A DNA stretch of 64,000 bases from positions 4,375,501 to 4,439,500 of the forward strand of contig NZ_CP104578.1 in NCBI RefSeq assembly GCF_036826855.1. The letters run 5' to 3'. The translations under genes and the position numbers were made by a program. The DNA comes from Streptomyces sp. SJL17-4. GTDB taxonomy: Bacteria; Actinomycetota; Actinomycetes; Streptomycetales; Streptomycetaceae. Below, piece by piece: positions 1 through 64,000 of the stretch. The stretch's first letter is position 1, and every line of letters starts with the position of its first letter. Below the pieces are notes generated by a model, which searched no databases, had not been told where the DNA came from, and saw only the letters and a list, made by a program, of their open reading frames with translations.

Positions 1-129
1 GAACGGCTCGCGGAGCTGGTGGCGGGCGGCGAGCAGGTCCTGGTGACAGCCGCTGTGGACGACGACGTGCCGGGGGTCCTCGCGGGGACGCGGTACCAGG
101 TGGCCGGAGGGACGGTGGAGCGCGTATGA
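1..129 (+). CDS. recF: RecF, C-terminal end (partial)
   Basis: Reading frame open from the window edge for 42 codons to TGA at 127-129. The visible tail ([27 protein letters not shown]...) fits the C-terminus of RecF, the SMC-like ATPase that loads RecA at gaps. The strongest support is context: it lies immediately upstream of dciA and gyrB, as in the actinobacterial dnaA-dnaN-recF-dciA-gyrB-gyrA block, and its stop overlaps the ATG of the next gene (ATGA), implying translational coupling. The ATPase domain is outside the window, so identity rests on the tail and synteny. Confidence 0.8.
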
Positions 130-689
130 GCGAGGAAAACCTTCCCCAGCCTGTGGATACTCCTGCGGCGCCGTCCGTTCCCGAACCCTCCGGGGTGGAT
201 CTCGCGCGGGTCGCGCTGCGCGCCGCCAAGGAGCAGGCGAAGGCCAGGGGCGCGGCCGCCCAGCAGAAGAAGCAGGCCCGGCGCGGGGGCGGTCTGCGCT
301 CCGGCGCGCGCGCCGACGGGCGTGACCCGATGGCGCTCGGCGCCGCGATCAACCGACTGATCACCGAGCGGGGCTGGGAGACGCCGGCGGCGGTCGGCGG
401 GGTCATGGGCCGCTGGCCGCAGATCGTCGGCGAGGACCTGGCGAAGCACTGCGTACCGGTGAGGTTCGACGACGAGCCGGACGCGCGGGTGCTGACCGTG
501 CAGTGCGACTCGACGGCGTGGGCCACGCAGCTGCGTCTCCTCGCGCCGACGCTGGTGGCGCGGCTCAACGAGGACCTCGGTCACGGCACCGTGCGGATGA
601 TCAAGGTGCTGGGGCCGGGCGGGCCCCGGCGGGGGTACGGGCCGCTGCGGGCACCGGGGTCCGTGGGACCCGGAGATACCTACGGGTAG
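126..689 (+). CDS. dciA: DciA-type DUF721 replication protein
   Basis: 187 aa. DciA is the ancestral bacterial factor that interacts with and helps load the DnaB replicative helicase. The N-terminal third is low in complexity and rich in Lys, Arg and Ala (about residues 25-65). The DUF721 domain follows (about 73-165), with [13 protein letters not shown], a central [13 protein letters not shown] and [18 protein letters not shown]. The start overlaps the recF stop by four bases, so the two are probably co-translated. Position between recF and gyrB is the standard actinobacterial place. The codon stretch at 154-162 contains TGTGGATAC, one base from a DnaA box, which may be chance. Confidence 0.88.
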
Positions 690-2963
<2,274 letters not shown>

Positions 2964-3004
2964 GTCGGTCTCAGCTGACCGTACGAAAGGACTGACGACC
3001 AGCA

Positions 3005-5635
<2,631 letters not shown>

Positions 5636-5639
5636 GAGC

Positions 5640-6308
5640 GTGAGTGGAGCCACGGGCGCCGGATCGGCGGCTGCCGGAGCTTCTGCCGGTGCTGGAGCGA
5701 ACGGCGCCCGTGGCCCCGCCACGGACTCCCAGGGGGTTGCGGTGACGGACACTCGGGGGCAGCAGCCCTCGTACGAGACCTACAACGGGCCACTGCCCGG
5801 CGAGCGCCCCGGTGCGCAGCAGCCGGGCGGGCCCTACCACCCGCCGCAGGCGTACGGCGCTCCGGCGCCGGGCGGCACGGCGGGCGGTCAGACCGGCGCC
5901 GTGCGCCGGCCGCGTACGGGGGCCCGCACGACGCCCCGTACGCGCAAGGCGCGGCTGCGGGTGGCCAAGGCCGACCCGTGGTCGGTGATGAAGGTGAGCT
6001 TCCTGCTCTCCATCGCGCTGGGCATCTGCACGGTCGTCGCAGCGGCGGTGCTGTGGATGGTCATGGACGCCATGGGCGTCTTCTCGACGGTCGGCGGCAC
6101 GATCAGCGAGGCCACGGGCTCGAACGAGTCCAACGGCTTCGATCTGCAGTCGTTCCTGTCGCTGCCGCGGGTGCTGATGTTCACCTCGGTGATCGCCGTG
6201 ATCGACGTGGTCCTGATGACCGCGCTGGCCACGCTGGGCGCCTTCATCTACAACCTGTCGGCCGGCTTCGTGGGCGGCGTGGAGCTCACGCTCGCCGAGG
6301 ACGAGTGA
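5640..6308 (+). CDS. DUF3566 two-helix membrane protein
   Basis: 222 aa from GTG 5640, one base after the gyrA stop region (TAA 5633-5635). The first 110 residues are disordered, rich in Gly, Ala and Pro. Then come two predicted membrane helices: VSFLLSIALGICTVVAAAVLWMV and VLMFTSVIAVIDVVLMTALATLGAF, followed by NLSAGFVGGVELTLAEDE, the conserved end of the DUF3566 family. A protein of this kind follows gyrA in most actinobacteria; its function is unknown. Tight spacing suggests it is in the gyrBA transcript. Confidence 0.85.
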   Translation: MSGATGAGSAAAGASAGAGANGARGPATDSQGVAVTDTRGQQPSYETYNGPLPGERPGAQQPGGPYHPPQAYGAPAPGGTAGGQTGAVRRPRTGARTTPRTRKARLRVAKADPWSVMKVSFLLSIALGICTVVAAAVLWMVMDAMGVFSTVGGTISEATGSNESNGFDLQSFLSLPRVLMFTSVIAVIDVVLMTALATLGAFIYNLSAGFVGGVELTLAEDE

Positions 6309-6348
6309 CGGGCGAGTGACCTGCGAGGGGGCCGGTCGGTTACCGATT

Positions 6349-6377
6349 TTGGGACTGGCCCCCCTGTGCGCTAATGT
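6349..6377 (+). promoter_or_regulatory. Candidate tRNA-Ile promoter
   Basis: TTGGGA (6349-6354) and TAATGT (6372-6377) are separated by 17 bases, close to the consensus for principal-sigma promoters. The -10 box lies about 40 bases before the tRNA, a usual spacing for a tRNA leader. Confidence 0.55.
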
Positions 6378-6417
6378 TCAGGAGTCAGCGCGCGGGACAC
6401 ACACCGCAGAGCGCGGC

Positions 6418-6491
6418 GGGGCTATAGCTCAGTTGGTTAGAGCGCATCCCTGATAAGGATGAGGCCACAGGTTCAAATCCTGTTAGCCCCA
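6418..6491 (+). tRNA. tRNA-Ile(GAT)
   Basis: 74-nt cloverleaf. Acceptor GGGGCTA (6418-6424) pairs with TAGCCCC (6484-6490). The T-arm contains GTTCAAAT and the anticodon GAT is at 6452-6454. The 3' CCA is not encoded (ACA follows). tRNA-Ile after gyrA is a conserved actinobacterial arrangement. Confidence 0.97.
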
Positions 6492-6499
6492 CAGTATCG

Positions 6500-6540
6500 A
6501 TCGACCCGGACGGTTCCTCCGTCCGGGTCGATTTGTTTGT
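6500..6540 (+). terminator. Intrinsic terminator after tRNA-Ile
   Basis: 14-bp perfect stem, 6500-6513 pairing with 6519-6532, with loop TTCCT, followed by TTGTTTGT. An unusually classical Rho-independent terminator for this GC content. Confidence 0.85.
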
Positions 6541-6648
6541 TCCGGGGCTCCGGGATGTTTGAACCTCGCACAGGTCACCGATCGGTATCGGTCGATGTGT
6601 AGAGTGGGCGTCAGAACCTCCTACGTCAACGAAAGACGAGGTCGCGCG

Positions 6649-6783
6649 GTGAAGAAGCTTCTCCTGGTCGCACTGGCCGCCATCGGCGGACTCCTCGTGT
6701 ACCGCCAGATCCAGGCGGATCGCGCCGAGCAGGATCTGTGGACGGAGGCGACCGACTCCGTGCCCGCAGGTTCCGGTGTCTGA
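6649..6783 (+). CDS. DLW-39 family micro-protein
   Basis: 44 aa from GTG 6649; a GACGAGG Shine-Dalgarno sequence is at about 6635-6641. The sequence starts with a short hydrophobic helix (KKLLLVALAAIGGLLVYRQI) followed by QADRAEQDLWTEA, containing the DLW motif that names this actinobacterial family. Probably a single-span membrane peptide with its C-terminus in the cytoplasm. Function unknown. A longer frame from 6559 exists but lacks a better ribosome site. Confidence 0.8.
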   Translation: MKKLLLVALAAIGGLLVYRQIQADRAEQDLWTEATDSVPAGSGV

Positions 6784-6803
6784 GACGAAAACCGTCTGTG
6801 GGT

Positions 6804-6838
6804 GAAGCCCCGGCCGCGCGAGAGCGGGCCGGGGCTTC
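6804..6838. terminator. Hairpin after DLW-39 gene
   Basis: GAAGCCCCGGCC (6804-6815) pairs with GGCCGGGGCTTC (6827-6838), a 12-bp stem with an 11-base loop, followed by GCTTTG. Confidence 0.65.
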
Positions 6839-6887
6839 GCTTTGCCTGAGCAAATTGTCGACTTGCTTAAGTGAAGAGGAGGAGCGG

Positions 6888-8168
6888 GTGAAGACGCAGG
6901 CCGGCACCTGCCGGAGGGCGGGGGCCCTGATCACGGCGGCCGCGGCGGTGGGAGCGGTGGTGGCGCTTCCCGGGCAGGCGGTGGCTGCCGGGGGCGCGAT
7001 CCCGCCGTACACCTTCGACAGCTCGGCCCAGCGCATCCAGGGCGCAGCATCGAGCTCGGACGCCGTGGAGCTGCAGACCGGGCAGACCTACCGCGACACG
7101 CTCAAGAAGAACGGCAAGGTCTACTACCGGGTCAACCTCGACCGGCAGAACGCGTACGTCTCCGTCGTCGCCGTACCCAAGGCCGGCGGCAAGGTCGAGT
7201 ACGGCGACGGCTTCAAGGTCAGCATGCAGGACGGCTCCGGCACCGAATGCGGCGACCAGCAGGCGAACTTCTCCTCCAGCGAGTACACCCGGCCGCTCGC
7301 CGCCTACGCCCGCCGCATCGTCGACGGGGACAGCTCCACCTGCCGGCGCGCCGGCGCCCATTACGTCCTCGTCGAGCGCGAGTCGAAGGCGAGCACGGAC
7401 GACTGGGAGCTGGAGATCCGCTACGCGTCCGAGCCCGTGCTGAAGAAGGCCGGCCCGACCGAACTCCCCGAGGTGTGGGCCTCCGGCACGCCCGGGCCGC
7501 CCGCGGGCGGCCCGCAGCCGCGCCAGGGCGGCTCCGGCGTCCACGACGCCACCTCGCTGACGCAGGGCGAGTGGCGGTCCGACATCCGGCCCGGCCAGAC
7601 GCTCTTCTACCGGGTGCCCGTCGACTGGGGACAGCAGCTCTTCGCCACCGCCGAACTCGGCAGCAGCGCCACCGGCGACGAGTACATCGGCCACGCCCTG
7701 GTCCTCTCCCTGGAGAACCCCGCGCTCGGACATGTCGACGAGAACACCGTCAGCTACAGCGGGAAGCCCTCGACGCTCGCGCTCGACGCGCTGCGGCCGG
7801 TGGCCCACGAGAACCGCAGGTCCTACGACGAGGCCACCAGCGGCATGCGGTTCGCCGGCTGGTACTACCTGTCGGCCACGCTCAACCCGGAGATGGCCAA
7901 GGAGTACGGGGACAAGCCGGTGCCGCTGACCCTGCGGGTCTCGCTTCGGGGCAGCGCGAAGCCGGGGCCCGGGTACGACGGGGACCCCGGGCAGTTCAGC
8001 GTGACCGCCGACGACAAGGAGGCGGCGGAGAAGGGCGCCTCCGGGGCGCGGGCGGCGGAGCGGAGCGACGCCATGCGGGTCGTCGCGGCGGCCGGGATCG
8101 GCAGCGGGACGGTCCTGCTGCTTGGACTCGGCGGATGGACGCTGGTGGCGCGGAGGCGGGCGGCGTAG
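6888..8168 (+). CDS. Secreted, C-terminally membrane-anchored protein
   Basis: 426 aa from GTG 6888, preceded by GAGGAGGAG. A signal peptide is clear (RRAGALITAAAAVGAVVALPGQAVAA, probable cut after AVAA near residue 35). The mature part has two similar-looking segments: VELQTGQTYRDTLKKNGKVYYRVNL and LTQGEWRSDIRPGQTLFYRVPVDW, suggesting a duplicated beta-sandwich module. It ends with a transmembrane helix (GTVLLLGLGGWTLVA) and RRRAA, so it is held in the membrane with the bulk outside. No sortase motif is visible. No function recognised; the gene is convergent with the kinase at 8211. Confidence 0.8.
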   Translation: MKTQAGTCRRAGALITAAAAVGAVVALPGQAVAAGGAIPPYTFDSSAQRIQGAASSSDAVELQTGQTYRDTLKKNGKVYYRVNLDRQNAYVSVVAVPKAGGKVEYGDGFKVSMQDGSGTECGDQQANFSSSEYTRPLAAYARRIVDGDSSTCRRAGAHYVLVERESKASTDDWELEIRYASEPVLKKAGPTELPEVWASGTPGPPAGGPQPRQGGSGVHDATSLTQGEWRSDIRPGQTLFYRVPVDWGQQLFATAELGSSATGDEYIGHALVLSLENPALGHVDENTVSYSGKPSTLALDALRPVAHENRRSYDEATSGMRFAGWYYLSATLNPEMAKEYGDKPVPLTLRVSLRGSAKPGPGYDGDPGQFSVTADDKEAAEKGASGARAAERSDAMRVVAAAGIGSGTVLLLGLGGWTLVARRRAA

Positions 8169-8210
8169 GCGGGACGGGGCGGCGTGGGGCGGCGTCCGCC
8201 TCGGTGGGGC

Positions 8211-9692
8211 TCAGGTCTGCGCGAGGGCCCAGAAGCCGACCGCGAAGCAGACCAGCGCGAGCAGCAGGACCGGGATCGTCACCTTCGGGGGCGGTCCCGG
8301 TCGGCGTACCGGGGCAGGGGCCGTGGGCCTCGCAAGGCCCGGCACGGGGGCCGTGGGCGTCGCAGGGCCCGGCACGGGGGCAGGGTGCTGCGCGGGAACC
8401 TGAAGGGGGTGAGCGGTGTATGGATGAGTAGGGGCTTGTTCGTACGGCACCGCCGAGGTCGGTGCACGGTCGAAGGAGGGAGTCGGGTGGCCGACCGGCG
8501 GGGGCAGGTGGAAGCTGCCCGTCTCGGAGGGTCCGGGCAGCGGCGCGGGAGCCGCGGCCGGGGCGGCGAGCGGGGCGGTGGCCGGGGTGGTGGCCGGGGT
8601 GACCGGGTGCTGGGGCTGGTAGTACGGCTGTGGGGGCTGCTGTGGGGGCAGCTGTTGGGGCGGTACGGGTGTGGCGGCGGGCGTCGGTGCGGCACCGGGT
8701 GCGGCGGGCGTGGAGGCGCTCGTGGAGGCGGCGCCCTGGGCGGCCGTGGCCGTGCCGGCGGCGGGGCCAGCGGTGCCGACGGGGGCAGCGGTGTCGGTGG
8801 GGCCGTTCGGGCCCTGGGGGCCCTGGGGGCCGAAGCCGGGCGGCAGGGGGCCGAGTTGGTCGAAGATCTCGACCGGCTCCTCGTCGGGGCGCGGCTCGGG
8901 AAGCATGTCCACGGCGGCGGTCAGGGCCTTGCGCGCGCCCGTGGCCGTCCGGAAGCGGGCCTGCGGATCGGGCTGCAGCAGACCGGCGAGCACCTGCCAC
9001 AGGGGCTCCGGGACGCCCTCGGGGGCGCCGGGAGTGCCGTGCGTGAGGAAATGCTCGACCAGGGCCTGCGAGTCCGGCTTGCGGCCCTGGAGCAGATAGA
9101 GGGCGACCAGGCCGACGGCGAAGAGGTCCGCGGTGAAGTCGGGTTCGGCGCCGAGGAGCTGCTCGGGAGCGAAGTACCCCGGCGTCCCGACCACGTAGTC
9201 GGTCTCGGTGAGACGGGGCTCACCCTTGCGCATGGAGATGCCGAAGTCGGACAGCCTCAGATGCGGCCGCCCGGTCCCGGTGACGTCCATGAGGATGTTC
9301 GCGGGCTTGATGTCGCGGTGCACGACCCCCTCGGCGTGCACCGTGGCCAGGCCCGAGAGCAGCTGGTCGAGCAGGATGCAGACGAACCGGGGCGGCAGCG
9401 CGCCGTAGTCGCCGATGACGTGCGCCAGAGAGCCGCCGGCGACCAGGTCCATGGTGAACAGGACCTTGTCGTCGTCGGCGGCCCAGCTGGCCGGGGCGAG
9501 GACGTGCGGATGATCGATCCGCAGCGCCTGCTCGCGGACGAAGCGGAGCAGCGTGTGCGCGTCGCTCTGCAGGAGCACCTTCGCCGCCACATAGCGGCGG
9601 CGACGGTGGTCCCAGGCGCGCCACACGGCGCCCGCCCCGCCCCGTCCGATCGGGTCGACCAGCTCGTACCGACCAGCGAAAACCTCACCCAT
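8211..9692 (-). CDS. Ser/Thr protein kinase with proline-rich tail and TM anchor
   Basis: 493 aa Hanks-type kinase. Glycine loop GRGGAGAV at about 16-23, ATP-binding Lys38 (VAAKVLL), catalytic Asp127 in HRDIKPAN, and SDFGIS as the DFG motif. After the kinase domain (about 1-270) come some 200 residues of Pro/Ala/Gln-rich linker, then a transmembrane helix at the very C-terminus (VTIPVLLLALVCFAVGFWALAQT). No extracellular sensor domain remains outside, unlike PknB. It lies 61 bases downstream of the HTH gene at 9754 and is probably co-transcribed with it; that regulator may be its substrate (inference). Confidence 0.92.
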   Translation of the reverse strand: MGEVFAGRYELVDPIGRGGAGAVWRAWDHRRRRYVAAKVLLQSDAHTLLRFVREQALRIDHPHVLAPASWAADDDKVLFTMDLVAGGSLAHVIGDYGALPPRFVCILLDQLLSGLATVHAEGVVHRDIKPANILMDVTGTGRPHLRLSDFGISMRKGEPRLTETDYVVGTPGYFAPEQLLGAEPDFTADLFAVGLVALYLLQGRKPDSQALVEHFLTHGTPGAPEGVPEPLWQVLAGLLQPDPQARFRTATGARKALTAAVDMLPEPRPDEEPVEIFDQLGPLPPGFGPQGPQGPNGPTDTAAPVGTAGPAAGTATAAQGAASTSASTPAAPGAAPTPAATPVPPQQLPPQQPPQPYYQPQHPVTPATTPATAPLAAPAAAPAPLPGPSETGSFHLPPPVGHPTPSFDRAPTSAVPYEQAPTHPYTAHPLQVPAQHPAPVPGPATPTAPVPGLARPTAPAPVRRPGPPPKVTIPVLLLALVCFAVGFWALAQT

Positions 9693-9753
9693 CGTGCTGT
9701 GTCCGCTCCCCGTTGCTTCGTCTGTCGGCGATGCCGGCCGGCTGCCGACCGCG

Positions 9754-10302
9754 TCAGTTCTGGTGCGACTCGTAGTGCGCGACCGCGTCCGCGGTGCGCC
9801 CCGCGCCGTACACCCGGAGGAACTCTGCCAGTTCCGGGTGGGCCGGGGCGAGGGAGTCGGCGGCGTCGATGATGTCGCCCGCCGCGGCTACGGAGCGCAG
9901 CAGCGACTGGATCTCGCGGACCACCCGGCGGACGGTAGGAGCGCCCGAACCGGTGGCCGGCTGACCGGTGCTGGTGAGGACGGAGCCGCCCTGCGACTTC
10001 TTCACCTCGTCCATCCGGTCGGTGGCCTCGGCGGCGCTGACGGTGCCGTCGGCGACCTGTACGGCGAGCTCCTGGAGCGCCTGGACGCGCTGGACGACGG
10101 CCGGGTTCCCGATCTTGGCCCGCTGGCCGCTCATCAGCTGGGACAGCATGGGCGCGGACAATCCCAGCACGGCCGCGAGCCTGGCCTGGTTGAGTCCGAG
10201 ATCGTCGATCAGCCGACGGAAGAGCGCCCCCAGTGGCTCTCCGTACCAACTGCGCTGAAGCTCTCTGGCTCGCGCCGTGGCTTCCTGCTGCGCTGCGTCC
10301 AT
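9754..10302 (-). CDS. HTH DNA-binding protein
   Basis: 182 aa. ATG 10302 has GGGGAGAAGAA directly upstream. An XRE/Cro-like helix-turn-helix is visible at about residues 28-62 (GALFRRLIDDLGLNQARLAAVLGLSAPMLSQLMSGQRAKI). The rest is helical, with APTVRRVVREIQSLLRSVAAAGDIIDAADSLAPAHPELAEFLRVYGAGRTADAVAHY, a streptomycete-specific C-terminal region. It lies just upstream of the Ser/Thr kinase gene on the same strand. Target unknown. Confidence 0.82.
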   Translation of the reverse strand: MDAAQQEATARARELQRSWYGEPLGALFRRLIDDLGLNQARLAAVLGLSAPMLSQLMSGQRAKIGNPAVVQRVQALQELAVQVADGTVSAAEATDRMDEVKKSQGGSVLTSTGQPATGSGAPTVRRVVREIQSLLRSVAAAGDIIDAADSLAPAHPELAEFLRVYGAGRTADAVAHYESHQN

Positions 10303-10430
10303 TTCTTCTCCCCATCCCTCGGTTCGCCACTGCGAACCTCGATCAGCATCTTACGGAGAGTGGTCGCCGACCGGGAGTCCCAATCCTTTTGCCGGACATG
10401 GGGGGTGACCCGGTACGCTGTTCTCGTTCC

Positions 10431-10503
10431 GGGGCCTTAGCTCAGTTGGTAGAGCGCTGTCTTTGCATGGCAGATGTCAGGGGTTCGACTCCCCTAGGCT
10501 CCA
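10431..10503 (+). tRNA. tRNA-Ala(TGC)
   Basis: 73-nt cloverleaf. Acceptor GGGGCCT (10431-10437) pairs with AGGCTCC with one G-U. Anticodon stem CTGTC/GGCAG; anticodon TGC at 10464-10466. CCA is not encoded. A possible -35 TTGCCG (10389-10394) and -10 TACGCT (10414-10419) lie upstream, with a long 19-base spacer. Confidence 0.96.
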
Positions 10504-10510
10504 CGAAAAG

Positions 10511-10550
10511 CACCCCCTGTGAACTGCGAAAACGCAGCTCACAGGGGGTG
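10511..10550. terminator. Hairpin after tRNA-Ala
   Basis: An 18-bp stem with one mismatch: CACCCCCTGTGAACTGCG at 10511-10528 pairs with 10533-10550, loop AAAA, then TTTCG. It sits between tRNA-Ala and the convergent ridA gene. Confidence 0.85.
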
Positions 10551-10554
10551 TTTC

Positions 10555-10574
10555 GCATGCCGGCGCCGGCATGC
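10555..10574. repeat. 20-bp perfect palindrome
   Basis: GCATGCCGGCGCCGGCATGC reads the same on both strands, with no loop. It lies just past the ridA stop, so it probably forms part of the convergent terminator. The mechanism is inferred. Confidence 0.7.
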
Positions 10575-10586
10575 GCGCCAGGCTGA

Positions 10587-11003
10587 TCAGTGCTCCCGGA
10601 CGAGTCCGATGGCCTCGATCTCGATCATCCAATCGGGGTCGGCGAGCGACGAGACCTCCACGAACGACTCCGCGAGATGCGGCTTGTCCGGGAAGTGTTC
10701 GGCGCGCAGCTTGGCGAAGACGTCCTGCCGCGTGATGTCGGTGACGAAGACGGTCGCCTTGACCACGTCGGAGAGGCTGGACCCGGCGTTCGTCAGGACC
10801 GTCGACAGATTGGCGAGCGCCTGGCGGGCCTGGGCCTCGAAGTCCCCGGCACCGACCGTCGCCCCCTGGGCGTCGATCGGGGCCTGGCCCGAGGTGAAGA
10901 CCAGGTTTCCGACGCGGATGCCGAGCGAGATCCCGGCCGACTCGTACCAGTCGGGTTCCGCGGAGACACGTACGCGCTCGACAGCCGGCTGCGGTGTGGA
11001 CAT
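10587..11003 (-). CDS. RidA family protein
   Basis: 138 aa, the usual length for the YjgF/YER057c/UK114 (RidA) family. RidA proteins deaminate reactive enamine/imine intermediates produced by PLP enzymes. Visible: GNLVFTSGQAPIDAQG, FEAQARQALANLSTVLTNAGSSLSDVVKATVFVTDI and the C-terminal IEIEAIGLV. The usual C-terminal R-(V/T/A)-x-V-x-x-L-(P) motif is weaker here (ATVFVTDITRQDVFAKLRAEHF), so this may be a RidA paralogue with a different substrate. Single gene, facing tRNA-Ala. Confidence 0.88.
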   Translation of the reverse strand: MSTPQPAVERVRVSAEPDWYESAGISLGIRVGNLVFTSGQAPIDAQGATVGAGDFEAQARQALANLSTVLTNAGSSLSDVVKATVFVTDITRQDVFAKLRAEHFPDKPHLAESFVEVSSLADPDWMIEIEAIGLVREH

Positions 11004-11271
11004 CGTGCTGACACTCCCTCACAAGGCGCTGATACGGCGCCGGGTGGCCGTGACCGGCGCCGGCGTGATCCGTTCAGGACAGCCATGGGGTGCCGTGATC
11101 CATTCCCGTCCCGGGGAGCCCGCTGCTCCGGACGGGTGGTGTTCATCGGAAGAACTGCGCGACGGCGGCGACGTTCCGTGGAAATCGGGCGCGCATCCAC
11201 ATCATGAGGAAAGTACGTAAAGCGCGCAAACCGAAATGAACCATTCGAGAACGTCACGAAAGTGAGGGGCC
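11004..11271. other. Intergenic region ridA / DUF6344
   Basis: 268 bases between two divergently read genes. It must hold promoters for both. I see no convincing -35/-10 pair or gene. GGCGCCGG-type short inverted repeats occur at 11038-11065. Confidence 0.4.
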
Positions 11272-11658
11272 ATGGCCACCGCCAAGGTCAAGCAGTTCTG
11301 GACCGCCTTCATCTCCGTCCTCTTCGCCCTGCTCGCCTCCGTCGGCCTGGCGGGCACCGCCGCCGCGACGCAGCAGCCCGCCGTCCAGCAGCCCGAGGAG
11401 CCGGTCGGCCCCGCCACGGCCGCACCCGTCGCCGGGGAGAAGCGGGCCGCACTCGCCTCCGTACCGGCGCAGCGGGCGCATCGGTGGCCGCTCGCGGGGG
11501 ACCGCTCCCTGCCGCCCACGATCAAGCAGCGCATCGCCGCCGAGGCCCACGGTTCCTCTCCCGCCAGCCGAAACCGTTCCACGGCCGGTGTGACCGCCGC
11601 GGCCGAGGGCGACGAGCCGGCCGCGCTGACGGAGCTGGCGCTCGCCGCGGCGGCGTAG
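11272..11658 (+). CDS. Small secreted DUF6344-type protein
   Basis: 128 aa. It begins with a signal sequence (KVKQFWTAFISVLFALLASVGLAGTAAA, cut near residue 33) and continues as a disordered Ala/Pro-rich peptide. It contains the conserved stretch WPLAGDRSLPPTIKQRIAAEAHGSSPASR, which I associate with the streptomycete DUF6344 family. A GTGAGGGGCC ribosome site precedes the ATG. Function unknown. The tail TAAAEGDEPAALTELALAAAA is low in complexity. Confidence 0.75.
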   Translation: MATAKVKQFWTAFISVLFALLASVGLAGTAAATQQPAVQQPEEPVGPATAAPVAGEKRAALASVPAQRAHRWPLAGDRSLPPTIKQRIAAEAHGSSPASRNRSTAGVTAAAEGDEPAALTELALAAAA

Positions 11659-11803
11659 GGCGCGGGGAGACGATGATGCGCACTCCCCACACCCGTACCC
11701 GCAGCTCCTCGTACGACGTCACCTTGTACGTCTCCGCTTCTTACGGCAGGGCCCCGGTAGCACCCGGTGAGACCTCGGCAGAACCCAGCGGTACCCCGAT
11801 CGG

Positions 11804-12514
11804 TCAGCGGCGCTCGTCGCGTTCGGCGGCCTCTTCGGCTGCGGCCGCGGCCTCGGCCTCGGACTCCTTGGCCGCCACCTCCGGGTCGAGGGCTTCCCCG
11901 CCCTCTTCGTAGGGCGACAGGACGACGCCCTCCTCAACCTCGGTGGCAGCGGGCGGTTCGACCAGCCAGTCGGGATTGGCCTGCTTGTCCCACCACTTCC
12001 AGGCGGCGAACGCGCCGCCGGCGAGAACGCCCAGGACCAAGAGGCCCTTGGCGAGGCGTCCGGCCCGTGCCCGACGCTCGTGCTTCCTCACGATCTTCTG
12101 GATTTCCTTCGGTGTCACCTGCCCGCGCAGCGCGGCCCAGGCGGCAGTGGAACGCGACCCGGCCTCCTCCAGGACGGGACCGGTCGCGGCGACCGCGTGC
12201 TCGACACGCGGAACGGTGTAATCGGCCGCCTGACGGCAGGCCCAGCGGGTCTTGACCGCCGCACGCTGTGCGGCCGCGTCGACCCGCGGCGGTACACGCG
12301 GTGCGACATACGAGTCGTACTGCGCACGAGCCTGCGCCCGTGCCTGATGAGCGGCCTTCGAGACCTTCGGCGCGATCAGCTCACGCGCCTCGTGGGCGTA
12401 GTGCGAGGCCTGGTCCTTGGCCGTGCCGGCGTACGGCGCCACCACTTCCGCGGCGTGCAGGACGCTCTCCTTCGCCGAATCTGACGCGGCGCGCACGCTG
12501 TCCATGCGGGTCAC
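11804..12514 (-). CDS. DUF5324 family membrane-associated protein
   Basis: 236 aa. The N-terminal 150 residues are an amphipathic Ala/Arg/Glu-rich helical region (SVRAASDSAKESVLHAAEVVAPYAGTAKDQASHYAHEAREL). A transmembrane helix follows (LAKGLLVLGVLAGGAFAAWKWW, about 162-183). The end is acidic and Ala/Glu-rich (SEAEAAAAAEEAAERDERR). This layout matches the actinobacterial DUF5324 family of unknown function. The ATG has a GAGGAGGAAT Shine-Dalgarno. It is divergent from the cyclophilin gene. Confidence 0.78.
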   Translation of the reverse strand: MTRMDSVRAASDSAKESVLHAAEVVAPYAGTAKDQASHYAHEARELIAPKVSKAAHQARAQARAQYDSYVAPRVPPRVDAAAQRAAVKTRWACRQAADYTVPRVEHAVAATGPVLEEAGSRSTAAWAALRGQVTPKEIQKIVRKHERRARAGRLAKGLLVLGVLAGGAFAAWKWWDKQANPDWLVEPPAATEVEEGVVLSPYEEGGEALDPEVAAKESEAEAAAAAEEAAERDERR

Positions 12515-12679
12515 GGGATTCCTCCTCCTCGGTGGCGACGATGTCGGTTTTTCACCTTTCCATCCTTTTCGGAATCATGCCCCCCGGAGCCAGGTACGGC
12601 ATGCGGGGTGGGCATCCGGGGCATGCGAGGATCGGACACGCCAGAGACAGACGTGACATGACGTGGACGGAAGGCGACC

Positions 12680-13207
12680 GTGGCCGAGCAGCTGTACGCG
12701 ATCCTCAAGACCAGCCTGGGTGACATCGAGGTGCGGCTGATGCCGTTCCACGCCCCGAAGACGGTCAGGAACTTCGTCGAGCTCGCCGGCGGTGAGCGCG
12801 AGTGGACGCACCCGGCGACCGGCACGGTCTCCTCGGACCCGCTCTACGACGGCACGGTCTTCCACCGGGTCATCAAGGGCTTCATGATCCAGGCCGGTGA
12901 CCCGCTGGGGAACGGCACGGGCGGTCCCGGCTACGAGTTCGCCGACGAGTTCCACCCGGAGCTCTTCTTCGACCGTCCCTACCTGCTGGCCATGGCCAAC
13001 GCCGGCCCGGGCACCAACGGCTCGCAGTTCTTCGTCACCGTCGCCCCCGCGACCTGGCTGAACCGCAAGCACACCATCTTCGGCGAGGTCGCGGACAAGG
13101 AGAGCCGGAAGGTCGTGGACGCGATCGCGGCCACCGCCACCGATCCGCACACCGAGCGGCCGCTCCAGGACGTGGTCATCGACTCCGTGGTGATCGAGAA
13201 GCGCTGA
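12680..13207 (+). CDS. Peptidyl-prolyl cis-trans isomerase, cyclophilin type
   Basis: 175 aa cytoplasmic cyclophilin that isomerises Xaa-Pro bonds. The GTG start at 12680 follows GGAAGG. Key active-site residues are visible: FHRVIKGFMIQAGDP (Arg and Phe/Met/Gln of the active site), GPGTNGSQFFVTV (the conserved Q-F) and LNRKHTIFGEV (substrate pocket, His). It has no signal peptide or membrane helix. The rhomboid gene begins 22 bases downstream, so the two are probably co-transcribed. Confidence 0.96.
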   Translation: MAEQLYAILKTSLGDIEVRLMPFHAPKTVRNFVELAGGEREWTHPATGTVSSDPLYDGTVFHRVIKGFMIQAGDPLGNGTGGPGYEFADEFHPELFFDRPYLLAMANAGPGTNGSQFFVTVAPATWLNRKHTIFGEVADKESRKVVDAIAATATDPHTERPLQDVVIDSVVIEKR

Positions 13208-13229
13208 GGCGGAAGGGACGGCACCTCTC

Positions 13230-14114
13230 ATGGAACCGAAACCCTCCGAGAACCCGCACGCCGGTCTGCCGCGCTGCCACCGCCACCCCGAGGTGGAGAC
13301 CGGCATCCGCTGCACGCGCTGCGAGAAGCCGATCTGCCCCGCGTGCATGGTCTCCGCCTCCGTCGGCTTCCAGTGCCCCGACTGCGTACGCAACGGTTCG
13401 GGGACCGGCCACGCCGCCGACGCCAACCAGCCGCGGACGCTCGCGGGCGGCCGGGTCGCGGCGGACGACCGCCTCGTCACCAAGGTCCTCATCGGGATCA
13501 ACCTCGCGGTCTACCTCGCCGTCCTGGCGTTCGGCGACCGGCTCGTCGACGAGCTCGTGCTCATCGGCTACGCCTTCAGTCCGGCACTCGGCGAGCTCGT
13601 CGGGGTCGCCGACGGCGAGTGGTACCGACTGCTGACCTCGACCGTCCTCCACCAGGAGGTCTGGCACATCCTCTTCAACGTGCTGGGCCTGTGGGTGATC
13701 GGCGGGATCGTCGAGCCCGAGCTGGGCCGGATCCGGTACGCGGCCCTGTGCCTGCTCTCCGGCCTCTCCGGCTCCGTGCTGGCCTATCTCGTCGCCGCGC
13801 AGAACCAGCCCTCGCTCGGCGCGTCCGGCGTCGTCTACGGCCTGATCGGCGCCTGGGTGGTGCTCGCCCGTCGGCGCCGCCACGACATGCGGCCCGTGAT
13901 CCTCTTCGTGGCCCTGTCGCTGCTCATGACGTTCACCCGACCGGGGATCTCCTGGGAGGCCCATGTCGGTGGTCTGGTCGCGGGCGTCCTGGTGACGTAC
14001 GCGCTCGTGCACGCGCCGAGAGCCCGCCGGAACCTGGTGCAGTACGGGGCGCTGGCCCTGGTGTTGCTGATCGACGTGGGGATCGTGCTGGCCCGCACGG
14101 TGGCGCTCACCTGA
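13230..14114 (+). CDS. Rhomboid family intramembrane serine protease
   Basis: 294 aa. N-terminal zinc-binding B-box-like module (CHRHPEVETGIRCTRCEKPICPACM...FQCPDC, residues about 11-51), a feature of actinobacterial rhomboids. Six or so membrane helices follow. The catalytic Ser199 lies in GASGVVYG and the catalytic His245 in EAHVGGLVAG, giving the Ser-His dyad. Also present: HILFNVLGLWVIG. Likely cleaves membrane proteins within the bilayer; the substrate is unknown. Convergent with crgA across a region holding DnaA boxes. Confidence 0.94.
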   Translation: MEPKPSENPHAGLPRCHRHPEVETGIRCTRCEKPICPACMVSASVGFQCPDCVRNGSGTGHAADANQPRTLAGGRVAADDRLVTKVLIGINLAVYLAVLAFGDRLVDELVLIGYAFSPALGELVGVADGEWYRLLTSTVLHQEVWHILFNVLGLWVIGGIVEPELGRIRYAALCLLSGLSGSVLAYLVAAQNQPSLGASGVVYGLIGAWVVLARRRRHDMRPVILFVALSLLMTFTRPGISWEAHVGGLVAGVLVTYALVHAPRARRNLVQYGALALVLLIDVGIVLARTVALT

Positions 14115-14125
14115 GCGCACAAGGC

Positions 14126-14361
14126 TGTGGACGAGCTTATCTGTGAGCTTTCCCCAGAGTTATCCACAGTGCGTGGCGGTCTCTCCCCGCTCTCTGGGGA
14201 AAGACCACGCCCCTCGCCTCTGACCTGGTGTTTCTCCAGGGAGGCGAGGGGCGTTCATGGTCTCCGACGAGGGTGATTCCGGTCATACCGGCGTCAACCT
14301 CGTGCGAGTTATCCACAGATCTTCGTAAGTTATCCAGTGCTGTGCACAACGCTGTGGATAA
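14126..14361. promoter_or_regulatory. Cluster of DnaA boxes
   Basis: Three perfect TTATCCACA boxes: 14160-14168 (+), 14309-14317 (+) and 14353-14361 (as TGTGGATAA, -). Near matches are TGTGGACGA at 14126-14134 (reverse, one mismatch from TTGTCCACA), TTATCCAGT at 14330-14338, and TGTGCACAA at 14341-14349 (reverse, one mismatch). All lie in a noncoding gap between convergent genes about 13 kb from gyrB. DnaA-box clusters outside oriC that titrate DnaA are documented in S. coelicolor; whether this is the counterpart of one of them is inference. Confidence 0.75.
14207..14254. terminator. Bidirectional hairpin between rhomboid and crgA
   Basis: 14-bp perfect stem: ACGCCCCTCGCCTC (14207-14220) with GAGGCGAGGGGCGT (14241-14254). 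The 20-base loop can itself pair CCTGG (14224-14228) with CCAGG (14236-14240). It sits inside the DnaA-box region. Confidence 0.7.
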
Positions 14362-14430
14362 GTTCAGGGGAGAGCTTGACGAGCAGCCGGTACGGACGCT
14401 AGACGGCCGCCGTACCCCTGCTGTTCGCCG

Positions 14431-14685
14431 CTACTTCCACTGCGTGGAGACACCGAACCCGGCCGCGATGAAGCCGAAGCCCACCACGATGTTCCAGTTC
14501 CGGATCGACTCGATCGGCATCGAACCGTCGGTGACGTAGAAGACCACGATCCACACCAGACCGATGGCGAACAGCGCGAGCATCACCGGCGCCACCCAGC
14601 TGCGGCTGGTCAGCTTGATCGAGGTGGCCTGCTTCGCGGGCGGGGGCGTGAAGTCGGCCTTCTTGCGGATCCGTGACTTCGGCAC
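14431..14685 (-). CDS. crgA: Cell division protein CrgA
   Basis: 84 aa, the typical CrgA length. CrgA is a two-helix membrane protein that modulates FtsZ ring formation and septation in Streptomyces and links to PBPs in mycobacteria. N-terminus [16 protein letters not shown] is characteristic. Helices: [22 protein letters not shown] and [21 protein letters not shown], the end being the conserved GFGFIAAGF signature. The ATG has AGGAGAGT upstream. Facing the rhomboid gene. Confidence 0.95.
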
Positions 14686-14825
14686 GAGGGACTCTCCTGT
14701 CGATGCGCTGCGTGACCGCGCAGGGAACTGTGGCTGGCGCCGGGATGTGACGAAGGAGGACGACTGCGTCCCCCGGGCGTCCGTTAGCGTAGTGGTTCCG
14801 CGGCACCGAAGGGGATCAGGGTACG

Positions 14826-15593
14826 TTGAGCAATTCCGTCGGCAATCCCGAAGGACCCGGCCGCACCGCGAGGTGGCGCCCCGTCCAGGTTCTCACCCTC
14901 GCCGTTTTCGCCCTCGCCGGACTGATCTTCGTCACGAGCTTCAACACCGCCAAGGGCACCAACATCCGCACCGACGCCTCGCTGCTGCGGCTCTCCGACC
15001 TGATCGAGGAGCGCAGCCACAAGAACGCGGGCCTCGACGAGTCCACCTCCGCCCTCCGCACCCAGGTCGACTCCCTGGTCGCCCGCGACGACGGCTCCAC
15101 GCGCGCGGAGGACGCGAAACTCGACGCGCTGGAGGCGGCCGCGGGCACCACCGAGGTCTCCGGCTCGGGCCTCACCGTCACCCTCAACGACGCCCCGCCG
15201 AACGCCCAGGCCGCCCCCGGCTACCCCGAGCCGCAGGCCAACGACCTGGTCATCCACCAGCAGGACCTCCAGGCCGTCGTCAACGCCCTGTGGCAGGGCG
15301 GCGCCGAGGGCATCCGGGTCATGGACCAGCGGCTCATCTCCACCAGTGCCGTCCGCTGCGTCGGCAACACCCTGATCCTCCAGGGCCGCGTCTACTCACC
15401 GCCGTACAAGATCACCGCCGTGGGCGACAGGGGAAAGCTGACCAAGGCGCTCGCGGGCTCCCCGGCGATCCGGAACTACCAGCTGTACGTGAAGGCCTAC
15501 GGGCTCGGCTGGAAAGTCGACGAGCACCGGGCGGTGACTCTTCCCGGGTACTCGGGCACAGTGGACCTCCACCAAGCGAAGCCGGTGCGCTGA
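14826..15593 (+). CDS. DUF881 family envelope protein
   Basis: 255 aa. TTG 14826 is used as start, with CAGGG four bases before and AAGGGG eleven before it. One N-terminal membrane helix ([23 protein letters not shown]), then an extracytoplasmic part with a coiled coil ([33 protein letters not shown]) and the DUF881 core ([10 protein letters not shown]...[33 protein letters not shown]). Family of unknown function, found beside division and sortase genes in actinobacteria. Starts the rightward block leading into the sortases. Confidence 0.88.
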
Positions 15594-15645
15594 CACCCCG
15601 CGCGGCCGGTGGGGCACCGCCGGGAGCCGACCGCGGGAGGGGCGC

Positions 15646-16314
15646 TTGCGTCTCGTCGTCAGGACCTTCAGCGAGCTGTGCATCACCGTCGGCGCCCTGA
15701 TCGTCCTCTTCGTCGTGTACGTCCTCCACTGGACCGGGGTCCAGGCCGCGAGCGCGAGCGCCGGCCAGATCGACACCCTCCAGCGCGCGTGGACGAGCAC
15801 CCCGGTCAGCACCACCGCTCCCGCCCCCACGGCCGTGCCGTACGTCCCGGGCAAGGGCATCGCCGTCATGTACGTCCCCCGGCTCGGCAAGGACTGGAAG
15901 TGGCCCGTCCTCCAGGGCACCGAGGTCGGCACCCTGAAGAAGGGGCTCGGCCACTACGCGGGCACCGCCCGCCTCGGCGCCACCGGCAACTTCGCCGTCG
16001 CAGGACACCGCCGCACCTACGGCGACCCCTTCAAGGACTTCCCCCGGCTGCGCGCGGGCGACGCGATCGTCCTCACCGACGGGACGACCTGGTTCACGTA
16101 CCGCGTCGACCGCGCCCCCCACCGGACCGTGCCCACCGACGTCGGCGTCATCGACCCCGTACCGGCGAAGTCCGGATTCGACGGGCCCGGCCGCTATCTC
16201 ACCCTCACCACCTGCGAACCCGAGTGGGGCAGCAGCCACCGGCTCGTCGTCTGGGCCCACCTCGACGCCACCCGGCCGGTCGCCGACGGCCGTCCACAGG
16301 CTTTGGACAGCTGA
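15646..16314 (+). CDS. Class E sortase (first of three)
   Basis: 222 aa. The TTG start at 15646 follows GGGAGGGG (15635-15642). Sortases cleave sorting signals (class E usually LAxTG) and attach surface proteins to the cell wall. N-terminal membrane anchor (SELCITVGALIVLFVVYVLHWT). Catalytic His121 (AGHRRTYGDPF), Cys190 (YLTLTTCEPEW) and the following Arg (SSHRLVVWAHL). All three key residues are present, so it should be active. Small members of this class act in aerial-hyphae chaplin anchoring in S. coelicolor; that role for this copy is inferred. Confidence 0.92.
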   Translation: MRLVVRTFSELCITVGALIVLFVVYVLHWTGVQAASASAGQIDTLQRAWTSTPVSTTAPAPTAVPYVPGKGIAVMYVPRLGKDWKWPVLQGTEVGTLKKGLGHYAGTARLGATGNFAVAGHRRTYGDPFKDFPRLRAGDAIVLTDGTTWFTYRVDRAPHRTVPTDVGVIDPVPAKSGFDGPGRYLTLTTCEPEWGSSHRLVVWAHLDATRPVADGRPQALDS

Positions 16315-16378
16315 CCCCCCACGGCCCCCTCGCCCCGTACTCTGGTCCCCGTAACGAACGGAAGGGGCGGTCGACGTC

Positions 16379-16540
16379 ATGTACGGCTGGATCTGGCGGC
16401 ATCTGCCGGGCAACGCGTGGGTGCGGGCGCTGATCTCGATCGTGCTGGTCCTCGCGGTCGTGTACGTCCTCTTCCAGTACGTGTTCCCCTGGGCGGAGCC
16501 GCTGCTTCCGTTCAACGATGTGACGGTGGACGGCCAGTGA
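16379..16540 (+). CDS. 53-aa single-span membrane protein
   Basis: ATG 16379, with GGAAGGGG (16360-16367) about eleven bases upstream. The peptide MYGWIWRHLPGNAWVRALIS... runs into one membrane helix (VLVLAVVYVLFQYVFPW) and ends EPLLPFNDVTVDGQ. The stop overlaps the GTG of the next gene by four bases (GTGA), so translation is coupled. Conserved length and position between a class E sortase and pabA suggest a genuine gene; function unknown. A TACTCT hexamer at 16338-16343 could be its own -10. Confidence 0.78.
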   Translation: MYGWIWRHLPGNAWVRALISIVLVLAVVYVLFQYVFPWAEPLLPFNDVTVDGQ

Positions 16541-17175
16541 GCGCGCGAATTCTCGTCGTCGACAACTACGACAGCTTCGTCTTCAACCTCGTTCAGTACC
16601 TCTACCAGCTCGGCGCGGAGTGCGAAGTCCTCCGCAACGACGAGGTCGAGCTGAGCCACGCCCAGGACGGCTTCGACGGCGTCCTGCTCTCGCCCGGCCC
16701 CGGCGCGCCCGAACAGGCCGGGGTCTGCATCGACATGGTCCGGCACTGCGCGGCCACCGGCGTGCCCGTCTTCGGCGTCTGCCTCGGCATGCAGTCGATG
16801 GCCGTGGCGTACGGCGGCGTCGTCGACCGGGCGCCCGAGCTGCTGCACGGCAAGACCTCCCTCGTCACCCACGAGGGGCAGGGCGTCTTCGCCGGGCTTC
16901 CCTCACCGTTCACCGCGACCCGCTACCACTCGCTCGCCGCCGAGCCCGCCGCCCTGCCGGCCGAGCTGGAGGTCACCGCACGGACCGAGGACGGCATCAT
17001 CATGGGCCTGCGCCACCGTGAACTGTCCGTCGAGGGCGTCCAGTTCCACCCCGAGTCGGTCCTCACCGAGCACGGGCACCTGATGCTCGCCAACTGGCTT
17101 GAGCAGTGCGGCGACAAGGGGGCGGTCGGACGGTCGGCGGGGCTCGCGCCGGTGGTGGGCAAGGCCGTCGCGTGA
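16537..17175 (+). CDS. pabA: Aminodeoxychorismate/anthranilate synthase glutamine amidotransferase
   Basis: 212 aa class-I glutamine amidotransferase that supplies ammonia for making p-aminobenzoate (folate) or anthranilate. N-terminus ILVVDNYDSFVFNLVQYL is diagnostic. Nucleophile Cys82 in FGVCLGMQ, and His/Glu in GVQFHPESVLTEHG. No synthase component I gene is in the window, so PabA or TrpG cannot be separated by context; a lone copy near the sortases in streptomycetes is usually called pabA. The GTG start overlaps the previous stop, and its own stop overlaps the GTG of the next sortase. Confidence 0.9.
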   Translation: MSARILVVDNYDSFVFNLVQYLYQLGAECEVLRNDEVELSHAQDGFDGVLLSPGPGAPEQAGVCIDMVRHCAATGVPVFGVCLGMQSMAVAYGGVVDRAPELLHGKTSLVTHEGQGVFAGLPSPFTATRYHSLAAEPAALPAELEVTARTEDGIIMGLRHRELSVEGVQFHPESVLTEHGHLMLANWLEQCGDKGAVGRSAGLAPVVGKAVA

Positions 17176-18359
17176 CGACGGGCTCTCCGTGGTTCCGGGC
17201 GACGAACGAACCGGGGGCCGAGCCGATACCCGCGGACCCCTACGGGGTTCCCTCGCCGTACCAGGAACCGGCTCCGGCTCCAGCCCCATACCCGTACCAG
17301 GAACAGACGCACCAGGACCAGGACCAGGCGTACCAGGAACAGGCCTACCAGGAGCAGACGTACCGGGATCCCGAGCCCGTCTACGAAGCCCCGCACGAGG
17401 ACGCCTACACGCCCTCGTACGAGCCGTACGAGGCACCTGAGGCCCCGCAGCCCTCCCCGGCCGACACGGCCGTCCTGGAGGCCGTGGAGCCCCTTCCCGG
17501 GCCCGGCCGGGCGGAACGCCGGCGCGCGGCGAAGGGCGGCAGCCGGGGCAAGAGCCGTCGAGGCGGCCCGGCCGCCACCACGGCCGCCACCACGCCCGGC
17601 GCCCCGGCCGGCGGACCGCCCGCGGCCCCGCTCTCCCGCGTCGAGGCCCGGCGCGCCGCCCGCGCCGCCAAGGACAGCGTCGGCGTCGTCGCCAGCCGCG
17701 CCGTCGGGGAACTCTTCATTACCTTCGGCGTCGTCATGCTGCTCTTCGTCACCTACCAGCTGTGGTGGACGAACATCCTCGCCGGCCAGGAGACCGACCG
17801 GGCCAAGGAACGGATCGAGGACACCTGGGCCAACGGCGACGCCGACAAGGACGACACCAAGCCGGGGGCGTTCGAGCCCGGCGAGGGCTTCGCCATCATG
17901 TACATCCCCAAGCTGGACGTCGTCGTCCCCGTCGCCGAGGGCATCAACAAGGCGAAGGTCCTCGACAAGGGCATGGTCGGCCACTACGCCGACGGCAAGC
18001 TCAAGACGGCCATGCCCTCCGACAAGCAGGGCAACTTCGCCGTCGCAGGCCACCGCAACACCCACGGCGAACCGTTCCGTTACATCAACCAGCTGAAGCC
18101 CGGCGACCCGATCGTCGTCGAGACCCGGAACGCGTACTACACCTACGAGATGGCGAGCATCCTGCCGCAGACCGCGCCCTCGAACGTCTCCGTGATCGAC
18201 CCGGTGCCGAAGGGCTCGGGCTTCACCGAGCCCGGCCGGTTCATCACGCTGACCACCTGCACACCCGAGTTCACCAGCACGTACCGCATGATCGTGTGGG
18301 GCAAGCTGGTCGAGGAACGCCCGCGCAGTGAGGGAAAGCCGAAAGCGCTCGTAGGCTGA
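17172..18359 (+). CDS. Class E sortase with long N-terminal tail (second of three)
   Basis: 395 aa from GTG 17172, overlapping the pabA stop. The first 170 residues are a cytoplasmic disordered tail rich in Pro, Tyr and Gln with repeated YQE(Q) units (YQEPAPAPAPYPYQEQTHQDQDQAYQEQAYQEQTYRDPEP), then a basic stretch. A membrane helix (ELFITFGVVMLLFVTYQLWW) follows, then the sortase domain. His294 (AGHRNTHGEPF), Cys363 (ITLTTCTPEF) and Arg (STYRMIVWGKL) are intact. S. coelicolor has two adjacent class E sortases with a similar order; this looks like the long one. Confidence 0.92.
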   Translation: MTTGSPWFRATNEPGAEPIPADPYGVPSPYQEPAPAPAPYPYQEQTHQDQDQAYQEQAYQEQTYRDPEPVYEAPHEDAYTPSYEPYEAPEAPQPSPADTAVLEAVEPLPGPGRAERRRAAKGGSRGKSRRGGPAATTAATTPGAPAGGPPAAPLSRVEARRAARAAKDSVGVVASRAVGELFITFGVVMLLFVTYQLWWTNILAGQETDRAKERIEDTWANGDADKDDTKPGAFEPGEGFAIMYIPKLDVVVPVAEGINKAKVLDKGMVGHYADGKLKTAMPSDKQGNFAVAGHRNTHGEPFRYINQLKPGDPIVVETRNAYYTYEMASILPQTAPSNVSVIDPVPKGSGFTEPGRFITLTTCTPEFTSTYRMIVWGKLVEERPRSEGKPKALVG

Positions 18360-18396
18360 GACCCCACACCTCCGGACGGGACGACGGGACGACCTA

Positions 18397-19071
18397 GTGG
18401 CACGCGTGCGTAATCGGATCGCCGGAGTCATCAGCTTCTTCGGCGAACTCCTCATCACGGCGGGCCTGGTGCTCGGCCTCTTCGTCGTCTACTCGCTGTG
18501 GTGGACCAACGTCCTCGCCGACCGCGCGGCGGACCAGGACGGCGCCCAGGTCCGCGACCGCTGGGCCGGCGGACCCGGAGCGCTCGACACCAAGGACGGC
18601 ATCGGCTTCCTCCACGTACCGGCGATGAGTAAGGACGAGGTCCTGGTCAAGCAGGGCACCAAGAGCGCCATCCTCAACAACGGCGTCGCCGGCTACTACA
18701 CCGACCCGATCAAGTCCGCGCTCCCGCAGGACAAGCAGGGCAACTTCACGCTCGCCGCGCACCGCGACGGACACGGCGCCAAGTTCCACAACATCCACAA
18801 GTTGAAGAACGGCGACCCGATCGTCTTCGAGTCCAAGGACACCTGGTACGTCTACAAGGTCTACAAGACCCTGCCGGAGACCACGAAGTACAACGTGGAC
18901 GTCCTTCAGCCCGTCCCCAAGGAGTCGGGGAAGACGAAGCCCGGCCGGTTCATCACGCTGACCACCTGCACCCCCATGTACACCTCCGACTACCGCTACA
19001 TCGTCTGGGGCGAGCTGGTGCGCACGGAGAAGGTCGACCGCGACCGGACGCCTCCGGCGGAGCTCCGCTGA
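18397..19071 (+). CDS. Class E sortase (third of three)
   Basis: 224 aa, GTG start. Short cytoplasmic N-terminus, membrane helix (SFFGELLITAGLVLGLFVVYSLWWTNVLA), then the sortase domain with His122 (AAHRDGHGAKF), Cys191 (ITLTTCTPMY) and Arg (SDYRYIVWGELV). It is closer to the second sortase than to the first: both share LWWTNVLA, DKQGNF and GRFITLTTCTP. The pair therefore looks like a tandem duplication, with the first an older paralogue. Followed by a perfect hairpin. Confidence 0.92.
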   Translation: MARVRNRIAGVISFFGELLITAGLVLGLFVVYSLWWTNVLADRAADQDGAQVRDRWAGGPGALDTKDGIGFLHVPAMSKDEVLVKQGTKSAILNNGVAGYYTDPIKSALPQDKQGNFTLAAHRDGHGAKFHNIHKLKNGDPIVFESKDTWYVYKVYKTLPETTKYNVDVLQPVPKESGKTKPGRFITLTTCTPMYTSDYRYIVWGELVRTEKVDRDRTPPAELR

Positions 19072-19119
19072 CGGCAACGACGACGCCGGCGGCAACGACG
19101 ACGACAACGCCGGCAACAA

Positions 19120-19161
19120 GAAGAGGGCCCCGGCATCCCATGGGATGCCGGGGCCCTCTTC
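19120..19161. terminator. 42-bp perfect palindrome between sortase and pknB
   Basis: The 21 bases 19120-19140 are exactly repeated inverted at 19141-19161 (centre CCCATGGG), with no unpaired loop. Located between two convergent transcription units, it should terminate both. Confidence 0.85.
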
Positions 19162-19175
19162 CGTGCGTGCGGGCG

Positions 19176-21215
19176 TCAGTCGAACAAGCCGCCGCCACCG
19201 CCGTCGCCGCCGGCGTTGTCACCGTTGCCGTTGTTGCCGCCGTCTCCGCCACCGCCGCCGCCCAGCGTCATGACGGTGATCGGCTGGTTGGTGGGAACCG
19301 TCGAACCCTCCGGCGGGTTCGTACCGAGGACCATGGCGTCCTCCTTGTCGGAGCCCTGCTGGACGACCGTCAGGCCCATGCCCTGAAGCAGGTCCCGGAC
19401 CTCGTTGAACTTTTTGCCGGTCAGGCCCGTGGGGAGCTGGACCGTCGTCTGTTGCGGGCCCTTGGAGACCTTCAGCGTGATCTGGATCTCCTTGGACTGG
19501 TCCGAGGGGCCCTGCGGAGTCTGGTCGATGACCGTGCCCGCGGGCTGGTCGGAGTCGACCTCCTCCTTCACGATGTTGGTGAAGCCGACCCCGTTCAGCT
19601 GCTGAACAGCCTGGTCGTAGCTCCGGGTCTTCACATCGGGAAGCTGCAGCAGCTTCTGCTTCGCGACGGTGATCGTCACCTCGGAGTTCGTCTCCGCCTT
19701 GGTGCCGCCGTCCGGGTTCTGGCGCAGCACGGTGCCGGGGTCCTCGTCGGACTCCTCCTGCTCCACCTTGACCTTGAAGCCCTTGTCCTTCAGGGACTGC
19801 TCGGCGCGCTCCTGGGACTGCTCCTGGACGTCCGGAACCTCCACGAGCGGCGCGCCCTCGGAGACGTACACCTGGATCGTGGAGCCGGTGTCCATCTTCG
19901 CGGTGCCGTTCGCGGCGGGATCCTGGCGGCAGATGGTGCCCTTGGGCTGGTCGCAGCGCTCGGTGCCGGCCTCCTGCACCTTCACTTCCGCGTTGGTCGC
20001 GCGGTCCGTCGCCACCGCGACCGTCTGGCCGACCAGCTGCGGGACGGCGACCTGCCGGGTGCCTTCCTTCTTGTCGAACAGCGAGACACCGATGAAGATC
20101 GCGCCGACCAGGACCAGAATGCCCGCGAGGGCCAGCAGGATCGTCGAGGTGTTCGACTTCTTCTGGCCACCGCGACGGCGGTCCGGACGGTCGTCGTAGC
20201 CGTAGCCACCGTCGTCCTGGTTGATCGGGGGCAGCATCGAGGTCTGGCCCGCCGGGTCGGCCTGGCGCAGCGCCGTCGTCGGCTGGTCCTCCGGGTAGCC
20301 CCCGTAGCCCCCGCCGTACGCGGGCGCGCCCGCCATGCCCATCCCCATGCCCATCGCGGCGGCGGCCGCGACCGGCTGACCGTCGAGGCAGGCCTCGATG
20401 TCCGCGCGCATCTCGTCGGCGGACTGGTACCGGTAGTCGGGGTCCTTGACCAGCGCCTTGAGGACGATGGCGTCCATCTCGGGCGTGATCTCGTGGTCGA
20501 AGTTGCTCGGCGGCTGCGGCTCCTCGCGGACGTGCTGGTACGCGACCGCGACCGGGGAGTCACCGATGAACGGGGGCCGGACGGTGAGGAGCTCGTACAG
20601 CAGGCAGCCCGTGGAGTACAGGTCGGAGCGGGCGTCGACCTGCTCGCCCTTGGCCTGCTCGGGGGAGAGGTACTGGGCCGTGCCGATGACCGCGGCGGTC
20701 TGCGTCATGGTCATGCCGGCGTCGCCCATGGCGCGCGCGATGCCGAAGTCCATGACCTTGACCTGGCCGGTGCGCGTCAGCATGACGTTCGCCGGCTTGA
20801 TGTCACGGTGCACGATGCCGGCGCGGTGCGAGTACTCCAGCGCCTGGAGGATGCCGACCGTCATCTCGAGTGTGCGCTCGGGCAGCAGCTTGCGCCCGGA
20901 GTGCAGCAGCTCACGCAGGGTCGACCCGTCGACGTACTCCATCACGATGTACGGGATGGAGACCCCGTCGACGTAGTCCTCGCCGGTGTCGTAGACCGCG
21001 ACGATCGCCGGATGGTTCAGCGAGGCGGCGGACTGTGCCTCACGGCGGAACCGGGCCTGGAAGGACGGATCGCGGGCCAGGTCGGCCCGCAGCGTCTTCA
21101 CGGCGACGGTGCGGCCGAGCCGGGTGTCCTGGCCGAGGTACACCTCGGCCATGCCACCACGGCCGAGCACCGAGCCCAGCTCGTACCGGCCGCCGAGGCG
21201 ACGCGGCTCTTCCAT
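19176..21215 (-). CDS. pknB: PASTA-domain Ser/Thr protein kinase PknB
   Basis: 679 aa from ATG 21215 (a 12-residue longer frame from 21251 lacks a ribosome site). Kinase domain with Lys40 and Asp138 in HRDIKPANV, the same numbers as mycobacterial PknB, and DFG at MDFGIA. One membrane helix (TILLALAGILVLVGAIFIGVSLF). Outside lie four PASTA repeats, which bind muropeptides or lipid II. It ends in an unusual Gly/Asn/Asp-rich tail (GGGGGGDGGNNGNGDNAGG). Last gene of the fhaA-to-pknB operon controlling apical growth and septation. Confidence 0.97.
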   Translation of the reverse strand: MEEPRRLGGRYELGSVLGRGGMAEVYLGQDTRLGRTVAVKTLRADLARDPSFQARFRREAQSAASLNHPAIVAVYDTGEDYVDGVSIPYIVMEYVDGSTLRELLHSGRKLLPERTLEMTVGILQALEYSHRAGIVHRDIKPANVMLTRTGQVKVMDFGIARAMGDAGMTMTQTAAVIGTAQYLSPEQAKGEQVDARSDLYSTGCLLYELLTVRPPFIGDSPVAVAYQHVREEPQPPSNFDHEITPEMDAIVLKALVKDPDYRYQSADEMRADIEACLDGQPVAAAAAMGMGMGMAGAPAYGGGYGGYPEDQPTTALRQADPAGQTSMLPPINQDDGGYGYDDRPDRRRGGQKKSNTSTILLALAGILVLVGAIFIGVSLFDKKEGTRQVAVPQLVGQTVAVATDRATNAEVKVQEAGTERCDQPKGTICRQDPAANGTAKMDTGSTIQVYVSEGAPLVEVPDVQEQSQERAEQSLKDKGFKVKVEQEESDEDPGTVLRQNPDGGTKAETNSEVTITVAKQKLLQLPDVKTRSYDQAVQQLNGVGFTNIVKEEVDSDQPAGTVIDQTPQGPSDQSKEIQITLKVSKGPQQTTVQLPTGLTGKKFNEVRDLLQGMGLTVVQQGSDKEDAMVLGTNPPEGSTVPTNQPITVMTLGGGGGGDGGNNGNGDNAGGDGGGGGLFD

Positions 21216-21291
21216 AGCTAATCCAGCCCTCTCCGTCTGTCCCGACCGCACCCATGGGTGGTCCGGCGGTGTGTGCTGTTCGCGGATACGG

Positions 21292-21328
21292 TACCGGCCC
21301 CGGGAAGACGATCCGCCCGGGGCCGGTA
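21292..21328 (-). terminator. Hairpin upstream of pknB / after pbpA
   Basis: 13-bp stem TACCGGCCCCGGG (21292-21304) with CCCGGGGCCGGTA (21316-21328), loop of 11. It lies in the 155-base gap between pbpA and pknB and may attenuate read-through from pbpA into pknB. Confidence 0.6.
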
Positions 21329-21370
21329 GCTGATACCTGACCGGTACCTGGCACGTACGGGGCCGAGACG

Positions 21371-22837
21371 TCAGCCCCGGCTCTTCAGGACCGCCTTCAT
21401 GACGTCCCTCGCGATCGGGGCGGCGAGGCCGCCACCGCTGATGTCCTCACGCGAGGTGCCGGCCGAGTCCTCGACGATCACGGCGACCGCGACCGGGGAG
21501 CCCTCGGCGGTCTTCGCGTACGAGATGAACCAGGCGTAGGGGCGCTTCGCGTTCTTGTCGCCGTGCTGGGCCGTACCCGTCTTGCCGCCGACCTTGACGC
21601 CGTCCATGTTCAGGTCGGCGTTGCCGCCGGTGCCGTTGGTGACGACGCTCTCCATCATCTGCTGGAGCAGCTGCGCGTTCTCCTGCGAGACCGGGCGGCT
21701 CATCTCCTCCGGCTCGGTCTTCTTGAGCAGGTCGACGTTGGGGGCGCGCAGCTCGTCGATCATGTACGGCTTCATCAGCTTGCCGTCGTTGGCGATCGCC
21801 GCCGTGACCATCGCCATCTGGAGCGGGGTGGTCGCGGTGTTGAACTGGCCGATGGAGGAGAGCGCGTTGCCGCCCCTGTCGGCCTGCTTGTCGTAGACCG
21901 AGGCGGAGGAACGGACCGGGGTGAACTGCTCGGCGTTGAAACCGAACTTCTCGGCCATCTCGACCATCTTGTCGCGGCCGACGTCGTCGCCGAGCTTCGC
22001 GAAGACCGAGTTGCAGGAGATGTCGAGGGCACGCTTCAGGCTGGCGTTGGCGCAGCCCTTGGCGTGGTTGATCATCTCCTTGTTGGAGAGGGGGATCTTC
22101 CAGCCCTCGGGGGTGTCGGTCTTCGCGTCGATGTCCGTGACCTTGCCGTTCTCCAGCGCGGCGGCGGCGGTCACGACCTTGAAGACGGAACCGGGCGGGT
22201 AGATCTCACGGATCGCGCGGTTGAGCTTCGGCTTGCTCTTGTCCTTCTCCAGGGCCACCCAGGCCTTCTCGTCCTTGCCGGAGTAGCCGGCGAAGGAGGA
22301 GGGGTCGTACGAGGGGGTGGAGGCCATCGCGAGGATCTTGCCGGTCTTCGGATCGATGGCGACCACGGCGCCGGTCTTGTTGCCGAGACCCTCGAAGGCG
22401 GCCTTCTGCGCGGCCCCGTTGAGGGTGGTGACGACGTCGCCGCCCTTCTTCTTGTCGCCGGTGAACATGGCGAGCGTGCGGTCGAAGAAGAGCCGGTCGT
22501 CGTTGCCGGTGAGGATGCCGTCCTCGATCTTCTCGATCTGGTTGGCGTCGTAGGCCTGCGAGGCGTAGCCCGTGACCGGGGCCCACATGGGGCCGTCGGT
22601 GTAGGTCCGCTTGAACTTGTAGAACTCGTCCCCGGAGTCGACCGAGCCGGTGATCGGCTTGCCGTCGACGATGATGTTGCCGCGCTCGTTCGCGTAGCGC
22701 TCGATCTGCACCCGGCGGTTCTTGGGGTGGGCGTTCAGCTCGTCGGCGCGGACGAACTGGAGCCAGTTGTCGCGCACGAGCAGGGCGAGGATGAGCAGGC
22801 CGCAGAAGATCGCGACCCGGCGCAGCGGCTTGTTCAC
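21371..22837 (-). CDS. pbpA: Penicillin-binding protein PbpA (class B transpeptidase)
   Basis: 488 aa class B PBP that cross-links peptidoglycan with a SEDS partner. N-terminal membrane anchor (RVAIFCGLLILALLV), dimerisation domain, then the transpeptidase with Ser217 in GSVFK (SxxK), SCN (SxN) and KTGT. Its ATG overlaps the end of the rodA frame by four bases, so SEDS and PBP are translationally coupled, as expected of a working pair. It follows the fhaAB-PP2C-rodA order seen across actinobacteria. Confidence 0.96.
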   Translation of the reverse strand: MNKPLRRVAIFCGLLILALLVRDNWLQFVRADELNAHPKNRRVQIERYANERGNIIVDGKPITGSVDSGDEFYKFKRTYTDGPMWAPVTGYASQAYDANQIEKIEDGILTGNDDRLFFDRTLAMFTGDKKKGGDVVTTLNGAAQKAAFEGLGNKTGAVVAIDPKTGKILAMASTPSYDPSSFAGYSGKDEKAWVALEKDKSKPKLNRAIREIYPPGSVFKVVTAAAALENGKVTDIDAKTDTPEGWKIPLSNKEMINHAKGCANASLKRALDISCNSVFAKLGDDVGRDKMVEMAEKFGFNAEQFTPVRSSASVYDKQADRGGNALSSIGQFNTATTPLQMAMVTAAIANDGKLMKPYMIDELRAPNVDLLKKTEPEEMSRPVSQENAQLLQQMMESVVTNGTGGNADLNMDGVKVGGKTGTAQHGDKNAKRPYAWFISYAKTAEGSPVAVAVIVEDSAGTSREDISGGGLAAPIARDVMKAVLKSRG

Positions 22838-24273
22838 GGACGGACCACCTGGGTCATCTCGGCGTCGGGGGACGGGGCGGGCGCGGGCGCCGGGCGGCGC
22901 GCGGTGTCGCTGATCCGAATCAGGATGCCGATCAGAGCCCAGTTGGCGATCACGGAGGAACCGCCGTACGCGAGGAACGGCATCGTCATACCGGTGAGCG
23001 GGATGAGGCCCATCACACCGCCGGCGACGACGAAGATCTGGAGCGCGAACGCGCCGGAGAGGCCCATCGCGAGCAGCTTGCCGAAGGGGTCGCGGGCGGC
23101 GAGGGAGGTACGGATGCCGCGCTCGACGATCAGTCCGTAGAGGAGCAGGAAGACCATGACGCCGGCCAGCCCGAGCTCCTCGCCGACGGTGGCGAAGATG
23201 AAGTCGGAGTTGGCGGCGAACTGGATCAGGTCGGAGTTGCCCTGGCCGAGACCGGTGCCGAGGATGCCGCCCGAGCCGAAGGACATCAGCACCTGCGACA
23301 TCTGGTCGCAGGCGTTCAGCATGTTCTGGTCGGTGGCCGTCTCCAGACAGCCGAAGGGGTCGAGCCAGGCCGCCACACGGGACTTCACGTGACTGGCCGT
23401 GGAGCCGACGACCGCCGCACCGGCGACCGCCATCAGCAGACCCATGACGATCCAGCTGGTCCGCTCCGTCGCCACGTACAGCATGATCACGAACATGCCG
23501 AAGAACAGCAGCGACGTACCGAGGTCGTTCTCGAAGACCAGGATGAGGAGGCTGACCGCCCAGATCGTGATGATCGGGCCGAGGTCGCGGCCGCGCGGCA
23601 GGTAGAGCCCCATGAAGCGGCGGCTGGCCAGGGCCAGCGCGTCCCGCTTCACCATCAGGTAGCCGGAGAAGAACACCGCCAGGACCAGCTTGGCGAACTC
23701 ACCGGGCTGGATCGAGAAGCCGCCGATGCGGATCCAGATCTTGGCGCCGAAGACGTCCGCGCCGAGGCCCGGGACGAGCGGCAGCAGCAGCAGGATGAGC
23801 GAGACGACCATCGAGATGTACGTGTAGCGCTGGAGGACGCGGTGGTCCTTCAGGAGCAGCAGCACACCCACGAACATGGCGATGCCGATCGCCGAGTACA
23901 TCATCTGGCTGGGGGCGTCCGGGCTGAAGCTCTTGTAGAGCCGCATCGAGGTCGCGATCAGCCGCGGCGACTGGTCCAGCCGCCAGATCAGCACCAGGCC
24001 CATGCCGTTGAGCAGGGTCGCGAGGGGCAGCAGCAGCGGGTCCGAGTACGGGGCCCACTTCCGCACCACGAGGTGGGCGACGCCCGCGAGCAGGGCGAGC
24101 CCGAGTCCGTACCCGAGCATGCCGGCCGGGACCTTGCCGTCCATGGCCAGGCCCACGTTGAGGTAGGCGAACACCGGGATGACGACGGCGAACGCCAGCA
24201 GCGCCAGCTCGGTGTTGCGGCGGCTCGGCGCCTCGATCGCGCCGATGGTGGTCGTGTTGGTGACAACGCTCAT
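22834..24273 (-). CDS. rodA: RodA/FtsW-type SEDS glycosyltransferase
   Basis: 479 aa, about ten to twelve membrane helices. SEDS proteins polymerise lipid II into glycan strands. The conserved regions KIWIRIGGFSIQPGEFAKL, FENDLGTSLLFFGMF and GLGQGNSDLI...NSDFIFATVGEELG are intact, including the Asp/Glu positions important for activity. The tail is short and Pro-rich. Start ATG 24273 has a GGGGGCC sequence nearby. Preceded by the PP2C gene by 26 bases. Confidence 0.95.
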   Translation of the reverse strand: MSVVTNTTTIGAIEAPSRRNTELALLAFAVVIPVFAYLNVGLAMDGKVPAGMLGYGLGLALLAGVAHLVVRKWAPYSDPLLLPLATLLNGMGLVLIWRLDQSPRLIATSMRLYKSFSPDAPSQMMYSAIGIAMFVGVLLLLKDHRVLQRYTYISMVVSLILLLLPLVPGLGADVFGAKIWIRIGGFSIQPGEFAKLVLAVFFSGYLMVKRDALALASRRFMGLYLPRGRDLGPIITIWAVSLLILVFENDLGTSLLFFGMFVIMLYVATERTSWIVMGLLMAVAGAAVVGSTASHVKSRVAAWLDPFGCLETATDQNMLNACDQMSQVLMSFGSGGILGTGLGQGNSDLIQFAANSDFIFATVGEELGLAGVMVFLLLYGLIVERGIRTSLAARDPFGKLLAMGLSGAFALQIFVVAGGVMGLIPLTGMTMPFLAYGGSSVIANWALIGILIRISDTARRPAPAPAPSPDAEMTQVVRP

Positions 24274-24299
24274 GGTGGTGAAAGGCCCCCTACGGGTGC

Positions 24300-25793
24300 T
24301 TACTGCTTGCCGCAGTTCGAGGCCAGCTTCTGCTCCTCCGCGGTGAGGGTGGGACCCGGGGTCGGAGCGGCTGTGGTGGGCTTGGAGTCAGGGGTGGCGG
24401 CGCCGTCCGGCGTCTCGGCCGGCGGCTTGCTCGCCTGGTCGGCCGCCTTCTCGGCGGCGGCCCGGCGCTCCGCGGTCTTCTTGCAGGCCGAGGCCTGCAC
24501 GGCCAGCTCGGCGATCTTCGTCTCCGCCTTGGCGAGGCTGCCGCCCGTGATCGTGTCCTCGACCTGCTTCTGCTGGTACGCGGGCAGGTACTTGAGTTCG
24601 ATCTCGGGGTGGTCCTTCTTGACCTTCGACAGCGACACCCAGGCCAGGTCCTGGCTGATGCCCTGGTACAGCGCCACGTGCTGGTCCTTGGACCCGACGA
24701 AGTACTGGGTCTGGGTCCAGCGCCAGCCGCCGTACAGCCCGCCGCCGATGACGGCGAGGACGAGGACCAGGAAGAAGGAGCGCTTCAGCCACTTGCGGCC
24801 CTTGCGCGGCTTCACGAAGTCGTCGTCGGTGTACGACTCGAAGGAGCCCTGCGGGGGCATTCCGCCGTAGCCGTGGTCGTCGCCGCTTCCGGGCGGGCCG
24901 AACCCGCCGGCGGGCGGCTGCTGGTGCGGGGCCGGGCGGCCGAGGCCGGAGGCGCGGCCGGCCGGGGTCTGCATCGCGCCGCCGTCGTTCAGCTGGGCGG
25001 CCTGGTTCTCGGCGACGGCGCCCACGATGACCGGGGTGTCGCTGAGGTGACCGGCGAGGGTGTCGCCGCCGTCGACGTCCAGGACGTCGGCGACGATCAC
25101 CGTGATGTTGTCGGGGCCGCCGCCGCGCAGGGCGAGCTGGATCAGCTCCTGCACGGTCTCCTGCGGGCCCTGGTAGCTGGCGAGGGTGTCTTCGAGCGTC
25201 TGGTGAGAGACCACGCCGGACAGGCCGTCGGAGCAGATCAGATAGCGGTCGCCGGCCCGGACCTCACGGATGGAGAGGTCGGGTTCGACGTGGTCGCCGC
25301 TGCCGAGCGCGCGCATGAGGAGCGAGCGCTGCGGGTGGGTGGTGGCCTCTTCCTCGGTGATCCGGCCCTCGTCGACGAGCCGCTGGACCCAGGTGTGGTC
25401 CTGCGTGATCTGGGTCAGCACACCGTCCCGGAGGAGGTAGGCGCGCGAGTCGCCGACGTGCACGAGCCCGAGCCGCTGGCCGGTCCACAGCAGGGCGGTG
25501 AGCGTCGTGCCCATGCCCTCCAGCTGCGGGTCCTCCTCGACCATCATCCGGAGCTGGTCGTTGGCGCGCTGCACCGCCGTACCGAGCGAGGTGAGGATGT
25601 CGGAGCCGGGCACGTCGTCGTCGAGCGTGACGAGGGTGGAGATCACCTCGGAGGAGGCGACCTCACCGGCGGCCTGGCCGCCCATGCCGTCGGCGATGGC
25701 GAGCAGCCGGGGCCCGGCGTAGCCCGAGTCCTCGTTGCCCTCGCGGATCATGCCCTTGTGCGAGCCCGCGGCGAATCGCAGAGACAGAGTCAT
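24300..25793 (-). CDS. PP2C-family Ser/Thr phosphatase (PstP-like)
   Basis: 497 aa from ATG 25793. This removes phosphates placed by PknB and related kinases. Phosphatase motifs in order: GNEDSGYAG, ADGMGGQAAGE, HVGDSRAYLLRDG, ICSDGLSG, GGGPDNITVIVADV. A Pro/Gln linker follows, then one membrane helix (SFFLVLVLAVIGGGLYGGWRW) and a 140-residue extracytoplasmic tail of unknown role (SKVKKDHPEIELKYLPAYQ). In-frame GTG codons at 25844 and 25853 could add 17 or 20 residues; a GGAGG lies nine bases before 25844, so that start is possible. Confidence 0.95.
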   Translation of the reverse strand: MTLSLRFAAGSHKGMIREGNEDSGYAGPRLLAIADGMGGQAAGEVASSEVISTLVTLDDDVPGSDILTSLGTAVQRANDQLRMMVEEDPQLEGMGTTLTALLWTGQRLGLVHVGDSRAYLLRDGVLTQITQDHTWVQRLVDEGRITEEEATTHPQRSLLMRALGSGDHVEPDLSIREVRAGDRYLICSDGLSGVVSHQTLEDTLASYQGPQETVQELIQLALRGGGPDNITVIVADVLDVDGGDTLAGHLSDTPVIVGAVAENQAAQLNDGGAMQTPAGRASGLGRPAPHQQPPAGGFGPPGSGDDHGYGGMPPQGSFESYTDDDFVKPRKGRKWLKRSFFLVLVLAVIGGGLYGGWRWTQTQYFVGSKDQHVALYQGISQDLAWVSLSKVKKDHPEIELKYLPAYQQKQVEDTITGGSLAKAETKIAELAVQASACKKTAERRAAAEKAADQASKPPAETPDGAATPDSKPTTAAPTPGPTLTAEEQKLASNCGKQ

Positions 25794-25856
25794 GCGCACC
25801 TGCCCTGTCGACGCTGCATCGGGGTACAGCCGGTCTCGACCCACACTGCCCACCCT

Positions 25857-25901
25857 CCGGTCGCTCCGGTCACGCCGGTCGCTCCAGTCGCTCCGGTCGG
25901 G
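25857..25901. repeat. 9-bp tandem repeat upstream of PP2C gene
   Basis: Five imperfect copies of CCGGTCGCT. They lie in the fhaB-PP2C gap, just before the phosphatase start. Probably slipped-strand expansion. Confidence 0.7.
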
Positions 25902-25972
25902 AGCCCGGCACGGCCTGTGGCGGGGACCTTCCCGACTCGCTCGCTCCGCTCGCGCCTATTCATGATGTAGCA

Positions 25973-26497
25973 CTACTTCCGCAGCTCGATGACGGTCTTG
26001 CCGATGCGGATCGGCGCGCCCAGCGGAATGGGTGTGGCGGTGGTGAGGCGGGTCCGGTCGAGATACGTGCCGTTCGTGGACCCGAGATCCTCGACGATCC
26101 ACTGGCCGTCCCGGTCCGGGTAGATCCTGGCGTGCCTGCTGGACGCGTAGTCGTCGTCCAGCACGATCGTCGAATCGTGGGCCCGGCCCAGCGTGATCGT
26201 CTGCCCCTGGAGGGCGACGGTCGTGCCGGTGAGGGTGCCCTCGGACACGACCAGCTTGGTCGGGGCGCCGCGGCGCTGCCGCCCACCGCCCGCGGTCTGC
26301 TGGCCGCGCTGCTGCGGAGGCGCGGCGGCCTGCCGCGCCTGCTGCTGCTGGGGTCGCGCCTCCTGGCGCCGTGAACCGCGCTGGGTGACCCGCGTACCGA
26401 AGAGGTCGCTGCGGATGACCTGGACGGCCACGATGACGAACAGCCACAGAACGGCCAGGAAACCCAACCGCATGACCGTCAGGGTCAGCTCTGACAT
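25973..26497 (-). CDS. fhaB: FHA-domain protein FhaB
   Basis: 174 aa. N-terminal membrane helix (LGFLAVLWLFVIVAVQVI), a Gln/Arg-rich linker (about 30-75), then an FHA domain that binds phosphothreonine: ITLGRAHDSTIVLDDDYASSRHARI...LGSTNGTYLD. FhaB (FipA partner in mycobacteria) connects PknA/B signalling to division. It lies ten bases downstream of fhaA. Confidence 0.94.
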   Translation of the reverse strand: MSELTLTVMRLGFLAVLWLFVIVAVQVIRSDLFGTRVTQRGSRRQEARPQQQQARQAAAPPQQRGQQTAGGGRQRRGAPTKLVVSEGTLTGTTVALQGQTITLGRAHDSTIVLDDDYASSRHARIYPDRDGQWIVEDLGSTNGTYLDRTRLTTATPIPLGAPIRIGKTVIELRK

Positions 26498-26507
26498 TGC
26501 CCCCGCT

Positions 26508-27377
26508 TCACCCTTCGGCTTGCCGGTAAACGATGGTGGTGCTGCCCACGACGATCCGCGAGCCGTCGCGGAGCGTAGCGCGGGTGGTGTGCTGCCCGTC
26601 CACCACGATGCCGTTGGTGGATCCCAGATCCTGGATCGTCGAGGGCGTTCCGGTCCGGATCTCGCAGTGCCGGCGGGAGACGCCGGGATCGTCGATCCTC
26701 ACGTCCGCGTCGGTGCTGCGGCCGAGGACCAGGGTCGGGCGGGAGATCTGATGGCGGTTGCCGTTGATCTCGATCCAGCGGCGCACCTGGGTGCCCGCTC
26801 CCCCGTGCGTACCGGGGCCGGGGGCCGTGGGACGGCCCGCGGCAGCCGCCGCCGGCCGGGGGCCGGGGGCGCCGGGGGGCGGGGAGGCGGGCATGGGCGG
26901 GGCGCCGGCCGGGGGGTACCCGTATCCGCCGCGGCCCTGGCCCTGGTGCTGCTGCTGGTGAGGCTGCTGCTGGCCGCCCGCGGGCGGCTGAGACTGTGAC
27001 GTACTCGACGCCAGGGTGCGGCTGCGGACGCGGTACAGACCGGTGTCGAGGTCCTCGGCCTTCTCCAGGTGGACCTTGATCGGCCCCATGAAGGTGTACC
27101 GCTGCTGCTTCGCGTAGTCCCTGACCAGGCCGGCGAGCTCGTCGCCGAGCTGGCCCGAGTAGGGGCTGAGGCGCTCGTAGTCCGGCGCGCTCAGCTCCAC
27201 GATGAAGTCGTTGGGGACGACGGTCCGCTCACGGTTCCAGATCTGCGCGTTGTTGTCGCACTCGCGCTGGAGTGCGCCCGCGATCTCGACCGGCTGGACC
27301 TCGGACTTGAAGACCTTGGCGAAGGTGCCGTTGACCAGACCTTCGAGACGCTGCTCGAAACGCTTCATGACTCCCAT
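26508..27377 (-). CDS. fhaA: FHA-domain protein FhaA (DUF3662)
   Basis: 289 aa. N-terminal DUF3662 domain (MKRFEQRLEGLVNGTFAKVFKSEVQPVEIAGALQRECD, about 1-120), a Gln/Pro/Gly-rich linker, and a C-terminal FHA domain with LVLGRSTDADVRIDDPGVSRRHCEI and DLGSTNGIVVDG. FhaA binds phosphorylated MviN/PknB partners in mycobacteria and controls peptidoglycan synthesis at poles and septa. First gene of the minus-strand operon; ATG follows GGAGGTGCCCC. Confidence 0.95.
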   Translation of the reverse strand: MGVMKRFEQRLEGLVNGTFAKVFKSEVQPVEIAGALQRECDNNAQIWNRERTVVPNDFIVELSAPDYERLSPYSGQLGDELAGLVRDYAKQQRYTFMGPIKVHLEKAEDLDTGLYRVRSRTLASSTSQSQPPAGGQQQPHQQQHQGQGRGGYGYPPAGAPPMPASPPPGAPGPRPAAAAAGRPTAPGPGTHGGAGTQVRRWIEINGNRHQISRPTLVLGRSTDADVRIDDPGVSRRHCEIRTGTPSTIQDLGSTNGIVVDGQHTTRATLRDGSRIVVGSTTIVYRQAEG

Positions 27378-27962
27378 GGGGCACCTCCTCCGTCGTTGTC
27401 GTCCTGGTACTGCTTACTGATCGTATCCACGCGTCGGGAAATCGGCTGGTTCCCCTTCTCTGCCCTGTGGACGAGTGTCACCTCTCACAAGCTTTCCCCA
27501 CGGATCGTAGAGGCGGCCTGTGGACAGTGTCCCGCACCCGGCTGTGGGAGCGGGGGCTCGGTCGAGGTCTGGGGGTGGATCGGGTCGATCCGGGGGTATT
27601 CGAGGTCGATTCGAGGCCGGGCGGGGGGCGGTCGGCAGCCGGTCCAGGGGTGGTTCGCGGCGGTTCGGGGCTGGTCCTGTGTGATCCGTCTCCTTCTTCC
27701 CGTTTCTCTCTCTTCTCCCCCTTCTTCCTCTTCATCCCTCTCCCTTCCCTCCCGTCTCCCTCCCGTCTCCCTCCTGTCCCCCCTCATCTCGCGTCCTTCC
27801 CGCACCGTGCTTCCCGCCTCCGTACTGCTGTCCCTCCCTCACCTTGGTCTGCGTGAGCGGAGGCCAAACAACGGATGTGAATCCACGGTCTGCGACGTGC
27901 TAATCTTCTGATGTCGCCAGGCGCTCGCACCGCAAAGTGAGAGAGTCCGGAGCACACCCAAT
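27378..27962. other. 585-bp intergenic region fhaA / tRNA-Leu
   Basis: No supported gene. It contains the fhaA promoter region, two DnaA-box-like sites (TGTGGACGA 27466-27474; TGTGGACAG 27519-27527), a purine-rich segment with repeats of GGTCGATCC/GAGGTCGATTC (27560-27620), and a strongly pyrimidine-biased tract at about 27688-27790 (see findings). A TAATCT at 27901-27906 is a possible -10 for the tRNA. Confidence 0.6.
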
Positions 27963-28049
27963 GCGCGGGTGGCGGAATAGGCAGACGCGCTGGATTCAGG
28001 TTCCAGTGCCCGAAAGGGCGTGGGGGTTCAACTCCCCCCTCGCGCACCA
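27963..28049 (+). tRNA. tRNA-Leu(CAG)
   Basis: 87 nt with a long variable arm (class II tRNA). Acceptor GCGCGGG (27963-27969) pairs with CTCGCGC (28039-28045), one G-U. Anticodon CAG at 27997-27999. Unlike the Ile and Ala tRNAs here, CCA is encoded (28047-28049). Confidence 0.96.
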
Positions 28050-28070
28050 GTTCAACTCGGGAAACCGAGG

Positions 28071-28106
28071 AAACGGTCGGCATCGTGATCACGATGCCGA
28101 TCGTTT
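28071..28106 (+). terminator. Terminator after tRNA-Leu
   Basis: A near-perfect 36-bp inverted repeat (28071-28106, one G-U), central part CGGCATCG/CGATGCCG, followed by TTCGTTTAT. Confidence 0.8.
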
Positions 28107-28186
28107 CGTTTATCCCCTGCTTGCTGTGTGTCCGTGGTGGGCGTGTGGTCTTGGTGGGGTGTGAGGTAGTTCGCACAGGGGAACGC

Positions 28187-28218
28187 GAGAGGGGCCCGGC
28201 TGATGCCGGGCCCCTCTC
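28187..28218 (-). terminator. Terminator of the initiator tRNA gene
   Basis: 14-bp stem GAGAGGGGCCCGGC (28187-28200) with GCCGGGCCCCTCTC (28205-28218), loop TGAT. It lies six bases beyond the 3' end of the minus-strand tRNA. Confidence 0.75.
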
Positions 28219-28224
28219 TTCTCG

Positions 28225-28298
28225 TAGCGGGGACAGGATTTGAACCTGCGACCTCTGGGTTATGAGCCCAGCGAGCTACCGAGCTGCTCCACCCCGCG
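28225..28298 (-). tRNA. Initiator tRNA-fMet(CAT)
   Basis: 74-nt cloverleaf, anticodon CAT (complement of 28262-28264). The first acceptor pair is unpaired (C1 with U72), and the anticodon stem has three consecutive G-C pairs (GGG/CCC next to the loop); both are hallmarks of bacterial initiator tRNA. CCA is not encoded. Confidence 0.95.
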
Positions 28299-28357
28299 TC
28301 GGTGATGCCACTCTACACAGGTCCACGCCTGTCCCCTCCCACGTGCCATGACCAACG

Positions 28358-29014
28358 TCACACCGGCCTGCGGATTCCCGTCTGGCGGAGCAAGGACGTG
28401 GGGCCGTGCCCGGTGAGCAGCCGGGTGTCCTCCGGGCAGAGGCCGGTGACCATGCGGAGGGAGTCCTCCATGCTCGTCGGGTTGGCGGTGGGCGCGTCCG
28501 CGCGTCCCCGGCCGCTCGCGAGCAGGGTGTCGCCGGTGGCGAGCAGCGGCTCGTCGCCGCCGTCGAAGCGGAACATCACCGAGCCGCTGGTGTGGCCGGG
28601 GGTGTGCAGCACGGTCACGGTGCCGGCGGCGAAGGTCAGCTCACCGCCCCGCTCGGGGAGTTCGCGCACCTCGTCGGGCTCCCGGTCCGGGTGGCCGACG
28701 AGCAGGTCGCGTGGGAACGAGTCGGGCAGCCCCCGGGCGGGAGCACCGAGTTGGTAGCGGTCGGCCGGGTGGATCCAGGCCGGGACGCCGTAGTGCCGGG
28801 AGAGCGGTACGGCGTCCCAGGTGTGGTCCATGTGGCCGTGGGTGATGAGGATGGCCTCGGGTTCGAGGCGGTGGGTGCGGACGGCCCGTAGGACCGCCTC
28901 GCGGGAGTCGTGACCGGGGTCGATGACGAGGCAGGGATGTCCCGGGCCGGCGGCGACGATGTGGACGTTCGTTCCGAACGTGCCGGTGGCGGCGGACAGG
29001 ACGAGCATGCGCAT
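28358..29014 (-). CDS. MBL-fold metallo-hydrolase
   Basis: 218 aa. Metallo-beta-lactamase fold: motif 2 THGHMDHTWD (HxHxDH), His in LHTPGHTSGS and Asp in ATGDTLLASG. These bind two metals, as in glyoxalase II-type hydrolases. Start ATG 29014 has GGAGG nine bases before it; an in-frame ATG at 29008 is less likely. Cytoplasmic. Substrate unknown. Probably co-transcribed with the aldo/keto reductase 19 bases upstream. Confidence 0.92.
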   Translation of the reverse strand: MRMLVLSAATGTFGTNVHIVAAGPGHPCLVIDPGHDSREAVLRAVRTHRLEPEAILITHGHMDHTWDAVPLSRHYGVPAWIHPADRYQLGAPARGLPDSFPRDLLVGHPDREPDEVRELPERGGELTFAAGTVTVLHTPGHTSGSVMFRFDGGDEPLLATGDTLLASGRGRADAPTANPTSMEDSLRMVTGLCPEDTRLLTGHGPTSLLRQTGIRRPV

Positions 29015-29033
29015 GGCTTGAGCCTCCGTACGT

Positions 29034-29990
29034 TCAGCGCGCGCCGACCGGTTCCGGCAGTGCGGCCAGTTCGGCCAGGGCCTGCGGCGGGAGGGTCAGG
29101 GAGCCGGCTGCGACGTTGTCCTCCAGGTAGCGGCGGGTCTTGGTGCCCGGGATGACGCCCACGTGCTCGCCCTGGGCCAGCACCCAGGCGATCGCCACCT
29201 GGGCGACGGTCGCGCCGAGGCTGTCGGCCAGGGTCCGTACCCCGTCGACGATCGCCTGGTTGGCGGTGAGGGCCTCGGGCTGGAACCGCGGGATCCGGTG
29301 CCGTCCGTCGGCCGTCGGCAGGTCCTGCGGGCTGCTGATCAGGCCGGACAGGAAGCCCCGGCCGAGCGGGGCGAACGCGATGAACGCGATGCCCTCGTGC
29401 CCGCAGTACTCCACCACGCCGTCCTTCAGGGCGTCCCGGCTCCCCAGCGACAGCTCGCTCTGTACGGACGCCACCGGGTGGACCGCGTGTGCCCGGCCGA
29501 TCTCCGCCACCGACGCCTCGGAGAGACCGAGCGCACCGAGCTTGCCCTCCTTCACCAGCTCCGCGAGCGCGCCCCAGCTCTCCTCGACCGGAACCTCGGG
29601 GTCGATACGGTGCAGCTGGTAGAGGTCGATGTGGTCCACGCCGAGCCGTCGCAGGCTCGCGTCGACGGCGGCGCGCAGATGCGCGGGGCGGCCGTCGCGG
29701 TGGCTCTTGTACGTGGCCGGGTCGTCGACGACGATCCCGCCCTTCGTGGCGAGCAGGGCCCTCTCGCGGTGGCCCTTGAGTGCCTTGCCGACCAGTAGTT
29801 CGTTGGTGAACGGGCCGTACTGGTCGGCCGTGTCGATCAGGTCGACGCCGAGGTCGAGGGCGTGCCGTACGACCGCGACGGACTCGCTGTCGTCCCGGCC
29901 CAGCTCGTCGTAACCCCACGACATGCCCATGCAGCCGATGCCGACGGCCGCGAAGGTCCGCTGTGAGCCGCCCAGTTGGATCCTGCGCAT
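29034..29990 (-). CDS. Aldo/keto reductase
   Basis: 318 aa NADPH-dependent oxidoreductase with the TIM-barrel fold. The catalytic tetrad is visible: Asp and Tyr in DTADQYGPF, Lys in ATKGG, His in YQLHRID. The cofactor loop SQSELSLGSR-like region and IPGTKTRRYLEDN are present. ATG 29990 and GTG 30002 are both possible; the second has GAGAGGCG closer. It is divergent from a MarR regulator and likely controlled by it. Substrate unknown. Confidence 0.92.
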   Translation of the reverse strand: MRRIQLGGSQRTFAAVGIGCMGMSWGYDELGRDDSESVAVVRHALDLGVDLIDTADQYGPFTNELLVGKALKGHRERALLATKGGIVVDDPATYKSHRDGRPAHLRAAVDASLRRLGVDHIDLYQLHRIDPEVPVEESWGALAELVKEGKLGALGLSEASVAEIGRAHAVHPVASVQSELSLGSRDALKDGVVEYCGHEGIAFIAFAPLGRGFLSGLISSPQDLPTADGRHRIPRFQPEALTANQAIVDGVRTLADSLGATVAQVAIAWVLAQGEHVGVIPGTKTRRYLEDNVAAGSLTLPPQALAELAALPEPVGAR

Positions 29991-30010
29991 CGTCGTGCGC
30001 ACCGCCTCTC

Positions 30011-30066
30011 CCGTTGCTCGTCGTCCGTTGCGTGTTACCCGTTGCGTGTTATCCGTTGCGTATAGG
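30011..30066. repeat. 14-bp tandem repeat upstream of the aldo/keto reductase
   Basis: Four copies of CCGTTGCGTGTTAY: 30011-30024 (degenerate), 30025-30038, 30039-30052, and 30053-30066 (degenerate end). It lies between the reductase start and the candidate MarR operator. Confidence 0.8.
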
Positions 30067-30078
30067 CAGAACTCTGCC
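30065..30078. promoter_or_regulatory. Candidate MarR operator
   Basis: GGCAGA-AC-TCTGCC is a palindrome with a two-base centre, placed between divergent marR and reductase genes. A second inverted pair ACAGAG (30121-30126) and CTCTGT (30143-30148) lies 22 bp centre to centre, also between the genes. Confidence 0.5.
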
Positions 30079-30167
30079 ATAGGGGAGGGATGGATCATAG
30101 AGGCAGGCTTCTTTTGTGTGACAGAGGTCTGGCATGTTCGTTCTCTGTCTTATGCGAGACTGTTGAT

Positions 30168-30617
30168 ATGGCGAAGACGACGACGGAGACGGTCGCCGCG
30201 GGTCGACTCGGGCACACGATCAAGAGGGCCGAGCAGGCTCTGATCGGACGCAAGACGGAAGCGCTGCGGGAGTTCGGTCTGACGGTGCCGCAGTACGCCG
30301 TCCTGCTGCTGTTGTCGGTCTCGGACGGCATGTCCGCGGCGCAGCTGGCGCGCGAGTGCATGGTCACGCCGCAGACGATGGCCACGGTTCTGACCAACCT
30401 GGAGAAGGCGGACCTGGTGGTCCGGGAGCCCTCGGAGCTGCACCAGAAGGTCGTCGTCAACCGGGCGACCCGGGCCGGCCGGGCCATCGTGAAGAAGGCC
30501 GACAAGGCGGCCCTTCGCGTCGAGGGGGCGCTGGGCGCCGAGTTCACGCCCGAGGAAAGGGCGCGGTTCGAGGAGTACCTGGAGCGGTCGATCGTCGTTC
30601 TGGGGTCCCTCGAATAG
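30168..30617 (+). CDS. MarR family transcriptional regulator
   Basis: 149 aa from ATG 30168. Winged helix-turn-helix: GLTVPQYAVLLLLSVSDGMSAAQLARECMVTPQTMATVLTNLEKADLVVREPSELHQKVVVNRATRAGRAIV, in which recognition helix and wing are clear. Dimerising helices flank it. Divergent from the aldo/keto reductase; MarR proteins usually repress the divergent gene and themselves and respond to phenolic or oxidising ligands. The upstream palindromes support this. Confidence 0.93.
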   Translation: MAKTTTETVAAGRLGHTIKRAEQALIGRKTEALREFGLTVPQYAVLLLLSVSDGMSAAQLARECMVTPQTMATVLTNLEKADLVVREPSELHQKVVVNRATRAGRAIVKKADKAALRVEGALGAEFTPEERARFEEYLERSIVVLGSLE

Positions 30618-30652
30618 ATCCGTTGGATCCGTTGGATCCGTTGGATCCGTTA
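30617..30652. repeat. 9-bp tandem repeat GATCCGTTG
   Basis: Four copies of GATCCGTT(G/A), overlapping the marR stop codon region and ending at the broken MmyB gene. Confidence 0.8.
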
Positions 30653-30925
30653 GATCTGCTCGTGGTCCAGCAGGTCTGCGACCTTCCCCCGGGTCTCCGT
30701 ACCGGGCCGCGCCGTGTGCAGCATCAGCCGGATCCCCGGGCGGTCCGGGATCTCGAGTACCGAGTGATCGAAGACCATGACCCCGGCCCGGGGATGGTCG
30801 ATCGCCTTCACTCCCTGGTTCGTCGCCGTGAGCTCGTACCGCGACCAGAGCTCCGCGAACTCCTCGCTCTCCTTCATCAGCCGGCGGGAGGCGACCGGCA
30901 GGTTCCTGTTCCTGTGGAGGCGCGC
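30650..30925 (-). pseudogene. Remnant of an MmyB-type HTH regulator
   Basis: The last 75 codons read ...SEEFAELWSRYELTATNQGVKAIDHPRAGVMVFDHSVLEIPDRPGIRLMLHTARPGTETRGKVADLL, which is the end of the MmyB-like ligand-binding domain found at the C-terminus of large actinobacterial XRE regulators (usually about 270-290 aa). The frame continues a little upstream (RNLPVASRRLM) and then stops resembling the family; no helix-turn-helix is present within 300 bases. I read it as a 3' remnant, with the 5' two thirds deleted. The exact upstream edge is uncertain. Confidence 0.68.
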
Positions 30926-30969
30926 TGAGCGTGGGAGGGCGGGCCCGAGGTCGCGGCTGGCGGGTGCGA

Positions 30970-30997
30970 CTTTTGTCGTCGGGGGGTGCGACGAAAG
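30970..30997. promoter_or_regulatory. Candidate response-regulator operator
   Basis: Inverted repeat CTTTTGTCG (30970-30978) and CGACGAAAG (30989-30997), one mismatch, centre to centre 19 bp, about 40 bp before the kinase start. It probably binds the LuxR-type regulator at 32863 (autoregulation, inferred). Confidence 0.5.
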
Positions 30998-31037
30998 AGG
31001 GACGACCCGGGGCCGGGCTGCCGCCTACGGTGCGAGC

Positions 31038-32825
31038 GTGGACGTTATGTCGAAGTCGGGGACCCGGAGTTCGTACGGGATCGGGGCCGCGCTCGCCGCG
31101 GGGTGGGCGTGGTTCGCGGTGCCGGGGCAGTGGTCGGGGCGCAGGACCACCGGTGAGGTGGCACTCGCCGCGGTCGTCGCGCTGCTCGGCGCCGGGACCG
31201 AGGACCTCCTGGGCGGCGAGGGCTGGGTGCTGGCCGCCGTCGCCGCCGGGTCCGCCCTGCTGTCCCTCGTGCGCCGCAGACTTCCCGCGAGCGTGCTCGT
31301 CCTGACCGCGGGTCTCACGCCCTTCGTGCCCGGCTTCGGGCCGCTGCTGCTGGTCGTCGGCTGGTCCTCCGGCCGGTACATCGCGGGGGCGGGCCGCGCG
31401 CTCACCGCGTTCATCGCCGCCTTCGTCGTGAACGTCGGCGGGAGTCTCGTGGGGCCGTGGGAAGGGAGCCGGCTGCTCACCATCGCCCTCACGGCGACCC
31501 TGTACTACCTGGGCACCACCCTGGCCCCCGGGCTCGCCCACCGCTACTGGACCCAGCGGCGGACCCTGTTGCACGCGCTCCAGGAGCGCAACGCCCAGCT
31601 GCTGCGGGAGCGGACCATGGTGGTCGGGCAGGCGCGGCTGCGGGAGCGTCAGCGGATCGCCCAGGACATGCACGACAGCCTCGGGCACCAACTGGCCCTG
31701 ATCGCCGTCCACACCGGGGCCCTGGAGGTGGACCGGGAGCTGAGCGAGCGCCAGCGCGAGGTCGTCGGAGTCCTGCGGAACGCGTCGGTGACCGCGATGC
31801 ACGAGCTGCGGGAGGTCGTCGGGATCCTCCGCGACGGGATCGAGGCCGCCGACGGTTCGGCGGCGGCGCCCGGGCGGGCCGGGGACGGGACGGGCCGCGC
31901 GGCGCGGGGGATCGCGGGCATCGAGGGGCTGGTGGAGGCGGCACGGACGGCCGGCACCTCGGTCGGGCTGAGACGGTCGGGGGAGGAGCGGTCGCTGGCT
32001 CCGGCCGCCGACCACGCCGCGTACCGGATCGTGCAGGAGGCCCTCACCAACGCCTACAAGTACGCGCCGGGGGCGGCGATCGGCGTCGACCTGCGGTACG
32101 AGCCGGACACCTTCGTGGTGGAGGTCCTCAACGAGAAGCCCACGGACGAGCCCGCGGAGGACGTGGTGAGCGGCGGGCAGGGGCTGACCGGCCTCGCCGA
32201 GCGGGCCCGGCTGGTGGGTGGCATGTGTCATGCGGGCCCGGCCGACGGCGGTGGGTTCCGGGTGGCCGGAATGCTGCCCTACGGAGCGGCGCCCCTCGCG
32301 GAAGCCGCGCCTTTGGTCGATGCGGCCGACGACTTCCGGCAGCAGACCACGAAGCCGCTGGTGGGCGATGGTCGTCCGGTCGTGGTCGGACCGGCCGACT
32401 GGACGTTCACGGAGCGGGAGCTGGCCATGGCGGTGCACGGGGGCAGAGGCAGAAGCACGGGTGGTTCGATCGCGCTGGGCTGCGGGATCGCGTTCGCGGC
32501 GCTCGTCCTGCTGGTGGTGGCGGGCGGCTTCGGCCTCTACTTCCTGATGGGGTCGTTGAAGGAGGGGATGATCGAACCCGCGCAGTACGAGGCGGTGAAG
32601 GTCGGGGCGGCGGAGAAGGACGTACGAGGCCAACTCCCGTCCGGCGACACGATCGCCACGGCCGGCCTCAGCGGCAAGGGCCCCGCGCGGCCCGAGGGCG
32701 CCGACTGTCTGGTGCTGATGTCCTCGGAGGTGAGCGACACCTTCGAGAAGGAGCCCGTTTTCCGGTTCTGCTTCAAGGACGGCAAGCTGATCGAGAAGAA
32801 GTCGTACGAGGTCGAGGCGCGCTAG
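31038..32825 (+). CDS. DesK/LiaS-type histidine kinase with extra C-terminal TM domain
   Basis: 595 aa from GTG 31038. No ribosome site is seen; TACGGT at 31026-31031 would place the transcription start at about 31038, suggesting a leaderless mRNA. Order: five to six membrane helices (about 10-165), dimerisation with phosphorylated His212 (RIAQDMHDSLGHQLA, HisKA_3), and an ATPase domain (RIVQEALTNAYKYAP; GQGLTGLAERARLVGG) ending near 415. Unusually, a further 180 residues follow: a linker, a membrane helix (ALGCGIAFAALVLLVVAGGFGLYFLMG, about 479-505) and an 90-residue outer domain ending CLVLMSSEV...FRFCFKDGKLIEKKSYEVEAR. Partner regulator lies downstream. Confidence 0.92.
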   Translation: MDVMSKSGTRSSYGIGAALAAGWAWFAVPGQWSGRRTTGEVALAAVVALLGAGTEDLLGGEGWVLAAVAAGSALLSLVRRRLPASVLVLTAGLTPFVPGFGPLLLVVGWSSGRYIAGAGRALTAFIAAFVVNVGGSLVGPWEGSRLLTIALTATLYYLGTTLAPGLAHRYWTQRRTLLHALQERNAQLLRERTMVVGQARLRERQRIAQDMHDSLGHQLALIAVHTGALEVDRELSERQREVVGVLRNASVTAMHELREVVGILRDGIEAADGSAAAPGRAGDGTGRAARGIAGIEGLVEAARTAGTSVGLRRSGEERSLAPAADHAAYRIVQEALTNAYKYAPGAAIGVDLRYEPDTFVVEVLNEKPTDEPAEDVVSGGQGLTGLAERARLVGGMCHAGPADGGGFRVAGMLPYGAAPLAEAAPLVDAADDFRQQTTKPLVGDGRPVVVGPADWTFTERELAMAVHGGRGRSTGGSIALGCGIAFAALVLLVVAGGFGLYFLMGSLKEGMIEPAQYEAVKVGAAEKDVRGQLPSGDTIATAGLSGKGPARPEGADCLVLMSSEVSDTFEKEPVFRFCFKDGKLIEKKSYEVEAR

Positions 32826-32862
32826 CGCCCACCCGCCCGTACCGGAGCCGTGGGGAGTAGCT

Positions 32863-33531
32863 GTGGCAGGGCTGGCAGGGCAGGCCATCAGGGTGGTGAT
32901 CGCCGACGACGAGCCGCTGATCAGGGCCGGGATTCGGATGATCCTCACCTCCGACCCGGAGATCGAGGTCGTCGCCGAGGCCGCCAACGGCCGGGAGGCG
33001 GTCGAGGTGACACGGGCGCATGCCGCGGACGTGGTGCTGCTCGACATTCAGATGCCGGTGCTCGACGGCCTCTCGGCGCTGCCGGAGCTGCGCCGGGCGG
33101 CGCCGGCGGCCCGGGTGATCGTCCTGACGACCTTCGGGGAGCGGGACAACGTCCTGCGGACCCTGGAGCACGGGGGCGCCGGGTTCCTGCTGAAGGACAC
33201 GGCACCCGCGGAGCTCATCCGGGCGGTACGGGCGGCCGCGGCGGGTGACGCGTATCTGTCACCGGCGGCGACCCGGCATGTCGTGGAGCGGCTCGCCACC
33301 GGCCGGGAGGCGGCCCGTGCCGAGGAGGCGCGGGGGCGGATCGCGGGCCTGAGCGAGAAGGAGCGCGATGTGCTGGCGCTGCTCGGCGAAGGGCTCTCCA
33401 ACGCGGACGCGGGGAAGCGGCTGCACATGAGCGAGGCCACGGTGAAGACGTATGTGAGCCGGATCCTCGCCAAGCTGGACTGCGAGAACCGGGTCCAGGC
33501 GGCACTGCTCGCACGGGACGCGGGACTGTAG
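32863..33531 (+). CDS. NarL/LuxR-type response regulator
   Basis: 222 aa from GTG 32863 (GGGGAG five bases upstream). Receiver domain with acidic pair Asp15/Asp16, phosphoacceptor Asp61 (VVLLDIQMP), Thr in VLTTFG and Lys in FLLKDTAP. The output domain is a LuxR helix-turn-helix: LSEKERDVLALLGEGLSNADAGKRLHMSEATVKTYVSRILAKLDCENRVQAALLARDAGL. Cognate partner of the kinase 37 bases upstream. Confidence 0.95.
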   Translation: MAGLAGQAIRVVIADDEPLIRAGIRMILTSDPEIEVVAEAANGREAVEVTRAHAADVVLLDIQMPVLDGLSALPELRRAAPAARVIVLTTFGERDNVLRTLEHGGAGFLLKDTAPAELIRAVRAAAAGDAYLSPAATRHVVERLATGREAARAEEARGRIAGLSEKERDVLALLGEGLSNADAGKRLHMSEATVKTYVSRILAKLDCENRVQAALLARDAGL

Positions 33532-33670
33532 GAGGGGACTGCCGCGCCGCTCACGGGGCGGCCGGCCCGGTCGGTGCGGGGTTCGGTCACGGACGTGCGG
33601 CTCCCTCGTCGTCGCCGCCGGAGTCAAGGAGACAGGGCGGGCGAACTGGCCGGTGGGCGAATACCTGGAC

Positions 33671-33724
33671 CGAAGCCGAAGCCGAAGCCGAAGCCGAAGC
33701 CGAAGTCGGAGCCGGAGCCGGAGC
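33671..33724. repeat. Hexamer tandem repeat
   Basis: Five CGAAGC units followed by CGAAGT and three CGGAGC units, nine in all. Simple-sequence slippage array. Confidence 0.85.
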
Positions 33725-33768
33725 CGGGGTGGAGGGGGAGAGGGACGAGGTCGTCGCGGTCGGAGGAG

Positions 33769-33791
33769 TTATCCACAGGCGCTTGTCCACA
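33769..33791 (+). promoter_or_regulatory. Pair of perfect DnaA boxes
   Basis: TTATCCACA (33769-33777) and TTGTCCACA (33783-33791), same orientation, 14 bp start to start, about 80 bp before the DUF2252 start. The second is the Streptomyces-preferred form. Confidence 0.7.
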
Positions 33792-33869
33792 GGGGGAGAC
33801 GGCCGCTCGGGTGCGGCGGTACGGTCAGGCCGGATGATGTTGGACTTTCACATCGGGGGAGGGCAGGCC

Positions 33870-35360
33870 ATGGGCGACACCCAGGTCGTCGTGCCGGGAC
33901 AGCGCGGCACGGACGGAGCACCGGAGGGCAGGTCGGACAGCGCTACGGACGGCCTGCGCGTGCCGCACGTGCCGGGCTTCGCCCGCCGTGCCGCCGTCGG
34001 AGGCGGGACCGCCGCCTCTCCCAAGGAACGCGGCAAGGCACTGCGTGAGCGGGTCCCGCGCTCCGCCCACCGGCAGCCCGCCCTCGCGGCCGACCGACCC
34101 GATGCCGTCCGGGCCGTCGAGGAGTCGAACCGGGACCGCGTCCCCGAACTCGCACCGATGCGGGTCGGCAGGATGGCGGCCAGCCCCTTCACCTTCCTGC
34201 GCGGAGCCGCCGGGCTCATGGCCCAGGACCTCGCCGGCACCCCCGTCACCGGGATCGCCGCCCAACTGTGCGGCGACGCTCACGCCGCCAACTTCGGGCT
34301 CTACGGAGACGCGCGCGGCCGGCTCGTCATGGACCTCAACGACTTCGACGAGACCGTCGTCGGCCCCTGGGAATGGGACCTCAAGCGGCTTGCCACCTCC
34401 CTCGTCCTCGTCGGCCGGGAAGTGGGCGCGAGCGAGGACGTGTGCCGGGCCGCCGCCTTCGACACCGTCGGCGCCTACCGGCGCACCATGCGGCTGCTCG
34501 CCCGGCTCCCCACTCTCGACGCGTGGAACGCCATCGCCGACGAGGAGCTCGTCTCCCACACCGACGCCCGTGACCTCCTCGGCACCCTGGAGCGGGTCTC
34601 CGCCAAGGCCCGCAACAACACCAGCGCCCGGTTCGCCGCCCGCTCCACCGAGGCCGTCACCGACGCCGAGGGCGGCGGCCGCCGCTTCGTCGACGCTCCC
34701 CCGGTCCTGCGCAGGGTCCCGGACGCCGAGGCGGCAGCCGTCGCCGCCTCCCTCGGCCCCTACCTGGAGACCGTGTCCGAGGACCGGCTGCCGCTCCTCG
34801 CGCGGTACGCCGTCCACGACGTGGCCTTCCGGGTCGTCGGCACCGGCAGCGTCGGCACCCGCTCCTATGTCGTGCTGCTCCTCGACCACCGGGGCGAGGC
34901 ACTCGTCCTCCAGGTGAAGGAAGCCCGGCCGTCCGCCCTGCTGCCCCACCTGCCGGCCGCCGGGTTCACCGTCGCCGACCCCGGCCACGAGGGTCGACGC
35001 GTCGTGCTCGGTCAGAAGCGAATACAGGTCGTGAGCGACATCCTGCTCGGCTGGACCACGGTGGAGGGGCGCCCCTTCCAGGTGCGCCAGTTCCGCAACC
35101 GCAAGGGCAGCGTCGATCCCGCCGCGCTCACCGTGGACCAGGTCGACGACTACGGGCGGATGACGGGGGCCCTGCTCGCCCGCGCCCACGCCCACAGCGC
35201 CGATCCGCGCCTGATAGCCGGGTACTGCGGGAAGAACGAGGAGTTCGACGAGGCCGTCGCCGCGTTCGCCGTGTCCTACGCGGACCGCACCACCGCCGAC
35301 CATGCCGACCTGCTCACTGCCGTCCGAGCGGGCCGCATAGCGGCAGAACTGGGCGTCTGA
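33870..35360 (+). CDS. DUF2252 family protein
   Basis: 496 aa from ATG 33870, chosen because GGGGGAGGG (33855-33863) sits six bases upstream; ATG 33834 lacks one. The family has a kinase-like fold: RMAASPFTFLRGAAGLMAQDL, CGDAHAANFGLYG (the HGD/HxN-like catalytic loop), MDLNDFDETVVGPWEWDLKRLATSLV (metal-binding DFD). Late motif YCGKNEEFDEAVAAFAVSYADRTTADHADL is family-typical. Function unknown; similar proteins occur in streptomycetes and mycobacteria. Probably cytoplasmic. Confidence 0.9.
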   Translation: MGDTQVVVPGQRGTDGAPEGRSDSATDGLRVPHVPGFARRAAVGGGTAASPKERGKALRERVPRSAHRQPALAADRPDAVRAVEESNRDRVPELAPMRVGRMAASPFTFLRGAAGLMAQDLAGTPVTGIAAQLCGDAHAANFGLYGDARGRLVMDLNDFDETVVGPWEWDLKRLATSLVLVGREVGASEDVCRAAAFDTVGAYRRTMRLLARLPTLDAWNAIADEELVSHTDARDLLGTLERVSAKARNNTSARFAARSTEAVTDAEGGGRRFVDAPPVLRRVPDAEAAAVAASLGPYLETVSEDRLPLLARYAVHDVAFRVVGTGSVGTRSYVVLLLDHRGEALVLQVKEARPSALLPHLPAAGFTVADPGHEGRRVVLGQKRIQVVSDILLGWTTVEGRPFQVRQFRNRKGSVDPAALTVDQVDDYGRMTGALLARAHAHSADPRLIAGYCGKNEEFDEAVAAFAVSYADRTTADHADLLTAVRAGRIAAELGV

Positions 35361-35400
35361 CCTACGCCGCCGCGCCCTAACCGGGGCACGAGGGGGAGCG

Positions 35401-35445
35401 CGGGGAGGGGGGGGAGAGGGAGGGGAGGGGGAGGGAGGGGGGAGG
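35401..35445. repeat. Guanine-rich tract
   Basis: 45 bases almost purely G with single A spacers, giving many runs of three or more G on the plus strand, i.e. G-quadruplex potential. It lies before the J-domain gene. Confidence 0.8.
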
Positions 35446-35509
35446 CCCCCTCGGAAGGACCGTAGGCTGGGTGGGACGAGCCGGAACGAGGACGTGGGCG
35501 GGCGTAGAC

Positions 35510-36502
35510 GTGAGCGTGCACCAGGGTGCGAACGAGGGCCCCGAGAGCGAGCGGCCTCAGGGCGAGCCGTCCCCGAGCGAGGCTCCCGAGAGCGAGCGGC
35601 TTCAGGACGTGCGGTCCCGGAGCGAGGCGCCTGAGGGCGAGCGGCTTCAGGGCGAGCCGTCCCGGAGCGAGGCGCCTGAGGGCGAGCGGCTTCAGGACGT
35701 GCGGTCCCCGGGCGAGGCGCCTGAGGGCGAGCGGCCTGAGGCGCGGCTTGAGCGGGCTGTGCGGGTGGCCGAGCAGGCGTTGATCGAGTTCGAGATCGCC
35801 GTCGAGACCTTCCGTGTCGAGGTGGACAACTTCTCGCGGCTGCACCACCAGAAGCTCGGCCCGATGTACGCGCGGCTCGATGAGCTCGACGCCCGGATCG
35901 CCGAAGCGCGGGCGGCGCGGACCGGAGACCCCGAGGATCTGCGGCGTGCGCAGGAGGCGCGGGCCGCGGTCATGCCGATGCCGGGGGTGGACGAGCTGTT
36001 CCACGACTGGATCGACTCCGACGGCTTCTCCCCCGAGGCCGAGGCCATGCTCACCGACCGTCCGGTGCGGCCGCCGAAGCGGGTCCGCCCCAACGAGGAG
36101 GTCCGCAGGCTCTACCGGGAGCTGGCCCGTAAGGCCCACCCCGACCTGGCCCGCGAGGAGGACGAGCGGAAGCGGCGCGAGGAGTTCATCACCCGGGTGA
36201 ACGCCGCCTACGCCCGCGGTGACGAGGCCGTCCTTCGCGAGTTGTCCGCCGAGTGGGAGGCCGGTCCCGTGCCGGCCGAGGAGCGGCTCAGCGAGAGCGA
36301 GGAGCTGTACGCGCGCCTCGAGTGGCTGGCGCAGCGCAAGGACATGCTGTCGGCGCTGGCGCGCGAGCTTGAGGAGAGCGCGATCGGCGCGATGCTGCGG
36401 ATGGCGCCGGAGGACCCGGACCGTCTCCTGGAGGAGATCGCGGAGCAGCTGCTCGCGCAGGTCTCCGAGCGGGAGAGCGAGCTGGCCGGGCTGGTGCAGT
36501 AG
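35510..36502 (+). CDS. J-domain protein with N-terminal 15-residue repeats
   Basis: 330 aa from GTG 35510; GTG 35471 is an alternative and would lengthen it to 343. TAGGCT at 35463-35468 could be a -10 box, which would favour 35510. The N-terminus is an acidic tandem repeat. Then a helical region (about 85-150) and a J-domain: EEVRRLYRELARKAHPDLAREEDERKRREEFITRVNAAYARGD, with the HPD signature that stimulates Hsp70 ATPase. The J-domain is near residue 205. A coiled-coil-rich end follows. No DnaJ zinc fingers. Cytoplasmic co-chaperone-like protein of unknown target. Confidence 0.88.
   Translation: MSVHQGANEGPESERPQGEPSPSEAPESERLQDVRSRSEAPEGERLQGEPSRSEAPEGERLQDVRSPGEAPEGERPEARLERAVRVAEQALIEFEIAVETFRVEVDNFSRLHHQKLGPMYARLDELDARIAEARAARTGDPEDLRRAQEARAAVMPMPGVDELFHDWIDSDGFSPEAEAMLTDRPVRPPKRVRPNEEVRRLYRELARKAHPDLAREEDERKRREEFITRVNAAYARGDEAVLRELSAEWEAGPVPAEERLSESEELYARLEWLAQRKDMLSALARELEESAIGAMLRMAPEDPDRLLEEIAEQLLAQVSERESELAGLVQ
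35549..35728 (+). repeat. Four tandem 45-bp units inside the J-domain gene
   Basis: In-frame repeats encoding ER(P/L)Q(GEP/DVR)S..EAPE(S/G), alternating two variants (GEPS and DVRS). Units start at 35549, 35594, 35639 and 35684. Confidence 0.88.
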
Positions 36503-36567
36503 GTTTTTCTGTGCGCTCGACACCCTTCGGGCGCAGTGGCGGTACTGATCGAGAGAAGGCCGGACCG

Positions 36568-36912
36568 ATGAATTTCTCCCCTCTGCCCTCGGTGGACGCG
36601 GCTTCCGTGCCGGCCGATGCCCTGGTGCTGGACGTCAGGGAGGACGACGAGTGGGCGGCCGGGCATGTCGAGGGCGCGCTGCACGTGCCGATGAGCGACT
36701 TCGTGGGCCGTTTCGGTGAGGTGACCGAGGCGGTGGCCGAGCGGGGTCGCGCCTATGTGATGTGCCGGGTGGGTGGCCGGTCGGCGCAGGTCACGCAGTA
36801 TCTGGTGCAGCAGGGCTTCGACGCGGTGAACGTCGAGGGCGGCATGCTCGCCTGGGACGGTGCCGGGCGCCCGATGGTGACGGGTACCGGAAGCCCGGCC
36901 TTCGTTCTCTGA
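36568..36912 (+). CDS. Rhodanese-like domain protein
   Basis: 114 aa from ATG 36568, preceded by GAGAGAAGG. Single rhodanese domain: VLDVREDDEWAAGHVEGALHVPMSDF, catalytic Cys66 in MCRVGGRS, and AVNVEGGMLAWDGAG. The Cys is present, so it may transfer sulfur; substrate unknown. Single-domain thiosulfate or persulfide transfer proteins of this kind are cytoplasmic. Confidence 0.93.
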   Translation: MNFSPLPSVDAASVPADALVLDVREDDEWAAGHVEGALHVPMSDFVGRFGEVTEAVAERGRAYVMCRVGGRSAQVTQYLVQQGFDAVNVEGGMLAWDGAGRPMVTGTGSPAFVL

Positions 36913-36967
36913 CGTTCCCTGGGCTTTCCCGGGCTCCCCCGGGCTTCCCGACCTGTTCCGCCCGGTC

Positions 36968-38101
36968 TCAGCCGAGGGGGTGGTCGGCCAGGAGGTCGCC
37001 CAGGGCGTCCTCGTGGGCCGCGGCGGGGCCGAGGGACAGCTCCAGGTGCTTGGCCCAGGCGTGGAAGCGGTGCAGCGGGTAGTCGGTGTCGGCGCCGAAG
37101 CCGCCGTGCAGGTGCTGCGCGGTCTGCACCACCCGTCGTACGCCTTCGGAGGCCCAGATCTTCGCGACGGCGATGTCCCCTTCGGCGGGGAGTGCCGCTT
37201 CGGCTCCGCTGGACAGGCGCCAGGCCGCCTGCCAGAGGGTGACCTCCATGGCGCGCAGGTCGATGTAGCGGTCGGCGGTCTGGACGGCGACGGCCTGGAA
37301 GGTGGCCACGGGGTGGCCGAACTGTTCGCGTTTCCCGGTGTAGTGGCTCGTCATGGTGAGGACGGCCTCGCCGAGGCCGAGGGCGAGCGCGCAGGTGCCG
37401 GTGGTGAGGAGTCCGCGGAGCCGGTCCCAGGCGCCTTCGGTGTCGATGACGTCGGTGTCGTCGAGGCGGACCGCGTCGAGTCGTAGTTCCGCCAGGAGTT
37501 CGCCGCTGGTGGAGTACTGGGCGGTGAGGGTCAGTCCGTCGTGCGTGCGGGGCAGCAGGGCGAGGACCGTGGCGCCGTCGGTGGTGTGTGCGGGGACGGC
37601 GATGATGTCGGCGCCATGGGCCCAGGGGACTGCGGTCTGCAGGCCGTCGAGGATCCAGTCGGTGCCGTCGCGGTGTGCGGTGACGGCGCGTTCGGCGGGG
37701 TCGTGGCCGGTGCGTCCCTGAGCGGCGGCGGTGAGGACGAGTTCGCCGCGGCTCACACGGGGGAGCAGGTCGGCGGCCGTCTTCGGGGGCGCGTACCGCT
37801 CGACGGTCATGGCGACGGCGCTGGTCTCCAGGAGGGGGACCCGGGCCAGGACGCGGGCGGATTCGCGCAGGACGAGGCAGAGGGCGACGGGGTCGAGCCC
37901 GCCGCCTCCGTGCTCCGGGGACACCACGAGGCCGAGGAGGTCGGCGGCGGCGAGGCGGGACCAGAGCGGTCGGTCGAGGTCCTCGGAGACGGCGCCCGGG
38001 GTGAGGGCGGGGCTCGGTACCGCGTCGGGCGTGACGCCCGAGAAGACCGCCTTGGCGGCCTCGACGGCCGCCTGCTGCTCTTCGGTGAAGGTGAAGTCCA
38101 C
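36968..38101 (-). CDS. Acyl-CoA dehydrogenase (FadE-like)
   Basis: 377 aa FAD enzyme; GTG start at 38101. N-terminal DFTFTEEQQAAVEAAKAVF, middle domain DPVALCLVLRESARVLARVPLLE, and the C-terminal helical domain TMTSHYTGKREQFGHPVATFQAVAVQTADRYIDLRAMEVTLWQAAW and HGGFGADTDYPLHRFHAW. The sequence is of the type that forms alpha2beta2 heteromers in actinobacterial sterol or fatty-acid side-chain oxidation; no partner gene is adjacent. It lies 121 bases after paaE, same strand, behind a KstR-like palindrome. Confidence 0.9.
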   Translation of the reverse strand: MDFTFTEEQQAAVEAAKAVFSGVTPDAVPSPALTPGAVSEDLDRPLWSRLAAADLLGLVVSPEHGGGGLDPVALCLVLRESARVLARVPLLETSAVAMTVERYAPPKTAADLLPRVSRGELVLTAAAQGRTGHDPAERAVTAHRDGTDWILDGLQTAVPWAHGADIIAVPAHTTDGATVLALLPRTHDGLTLTAQYSTSGELLAELRLDAVRLDDTDVIDTEGAWDRLRGLLTTGTCALALGLGEAVLTMTSHYTGKREQFGHPVATFQAVAVQTADRYIDLRAMEVTLWQAAWRLSSGAEAALPAEGDIAVAKIWASEGVRRVVQTAQHLHGGFGADTDYPLHRFHAWAKHLELSLGPAAAHEDALGDLLADHPLG

Positions 38102-38150
38102 TGCCCTGCCCTCCCGTTGTGCCCCTGCTGGTCCTGACGGATCGTCAAGA

Positions 38151-38164
38151 TAGAACAGGTTCTA
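38151..38164. promoter_or_regulatory. KstR-like operator
   Basis: TAGAACAGGTTCTA fits exactly TnnAACnnGTTnnA, the known motif of mycobacterial KstR (a TetR repressor of sterol catabolism). 50 bp upstream of the acyl-CoA dehydrogenase gene. The identity of the regulator is inference. Confidence 0.6.
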
Positions 38165-38222
38165 GTGGAAGGGAATGGCGGCGCCGTAGTCGGGTCGGGG
38201 CGCGGCGCCGGTTCCTCTCTCG

Positions 38223-39326
38223 TCAGCGGTCGAAGTCCAGCTCCACGTCCGGGGTGACCGGGTGGGACTGACAGGCCAGGACGTATCCGGCTTCTGTCTC
38301 CTCGGGTTCCAGCGCGAAGTTGCGGTCCATCCGCACCTCTCCGCCGACGAGGAAGGCGCGGCAGGTGCCGCACACCCCGCCCTTGCAGGCGTACGGGGCG
38401 TCCGCGCGGGAGCGGAGCACGGTGTCGAGGAGGGTCTCGCCGCGGTCCACCGGCCAGGTGCCGGAACGGCCGTGGAGGGTCGCGGTCAGTGTGGCGTGCG
38501 CGGGGGTGTCGGCCGTGGGGACCGGGGTGGGCGCGGAGCCGTCGTCGACGTGGAAGATCTCCTGGTGGATCCGGCCGCGGTCGACCCCGAGGCCGCGCAG
38601 GGCCCGCTCGGCGCCCTGGACGAGCCCGAAGGGGCCGCAGAGGAACCAGCCGTCGATGGACTCGACGGGCAGCAGTGAGGGCAGGAGCGCGGCGAGTCGC
38701 TCGTGGTCGAGGCGGCCGGACGGCAGACCCGCCTGCTGCTCCTCCCGGGAGAGGACGGTGACCAGCTGGAAGCGGTCGGGGTGGCGGTCCTTCAGGTCGG
38801 CGACCTCGTCGAGGAACATCGTGGACGCGGCGGTGCGGTCGCTGCGGATCAGGCAGAACCGGGCCTCCGGCTCGCGGGCGAGCAGGGTGGCCGCGATCGA
38901 CAGGACCGGGGTGATGCCGCTGCCGCCGACGACGGCCGCGAAGTGGCCGGGGCGCGGGGTGAGTGAGAAGCGGCCCATCGGTTCCATGACCTCGACGAGG
39001 TCGCCGACGGCCAGTTCCTTGAGGGCGTACGTCGAGAAGGCGCCGCCGTCGACGAGCCGGATGCCGACGCGCAGGACGGGGGCCTCGCCGGGCGGGGTGG
39101 CGGGGGCGCAGATCGAGTACGTGCGCCGGATCTCCTCTCCGTGCTCGCCGGTGCGGCGCAGGGCGAGGTGCTGGCCGGGGAGGTGCCGGTACGTGTCGTG
39201 GAGCTCGGGCGGGACGGCGAAGGTGACCGCCACGGAGTCGTCCGTGAGCTGCTCGACCTCGCTCACCCTGAGGGGATGGAACCCGGCCCGCCCCGCGGCC
39301 CGGGCGCCCGCGCCTGAGGACTCCAT
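38223..39326 (-). CDS. paaE: Phenylacetyl-CoA epoxidase reductase PaaE
   Basis: 367 aa. FAD/NAD(P)H reductase plus plant-type 2Fe-2S domain that supplies electrons to the PaaABC(D) epoxidase. FAD domain with RTYSICAPATPP, NAD region GGSGITPVLSIAATLL and LCGPFGLVQ, then the 2Fe-2S cysteines YACKGGVCGTCRAF...YVLACQS. All four Cys are present. The ATG at 39326 abuts the paaD stop, so the operon is tightly packed. Confidence 0.96.
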   Translation of the reverse strand: MESSGAGARAAGRAGFHPLRVSEVEQLTDDSVAVTFAVPPELHDTYRHLPGQHLALRRTGEHGEEIRRTYSICAPATPPGEAPVLRVGIRLVDGGAFSTYALKELAVGDLVEVMEPMGRFSLTPRPGHFAAVVGGSGITPVLSIAATLLAREPEARFCLIRSDRTAASTMFLDEVADLKDRHPDRFQLVTVLSREEQQAGLPSGRLDHERLAALLPSLLPVESIDGWFLCGPFGLVQGAERALRGLGVDRGRIHQEIFHVDDGSAPTPVPTADTPAHATLTATLHGRSGTWPVDRGETLLDTVLRSRADAPYACKGGVCGTCRAFLVGGEVRMDRNFALEPEETEAGYVLACQSHPVTPDVELDFDR

Positions 39327-39824
39327 CTACAGCTCCTTGAAGTGGTCGAACGGTTCGAGGCAGGCGGTGCAGCGGCGCAGGGCCTTGCACGCGGTGGAGG
39401 AGAAGCGGCTGAGGAGTTCGGTGTCGGTGGAGCCGCAGTTCGGGCAGCGGATCGCCAGGGTCAGCGGTATAGGGCCGCCGGCCGGGCCCTGGGGGCGCGG
39501 TGGTGCGACGCCGAACTCGGCGAGCTTGCGCCGCCCTTCCTCGCTGATGTCGTCGGTGGACCAGGCGGGGGCGAGGACCGTGACGACGGAGACCTCCGGC
39601 ACGCCGTGCTCGTGGAGTGCGCGCTCGATGTCCGAGGACATGGTCTCGACGGCGGGGCAGCCTGTGTACGTCGGGGTGAGGGCGACCTCGACCCGGCCGG
39701 GTCCGGTGACGTGGACGCCGCGCAGGACGCCGAGCTCGGCGAGGGTGAGGACGGGCAGTTCGGGGTCGAGGACGGCGCCGGCGATCCGGCTCAGCTCCTC
39801 TTCCAGGGCGGTCATGGTCACCAT
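39327..39824 (-). CDS. paaD: PaaD, phenylacetyl-CoA epoxidase maturation protein
   Basis: 165 aa from ATG 39824 (overlapping the paaC end by seven bases; ATG 39815 is an alternative). A DUF59-type MIP18 domain (IAGAVLDPELPVLTLAELGVLRGV) with the TPTYTGCPAVETM motif, then a zinc-ribbon-like end CPNCGSTDTELLSRFSSTACKALRRCTACLEPFDHFKEL with four Cys in pairs, as expected for PaaD. It is thought to help build the reductase or diiron centres. Confidence 0.94.
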   Translation of the reverse strand: MVTMTALEEELSRIAGAVLDPELPVLTLAELGVLRGVHVTGPGRVEVALTPTYTGCPAVETMSSDIERALHEHGVPEVSVVTVLAPAWSTDDISEEGRRKLAEFGVAPPRPQGPAGGPIPLTLAIRCPNCGSTDTELLSRFSSTACKALRRCTACLEPFDHFKEL

Positions 39825-40558
39825 GTCGCCCCCGGGTGGCTGCGGTGGAGGTGCTGCATCTCGGCGAGCATCCGTCCGAAGTCCTCGGTGTGCAGTCCCT
39901 GCCGGCCGGCGCCCGCGGCCCAGGCGCCGGTGCGCGGCCCTTCGGGCACGGTGAGCGTGGCCCTGCCGAGGATGTCGGTCACCGAGGTCAGCCAGGCGCT
40001 CTCCATGGCCGCGTGGTCGACGTCGATTCCCTCGACGGGCTGGAACAGTTCGCCCGTGTACCGCCAGAGGGCGTCGCAGGCCCGCTGCATCCGCCGGTGG
40101 CTCTCGTCGGTGCCGTCGCCGAGGCGCAGCGTCCAGTGCTCGGCGTGGTCCTGGTGGTAGGCGACCTCCTTGACGGCCTTGGCGGCGAGGCCGGCGAAGG
40201 GGCCGTCGCCGGAGGCCAGCTGCCCGTACAGGAGGTGCTGGTAGGTGGAGAAGTAGAGCTGCCGGGCGATGGTGTGGGCGAAGTCGCCGTTCGGCTGCTC
40301 GACCAGTTGCACGTTCCGGAAGGAGCGCTCCTCGCGGAGGTATGCCAGTTCGTCCTCGTCGCCGATGAGGGAGAGCAGGACGCGGGCCTGGCCGAGGAGG
40401 TCGAGCGCGATGTTGGCCAGGGCGACCTCCTCCTCCAGGACGGGGGCGGAGCCCGCCCACTCCCCCAGGCGGTGGGAGAGGACGAGGGCGTCGTCGCCGA
40501 GGGCGAGGGCGGCGCCGGTGATCACGGTGGCCTCGCTCGTGGCCGGGGTGGTGCTCAC
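39818..40558 (-). CDS. paaC: Phenylacetyl-CoA epoxidase structural subunit PaaC
   Basis: 246 aa. The helical structural partner of PaaA. Typical segments: LGDDALVLSHRLGEWAGSAPVLEEEVALANIALDLLGQARVLL, DFAHTIARQLYFSTYQHLLYGQL, and AYHQDHAEHWTLRLGDGTDESHRRMQ. Diiron-binding residues are reduced compared with PaaA, as is normal. Gene overlaps paaB at its start. Confidence 0.95.
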   Translation of the reverse strand: MSTTPATSEATVITGAALALGDDALVLSHRLGEWAGSAPVLEEEVALANIALDLLGQARVLLSLIGDEDELAYLREERSFRNVQLVEQPNGDFAHTIARQLYFSTYQHLLYGQLASGDGPFAGLAAKAVKEVAYHQDHAEHWTLRLGDGTDESHRRMQRACDALWRYTGELFQPVEGIDVDHAAMESAWLTSVTDILGRATLTVPEGPRTGAWAAGAGRQGLHTEDFGRMLAEMQHLHRSHPGATW

Positions 40559-40838
40559 AGGTGCTTCACCCCCTCCGGGATCTCGTAGAACGTCGGGTGG
40601 CGGTAGGGCTTGTCCGCGGCCGGCTCGAAGAACGGGTCCTTCTCGTCGGGCGAGGAGGCGGTGATCTCCGTGGAGGGCACGACCCAGATGGACACGCCTT
40701 CGCTTCGGCGGGTGTACAGGTCACGGGCGTTGCGCAGGGCCATCTCCGCGTCGGGGGCGTGGAGACTGCCCGCGTGGGTGTGGGACAGTCCGCGGCGGGA
40801 GCGCACGAACACCTCCCACAGCGGCCAACCGTCGCTCG

Positions 40839-40842
<4 letters not shown>
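40555..40842 (-). CDS. paaB: Phenylacetyl-CoA epoxidase subunit PaaB
   Basis: 95 aa: [56 protein letters not shown], the standard PaaB sequence. ATG 40842 overlaps the paaA stop (ATGA), and the stop overlaps the paaC start. Confidence 0.95.
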
Positions 40843-41891
<1,049 letters not shown>

Positions 41892-41901
41892 CGGACTCCC
41901 T

Positions 41902-41919
41902 ACCGACCGATCGTTCGGT
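41902..41919 (-). promoter_or_regulatory. Candidate PaaR operator of paaABCDE
   Basis: ACCGACCGATCGTTCGGT; its reverse complement matches 17 of 18 bases of the site at 46546-46563 before the 3-hydroxyacyl-CoA dehydrogenase gene. About 10 bp upstream of the paaA ATG on the minus strand, so binding would block it. Confidence 0.7.
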
Positions 41920-42003
41920 TGAATAGCTTCAATGGTGAGTCGGCGGCCCGTATGGTGTCAACCCTGTGGATAACCGAGGTGGGCCGATCGGGATCGGGGC
42001 GGG

Positions 42004-42732
42004 ATGGACGCGTACGTCGAAAAGGGCGCCGCTGACGTGGACGAAGGCCGTCCGACACCCCCGGTGGAGCGGGCGGGCGCCGGGATCATGGCCCTGTCGA
42101 TGCCCTACCAGGTCGTCCTCGCCGTGGCGCTCGCCGTCGTCGGGGTCTTCGCGTGCGTCCATCTGGCGATGGTGTTCCTGCACGTCGCGCCGTCCAACAC
42201 GCTGACCAAGCGGCACGGCCAGGCCGTCGACGACTGGGTCTATCCGGAGTTCGAACAGAACTGGAAGCTCTTCGCGCCCAATCCGCTCCAGCAGAACGTC
42301 TCCGTCGAGGTACGGGCCGAACTCGTCACCGCCGACGGCAGCCGCCGCACCACCGGCTGGATCGACCTCACCGCCCAGGACGCCGAGGCGATCCGGCACA
42401 ACCCGATGCCCAGCCACGCCCAGCAGAACGAACTCCGCCGGGCCGTGGACTTCTACCTCAACTCGCACTCGGACGACGACACCCCCCACGGGATGCGCGG
42501 CCGCCTCTCGGAGGAGTACATGCGCCGGATCGCGATGCTCCGCCTCGCCGACCGGGCCGGTGACGTGGAGCGTGTCCAGCTGCGTACCGTCACCCGGGCT
42601 GTCCCCGCCCCCCGGTGGAGCTCCGAGAAGACCGACACGGCCCCCTCGTACCGCGACTTCCCGTGGTGGCCGGTCACCGACGCCGACCGGCCCGCCGGAG
42701 CCGACCGAAGCCGCACGGAGGCGGGCCGATGA
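42004..42732 (+). CDS. DUF5819 family membrane protein
   Basis: 242 aa, ATG 42004. One N-terminal membrane helix (QVVLAVALAVVGVFACVHLAMVFLHV), then SNTLTKRHGQAVDDWVYPEFEQNWKLFAPNPLQQN, characteristic of this family. The rest is outside or inside depending on topology; it includes AEAIRHNPMPSHAQQNELRRAVDFYL. The stop overlaps the start of the HTTM gene, so the two are translated together. Function unknown. A DnaA-box sequence TGTGGATAA (41965-41973) lies in the promoter. Confidence 0.85.
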   Translation: MDAYVEKGAADVDEGRPTPPVERAGAGIMALSMPYQVVLAVALAVVGVFACVHLAMVFLHVAPSNTLTKRHGQAVDDWVYPEFEQNWKLFAPNPLQQNVSVEVRAELVTADGSRRTTGWIDLTAQDAEAIRHNPMPSHAQQNELRRAVDFYLNSHSDDDTPHGMRGRLSEEYMRRIAMLRLADRAGDVERVQLRTVTRAVPAPRWSSEKTDTAPSYRDFPWWPVTDADRPAGADRSRTEAGR

Positions 42733-44030
42733 GCACCCCCACCCCGAGCTCCGGCCCCAGCCCCGCCCCCGCTTCCGTCCCCGCTCCCCCTTCCGCTCCC
42801 ACGCCCGCGCGTGGCCGTGCCCGCGAGCCCTTCGACCGTCGGCTCGCCCGCGCCGTCCAGAACGTCACGGGCCGCTCCCTCGGCCCGTACCAGACCGCGA
42901 TCGTGCGGATCGGCTTCTCGCTGACCTGGCTGGTCTTCCTGCTGCGCGAGCTGCCGTTCCGGCACGAGCTGTACGGCCCCGACGGCCCCTGGTCGTGGGA
43001 GATGGCACGCCGGCTGGTCGCCGACAACCGGTCCTTCACCGTGCTCATGTGGTCGGACGGCCGGCTCTGGTTCGAGGTCGTCTACGGGCTCGCCGTGCTC
43101 TCGGCCGTGCTGCTCCTGCTCGGCTGGCGCACCCGTGCCGTGTCGGTGGTCTTCATGGTCGGCGTGCTCTCGCTGCAGAACCGGTCCGTCTTCGTGGGCG
43201 ACGGCGGCGACAACGTCCTCCACCTCGCGGCGATCTACCTCGTGCTGACCCGCTGCTCCCAGGTGTGGTCCCTCGACGCCCGGCGGGCCGCCCGCGAGGC
43301 GCGGGCCGCGGACGCCGGCGAGCCCCCGCGCCACGATCGTGTCGGACCCGTCCTGTGGACGGTGCTCGGCGGCTTCCTCCTCGCCACCACCTGGTTCAGC
43401 GAGGTCACCGGCGAGTGGTGGCTGCCGGTGCTGCTGTGGGTCCTGTGGCTGGGGAACGGCCTGTGGTGGCTGGTCCGCCGGTTCGCGCCCGGGGAGCCGC
43501 GCACCCTGCTCGACGCCCTCGCGAACCTCGCGCACAACGCCGCCCTCGTCGTGATCATGGCGGAGGTCTGTCTGATCTACGCCACGGCCGGCTGGTACAA
43601 GATCCAGGGCTCGCGCTGGCAGGACGGCACCGCGCTGTTCTACCCGCTCAACCTCGACTACTTCACGCCCTGGCCCGCCCTCTCCGAGCTGCTCGGGACC
43701 AGCGGGGTCATGGTGATGCTGCTGACCTACGGCACGGTGATCGTGCAGGTCGCCTTCCCGTTCACCCTCTTCCACCGCAAGGTCAAGAACGTGCTGCTCG
43801 TCGCGATGATGCTGGAGCACGCCGGAATCGCGGTGCTCCTCGGGCTGCCGGTCTTCTCGCTCGCGATGATCTCCGCCGACGCCGTGTTCCTGCCGACGCC
43901 GTTCCTGGTGGCGCTCGGCGCCCGGGTCGTACGGGGCAGGGACCGGCTGTGGCGGCGGACGCCCGCCGGGGCGCTGCCCGAGCAGCGCCGTACGGGTGAG
44001 GAGCACGGTCCCCGTACCCTCGTCGGGTGA
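42729..44030 (+). CDS. HTTM domain membrane protein
   Basis: 433 aa with a Pro/Ser-rich 35-residue N-terminus and about eight membrane helices. The HTTM (vitamin K-dependent gamma-carboxylase-like) family signature appears as RIGFSLTWLVFLLRELPFRHELYGPDGPW, FVGDGGDNVLHLAAIYL, and CLIYATAGWYKIQGSRWQDGTALFYPLNLDYFTPWPALSEL. Whether the carboxylase lysine/histidine residues are functional cannot be judged by eye. Coupled to DUF5819 upstream and overlapping the RNA methyltransferase downstream. Confidence 0.85.
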   Translation: MSTPTPSSGPSPAPASVPAPPSAPTPARGRAREPFDRRLARAVQNVTGRSLGPYQTAIVRIGFSLTWLVFLLRELPFRHELYGPDGPWSWEMARRLVADNRSFTVLMWSDGRLWFEVVYGLAVLSAVLLLLGWRTRAVSVVFMVGVLSLQNRSVFVGDGGDNVLHLAAIYLVLTRCSQVWSLDARRAAREARAADAGEPPRHDRVGPVLWTVLGGFLLATTWFSEVTGEWWLPVLLWVLWLGNGLWWLVRRFAPGEPRTLLDALANLAHNAALVVIMAEVCLIYATAGWYKIQGSRWQDGTALFYPLNLDYFTPWPALSELLGTSGVMVMLLTYGTVIVQVAFPFTLFHRKVKNVLLVAMMLEHAGIAVLLGLPVFSLAMISADAVFLPTPFLVALGARVVRGRDRLWRRTPAGALPEQRRTGEEHGPRTLVG

Positions 44031-44704
44031 GCACCACCGAAGAGACGGCAGCGCCCGAGGCGTCGGAGCCGGTCCAGTACGACGAGGCTTTCGGCCCCGA
44101 GATCGGCGTCGGGCCGCACCCCGAGCCATGGCCCGAGGGCGAGCGGTACGACCCCGAGCTGCTCGCCGGCGGTGACCGGCGCAATGTCGTGGACCGCTAC
44201 CGGTACTGGACGCGGGAGGCGGTCGTCGCCGACCTGGACACCCGGCGGCACGACTTCCACGTGGCCGTGGAGAACTGGGGCCACGACTTCAACATCGGTT
44301 CGGTGGTACGGACGGCCAACGCGTTCCTGGCGAAGGAGGTCCACATCGTGGGCCGGCGGCGCTGGAACCGGCGCGGCGCCATGGTCACCGACCGCTACCA
44401 GCACGTCCGGCACCACCCGGACACCGAGTCGCTGACCTCGTGGGCGGCGGCCGAGGGCATCCCGGTCATCGGCATCGACAACCTGCCGGGTGCCGTACCG
44501 CTGGAGCGGACCGTGCTGCCCCGCCGCTGCGTGCTGCTCTTCGGGCAGGAGGGCCCGGGGCTCACCGAGGAGGCCCGCGCCCATGTGGAGATGGTCTGCT
44601 CGATCGCCCAGTTCGGCTCGACCCGCTCGATCAACGCGGGAGCGGCCGCCGCCATCGCCATGCACGCGTGGGTCCAGCGCTACGCGGAGATCGAGACCCC
44701 CTAG
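44027..44704 (+). CDS. TrmH/SpoU-type RNA methyltransferase
   Basis: 225 aa, GTG start inside the HTTM stop (GTGA). SPOUT-fold 2'-O-methyltransferase: motif 1 NWGHDFNIGSVVRTANAF, motif 2 LLFGQEGPGLTEEA, motif 3 QFGSTRSINAGAAAAIAMHAW. The 50-residue N-terminus is acidic and variable. Methylates a ribose in tRNA or rRNA; the target cannot be read from sequence. Last gene of the DUF5819-HTTM unit. Confidence 0.93.
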   Translation: MSTTEETAAPEASEPVQYDEAFGPEIGVGPHPEPWPEGERYDPELLAGGDRRNVVDRYRYWTREAVVADLDTRRHDFHVAVENWGHDFNIGSVVRTANAFLAKEVHIVGRRRWNRRGAMVTDRYQHVRHHPDTESLTSWAAAEGIPVIGIDNLPGAVPLERTVLPRRCVLLFGQEGPGLTEEARAHVEMVCSIAQFGSTRSINAGAAAAIAMHAWVQRYAEIETP

Positions 44705-44753
44705 ACCCCCTAGGCCCCCTGGCGCCCCCTGGGCGGGGAAAGCTCCCGGGGAG

Positions 44754-44785
44754 CCGCGTGGAGGCCCCTGGGAGCCTCCACGCGG
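44754..44785. terminator. Bidirectional terminator TrmH / paaN
   Basis: 12-bp stem CCGCGTGGAGGC (44754-44765) with GCCTCCACGCGG (44774-44785), loop of eight. Convergent genes flank it. Confidence 0.75.
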
Positions 44786-44792
44786 GCGTGCC

Positions 44793-46490
44793 TCAGGCCT
44801 GGCGGCGGACCTCCACCACCCGGAAGCGGTTGGAGACGAAAGCGCCGTCGCACAGCGCGGCGTTCGCCGCCGGGTTGCCGCCGGAGCCGTGGAAGTCGGA
44901 GAACGCGGCGGTCTGGTTCACAAAGACCCCGCCCGTGAGGTTCAGCGACAGCTGCGCCGACTCCTCCAGGCAGACCTCCTCCACCGCGCGCTCGACGTCC
45001 GCCGAGGTCGTGTAGGCCCCGACCGTCATCGCGCCCTTCTCACGGACCGTGCGCCGCAGCAGCTCCAGGGCGTCGGCGGTGGAGTCCACCGAGACGGCGA
45101 AGGAGACCGGGCCGAAGCACTCCGAGAAGTACGCGGCCTGGGCGTCCGGCTTGGAGCCGTCCAGCTTCACGACGACCGGCGTACGGACCACCGCGTCCGG
45201 GTACTCCGGGTTGACGACCTCGCGGGAGGCGAGCGCCACCTCGCCGAGACCGGCGGCGGCCTCCAGACGCGCCTTCACGTCCGGGTTGACCAGGGCGCCC
45301 AGCAGGCCGTTCGCCCGGGCGTCGTCGCCGAGCAGACCTCCGACCGCCGCGGCGAGGTCGGCGACGACCTCGTCGTACGACTTGGCGCCCTGGTCGGTGG
45401 TGATGCCGTCGCGGGGGATCAGCAGGTTCTGCGGGGTGGTGCACATCTGGCCGCTGTACAGGGACAGCGAGAAGGCCAGGTTGGCGAGCATGCCCTTGTA
45501 GTTGTCGGTGGAGTCGACCACCACCGTGTTGACGCCGGCCTTCTCGGTGTAGACCTGCGCCTGCCGGGCGTTGGCCTCCAGCCAGTCGCCGAAGGCGGTC
45601 GAGCCGGTGTAGTCGATGATCCGGATCTCGGGGCGCACGGCCAGGGTCTTGGCGATGCCCTCGCCCGGCCGCTCGACGGCGAGCGCGACCAGGTTCGGGT
45701 CGAAGCCGGACTCGGCGAGGACTTCGCGGGCGACCTGCACGGTCAGCGCGAGCGGGAGCACCGCGCGCGGGTGCGGCTTGACCAGGACCGGGTTGCCCGT
45801 GGCGAGGGAGGCGAACAGGCCCGGGTAGCCGTTCCACGTGGGGAAGGTGTTGCAGCCGATGACCAGGGCGATGCCGCGGCCGACCGGGGTGAACTCCTTG
45901 CTCAGCTCCAGGGGGTCGCGCTTGCCCTGCGGCTTGGACCAGTCGGCCCGCCCGGCGGGGGTGCGGGTCTGCTCCGCGTACGCGTACGCCACGGCTTCGA
46001 GGCCGCGGTCCTGGGCGTGCGGGCCGCCGGCCTGGAACGCCATCATGAACGCCTGGCCGCTGGTGTGCATGACGGCGTGGGCGAACTCGTGGGTGCGGGC
46101 GGAGATCCGGGCGAGGATCTCCAGGCAGACCAGGGCGCGGGTCTCGGCCCCGGCGTCGCGCCAGGCCCCCATGCCCGCGCGCATCGCGGGGAGCAGGACG
46201 TCGATGTCGGCGTGCGGGTACTCGATGCCGAGCTCGGGGCCGTACGGCGAGGTCTCGCCGCCGGTCCAGCCGTCCGTGCCGGGCTGGTCGAGCTCGAAGC
46301 GGGTGTTCAGCAGGGCCTGGTGGGCGGCGAGACCGGCCGCGGCGTCGAGCGAGCCGTCCTCCCCGTACGCCTTCGGGTGCTCGGGATACGGCGACCAGTA
46401 GGCGCGGGTCCGGATGGTGTCGAGCGCCTGGTCGAGCGTGGACCGGTGCTTCTCGGCCAGTCGGTCGGTGGTCGGCAGAGCGGTGGCCAT
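44793..46490 (-). CDS. paaN: PaaN, ring-cleavage aldehyde dehydrogenase-like enzyme
   Basis: 565 aa from ATG 46490. Aldehyde-dehydrogenase fold: FTPVGRGIALVIGCNTFPTWNGYPGLFASLATGNPVLVKPHPRAVLP, FTPVG/GSTAFGDWLEANARQAQVYTEKAGVNTVVVDSTD, and catalytic-type Cys in SGQMCTTPQNLLIPRDGI. In the actinobacterial phenylacetate pathway PaaN oxidises the product of ring hydrolysis; the hydratase domain of E. coli PaaZ is absent. Divergent from the 3-hydroxyacyl-CoA dehydrogenase gene with a PaaR-type site between. Confidence 0.93.
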   Translation of the reverse strand: MATALPTTDRLAEKHRSTLDQALDTIRTRAYWSPYPEHPKAYGEDGSLDAAAGLAAHQALLNTRFELDQPGTDGWTGGETSPYGPELGIEYPHADIDVLLPAMRAGMGAWRDAGAETRALVCLEILARISARTHEFAHAVMHTSGQAFMMAFQAGGPHAQDRGLEAVAYAYAEQTRTPAGRADWSKPQGKRDPLELSKEFTPVGRGIALVIGCNTFPTWNGYPGLFASLATGNPVLVKPHPRAVLPLALTVQVAREVLAESGFDPNLVALAVERPGEGIAKTLAVRPEIRIIDYTGSTAFGDWLEANARQAQVYTEKAGVNTVVVDSTDNYKGMLANLAFSLSLYSGQMCTTPQNLLIPRDGITTDQGAKSYDEVVADLAAAVGGLLGDDARANGLLGALVNPDVKARLEAAAGLGEVALASREVVNPEYPDAVVRTPVVVKLDGSKPDAQAAYFSECFGPVSFAVSVDSTADALELLRRTVREKGAMTVGAYTTSADVERAVEEVCLEESAQLSLNLTGGVFVNQTAAFSDFHGSGGNPAANAALCDGAFVSNRFRVVEVRRQA

Positions 46491-46545
46491 GGGTGGACCA
46501 ACTCCTCGTCGAGCTGGGCAGGGAGACACGTACGGAGTTAGAGTA

Positions 46546-46563
46546 ACCGAACGATCGGTCGGG
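46546..46563. promoter_or_regulatory. Candidate PaaR operator of paaN/3HCDH-paaR
   Basis: ACCGAACGATCGGTCGGG (arms ACCGA/TCGGT around ACGA) in the divergent promoter between paaN (46490) and the plus-strand gene at 46615. Confidence 0.7.
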
Positions 46564-46614
46564 ACAAGGGGGCCTGTCGATCCTGTGGAAAACCCATCGG
46601 GGAGGATCACTCCT

Positions 46615-48225
46615 ATGAGCGCCAACGTGACCGTCAGGGGGAGCGACGACGTGACCGCCAGTGAGCCTGCCGCCGCCGTGGAAGCGACCGAAGCCGTAGC
46701 CGGAGGGGCCCCGGGGCCTGTCGGGCGGGACCGTACCGTCGCCGTCGTCGGCACCGGCACCATGGGCCAGGGCATCGCCCAGGTCGCGCTGGTCGCCGGC
46801 CACCCCGTGCGGCTCTACGACAGCGCCCCCGGCCGCGCCGAGGAGGCCGTGGCCGCCCTCACCGCCCGCCTCGACCGGCTCGTCGAGAAGGGGCGTCTCG
46901 ACGCCACCGCGCGCGAGGCGGCGGTCGGACGCCTGTACGCCGCCCAGGACCTCGCGGAGCTCGCGGACGCGGCGCTCGTCGTCGAGGCGATCGTCGAGCT
47001 GCTCCCCGTCAAGCAGCAGCTCTTCGCCGACCTGGAGAAGGTCGTCGGCGACGACACCGTCCTCGCCACCAACACCTCCTCGCTCTCCGTCACCGCCATC
47101 GCGGGAGGCCTGCGGCTGCCCGGCCGGTTCGTCGGACTGCACTTCTTCAACCCGGCGCCGCTGCTCCCCCTCGTCGAGGTCGTCAGCGGCTTCGCCACCG
47201 AGCCGGACGTCGCCACGCGCGCGTACGAGACGGTGAAGGGCTGGGGCAAGACCCCGGTGCGCTGCGCGGACACCCCCGGTTTCATCGTGAACCGGGTCGC
47301 CCGCCCCTTCTACGCGGAGGCGCTGCGGATCTTCGAGGAGGGCGCGGCCGACCCGGCCACCATCGACGCCGCCCTGCGCGAGTGCGGCGGCTTCAAGATG
47401 GGCCCGTTCGAGCTGACCGACCTCATCGGCCAGGACGTGAACGAGGCCGTCACCCGCTCCGTCTGGGAGTCCTTCCACCAGGACCCGAAGTTCACGCCCT
47501 CGCTCGCGCAGCGGCGGCTCGTGGAGTCGGGGCGCCTCGGCCGCAAGACGGGCCAGGGCTGGTTCTCGTACGCGGAGGGCGCCGAGCGTCCCGAGCCGCA
47601 CACGGCGGCGCCGGCGGAGGCGCCCGCGCGGATCGTCGTCCGGGGTGACCTCGGTCCGGCGGAGCCGCTGGTGGGGCTTTTCGAGGAGGCCGGGATCACG
47701 GTCCGCCGCAAGAAGGGGGACGGCGGATACATCACGCTGCCGGGAGGCGGTGAGCTCAACCTCGCGGACGGGGAGAGCTCCTTCGAGTACCACCGGGAGG
47801 AGATCGTCTACTTCGACCTCGCGCTCGACTACGCGCGCGCGAGCCGGATCGTGCTCTCCACCCGGGAGGGCACCTCGGACGAGACGCTCGCCGAGGCCGT
47901 GGGGCTCTTCCAGGCCCTCGGCAAGCAGGTCTCCGTGATCGGCGACGTGCCCGGCATGATCGTCGCTCGTACGGTCGCCATGCTGGCCGACCTCGCGGCC
48001 GACGCGGTCGACCGGGGAGTCGCCACCGCCGAGGACGTGGACACGGCGATGCGGCTCGGGGTCAACTACCCGGCGGGCCCGCTGGAGTGGGGCGCGAAGG
48101 TGGGGTACAGGCGCACGTCGGCACTGCTGGGGGAGCTGCATGAGCGGTACCCGACGGGGCGGTACGCGCCGAGCGTCGCCCTCGTACGCCGCGGCTACGC
48201 CGAGTATGCGGAGGATTCCCGATGA
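46615..48225 (+). CDS. 3-hydroxyacyl-CoA dehydrogenase, two C-terminal domains (PaaH-like)
   Basis: 536 aa from ATG 46615, preceded by GGGGAGGA. NAD-binding motif GTGTMGQGIA, SSLSVTAIA and FNPAPLLPLVEVV, then the first 3HCDH C-terminal domain (GFIVNRVARPFYAEALRI...GPFELTDLIGQD) and, after a linker, a second (PGMIVARTVAMLADLAADAVDRGVATAEDVDTAMRLGVNYPAGPLEWGAKVG). The duplicated arrangement is typical of PaaH/FadB2-type enzymes. Catalyses the NAD+-dependent oxidation step of phenylacetate or fatty-acid beta-oxidation. Overlaps paaR by four bases. Confidence 0.93.
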   Translation: MSANVTVRGSDDVTASEPAAAVEATEAVAGGAPGPVGRDRTVAVVGTGTMGQGIAQVALVAGHPVRLYDSAPGRAEEAVAALTARLDRLVEKGRLDATAREAAVGRLYAAQDLAELADAALVVEAIVELLPVKQQLFADLEKVVGDDTVLATNTSSLSVTAIAGGLRLPGRFVGLHFFNPAPLLPLVEVVSGFATEPDVATRAYETVKGWGKTPVRCADTPGFIVNRVARPFYAEALRIFEEGAADPATIDAALRECGGFKMGPFELTDLIGQDVNEAVTRSVWESFHQDPKFTPSLAQRRLVESGRLGRKTGQGWFSYAEGAERPEPHTAAPAEAPARIVVRGDLGPAEPLVGLFEEAGITVRRKKGDGGYITLPGGGELNLADGESSFEYHREEIVYFDLALDYARASRIVLSTREGTSDETLAEAVGLFQALGKQVSVIGDVPGMIVARTVAMLADLAADAVDRGVATAEDVDTAMRLGVNYPAGPLEWGAKVGYRRTSALLGELHERYPTGRYAPSVALVRRGYAEYAEDSR

Positions 48226-48815
48226 CCACCGCCAAGCGCGACACGTACACCCCCGAGACGCTGCTCTCCGTGGCCGTACGGGTCTTCAACGAGCGCGGTT
48301 ACGACGGCACCTCCATGGAGCACCTCTCCAAGGCGGCAGGGATCTCCAAGTCGTCGATCTACCACCACGTCTCCGGCAAGGAGGAGCTGCTGCGGCGGGC
48401 GGTCAGCCGGGCGCTCGACGGGCTGTTCGCGATCCTCGACGAGCCGGAGGCCGGGCGCGGCCGGGCCGTCGAGCGGGTCGAGTACGTCACGCGCCGCACG
48501 GTCGAGGTGCTGATCGCGGAGCTGCCGTACGTGACGCTGCTGCTGCGGGTGCGCGGCAACACGGGCACCGAGCGGTGGGCCATGGAGCGGCGGCGCGAGT
48601 TCGACCACAAGGTCGCCGACCTGCTCAAGGCGGCCGCCGAGGAGGGCGATCTGCGGGCCGATGTGGACATCCGGCTCGCGACCCGGCTGCTCTTCGGCAT
48701 GATCAACTCGCTGGTGGAGTGGTACCGGCCGCATCCGGACGCGACGGCGGAGCGCGAGCAGCTCGCCGAGACCGTCGCGCATCTGGCGTTCGACGGGCTC
48801 AGGACGGCCCGCTGA
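48222..48815 (+). CDS. paaR: TetR-family regulator PaaR
   Basis: 197 aa. Helix-turn-helix at about 10-55 (TLLSVAVRVFNERGYDGTSMEHLSKAAGISKSSIYHHVSGKEELLRRAV), then a helical ligand domain. Position downstream of the PaaH-like gene and near the paa operon identifies it as the phenylacetyl-CoA-responsive repressor found in actinobacteria. The paired ACCGAAC(N)ATCGGT sites fit a TetR dimer. It may repress its own operon. Confidence 0.88.
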   Translation: MTTAKRDTYTPETLLSVAVRVFNERGYDGTSMEHLSKAAGISKSSIYHHVSGKEELLRRAVSRALDGLFAILDEPEAGRGRAVERVEYVTRRTVEVLIAELPYVTLLLRVRGNTGTERWAMERRREFDHKVADLLKAAAEEGDLRADVDIRLATRLLFGMINSLVEWYRPHPDATAEREQLAETVAHLAFDGLRTAR

Positions 48816-48875
48816 GGGCCCGCTGAGCACATGTCGAGGCCCGCTGAGGGCCCACTGAGCACGTGTCGAGGCCTG
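48812..48875. repeat. 32-bp direct repeat after paaR
   Basis: Two copies (48812-48843 and 48844-48875) differing at three bases, each containing CTGAGGGCC and CTGAGCAC(A/G)TGTCGAGG, followed by a third partial CTGAGGGCC that opens the hairpin. Confidence 0.75.
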
Positions 48876-48914
48876 CTGAGGGCCGCCCCGGGTGCGGCCC
48901 GGGGCGGCCCTCAG
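48876..48914. terminator. Bidirectional terminator paaR / Lrp
   Basis: 17-bp perfect stem (48876-48892 with 48898-48914), loop TGCGG, at the end of convergent paaR and Lrp genes; the Lrp stop codon is inside it. Confidence 0.85.
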
Positions 48915-49513
48915 GCGTGCGGGTCCGTGTTGAGGTCCGTCTCCTCGAAGACCAGCAGCGTGCGCGTGGACAGTACTTCCGGGATCGCCTGGATCCGGGT
49001 GAGCACCAGCTCGCGCAGCGTCCGGTTGTCCGGTGTGTGCACCAGCAGCAGGACGTCGAAATCGCCGCTGACCAGCGCGATGTGCGTGGCGCCCGGCAGT
49101 GCGCCGAGCTGCTCGCGGACCGTGCGCCAGGAGTTCTGGACGATCTTGAGCGTGATGTAGGCGGAGGCGCCGTGCCCCGCCCGCTCGTGGTTGACCCGGG
49201 CGCTGAAGCCGCGGATCACCCCGTCGTCGATGAGCCGGTTGATGCGCGCGTAGGCGTTGGCCCGGGAGACGTGCACCCGCTCGGCGACGGAGCGTACCGA
49301 GGCGCGACCGTCCGTTTGCAGCAGCCGCAGGATGTCCCGGTCGATCGCGTCCAGCGGGCGCGCCGGAAGGGCGCCCGTCGGCGTGCCGATCGGGGCGCTC
49401 AGGGCCTCGCCGGGCCCCTCGCTCCCGGTGCCGCGGAGCGCTCCGCCCGGGTCGCCGCCCGTGTCGTCGTCCGGAGCCCCGCTCCGGTCGACGGCCATTT
49501 GTTCATCCGCCAT
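48911..49513 (-). CDS. Lrp/AsnC family transcriptional regulator
   Basis: 200 aa from ATG 49513. N-terminal 60 residues are Gly/Asp/Pro-rich. Helix-turn-helix: LDAIDRDILRLLQTDGRASVRSVAERVHVSRANAYARINRLIDDGVIRGFSARVN, then the ligand-binding RAM domain (AYITLKIVQNSWRTVREQLGALPGATHIALVSGDFDVLLLVH...). Divergent from the 2-oxoacid dehydrogenase operon, so it is probably its regulator, as BkdR is in Pseudomonas (a Lrp-type activator of bkd). Confidence 0.93.
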   Translation of the reverse strand: MADEQMAVDRSGAPDDDTGGDPGGALRGTGSEGPGEALSAPIGTPTGALPARPLDAIDRDILRLLQTDGRASVRSVAERVHVSRANAYARINRLIDDGVIRGFSARVNHERAGHGASAYITLKIVQNSWRTVREQLGALPGATHIALVSGDFDVLLLVHTPDNRTLRELVLTRIQAIPEVLSTRTLLVFEETDLNTDPHA

Positions 49514-49571
49514 GTCCCCCCGCCTCTCTCCCGTGGACGACCTGTACTCATCCCAGGCTGTGGAGAACCGT

Positions 49572-49580
49572 TTGTCCACA
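49572..49580 (+). promoter_or_regulatory. DnaA box in the Lrp/bkd intergenic
   Basis: TTGTCCACA, perfect Streptomyces form; a one-mismatch partner TGTGGAGAA (reverse) is at 49559-49567. Confidence 0.55.
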
Positions 49581-49614
49581 GGCTGCAGGTGCCTGTAGCC
49601 AAAATGCCTCCACG

Positions 49615-49628
49615 ACCGAACAATCGGT
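49615..49628. promoter_or_regulatory. PaaR-type palindrome upstream of the 2-oxoacid dehydrogenase operon
   Basis: ACCGAACAATCGGT differs by one base from ACCGAACGATCGGT at 46546-46559. It lies 71 bp before the E1alpha start. May bind PaaR or the Lrp protein. Confidence 0.6.
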
Positions 49629-49699
49629 AGGTGAGGCGCGCCACACTCGCGCCACCCGCCTTCGGGTCTTATGCCCGCTCCCACGAGGAGGTGGACTCG

Positions 49700-50851
49700 T
49701 TGCAACAGCGCAGTTCGACAGTCCAAGAGCCGCCCGGTGCCGTTCCCGCCTACCGGCCGACCCCGCCGCCGGCGTGGCAGCCGCGTACCGACCCCGCCCC
49801 GCTGCTGCCCGACACCGAGCCGCTGCGCGTGCTCGGCACGGACGCCGTGGCCGATGCCGACCCCGCGCTGCTGCTCCGGCTCTACGCGGAGCTGATCCGC
49901 GGCCGCCGGTACAACACGCAGGCCACCGCCCTCACCAAGCAGGGCCGGCTCGCCGTGTACCCGTCCACCCACGGCCAGGAGGCGTGCGAGATCGCCGCCG
50001 CCCTCGCCCTGGAGGAGCGGGACTGGCTCTTCCCCTCGTACCGCGACACCCTGGCCGCGGTCGCCCGAGGCCTCGACCCCGTGCAGGCCCTGACCCTGCT
50101 GCGCGGCGACTGGCACACCGGGTACGACCCGCACGAGCACCGCATCGCGCCGCTCTCCACCCCGCTGGCCACCCAGCTCCCGCATGCGGTGGGCCTCGCC
50201 CACGCCGCCCGGCTCAAGGGCGACGACGTCGTCGCCCTCGCCATGGTCGGCGACGGCGGCACCAGCGAGGGTGACTTCCACGAGGCGCTGAACTTCGCGG
50301 CCGTCTGGCAGGCCCCCGTGGTCTTCCTCGTGCAGAACAACGGCTTCGCGATCTCCGTACCGCTCGCCAAGCAGACCGCCGCCCCCTCCCTGGCCCACAA
50401 GGCCGTCGGATACGGGATGCCCGGCCGGCTGGTCGACGGCAACGACGCGATCGCCGTCCACCAGGTGCTCACCGAGGCCGTGGCCCGCGCGCGGCGCGGC
50501 GGCGGACCCACGCTCGTCGAGGCCATCACCTACCGGATCGACGCCCACACCAACGCCGACGACGCCACCCGCTACCGCGCGGCCGGCGAGGTCGAGACCT
50601 GGCGGGCGCACGACCCGATCCTGATCCTCGAACGGGAACTGACGGAGCGTGGCCTGCTCGACGAGGACGGCAGGCGCGCGGCGGCCGAGGCCGCCGAGAC
50701 GATGGCCGCGGAGCTGCGCGAGCGGATGAACGCCGACCCGGTGCTGAACCCGATGGACCTCTTCTCGCACGTGTACGCGGAGCAGACCACGCAGCTGCGG
50801 GAACAGGCGGCGCAGCTGCGCGCCGAGCTCGAAGCCGAGGGTGAGGCGTGA
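49700..50851 (+). CDS. bkdA: 2-oxoacid dehydrogenase E1 alpha (BkdA-like)
   Basis: 383 aa. I chose TTG 49700 because GAGGAGG (49685-49691) lies eight bases upstream; GTG 49691 is too close to it. Thiamine-diphosphate site MVGDGGTSEGDFHEALNFAAVW...VQNNGF (GDG...NN). Conserved ALTKQGRLAVYPSTHGQEACEIAAALAL and phosphorylation-loop-like YRIDAHTNADDATRYR. The N-terminus is Pro-rich. The E1alpha/E1beta/E2 gene order and AsnC neighbour fit branched-chain 2-oxoacid dehydrogenase rather than pyruvate dehydrogenase, but sequence alone cannot prove it. E3 is elsewhere. Confidence 0.88.
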   Translation: MQQRSSTVQEPPGAVPAYRPTPPPAWQPRTDPAPLLPDTEPLRVLGTDAVADADPALLLRLYAELIRGRRYNTQATALTKQGRLAVYPSTHGQEACEIAAALALEERDWLFPSYRDTLAAVARGLDPVQALTLLRGDWHTGYDPHEHRIAPLSTPLATQLPHAVGLAHAARLKGDDVVALAMVGDGGTSEGDFHEALNFAAVWQAPVVFLVQNNGFAISVPLAKQTAAPSLAHKAVGYGMPGRLVDGNDAIAVHQVLTEAVARARRGGGPTLVEAITYRIDAHTNADDATRYRAAGEVETWRAHDPILILERELTERGLLDEDGRRAAAEAAETMAAELRERMNADPVLNPMDLFSHVYAEQTTQLREQAAQLRAELEAEGEA

Positions 50852-51897
50852 TGACGACCGCGACGACCGGCACCGCGGCGGCCAAGGCCGGCGCGAACGC
50901 CGGGAAGGCCAAGCCCGCCACCATGGCGCAGGCGCTCCAGCGCGCCATGCGCGACGCGATGGCCGAGGACCCGACCGTCCATGTGATGGGCGAGGACGTC
51001 GGCACCCTCGGCGGGGTCTTCCGGGTCACCGACGGGCTCGCCAAGGAGTTCGGCGAGGACCGCTGCACGGACACCCCGCTGGCCGAGGCCGGCATCCTCG
51101 GCGCGGCCGTCGGCATGGCCATGTACGGCCTGCGGCCGGTCGTCGAGATGCAGTTCGACGCGTTCGCCTACCCGGCGTTCGAGCAGCTGATCTCCCACGT
51201 GGCGAAGATGCGGAACCGGACGCGCGGCGCGATGCCGATGCCGATCGTCATCCGTGTCCCGTACGGCGGCGGGATCGGCGGCGTCGAGCACCACAGCGAC
51301 TCCTCCGAGGCCTACTACATGGCCACCCCGGGACTCCATGTCGTCACCCCGGCCACCGTCGAGGACGCCTACGGGCTGCTGCGCGCGGCCATCGCCTCCG
51401 ACGACCCGGTGGTCTTCCTGGAGCCCAAGCGGCTCTACTGGTCGAAGTCCGACTGGTCCCCCGAGGCGCCCGCGCCCGTGGAGCCGATCGGCAAGGCCGT
51501 CGTACGACGGCAGGGCACCGGCGCCACCCTGATCACCTACGGGCCCTCCGTGCCCGTCTGTCTGGAGGCGGCGGAGGCCGCGCAGGCCGAGGGCTGGGAC
51601 CTGGAGGTCGTCGACCTGCGCTCGCTCGTCCCCTTCGACGACGAGACCGTCTGCGCCTCGGTGCGGCGCACCGGCCGCGCGGTCGTCGTCCACGAGTCCA
51701 CGGGCTTCGGCGGCCCCGGCGCGGAGATCGCCGCGCGGGTGACCGAGCGCTGCTTCCACCACCTGGAGGCTCCGGTGCTGCGGGTCGCGGGCTTCGACAT
51801 CCCGTACCCGCCGCCGATGCTGGAACGGCACCATCTGCCGGGCGTGGACCGGGTCCTGGACGCGGTGGCGCGGCTGCAGTGGGAGGCGGGAAGCTGA
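50848..51897 (+). CDS. bkdB: 2-oxoacid dehydrogenase E1 beta (BkdB-like)
   Basis: 349 aa, GTG 50848 or ATG 50851 (both near GAGG). Transketolase-like: MAQALQRAMRDAMAEDPTVHVMGEDVGTLGGVFRVT, GILGAAVGMAMYGLRPVVEMQFDAFAYPAFEQLISHVAKMRNRT, VRVPYGGGIGGVEHHSDSSEAY, and the C-terminal FDIPYPPPMLERHHLPGVDRVLDAV. It forms the alpha2beta2 E1 with bkdA. Start overlaps the bkdA stop, and its stop overlaps bkdC. Confidence 0.92.
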   Translation: MMTTATTGTAAAKAGANAGKAKPATMAQALQRAMRDAMAEDPTVHVMGEDVGTLGGVFRVTDGLAKEFGEDRCTDTPLAEAGILGAAVGMAMYGLRPVVEMQFDAFAYPAFEQLISHVAKMRNRTRGAMPMPIVIRVPYGGGIGGVEHHSDSSEAYYMATPGLHVVTPATVEDAYGLLRAAIASDDPVVFLEPKRLYWSKSDWSPEAPAPVEPIGKAVVRRQGTGATLITYGPSVPVCLEAAEAAQAEGWDLEVVDLRSLVPFDDETVCASVRRTGRAVVVHESTGFGGPGAEIAARVTERCFHHLEAPVLRVAGFDIPYPPPMLERHHLPGVDRVLDAVARLQWEAGS

Positions 51898-53303
51898 TGG
51901 CGCAGGTGCTCGAGTTCAAGCTGCCCGACCTCGGTGAGGGACTCACCGAGGCGGAGATCGTCCGCTGGCTGGTCAGCGTCGGCGACGTCGTCGCCATCGA
52001 CCAGCCGGTCGTCGAGGTCGAGACGGCCAAGGCCATGGTCGAGGTGCCCTGCCCGTACGGCGGGGTCGTCACCGCCCGATACGGCGAGGAGGGCACCGAA
52101 CTGCCCGTCGGTGCGCCGCTGCTGACGGTCGCGGTGGGTGGCACGGGCGCGCCGGAGGAGCTCGCGGAGGCGGCTCCCGGAGCCGCTCCCACGGTGGGGG
52201 AGAAGGCCGCCGCCGAGTCCGCCGTGTCGTCCGAGTACTCGGGCAATGTGCTCGTCGGCTACGGCACCGCCGGGCCCGCCGCCCGGCGCCGCCGGGTGCG
52301 GCACGAGAGCCACACGGTGGCGAAGACCCCCGCGCCCGCCCCTGTCGTGGCCCCGTCCCCGGTGGCCGCTCCGGCTCCGGTCGCCGTGCCCGCCGCCGGC
52401 CACGAGGGACCGGTACCGGTCATCTCGCCGCTCGTGCGGAAGCTGGCCAGGGACCGGGGGCTCGATCTGCGCGACGTACGTGGTTCCGGGCCGGAGGGCC
52501 TGATCCTGCGGGCCGATGTGGAGCTGGCCCTCGCGAACCTGGAGCGGCCTGTCGCCGCGCCCGCTCCGGCCGCAGCGCCCGCTTCAGCGTCCTCCTCCGC
52601 GGTCGCTTCGGCGGCCGGGGAGCGGATTCCGCTGCGCGGGGTCCGTGGCGCCGTGGCGGACAAGCTGTCGCGCAGCCGTACGGAGATCCCGGACGCGACC
52701 TGCTGGGTCGACGCCGACGCGACCGAGCTGATGGCCGCGCGGGCGGCGATGAACGCGGCGGGCGGGCCGAAGATCTCCCTGCTCGCGCTCCTCGCGCGGA
52801 TCTGCGTCCACGCCCTGGCGCGGTTCCCCGAGCTCAACTCCACGGTGGACATGGCGGCCCGGGAGATCGTCCGGCTGCCGGCCGTGCATCTCGGCTTCGC
52901 CGCCCAGACCCCGCGCGGTCTGGTCGTCCCCGTGGTCAAGGACGCGGGGACCCGGACGGCCGAGTCGCTGACGGCGGAGTTCGCCCGGCTGACGGAGGCC
53001 GCACGGGAATCGGCGCTCACGCCGGCCGATCTGACGGGGGGCACGTTCACCCTGAACAACTACGGGGTGTTCGGGGTCGACGGGTCCACGCCGATCATCA
53101 ACCACCCCGAGGCCGCGATGCTCGGCGTCGGCCGGATCATCCCCAAACCCTGGGTCCACCAGGGCGAACTGGCCGTACGTCAGGTGGTGCAGCTCTCGCT
53201 CACCTTCGACCACCGCGTCTGCGACGGCGGCACGGCGGGCGGCTTCCTGCGGTACGTGGCGGACTGCGTCGAGCAGCCCGCGGTCCTGCTCCGCACGCTC
53301 TGA
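51897..53303 (+). CDS. bkdC: 2-oxoacid dehydrogenase E2 acyltransferase (BkdC-like)
   Basis: 468 aa. One lipoyl domain with Lys45 (EVETAKAMVEV), a Pro/Ala-rich linker, E1/E3-binding domain (ISPLVRKLARDRGLDLRDVRGSGPEGLILRADVE), a second Ala/Ser/Pro linker, and the catalytic domain with TFDHRVCDGGTAGGFL, whose His and Asp catalyse acyl transfer. One lipoyl domain fits a bkd complex. Terminator follows. Confidence 0.93.
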   Translation: MAQVLEFKLPDLGEGLTEAEIVRWLVSVGDVVAIDQPVVEVETAKAMVEVPCPYGGVVTARYGEEGTELPVGAPLLTVAVGGTGAPEELAEAAPGAAPTVGEKAAAESAVSSEYSGNVLVGYGTAGPAARRRRVRHESHTVAKTPAPAPVVAPSPVAAPAPVAVPAAGHEGPVPVISPLVRKLARDRGLDLRDVRGSGPEGLILRADVELALANLERPVAAPAPAAAPASASSSAVASAAGERIPLRGVRGAVADKLSRSRTEIPDATCWVDADATELMAARAAMNAAGGPKISLLALLARICVHALARFPELNSTVDMAAREIVRLPAVHLGFAAQTPRGLVVPVVKDAGTRTAESLTAEFARLTEAARESALTPADLTGGTFTLNNYGVFGVDGSTPIINHPEAAMLGVGRIIPKPWVHQGELAVRQVVQLSLTFDHRVCDGGTAGGFLRYVADCVEQPAVLLRTL

Positions 53304-53310
53304 CGCGCGG

Positions 53311-53345
53311 CGCTCCGGCGGGACCTTCCCGGTCCCGCCGGAGCG
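53311..53345 (+). terminator. Terminator of the bkd operon
   Basis: 15-bp perfect stem (53311-53325 with 53331-53345), loop TTCCC, eight bases past the bkdC stop. Further GGACCGTCCC repeats follow to 53450. Confidence 0.8.
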
Positions 53346-53489
53346 TCCCCGGACCGTCCCGGGACTGTCCCCCCCCGACTGTCTCCCGGACCGTCCGCAG
53401 ACCCGTCCCGGACCGTTGCGCCACTCGCGCCGTCCCACCAAGGGAGACGCGCTCGACGGCGGGAGAGGGCGGCGGACCATACTGCTGGG

Positions 53490-54407
53490 GTGACCACCCC
53501 ACATGACGCCGTCGTACTCGCCGGAGGCGCCGCCCGGCGACTCGGCGGTGCCGACAAGCCCGGCGTACGGGTCGGAGGCCGGGCGCTCCTCGACCGGGTC
53601 CTCGCCGCGTGCCGTGGCGCGGGCCGGACCGTGGTCGTCGGCGATGCCCGGCCGACCGTCCACCCCGTCCGCTGGACCAGGGAGGACCCGCCCGGCGGAG
53701 GTCCGCTCGCCGCCCTCGACGCGGGAGTACGGGAGATCCGTGCGGGCTCCGGCGCGGGGGCCGCTGCCGGAGCCGGGGACACCGGGGACACCGGGGACAC
53801 CGGGCTTGATGTCCTGCTCGTCCTCTCCGCCGATCTGCCCTTCCTCGACGAGGACACCGTCCACCGACTGCTCGGGGCACTCGCCGACGCCCCCGACGCC
53901 GAGGCCGCGCTCCTCACCGACGCCGAGGGACGGGACCAGCCGCTCGTCGCCGCGTACCGCGCGGTCCCGCTCCGGCGGGAGCTGGCGCGGATCGCCGAGG
54001 AGCGCGGCACCCTCGCCGGCGGCCCGCTGCGGCAGCTCACCGGCGCCCTGCGTCTCACCCGGGTCGCCGCGGGGCCCCACGCCTCCTTCGACTGCGACAC
54101 CTGGGAGGACATCGCCACGGCCCGGGCCCGCATCAGGGAGCATGGGACCGTGCTGGATGAATGGATCACCGCAGTCAAGGACGAACTGGGCATCGAGCTG
54201 GACGTCGACACCGACGTCCTGCTCGATCTGGCCCGTGACGCCGCCCATGGAGTGGCCCGCCCCGCCGCACCCCTGACCACCTTCCTGGTCGGATACGCGG
54301 CGGCGCGCGCGGGCACCGACGGCGGTCCCGAGGCGGTCGCCGAGGCCGCCCGCAAGGCCACCGCGCTGGCCCAGCGCTGGGCCGCCGAGCAGGACGAGGC
54401 CGGATGA
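53490..54407 (+). CDS. MobA-like nucleotidyltransferase fused to DUF6457
   Basis: 305 aa. GTG 53490 without a ribosome site; CATACT at 53478-53483 suggests a leaderless mRNA. N-terminal 195 residues: molybdopterin-guanylyltransferase fold, VLAGGAARRLGGADKPGVRVGGRALLDRV, LSADLPFLDEDTV (metal-binding Asp), DCDTWEDIATARAR. A C-terminal helical DUF6457-like domain (about 213-300, LDEWITAVKDELGIELDVDTDVLLDLARDAAHGVARPAAPLTTFLVGYAAAR) follows. A GDTGDTGDTG repeat sits in the middle. Overlaps moeA, so molybdenum-cofactor synthesis is the likely pathway. Confidence 0.85.
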   Translation: MTTPHDAVVLAGGAARRLGGADKPGVRVGGRALLDRVLAACRGAGRTVVVGDARPTVHPVRWTREDPPGGGPLAALDAGVREIRAGSGAGAAAGAGDTGDTGDTGLDVLLVLSADLPFLDEDTVHRLLGALADAPDAEAALLTDAEGRDQPLVAAYRAVPLRRELARIAEERGTLAGGPLRQLTGALRLTRVAAGPHASFDCDTWEDIATARARIREHGTVLDEWITAVKDELGIELDVDTDVLLDLARDAAHGVARPAAPLTTFLVGYAAARAGTDGGPEAVAEAARKATALAQRWAAEQDEAG

Positions 54408-55795
54408 CCCTGAAGGAGCCCCTCCCGGTGGCCCCCGGTACCGACGACGCACGGGCCGGGCGACCGCACCGGGCCACCGCCTGGCCCGAGGCACGCGCCG
54501 CGGCTGTCCGCGCCGGTGCCTCCGCGCGGGCAGGCCGCGCGCCGCTCGGCGTACCCCTCGGGCAGGCACTCGGCCAGGTCCTGGCCGAGCCGCTGCGCGC
54601 CCTCACCGACCTGCCGCCCTTCGACACCTCCGCCATGGACGGCTGGGCGGTCGCGGGGCCGGGGCCCTGGACCGTACGCGCGGAGGGCGCCGTCCTCGCC
54701 GGGCACACGTCCGCGGCTGTGGCGGCCGACGGCGAGGCCGTACGGATCGCCACCGGCGCCCCCGTCCCCGCCGGTACCACCGCCGTCGTCCGCACCGAGC
54801 ACTCACGCACCGAAGGCGCCCTGCTGCACGTCCTGCGCGAGGTCGTGCCGGGGCAGGACATCCGGCCCCGGGGCCAGGAGTGCCGCTCCGGCGACGAGCT
54901 GCTGCCCGCGGGCACCGTCGTGACCCCCGCCGTGCTCGGCCTCGCCGCGGCCGCCGGCTACGACGAGCTCCCCGTACCGCCGCGCCCCCGGGTCGAGATC
55001 CTGGTCCTCGGAGACGAGCTGCTCACGACGGGGCTCCCCCACGACGGCCTCATCCGTGACGCCCTCGGCCCGATGCTCGGCCCGTGGCTGACGGCGCTCG
55101 GCGCCGAGGTCCTCGCCACCCGCCGGATCGGTGACGAGGCCGAGGAGCTGTACGCGGCCGTCACCGGTTCCGCCGCCGACCTGGTCCTCACGACCGGCGG
55201 GACCGCCGCCGGGCCCGTGGACCACGTCCACGGCGTGCTGGCGAAGGCCGGCGCGACCCTCCTGGTCGACGGCGTGAAGGTCCGGCCGGGCCACCCGATG
55301 CTGCTCGCCCGCCTTGCCGCCGGGCCCGCCGGGCCCGAGTCCACCCGGCCCGAGCGCCCGGGGGCCCAGCCCGCGCCGAACGCGCCGAACGCGCCGCACG
55401 CGCCGAACGCTCCGCGCGCGCACGTCCGTCATCTCGTCGGGCTCCCCGGTAACCCGCTCGCGGCCGTCTCCGGGCTTCTCACGCTGGCCGAGCCGCTCCT
55501 GGCGGCCCTGACCGGGGCCGCGGCGGAGACGAACGTCCCGCCCCGCGTCCCCGTCCAGGACGAGGTTCACGGGCATCCGTACGACACCCGGCTCGTCCCG
55601 GTCGTCCGCCGTGGCGGACGCGCCGTGCCCCTGCGCTACAACGGACCCGCCATGCTCCGCGGCATCGCCGCCGCCGACGGCCTGGCCGTCGTCCCGCCCG
55701 GCGGCGCCCGCCCCGGCCAAGAACTGGATGTCCTCGACCTTCCCTGGCCGGCGGCCGAGGGGGCCGTACCGGCCCAAGGAGCGTGTTTCACGTGA
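54404..55795 (+). CDS. moeA: Molybdopterin molybdotransferase MoeA
   Basis: 463 aa. Inserts molybdenum into molybdopterin. Motifs: PPFDTSAMDGWAV, RIATGAPVPAGTTAVVR (typical GAP-P), LTTGGTAAGPVDHVHGVLAKAG (TTGG mogA/moeA domain) and GLPGNPLAAVSGL. An inserted low-complexity stretch (PESTRPERPGAQPAPNAPNAPHAPNAPRAH, 9-bp repeats) separates the last two domains, which is unusual. The stop codon lies inside a parS site. Confidence 0.92.
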   Translation: MTLKEPLPVAPGTDDARAGRPHRATAWPEARAAAVRAGASARAGRAPLGVPLGQALGQVLAEPLRALTDLPPFDTSAMDGWAVAGPGPWTVRAEGAVLAGHTSAAVAADGEAVRIATGAPVPAGTTAVVRTEHSRTEGALLHVLREVVPGQDIRPRGQECRSGDELLPAGTVVTPAVLGLAAAAGYDELPVPPRPRVEILVLGDELLTTGLPHDGLIRDALGPMLGPWLTALGAEVLATRRIGDEAEELYAAVTGSAADLVLTTGGTAAGPVDHVHGVLAKAGATLLVDGVKVRPGHPMLLARLAAGPAGPESTRPERPGAQPAPNAPNAPHAPNAPRAHVRHLVGLPGNPLAAVSGLLTLAEPLLAALTGAAAETNVPPRVPVQDEVHGHPYDTRLVPVVRRGGRAVPLRYNGPAMLRGIAAADGLAVVPPGGARPGQELDVLDLPWPAAEGAVPAQGACFT

Positions 55796-56877
55796 AACTT
55801 CCCAGTCGTGACGCGATGGCCCGCCACGCGGACGAGCGGATCTCCGGCCCGCAGATCAGGCTGCCGCGCCGACAGGTCGAGCGTCCCCTGCGCCAGGTCG
55901 GCAAGCGGCTGCTCATGGCGCTCGGCGTGCTCGCCCTGACGGTCCTCATCGTCTACGTCGACCGCGCCGGCTACCACGACAACGCCAACGAGACGCTCGA
56001 CTTCCTCGACTGCGCCTACTACGCGACCGTCACGCTCTCCACCACCGGATACGGCGACATCGTCCCGTACAGCGACTCGGCGCGGCTCGCCAACATCCTG
56101 CTGGTCACGCCCCTGCGCGTGCTGTTTCTGATCATCCTGGTCGGCACCACCCTCGAGGTCCTCACGGAGCGGACCCGCGAGGAGTTCCGGCTGAACCGCT
56201 GGAGGTCCACCTTGCGCGACCACACCGTCATCGTCGGCTTCGGCACCAAGGGGCGGTCCGCGATCCAGACGCTCTGCGCGACCGGTCTCAACAAGGAGCA
56301 GATCGTCATCGTCGATCCCTCCAACAAGGTGATCGAGACGGCCAACGCGGACGGATTCGTCGGTGTGGTCGGCGACGCGACCCGCAGCGATGTACTGCTC
56401 CGCGCCGAGGTGCAGCGGGCCCGGCAGATCGTCATCGCCACCCAGCGCGACGACACGGCCGTCCTGGTCACGCTTACGGCCCGGCAGCTCAACCGGGGCG
56501 CGAAGATCGTCGCCGCGGTCCGCGAGGAGGAGAACGCGCCGCTGCTGCGCCAGTCCGGCGCGGACGCGGTCATCACCAGCGCCAGCGCCGCCGGACGTCT
56601 GCTGGGCCTTTCCGTGCTGAGCCCCAGCGCCGGCACGGTGATGGAGGACCTCATCCAGCAGGGCTCCGGCCTCGACCTGGTGGAGCGCCCGGTGACCAAG
56701 AGCGAGGCCGGGAAGAGCGTGCGCGAGACCGGTGACCTGGTCGTGAGCGTGCTGCGCGGCCACCGGCTGCTCGGTTACGACGACCCCGCGGCCAGCCCGC
56801 TCCAGCTCACCGACCGGGTGATCACCATCGTGCGCGCCGCGCCGGTCACCCCGCTCAGGACGCCGCCGGAGGACTGA
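55783..56877 (+). CDS. Potassium channel with RCK/TrkA-N domain
   Basis: 364 aa from GTG 55783, or GTG 55792 (VKLPSRD...), which has GGAG at 55778-55781 ten bases before it; both lie in the parS site. One or two membrane helices with the pore loop and selectivity filter TLSTTGYGDIVP, then a cytoplasmic RCK domain with Rossmann motif VIVGFGTKGRSAI and IVIVDPSNKVIETANADG, ending in TrkA-C-like GDLVVSVLRGHRLLGYDDP. Controls K+ flux. Confidence 0.92.
   Translation: MFHVKLPSRDAMARHADERISGPQIRLPRRQVERPLRQVGKRLLMALGVLALTVLIVYVDRAGYHDNANETLDFLDCAYYATVTLSTTGYGDIVPYSDSARLANILLVTPLRVLFLIILVGTTLEVLTERTREEFRLNRWRSTLRDHTVIVGFGTKGRSAIQTLCATGLNKEQIVIVDPSNKVIETANADGFVGVVGDATRSDVLLRAEVQRARQIVIATQRDDTAVLVTLTARQLNRGAKIVAAVREEENAPLLRQSGADAVITSASAAGRLLGLSVLSPSAGTVMEDLIQQGSGLDLVERPVTKSEAGKSVRETGDLVVSVLRGHRLLGYDDPAASPLQLTDRVITIVRAAPVTPLRTPPED
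55785..55798. promoter_or_regulatory. ParB-binding parS site
   Basis: GTTTCACGTGAAAC, the perfect 14-bp parS palindrome. It overlaps the end of moeA and the first codons of the channel gene. In Streptomyces parS sites cluster around oriC and are bound by ParB for segregation, consistent with this location. Confidence 0.93.
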
Positions 56878-56950
56878 GCCGGAGCACCGCCGGAGGACCG
56901 GGCCGGAGCACCGCCGGAGCATCGCCGGAGGACCGGGCCGGGAGCATCGG
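56878..56950. repeat. GCCGGAG tandem-like repeat
   Basis: Imperfect 24-bp units (GCCGGAGCACCGCCGGAGGACCGG) after the channel gene. Three partly degenerate copies. No gene. Confidence 0.6.
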
Positions 56951-56984
56951 TCCTCGGGCAGGTGCCGGGAGTAGCCTCGCCGCC

Positions 56985-57971
56985 ATGTATGCGATCACGA
57001 TTCCGGAACCCGGTGGTCCCGACGCCCTCGTCTGGGCCGAGGTGCCCGACCCCGTACCCGGCGAGGGCGAGGTCCTCGTCGAGGTGGTGGCGAGCGCCGT
57101 CAACCGCGCCGATCTGCTCCAGCGCCAGGGCTTCTACGACCCTCCGCCGGGCAGCTCGCCGTACCCCGGCCTGGAGTGCTCGGGCCGGATCGCCGCGCTC
57201 GGCCCGGGGGTGTCCGGCTGGGCCGTCGGCGACGAGGTCTGTGCGCTGCTCGCCGGTGGCGGCTACGCGGAGAAGGTCGTCGTCCCCGCGGGGCAGCTGC
57301 TCCCGGTACCGGAGGGCGTCGACCTGACCACGGCCGCGGCGCTCCCCGAGGTCGCCTGCACCGTCTGGTCCAACATCTTCATGATCGCGCATCTGCGTCC
57401 CGGTGAGACGGTGCTCGTGCACGGCGGTGCGAGCGGGATCGGCACGATGGCGATCCAGCTGGCGAAGGCGGTCGGGGCGCGGGTCGCGGTCACCGCCGGT
57501 GGGCCCGAGAAGCTGGCGCGCTGTGCCGAGCTCGGTGCGGACATCCTCATCGACTACCGCGAGCAGGACTTCGTCGAGGAGCTGGCCAAGGCGACGGACG
57601 GGGCGGGCGCGGACGTCATCCTGGACATCGTCGGCGCCAAGTACCTGGAGCGGAACGTGAAGGCGCTGGCTGTGAACGGCCGGCTCGTCGTCATCGGCCT
57701 GCAGGGCGGCGTCAAGGGCGAGCTGAACCTCGGGGCGCTGCTCGCGAAGCGCGCCGCGGTCATGGCGACCACGCTGCGGGCCCGCCCGGCGGACGAGAAG
57801 GCGGCGATCGTGGCGGCCGTGCGGGAGCATGTCTGGCCGCTGATCGGCGCGGGCACGGTCAGGCCGGTGGTCGACCGGACGGTGCCATTGAACGACGCCG
57901 CCGCGGGCCACCGGGCGCTGGAATCCGGCACCCACGTGGGCAAGGTCCTACTCCTCGCGCCTCAGGGCTGA
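56985..57971 (+). CDS. NADPH:quinone oxidoreductase (PIG3 type)
   Basis: 328 aa MDR-family enzyme. N-terminal GroES-like fold (ALVWAEVPDPVPGEGEVLVEVVASAVNRADLLQRQGFYDPPPG) lacking catalytic-zinc ligands, NRADLLQRQG being the PIG3/p53-inducible type signature. Rossmann domain VLVHGGASGIGTMAIQLAKAVGARV. Reduces quinones with NADPH. Start ATG 56985, with GGGAGTAG upstream. Single gene. Confidence 0.92.
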   Translation: MYAITIPEPGGPDALVWAEVPDPVPGEGEVLVEVVASAVNRADLLQRQGFYDPPPGSSPYPGLECSGRIAALGPGVSGWAVGDEVCALLAGGGYAEKVVVPAGQLLPVPEGVDLTTAAALPEVACTVWSNIFMIAHLRPGETVLVHGGASGIGTMAIQLAKAVGARVAVTAGGPEKLARCAELGADILIDYREQDFVEELAKATDGAGADVILDIVGAKYLERNVKALAVNGRLVVIGLQGGVKGELNLGALLAKRAAVMATTLRARPADEKAAIVAAVREHVWPLIGAGTVRPVVDRTVPLNDAAAGHRALESGTHVGKVLLLAPQG

Positions 57972-58020
57972 CGGACGCGCCCCCGACGCGCGAGGGGCCA
58001 GGCGTGAGGGCCCACGGGCG

Positions 58021-58072
58021 AGGGCCACGCGTGAGGGCCACGCGTGAGGGCCACGCGTGAGGGCCACGCGTG
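58021..58072. repeat. 13-bp tandem repeat AGGGCCACGCGTG
   Basis: Four perfect copies: 58021, 58034, 58047 and 58060. Each has ACGCGT and the array runs into the hairpin. Confidence 0.9.
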
Positions 58073-58104
58073 AGGGGCCCGGCACACCGCGTGCCGGGCC
58101 CCTC
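58072..58104. terminator. Bidirectional terminator, quinone reductase / Bpa
   Basis: 14-bp perfect stem GAGGGGCCCGGCAC (58072-58085) with GTGCCGGGCCCCTC (58091-58104), loop ACCGC. Confidence 0.8.
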
Positions 58105-58123
58105 CTCGTACGTCCTCCGCCGT

Positions 58124-58149
58124 GGCCTACAGGTACGGCCTACAGGTAC
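58124..58149. repeat. 13-bp duplication at the bpa stop codon
   Basis: GGCCTACAGGTAC occurs twice (58124-58136 and 58137-58149). The second copy covers the last residues and the stop of bpa; the first lies beyond it. Confidence 0.8.
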
Positions 58150-58688
58150 GGCCCCGAGCGGACCGCGTGGCCGGGGCCGCGGTCGTCGTCGTCATCGTCG
58201 TGCGACGCACCGGGCGGGAGCGCCCTGCGCATCTGCTCCAGCTGGGCGCGCGCCGCCATCTGCTGGGCGAAGAGCGCCGTCTGGATGCCGTGGAAGAGGC
58301 CCTCCAGCCAGCCCACCAGCTGCGCCTGCGCGATGCGCAGCTCCGCCTCGGAGGGGATCGCCTCGTCCGTGAACGGCAGGGAGAGACGCTCCAGTTCCTC
58401 GACCAGCTCGGGCGCGAGCCCGTCCTCCAACTCCTTCACGGAGCTGGCGTGGATGTCCTTGAGCCTGACCCGGCTGGCCTCGTCGAGAGGTGCCGCGCGT
58501 ACTTCCTCCAGGAGCTGCTTGATCATGCTGCCGATCCGCATGACCTTCGCAGGCTGCTCGACCATTTCCGTCACCGGGACCTCGCGGGGTTCGTCGTCGC
58601 CCTGAGTGCCGCCGAGCGCCATCCCGTCCTGTCCCACGATGAGGACCTGGGGGCTCTCCTGCGACCTGTCATTCCTCGGCATCTCCAT
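58140..58688 (-). CDS. bpa: Bacterial proteasome activator Bpa
   Basis: 182 aa from ATG 58688; ATG 58682 also possible. Bpa forms a dodecameric ring that opens the 20S proteasome without ATP. The helical core is visible: MIKQLLEEVRAAPLDEASRVRLKDIHASSVKELEDGLAPELVEELERLSLPF...IAQAQLVGWLEGLFHGIQTALFAQQMAARAQLEQMRRALP. C-terminus HDDDDDDRGPGHAVRSGPYL: the final GPYL matches the mycobacterial GQYL tail that docks in the proteasome alpha ring. An Asp6 run precedes it. Confidence 0.9.
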   Translation of the reverse strand: MEMPRNDRSQESPQVLIVGQDGMALGGTQGDDEPREVPVTEMVEQPAKVMRIGSMIKQLLEEVRAAPLDEASRVRLKDIHASSVKELEDGLAPELVEELERLSLPFTDEAIPSEAELRIAQAQLVGWLEGLFHGIQTALFAQQMAARAQLEQMRRALPPGASHDDDDDDRGPGHAVRSGPYL

Positions 58689-58724
58689 GCCGCCATTCTC
58701 TCGTACACATGCGTCACCACGGGG

Positions 58725-58767
58725 TGTGCCCCCGCACGAGGGTGATCCACCCTCGTGCGGGGGCACA
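58725..58767. terminator. Strong hairpin between bpa and ABC permease
   Basis: 20-bp perfect stem (58725-58744 with 58748-58767), loop ATC. Located past the permease stop (58786) and before bpa, so it terminates the permease mRNA. Confidence 0.85.
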
Positions 58768-58785
58768 GGACGACAACGAAGACCG

Positions 58786-61646
58786 TCAGGTCGCCGCGCG
58801 CCGGGACAGCGCGCCGCGCGAGCGGGTCACCAGGGCGGCGAGCAGCGCGGCACCCACGGGTACGGCGACGAGCAGGCCGGCGAGGGTCTCCCAGGGGATG
58901 ACGATCGGGACGTACGGCACGTCCGAGGCCGCGCTCCAGCCCTGGGCGACGGCTTCCTCGTGCCAGCTGATCTGCTGCCGCTCCTCGCTGAGCCGGAGGC
59001 CCATCGCCGGCAGCACTCCGGCGGCCGAGCCGAGGAGTACGCCCATCGCGGCGACGACGCCGCACTGGAAGCCGCTGAGGGTCCGGCGGACCCGCGGCGG
59101 GGCGCCCACGGCGGCGAGCGTCTTCAGATCGGCCTCGGCGTCGGCCTGGGCGAGCCCGGTGGCGATGCCGGCGGCGCCGACCGTGACGAGCCCCGCGAAG
59201 ATCGCCAGCGACAGCAGAATGAGGCTGCTGGCGTTGACGAATCCTTCCTCCACATGGAGTTCGACACTGCTGCCGAGCTTGGTGAGCTCGCCGTCGAGCT
59301 TCTGGCGCGCCTCGGTGTCGGGCAGCCGGTCGGTGCTGGCGTACGCGCCGAGCGGCACCGTCGCCAGTCCTGCGGCCTTGGCGGTGGCCGGGGTGAGCAG
59401 GGCCTGGACGCCGTAGGACTGCTTGTCTCCGGGCACCTGGTAGGCGGGCAGGGAGGTGACCTTGCCGGGAGCGGGCTTGCCCTTCTCGGAGGCCTTCTCG
59501 GCGGCGGCGAGGTCGGTGATCTGCTTGATCCCGTACGTGCCGTTCTTGTCGACGTTGACGGGGTTGAAGCTGACGACCTTGCCGTCCTCGAGGGCCTTCA
59601 CGGTCGCGGGGTCGTCGAGGCCGAGCACCTTCAGGAGCGCGGCGTCTCCGACGACCAGCCCGCCGTCGGCGACGTACATCCCACCGCTACGGCCCTCCTT
59701 GCACCGCCAGTCCTCGGCGAGCATCTTCCGCCGCTGTTCGGGCGTGTACTTCTCCGTGGGGTCTCCGCCGCCGGGGATCGCCACGTACATGGGGCACTCG
59801 TTCGCCGGGGGGACGACGACCTCGAAGCGTCCGCACCCCTTGCCGGTGTCCCACGGCTGGCAGCCGGGCTTGCCGACCGAGATGCGCTGGACATCGGCGC
59901 GCACGTCGACGGGGACGTACTTCTGGATCGCCTCGCGGACCGCGGGGACGTCCCGGCCGCCCTCCTCGTTGACGAACGCGGCGACGGTTCCGTGCGGCAG
60001 CTGAGCCGTGTACTCGGCCCGGCGCTGGGCCTCCTCGCTGGCCATGTACGTGGAGACGGCGACCGTACCGGCGACGGCGGCGAGGACGGCGGCGACGGCG
60101 GGCGCCGTACGGCCCCGGTTGCGCACGGCGTCCCGCAGCGCCAGCCGCGGCGACAGCGGCAGCCAGCGCCCGGCCCGCCCGAACAGGCCCACCAGGGCCG
60201 GGGTCATGGCGACGACGCCCAGCTCGGCGATGGCGGAGCCGCCGGCCACGATGATGAACTGCTGGCTGACGATCGAGCCGAAGAGCGCGATGGCGCCGCC
60301 GACCAGGACCGCCGCGAGGCCGATCAGGGGCAGCACCCGGCTGCTGCGGCGGACGCCGCGTCGGCCGGTGAGCGAGGCGAGGACGGTCTGCCGGGAGGCG
60401 GTGATCGCCGGCACGATGGCGGCGAGCAGACCGGTCAGCACGGCGAGCAGCGCGATGCCGAGGATTTCGAGCGGCCGGACGTCGAAGGCGCCGAACCGCT
60501 GGCCCATGGTCTCCTCGAGGTACGGCTGGAGCGCCTTCGTGAGGATCAGGGCGAGGACCGTACCGGTGACCGCCGCGGCGACACCGATGACCAGACCGCC
60601 GCTCAGCACGATGGCCCGGATGTGGCTGCGGGCACCGCCGTTGGCCCCGACCAGACCGAGCTGGCGGCGCGAGCGACGGGCGCCGACCGCGAAGGCGGGT
60701 CCGGCGAGCAGACAGATCTCCAGCATCGCCAGACCGACGACGGTGCCGAGGGCGGCGAGTTCGGCGGCATTGCCCACCGTGCTGGACTCGAAGTTGCCCC
60801 AGCCCTCCTTCTGGTAGAGCGGGATCTCGGAGTCGGCCGGCGGGTCGATGATCACGGCACGCGAGGAGACGATCACACCCTTGGCGTTGATCTCCTTGAC
60901 CATGTTCCACGTGAAACCACCGGACTTGCGCACCAGGTACGTGGTGCCCGTGTCGGGCTTCTGCAGACCGGCCTTCTCCATGGCCTTCGCGTAGGGGGCG
61001 AGGAAGGCCCCGGGGAGCGCGTTGACCTGGTCGGAGTTCAGCTGATCGGGAATCTCGTAGGAGCCGACGATCCGATACGGGCGGTCGAAATTGCGTGCGG
61101 AAAGGGTCGAGCCGACCGAGAGACCGCTGCTCTCCAGGAAGTGCGAGGTCGCGATGACCTCGTCGTTCTTCTCCGGGTAGCGCCCCTCCAGAAGAGTCGT
61201 GATGCCCCGGGCGATCGGATCGGCTGCCTTCAGCTCACGCACCTCGGTCACGAGCAGACCGTGCTTCGTCGTCAGCTTGGCCGATCCGGACCTGTCCGTG
61301 AGGACCGTGGAACCCGCGGGGAAGGTCTTGGTGACATCGGTCGAGCCGCTCGGCCAGGTCATGTCCTCGTAGTCCTTGGCCGGCGTGTTCATCTCGCCGA
61401 CCGGGTCCTGGAAGATCGGGACCCCGCCGTAGCCCGCGTCCTTGAACCGGGCGTCGGCCGCGCCGATCATGCGATCCGCCCGCTCGGTGGGAGACAGCTC
61501 GGAGCTGCGGAAGGTCAGATCGAGGGCGCTGACACCCAGGATCGGCAGGGCGATCATGGCCAGGACGAGGGCGCTGCGGCCCTTGGAACGCCAGGCGTCG
61601 CGGCGGGCGATCCGGATGGCGGCCCGCCAGGAGTGGAGCCAGGTCT

Positions 61647-61650
<4 letters not shown>
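58786..61650 (-). CDS. FtsX-like ABC transporter permease
   Basis: 954 aa, GTG start overlapping the end of the ATPase gene (GTGA). N-terminal helix (SALVLAMIALPILGVSALDLTF), a large extracytoplasmic domain, and two FtsX-type membrane blocks with four helices each (AELAALGTVVGLAMLEICLLAGPAFAVGARRSRRQLGLVGANGG is the permease core). Two such blocks are the MacB/DUF-type 'two-FtsX' fusion common in actinobacteria. Export of a lipid or peptide is likely; substrate unknown. A parS-like site at 60904-60917 lies within the coding sequence. Confidence 0.9.
60904..60917. promoter_or_regulatory. One-mismatch parS site
   Basis: GTTCCACGTGAAAC; the reverse complement GTTTCACGTGGAAC differs from perfect parS at one base. 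Inside the ABC permease gene, 5.1 kb from the perfect site. Confidence 0.75.
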
Positions 61651-62381
<731 letters not shown>

Positions 62382-62572
62382 GAGGAGTCCCCCCTTGGGC
62401 GCACCCGGCGGTCGGCCGGGTACGGGAGCGAGCGGTGGAAAGGTGATGCGGGAGCGGTACGGCGGGCGGTCCGCGGGCCGTACGGCGGCTGTGGTGCGAG
62501 TGGTACGGGTGGGGCGCGACCGTGCGGTCGGTGCGCCCCGGCCACGGGTGGTGCGGCCTCGGGTGGTGCGGC

Positions 62573-63352
62573 TTAGGTGGGCGCCGAGTCGGCGCCGGGC
62601 CGGACGGCGCCGGGCGGCGTGCCAGCGGCCCCGGCCCCGGCGGTGACCCCGGCCCCGGCAGTGACCCCGGCCTCGGCCCCGGCTCCGGCGGTGACCCCGG
62701 CCCCGGAAGTGCCCCCGGCGGTGACCTCGGCCCCGGCCCGGGCGGTGACCCCGCCCGTGGCCCCGGCACCAGCGGTGGCCCCAGTGGCGGCCCCGGTGTC
62801 CGCGGCCGTCGCCGAGAGGCGGATCAGCCGGGACTCGCAGTGGTCCAGCCAGCGCGCCTCGGCCTCGGTCTGGAAGATCAGCTGCTCCAGGACGAGCAAC
62901 CAGGCGACGTCGTCCCGCTCCCGCGCCCCGCCGCTCTCGACGGCGACGAGTGCCTGGGCCTTCAGGCGGGTGTAGTCCTGCATCGCCTTCACGGTGTGCC
63001 GGCGCTGGGACTGGATGACGTTGCGGATGTCGACGCCGGGCGCGCCCACGGCCATGGCGAGCTTGATGGCCAGCTCGTCACGGGCGGGGCTGGTGCGGTC
63101 CACGGGCTTCTCGAACCAGGTCCTGAGCTCGGCGCGGCCGCTGTCGGTGATCGCGTAGAGCGCGTGCCCGGCCGCGTCCTCGCCGCCCTGGGCGACCATG
63201 CCGTCGCGTTCGAGTCGGCTGAGAGTCGTGTAGACCTGGCCCACGTTGAGCGGCCAGGTGGAACCGGTGCGGGACTCGAACTCCGTACGGAGCTGCGAGC
63301 CGTACCGAGGGCCGCGTTCGAGGAGGGCGAGAAGCCCGTGGCGGATCGACAT
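62573..63352 (-). CDS. PadR family regulator with Gly/Ala-rich tail
   Basis: 259 aa from ATG 63352. PadR winged helix: MSIRHGLLALLERGPRYGSQLRTEFESRTGSTWPLNVGQVYTTLSRLERDGMVA, then a helical C-terminal dimer domain. The last 70 residues are a low-complexity VTAGAG repeat ending GAVRPGADSAPT, unlike usual PadR proteins. Overlaps a pair of palindromes at its start, so autoregulation is likely. It is separated by 191 bp from the ABC ATPase on the same strand and is likely its regulator. Confidence 0.92.
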   Translation of the reverse strand: MSIRHGLLALLERGPRYGSQLRTEFESRTGSTWPLNVGQVYTTLSRLERDGMVAQGGEDAAGHALYAITDSGRAELRTWFEKPVDRTSPARDELAIKLAMAVGAPGVDIRNVIQSQRRHTVKAMQDYTRLKAQALVAVESGGARERDDVAWLLVLEQLIFQTEAEARWLDHCESRLIRLSATAADTGAATGATAGAGATGGVTARAGAEVTAGGTSGAGVTAGAGAEAGVTAGAGVTAGAGAAGTPPGAVRPGADSAPT

Positions 63353-63374
63353 ACTCAGTATGTATACCGGGTAT
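63351..63374. promoter_or_regulatory. Candidate PadR operator
   Basis: Two 11-bp palindromes, ATACTCAGTAT (63351-63361) and ATACCGGGTAT (63364-63374), centres 13 bp apart, overlapping the padR start codon. Confidence 0.65.
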
Positions 63375-63447
63375 GCAGTCGCGGACAACCGCCCTGAGAC
63401 GGAAGAGTCACGTCCGCCTCAAGGGGGACCCCGACGGGCCGAGGGGC

Positions 63448-64000
63448 TCAGCGGCGCCGCATCCGGAGCCCGAGGAAGCCGATTCCGAGCCCCATCAGGG
63501 CAAGGCCAACCCCCAGCGTGAGCACGGGAATCCGCTGGTCGACGAGGGGCGGCGCGGATTCGGCCGCCATCCGGGGCGCGGCGCCCGGCCGGCTGGCGGG
63601 TGCCGCCTCCGGTGCGACGGCCTCCTCCTCGTGTACCCCCTCGGCCTCCTCTTCGACGGCCTCGGGGCCCTCGGAGCTCTCCGGCTCTGTTGCGGTTTCG
63701 GTACGAGAGTCCTCCGGCGACGGGGTCTCGTCGCCCGCTGGGGAGGTCGGTGCCACGGAGCGACCGGGCCGCGGCCGCCCCTCACCCGCGGGCCGGCCCG
63801 CCAGCGACGCGGAGCCGTGGGGGGAAGGAGCGTCGCTGGGCTCGGCGCTCGGCGCGGCGGGGGAGGTCGCCCCGGTGCCGGTGGGCGCGGGTGCGGGAGG
63901 CGCGGGCGTGCCGGCACTCCCGGTCCGCCCCGGAGAAGCGGAGGCGGAGGGGGAGGTCGAGGAAGAGGGGGCGGAAGGGGACGGCGTGACCGTCGCGGAA
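63448..64000 (-). CDS. Surface protein, C-terminal part (partial)
   Basis: The frame is open on the minus strand from the window end to the stop at 63448-63450, 184 codons visible. The sequence is a long Ser/Pro/Ala/Thr-rich stalk, then an acidic region (EAVEEEAEGVHEEEAVAPEAAP), and a C-terminal membrane helix (PVLTLGVGLALMGLGIGFLGL) ending RMRRR. It is the membrane anchor of a secreted protein; the 5' part and function are outside the window. No LAxTG-type sorting motif is seen before the helix. Confidence 0.75.
   Translation of the reverse strand, partial: SATVTPSPSAPSSSTSPSASASPGRTGSAGTPAPPAPAPTGTGATSPAAPSAEPSDAPSPHGSASLAGRPAGEGRPRPGRSVAPTSPAGDETPSPEDSRTETATEPESSEGPEAVEEEAEGVHEEEAVAPEAAPASRPGAAPRMAAESAPPLVDQRIPVLTLGVGLALMGLGIGFLGLRMRRR

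Follow-up and report, generated by a model that had tools for sequence, protein, structure and literature searches.

What do the DnaA boxes do that lie between two convergent genes close to the replication origin of this chromosome? To our knowledge, the restraint of initiation in multi-genome streptomycete hyphae is poorly understood, and a fixed-geometry site that adjoins a division gene and carries a second conserved motif offers a small target for telling apart storage, inactivation and gating of DnaA, and for probing an involvement of MtrA. The stretch of DNA that was analysed (64 kb, hereafter the window, to which coordinates refer unless stated otherwise) contains what is, judging from genome comparison, a strongly supported prediction of a conserved DnaA-binding site. 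Rather probably, the site is a DnaA-binding element close to the origin that acts as a DnaA sink restraining initiation; its most likely ortholog in S. coelicolor is the H69 cluster. Because the arrangement is nearly constant across streptomycetes, the conserved sites very probably matter for the timing of the start of chromosome copying.

The boxes occupy a 316-bp intergenic region (14115–14430) bounded by a rhomboid-family membrane protease gene (13230–14114, forward strand, stop codon ending at 14114; Pfam PF01694, E 6.5e-37) and the cell-division regulator gene crgA (14431–14685, reverse strand, stop codon beginning at 14431; Pfam PF06781, E 1.5e-27). An earlier note on this DNA had described noncoding DNA between convergent genes, and with both genes confirmed by Pfam this setting holds. 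The three perfect TTATCCACA sites given in that note at 14160, 14309 and, reversed, 14353 are reproduced at exactly these positions by word scan: box C (14160–14168, forward strand; many relatives have G at position 3), box B (14309–14317, forward strand) and box A (14353–14361, reverse strand), which faces B. As for the at least three further sites with one or two mismatches, the scan yields three, each with two mismatches. These are the weak box D, TCGTCCACA (14126–14134, reverse strand), whose place is occupied in part of the closest relatives, a weak box TTATCCAGT (14330–14338, forward strand, 21 bp from B) within a block partly conserved in the alignment, and the weak box A', TTGTGCACA (14341–14349, reverse strand, 12 bp from A), which is a perfect box in some relatives. 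TCGTCCACA (14126) and TTGTGCACA (14341) are each one mismatch off TTGTCCACA.

Two other elements belong to the region. Motif M, GTTGACGCCGGTATGAC (14282–14298, reverse strand), adjoins box B on the crgA strand, and the hairpin reported inside the cluster is recovered by inverted-repeat scan between C and B (14207–14254), with 14-bp perfect arms at 14207–14220 and 14241–14254. Starting from the crgA stop, one meets A, A', the weak box at 14330, B, motif M, the hairpin, C and D before the rhomboid stop is reached. An additional inverted repeat, GTGAGCTTTCCCCAGAG / CTCTGGGGAAAGACCAC (88%), encloses box C at 14143–14208 and could form a further hairpin in the 3' region of the rhomboid gene. The origin, identified as the dnaA-dnaN intergenic region (both genes Pfam-confirmed), is located ~17.5 kb to the left of the cluster, outside the window, in agreement with the near-origin location claimed earlier.

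Perfect boxes are rare in this genome: 14 copies of TTATCCACA are present in 8.54 Mb, and 3 of these are packed into 202 bp here. According to a dinucleotide model of the window, 3.1 perfect boxes are expected in the genome and 0.00012 in the 316-bp intergenic region, so that the rarity by chance assumed in the earlier note is borne out. With at most one mismatch, the 64-kb window has 11 DnaA sites versus 1.49 expected, a number reached in none of 100 shuffles. The oriC region contains mismatched boxes only and no perfect TTATCCACA; one TTGTCCACA is found near the dnaA start, and the genome holds 39 copies of this word. In S. coelicolor the high-affinity box is tabulated as TTGTCCACA, not TTATCCACA (PMC4285127), which calls for caution and is counted against the DnaA-sink reading. 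Elsewhere in the window, two perfect boxes, TTATCCACA and TTGTCCACA, stand in tandem at a distance of 14 bp, close to where a long ORF begins (33769–33791), and TTCTCCACA (reverse strand) and TTGTCCACA (forward strand), 13 bp apart, point away from each other (49559–49580).

The CrgA of this genome shares up to 99% identity with that of named Streptomyces, and on this ground the genome is assigned to the genus. Regarding conservation within Streptomyces, 110 Streptomyces-type loci were compared, namely the best 80 named loci of 512 relatives and the loci from the best 30 of 61 genomes, the latter set including the window's own locus (L017). By title, the 80 named loci comprise 78 from Streptomyces, one from Microtetraspora and one from Kitasatospora. 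The whole set is biased to close relatives, with 109 distinct intergenic sequences among the 110. The script finds the facing perfect pair A-B in all 110 loci, and every locus has at least two TTATCCACA; exact matches to TTRTCCACA number 2, 3 and 4 in 2, 92 and 16 loci, respectively. Conservation among streptomycetes, proposed earlier as a check, is therefore found for the boxes, their orientation and their spacing in 110/110 loci. Within the 80 named loci, 249 exact boxes fall at most 500 bp past the crgA stop versus 9 in the remaining bins, with 4 for the reversed-word control. A search of the genus with a B-to-C pattern permitting a spacing of 138–168 gives matches in 338 of 392 genomes (reversed control 0). 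Eight loci (L208–L215) were fetched from the 54 pattern-negative genomes, and 7 of them have the facing pair, with C missing in two and at another spacing in five; the eighth, L208, has a single exact box. In the alignment the boxes persist, and much of the intergenic sequence between them is variable. Taken across loci, the comparison shows that the place, orientation and spacing of the three perfect and the weaker predicted boxes are maintained by selection. Two loci titled Microtetraspora glauca (L059) and Kitasatospora aureofaciens (L119) have a Streptomyces-like crgA region, and these names may be wrong.

Outside the genus, 32 loci of 16 genera of the same family were obtained from 51 other-genus genomes. 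The facing pair is present in 31 of them, 30 by script and one (L191) with a pair at 680/723, beyond the 650-bp cut of the script; L184 is without an exact A. Over 40 further loci, which combine other-genus and less similar Streptomyces loci, the script reports the facing pair in 37. At greater distance, the 400 bp that follow crgA were scored for exact boxes. One or more are present in 11 of the 12 loci from other families of the order (fetched from 15 genomes) and, for the remainder of the class, in 17 of 28 loci hand-chosen from 62 non-genus genomes with a match. The other 11 class-level loci lack an exact box in this interval, which is counted against the favored explanation. Boxes are enriched after crgA in the 28 class-level loci, with 20 in 11.2 kb there versus 5 in 99.1 kb elsewhere (reversed-word control 0). 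On the basis of these family, order and class counts, the association of DnaA boxes with the end of crgA seems to be ancient in the class, and the full core to belong to the family. In another family of the order (L137–L147), other box layouts follow crgA, with two same-strand boxes 21 bp apart in seven g3 loci and wide facing pairs in three g5 loci.

The geometry of the core was evaluated over the 147 loci with a script-found facing pair. An exact A box lies 41–46 bp from B (start to start) in 111 of them, only at 52–66 bp in 25 and only at 29–33 bp, the place of A', in 11; A' sits 12 bp closer to B than A does. Of the 147 loci, 134 have an exact C at 50–200 bp from B, including 107 of the 110 Streptomyces-type ones; such a C is absent from this interval in 8 of 30 other-genus loci and five of the rest (in L052, C falls outside the boundary used by the script). 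Among these 134 loci, the B-C spacing equals 147–151 bp in 93 and 157–161 bp in 17, never 152–156 bp, with the other 24 spanning 55–188 bp. A similar picture is given by 150 hand-transcribed genus matches, of which 119 have 146–150 bp, none 151–154 bp, 2 have 155–156 bp and 25 have 157–162 bp, with 4 others. The two spacings of ~149 and ~159 bp with almost none between are apparently new.

Tree-based changes in spacing of 4–25 bp fall at 9–12 or 20–23 bp in 18 of 20 cases for B-C and 9 of 11 for A-B, versus 23 of 40 and 10 of 15 changes of the same classes in flanking control intervals (pooled Fisher p 0.013). Changes above 25 bp were excluded from these counts (11 for B-C, 0 for A-B, 35 and 13 for the controls), and some such B-C changes do not equal whole helical turns. 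The excess in the first control may come partly from a switch between A and A' as the reference point. A Rayleigh test on distinct spacings, a statistic that ignores relatedness, gives p 0.0002 with a best period of 11.15. These values are suggestive of B and C being kept on one helix face through steps of ~10–12 bp, the controls being partly biased in the same manner.

When one mismatch and G-T pairs are tolerated, a hairpin with arms of 12 bp or more occurs in 72 of 134 loci versus 23 of 134 shuffled ones, and one with arms of 10 bp or more in 127 versus 81, so the structure is above chance but not uniform. A probable role is that of a two-way terminator for both convergent genes. The 14207–14254 hairpin is missed by a terminator scan whose criteria include a T run and a short loop, and Rfam gives no match up to E 0.1 in 13000–15500.

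Motif M, with the consensus GTTGACGCCGGTGTGAC on the crgA strand, matches at no fewer than 12 of 17 positions in 127 of the 147 scored loci; its first base lies 19 bp beyond that of box B in 112, 20 bp in 14 and 29 bp in 1. By group, this level is reached in 109 of 110 Streptomyces-type, 6 of 7 less similar Streptomyces and 12 of 30 other-genus loci. With 14 other genera scored (g64 and g71 lie outside the scoring), five reach it (g61, g62, g63, g67 and g70) and nine stay below 12. The genome has one exact copy of M and seven more matches at two mismatches versus one reversed-control match; the single exact copy led us to reject M as a regulon motif. A small-RNA promoter with TTGAC as the −35 element was likewise rejected, since a sigma-70 scan of 13900–14900 finds no promoter-like site, and no −10 element is seen by eye near M in relatives. 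M shows no apparent fit to the sites of BldD, PhoP, LexA, NrdR, WhiA and AdpA. By eye it is also unlike the quoted IHF consensus, and no IHF site was identified.

M resembles MtrA sites. The consensus form of M fits the S. coelicolor MtrA consensus, [G/T]T[G/A]ACC-N5-GT[G/T]AC (PMC5650626), at 10 of 11 specified positions, whereas the centre, left free in the MtrA consensus, is conserved in M. Next to B, 50 of 110 loci reach a best MtrA score of 10 or 11 of 11, compared with 0 of 110 control 30-mers (one per locus). The copy of M in the window scores 9 of 11, a value found at 43 positions of the 64 kb (M included), and three positions score 10. In S. venezuelae both oriC and dnaA are bound by MtrA, and the MtrA of M. 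tuberculosis reportedly binds DnaA (PMC5487470). Against an MtrA site, the Streptomyces MtrA papers that were searched for crgA do not mention the gene in their main text. The likeness of M to MtrA sites is thus suggestive only. Public S. venezuelae MtrA ChIP-seq data (GSE84311; PMC5487470) could support or weaken the bolder reading with MtrA given below.

With regard to identity, the earlier note was unable to match the group to a known S. coelicolor cluster. Smulczyk-Krawczyszyn et al. in 2006 reportedly described three non-oriC DnaA-box clusters in this species, H69, H24 and D78, and deletion of D78 is said to have raised replication frequency. Like the H69 type, the region at crgA has several DnaA boxes close together outside oriC and near it. 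A second strong cluster is present in our genome on the opposite side of oriC, ~85 kb from it, at genome positions 4286437–4286774 (L004:1443–1780), between the genes for prephenate dehydratase (pheA-like) and seryl-tRNA synthetase (serS); seven boxes in it deviate from TTRTCCACA by no more than one mismatch, two of them being perfect. Through the link of gene to cosmid, we assume that this pheA-serS cluster is probably the D78 counterpart, and therefore the D78 deletion phenotype should not be transferred untested to the crgA site. Cosmid H69 contains SCO3857 (PMC3878966) and CrgA is SCO3854 (PMC4416010); because of this proximity, the evidence points to H69 as the cluster at the crgA-side place, and the crgA-side cluster is probably its ortholog, the link being through the cosmid name alone. 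The cluster as such is very likely already known, reported in one species. Judged by the openly licensed literature that was searched, three features are apparently new, namely the link of the boxes to crgA in the class members sampled, the fixed A-A'-B core and motif M.

How such a site could act as a sink can be outlined as follows. The perfect boxes would be the first occupied by DnaA, with A, A' and B taken into one complex that C may join across the hairpin. For Streptomyces DnaA, contacts through domain I and a long domain II have been proposed to link distant boxes within oriC (PMC13270200). The fork reaches the cluster after ~17.5 kb, and its passage soon after initiation would double the sink and lower free DnaA, so that weak oriC boxes might not be refilled until more DnaA is made. 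M may be a site for a second protein aiding or gating the complex in Streptomyces and some sister genera. Transcription of crgA might also displace DnaA from A and B, given that the two groups of boxes are located in what are presumably the 3' untranslated parts of the convergent genes. In S. coelicolor and B. subtilis, the clusters are said to repress untimely initiations (PMC10950094), and removal of six clusters in B. subtilis leads to early initiation (PMC5295017); these B. subtilis clusters likewise lie outside oriC and are likened to ours by description, not by sequence. The titration of DnaA proposed in the earlier note fits the position of the cluster and such published views, but it is not separable from hydrolysis of DnaA-ATP or another DnaA function. 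Against a sink, three perfect boxes are few for titrating DnaA by number alone.

The main rival is hydrolysis of the datA type, since datA itself, at first understood as a titration site, was subsequently found to work chiefly through ATP hydrolysis (PMC5835720). Here DnaA and a second protein at M would form a machine in which ATP is hydrolysed and DnaA inactivated, not only stored. The E. coli datA is likewise oriC-proximal, with few boxes and a site for a second protein; it needs boxes 2, 7 and 3 and an IHF site between 2 and 3 (PMC5835720). The small number of boxes at crgA, the rigid spacing of A, A' and B, and a further conserved motif that keeps its distance from B constant, for a hypothetical partner, are consistent with this explanation. 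However, M reaches 12 of 17 positions in only 5 of 14 scored other genera while the boxes remain, and since the boxes persist in genera without M, M is not essential to the element. Overall, we hold a datA-like machine to be unlikely, although worth considering. An equally tentative and bolder proposal is that of an ancient composite replication-control element of Actinomycetes, in which DnaA at the A/A'-B core loops to C and, in Streptomyces and certain sister genera, a response regulator (probably MtrA) bound next to B at a constant distance gates the complex, datA-like with MtrA in the place of IHF. If this were true, envelope or osmotic signals as well as crgA transcription would feed into DnaA availability.

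Quite improbable is a DnaA roadblock that sets the 3' ends of crgA and rhomboid transcripts, or their read-through, with no direct role in initiation. The boxes do lie in presumed 3' untranslated parts of both genes and flank the hairpin, and in E. coli read-through transcription dissociates IHF from datA (PMC10950094). Nonetheless, the boxes stay in the alignment while much of the intervening intergenic sequence varies. Upstream of the crgA stop, the 80 named loci also have zero exact boxes in any of four 250-bp bins, which leaves no promoter-type arrangement for crgA.

Reactivation of the DARS type, with the facing boxes juxtaposing ADP-DnaA head to head so that ADP is released, appears more doubtful still. 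A DARS core consists of three boxes, of which I and II are opposed (PMC8682772), and the opposed boxes in the conserved cores of E. coli DARS1 and DARS2 recall A/A' facing B; the likeness concerns box orientation, not base-level spacing. The published Streptomyces clusters, in contrast, are described as negative regulators (PMC10950094). Finally, chance boxes or drift without function can be practically dismissed, as no supporting point was found and the shuffles, genome rarity, dinucleotide expectation and conservation from genus to class contradict it.

Two other roles were considered for the region and rejected. An oriC or secondary origin does not fit its 60% GC, with no 50-bp segment (taken every 35 bp) below 50% GC, and the dnaA-dnaN region lies elsewhere. 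As for a segregation site, the cluster has no parS-like 14-mer with up to two mismatches. In the rest of the window, a perfect parS-like palindrome, GTTTCACGTGAAAC, occurs at 55785–55798, and a one-mismatch copy at 60904–60917; these are the only two in the window.
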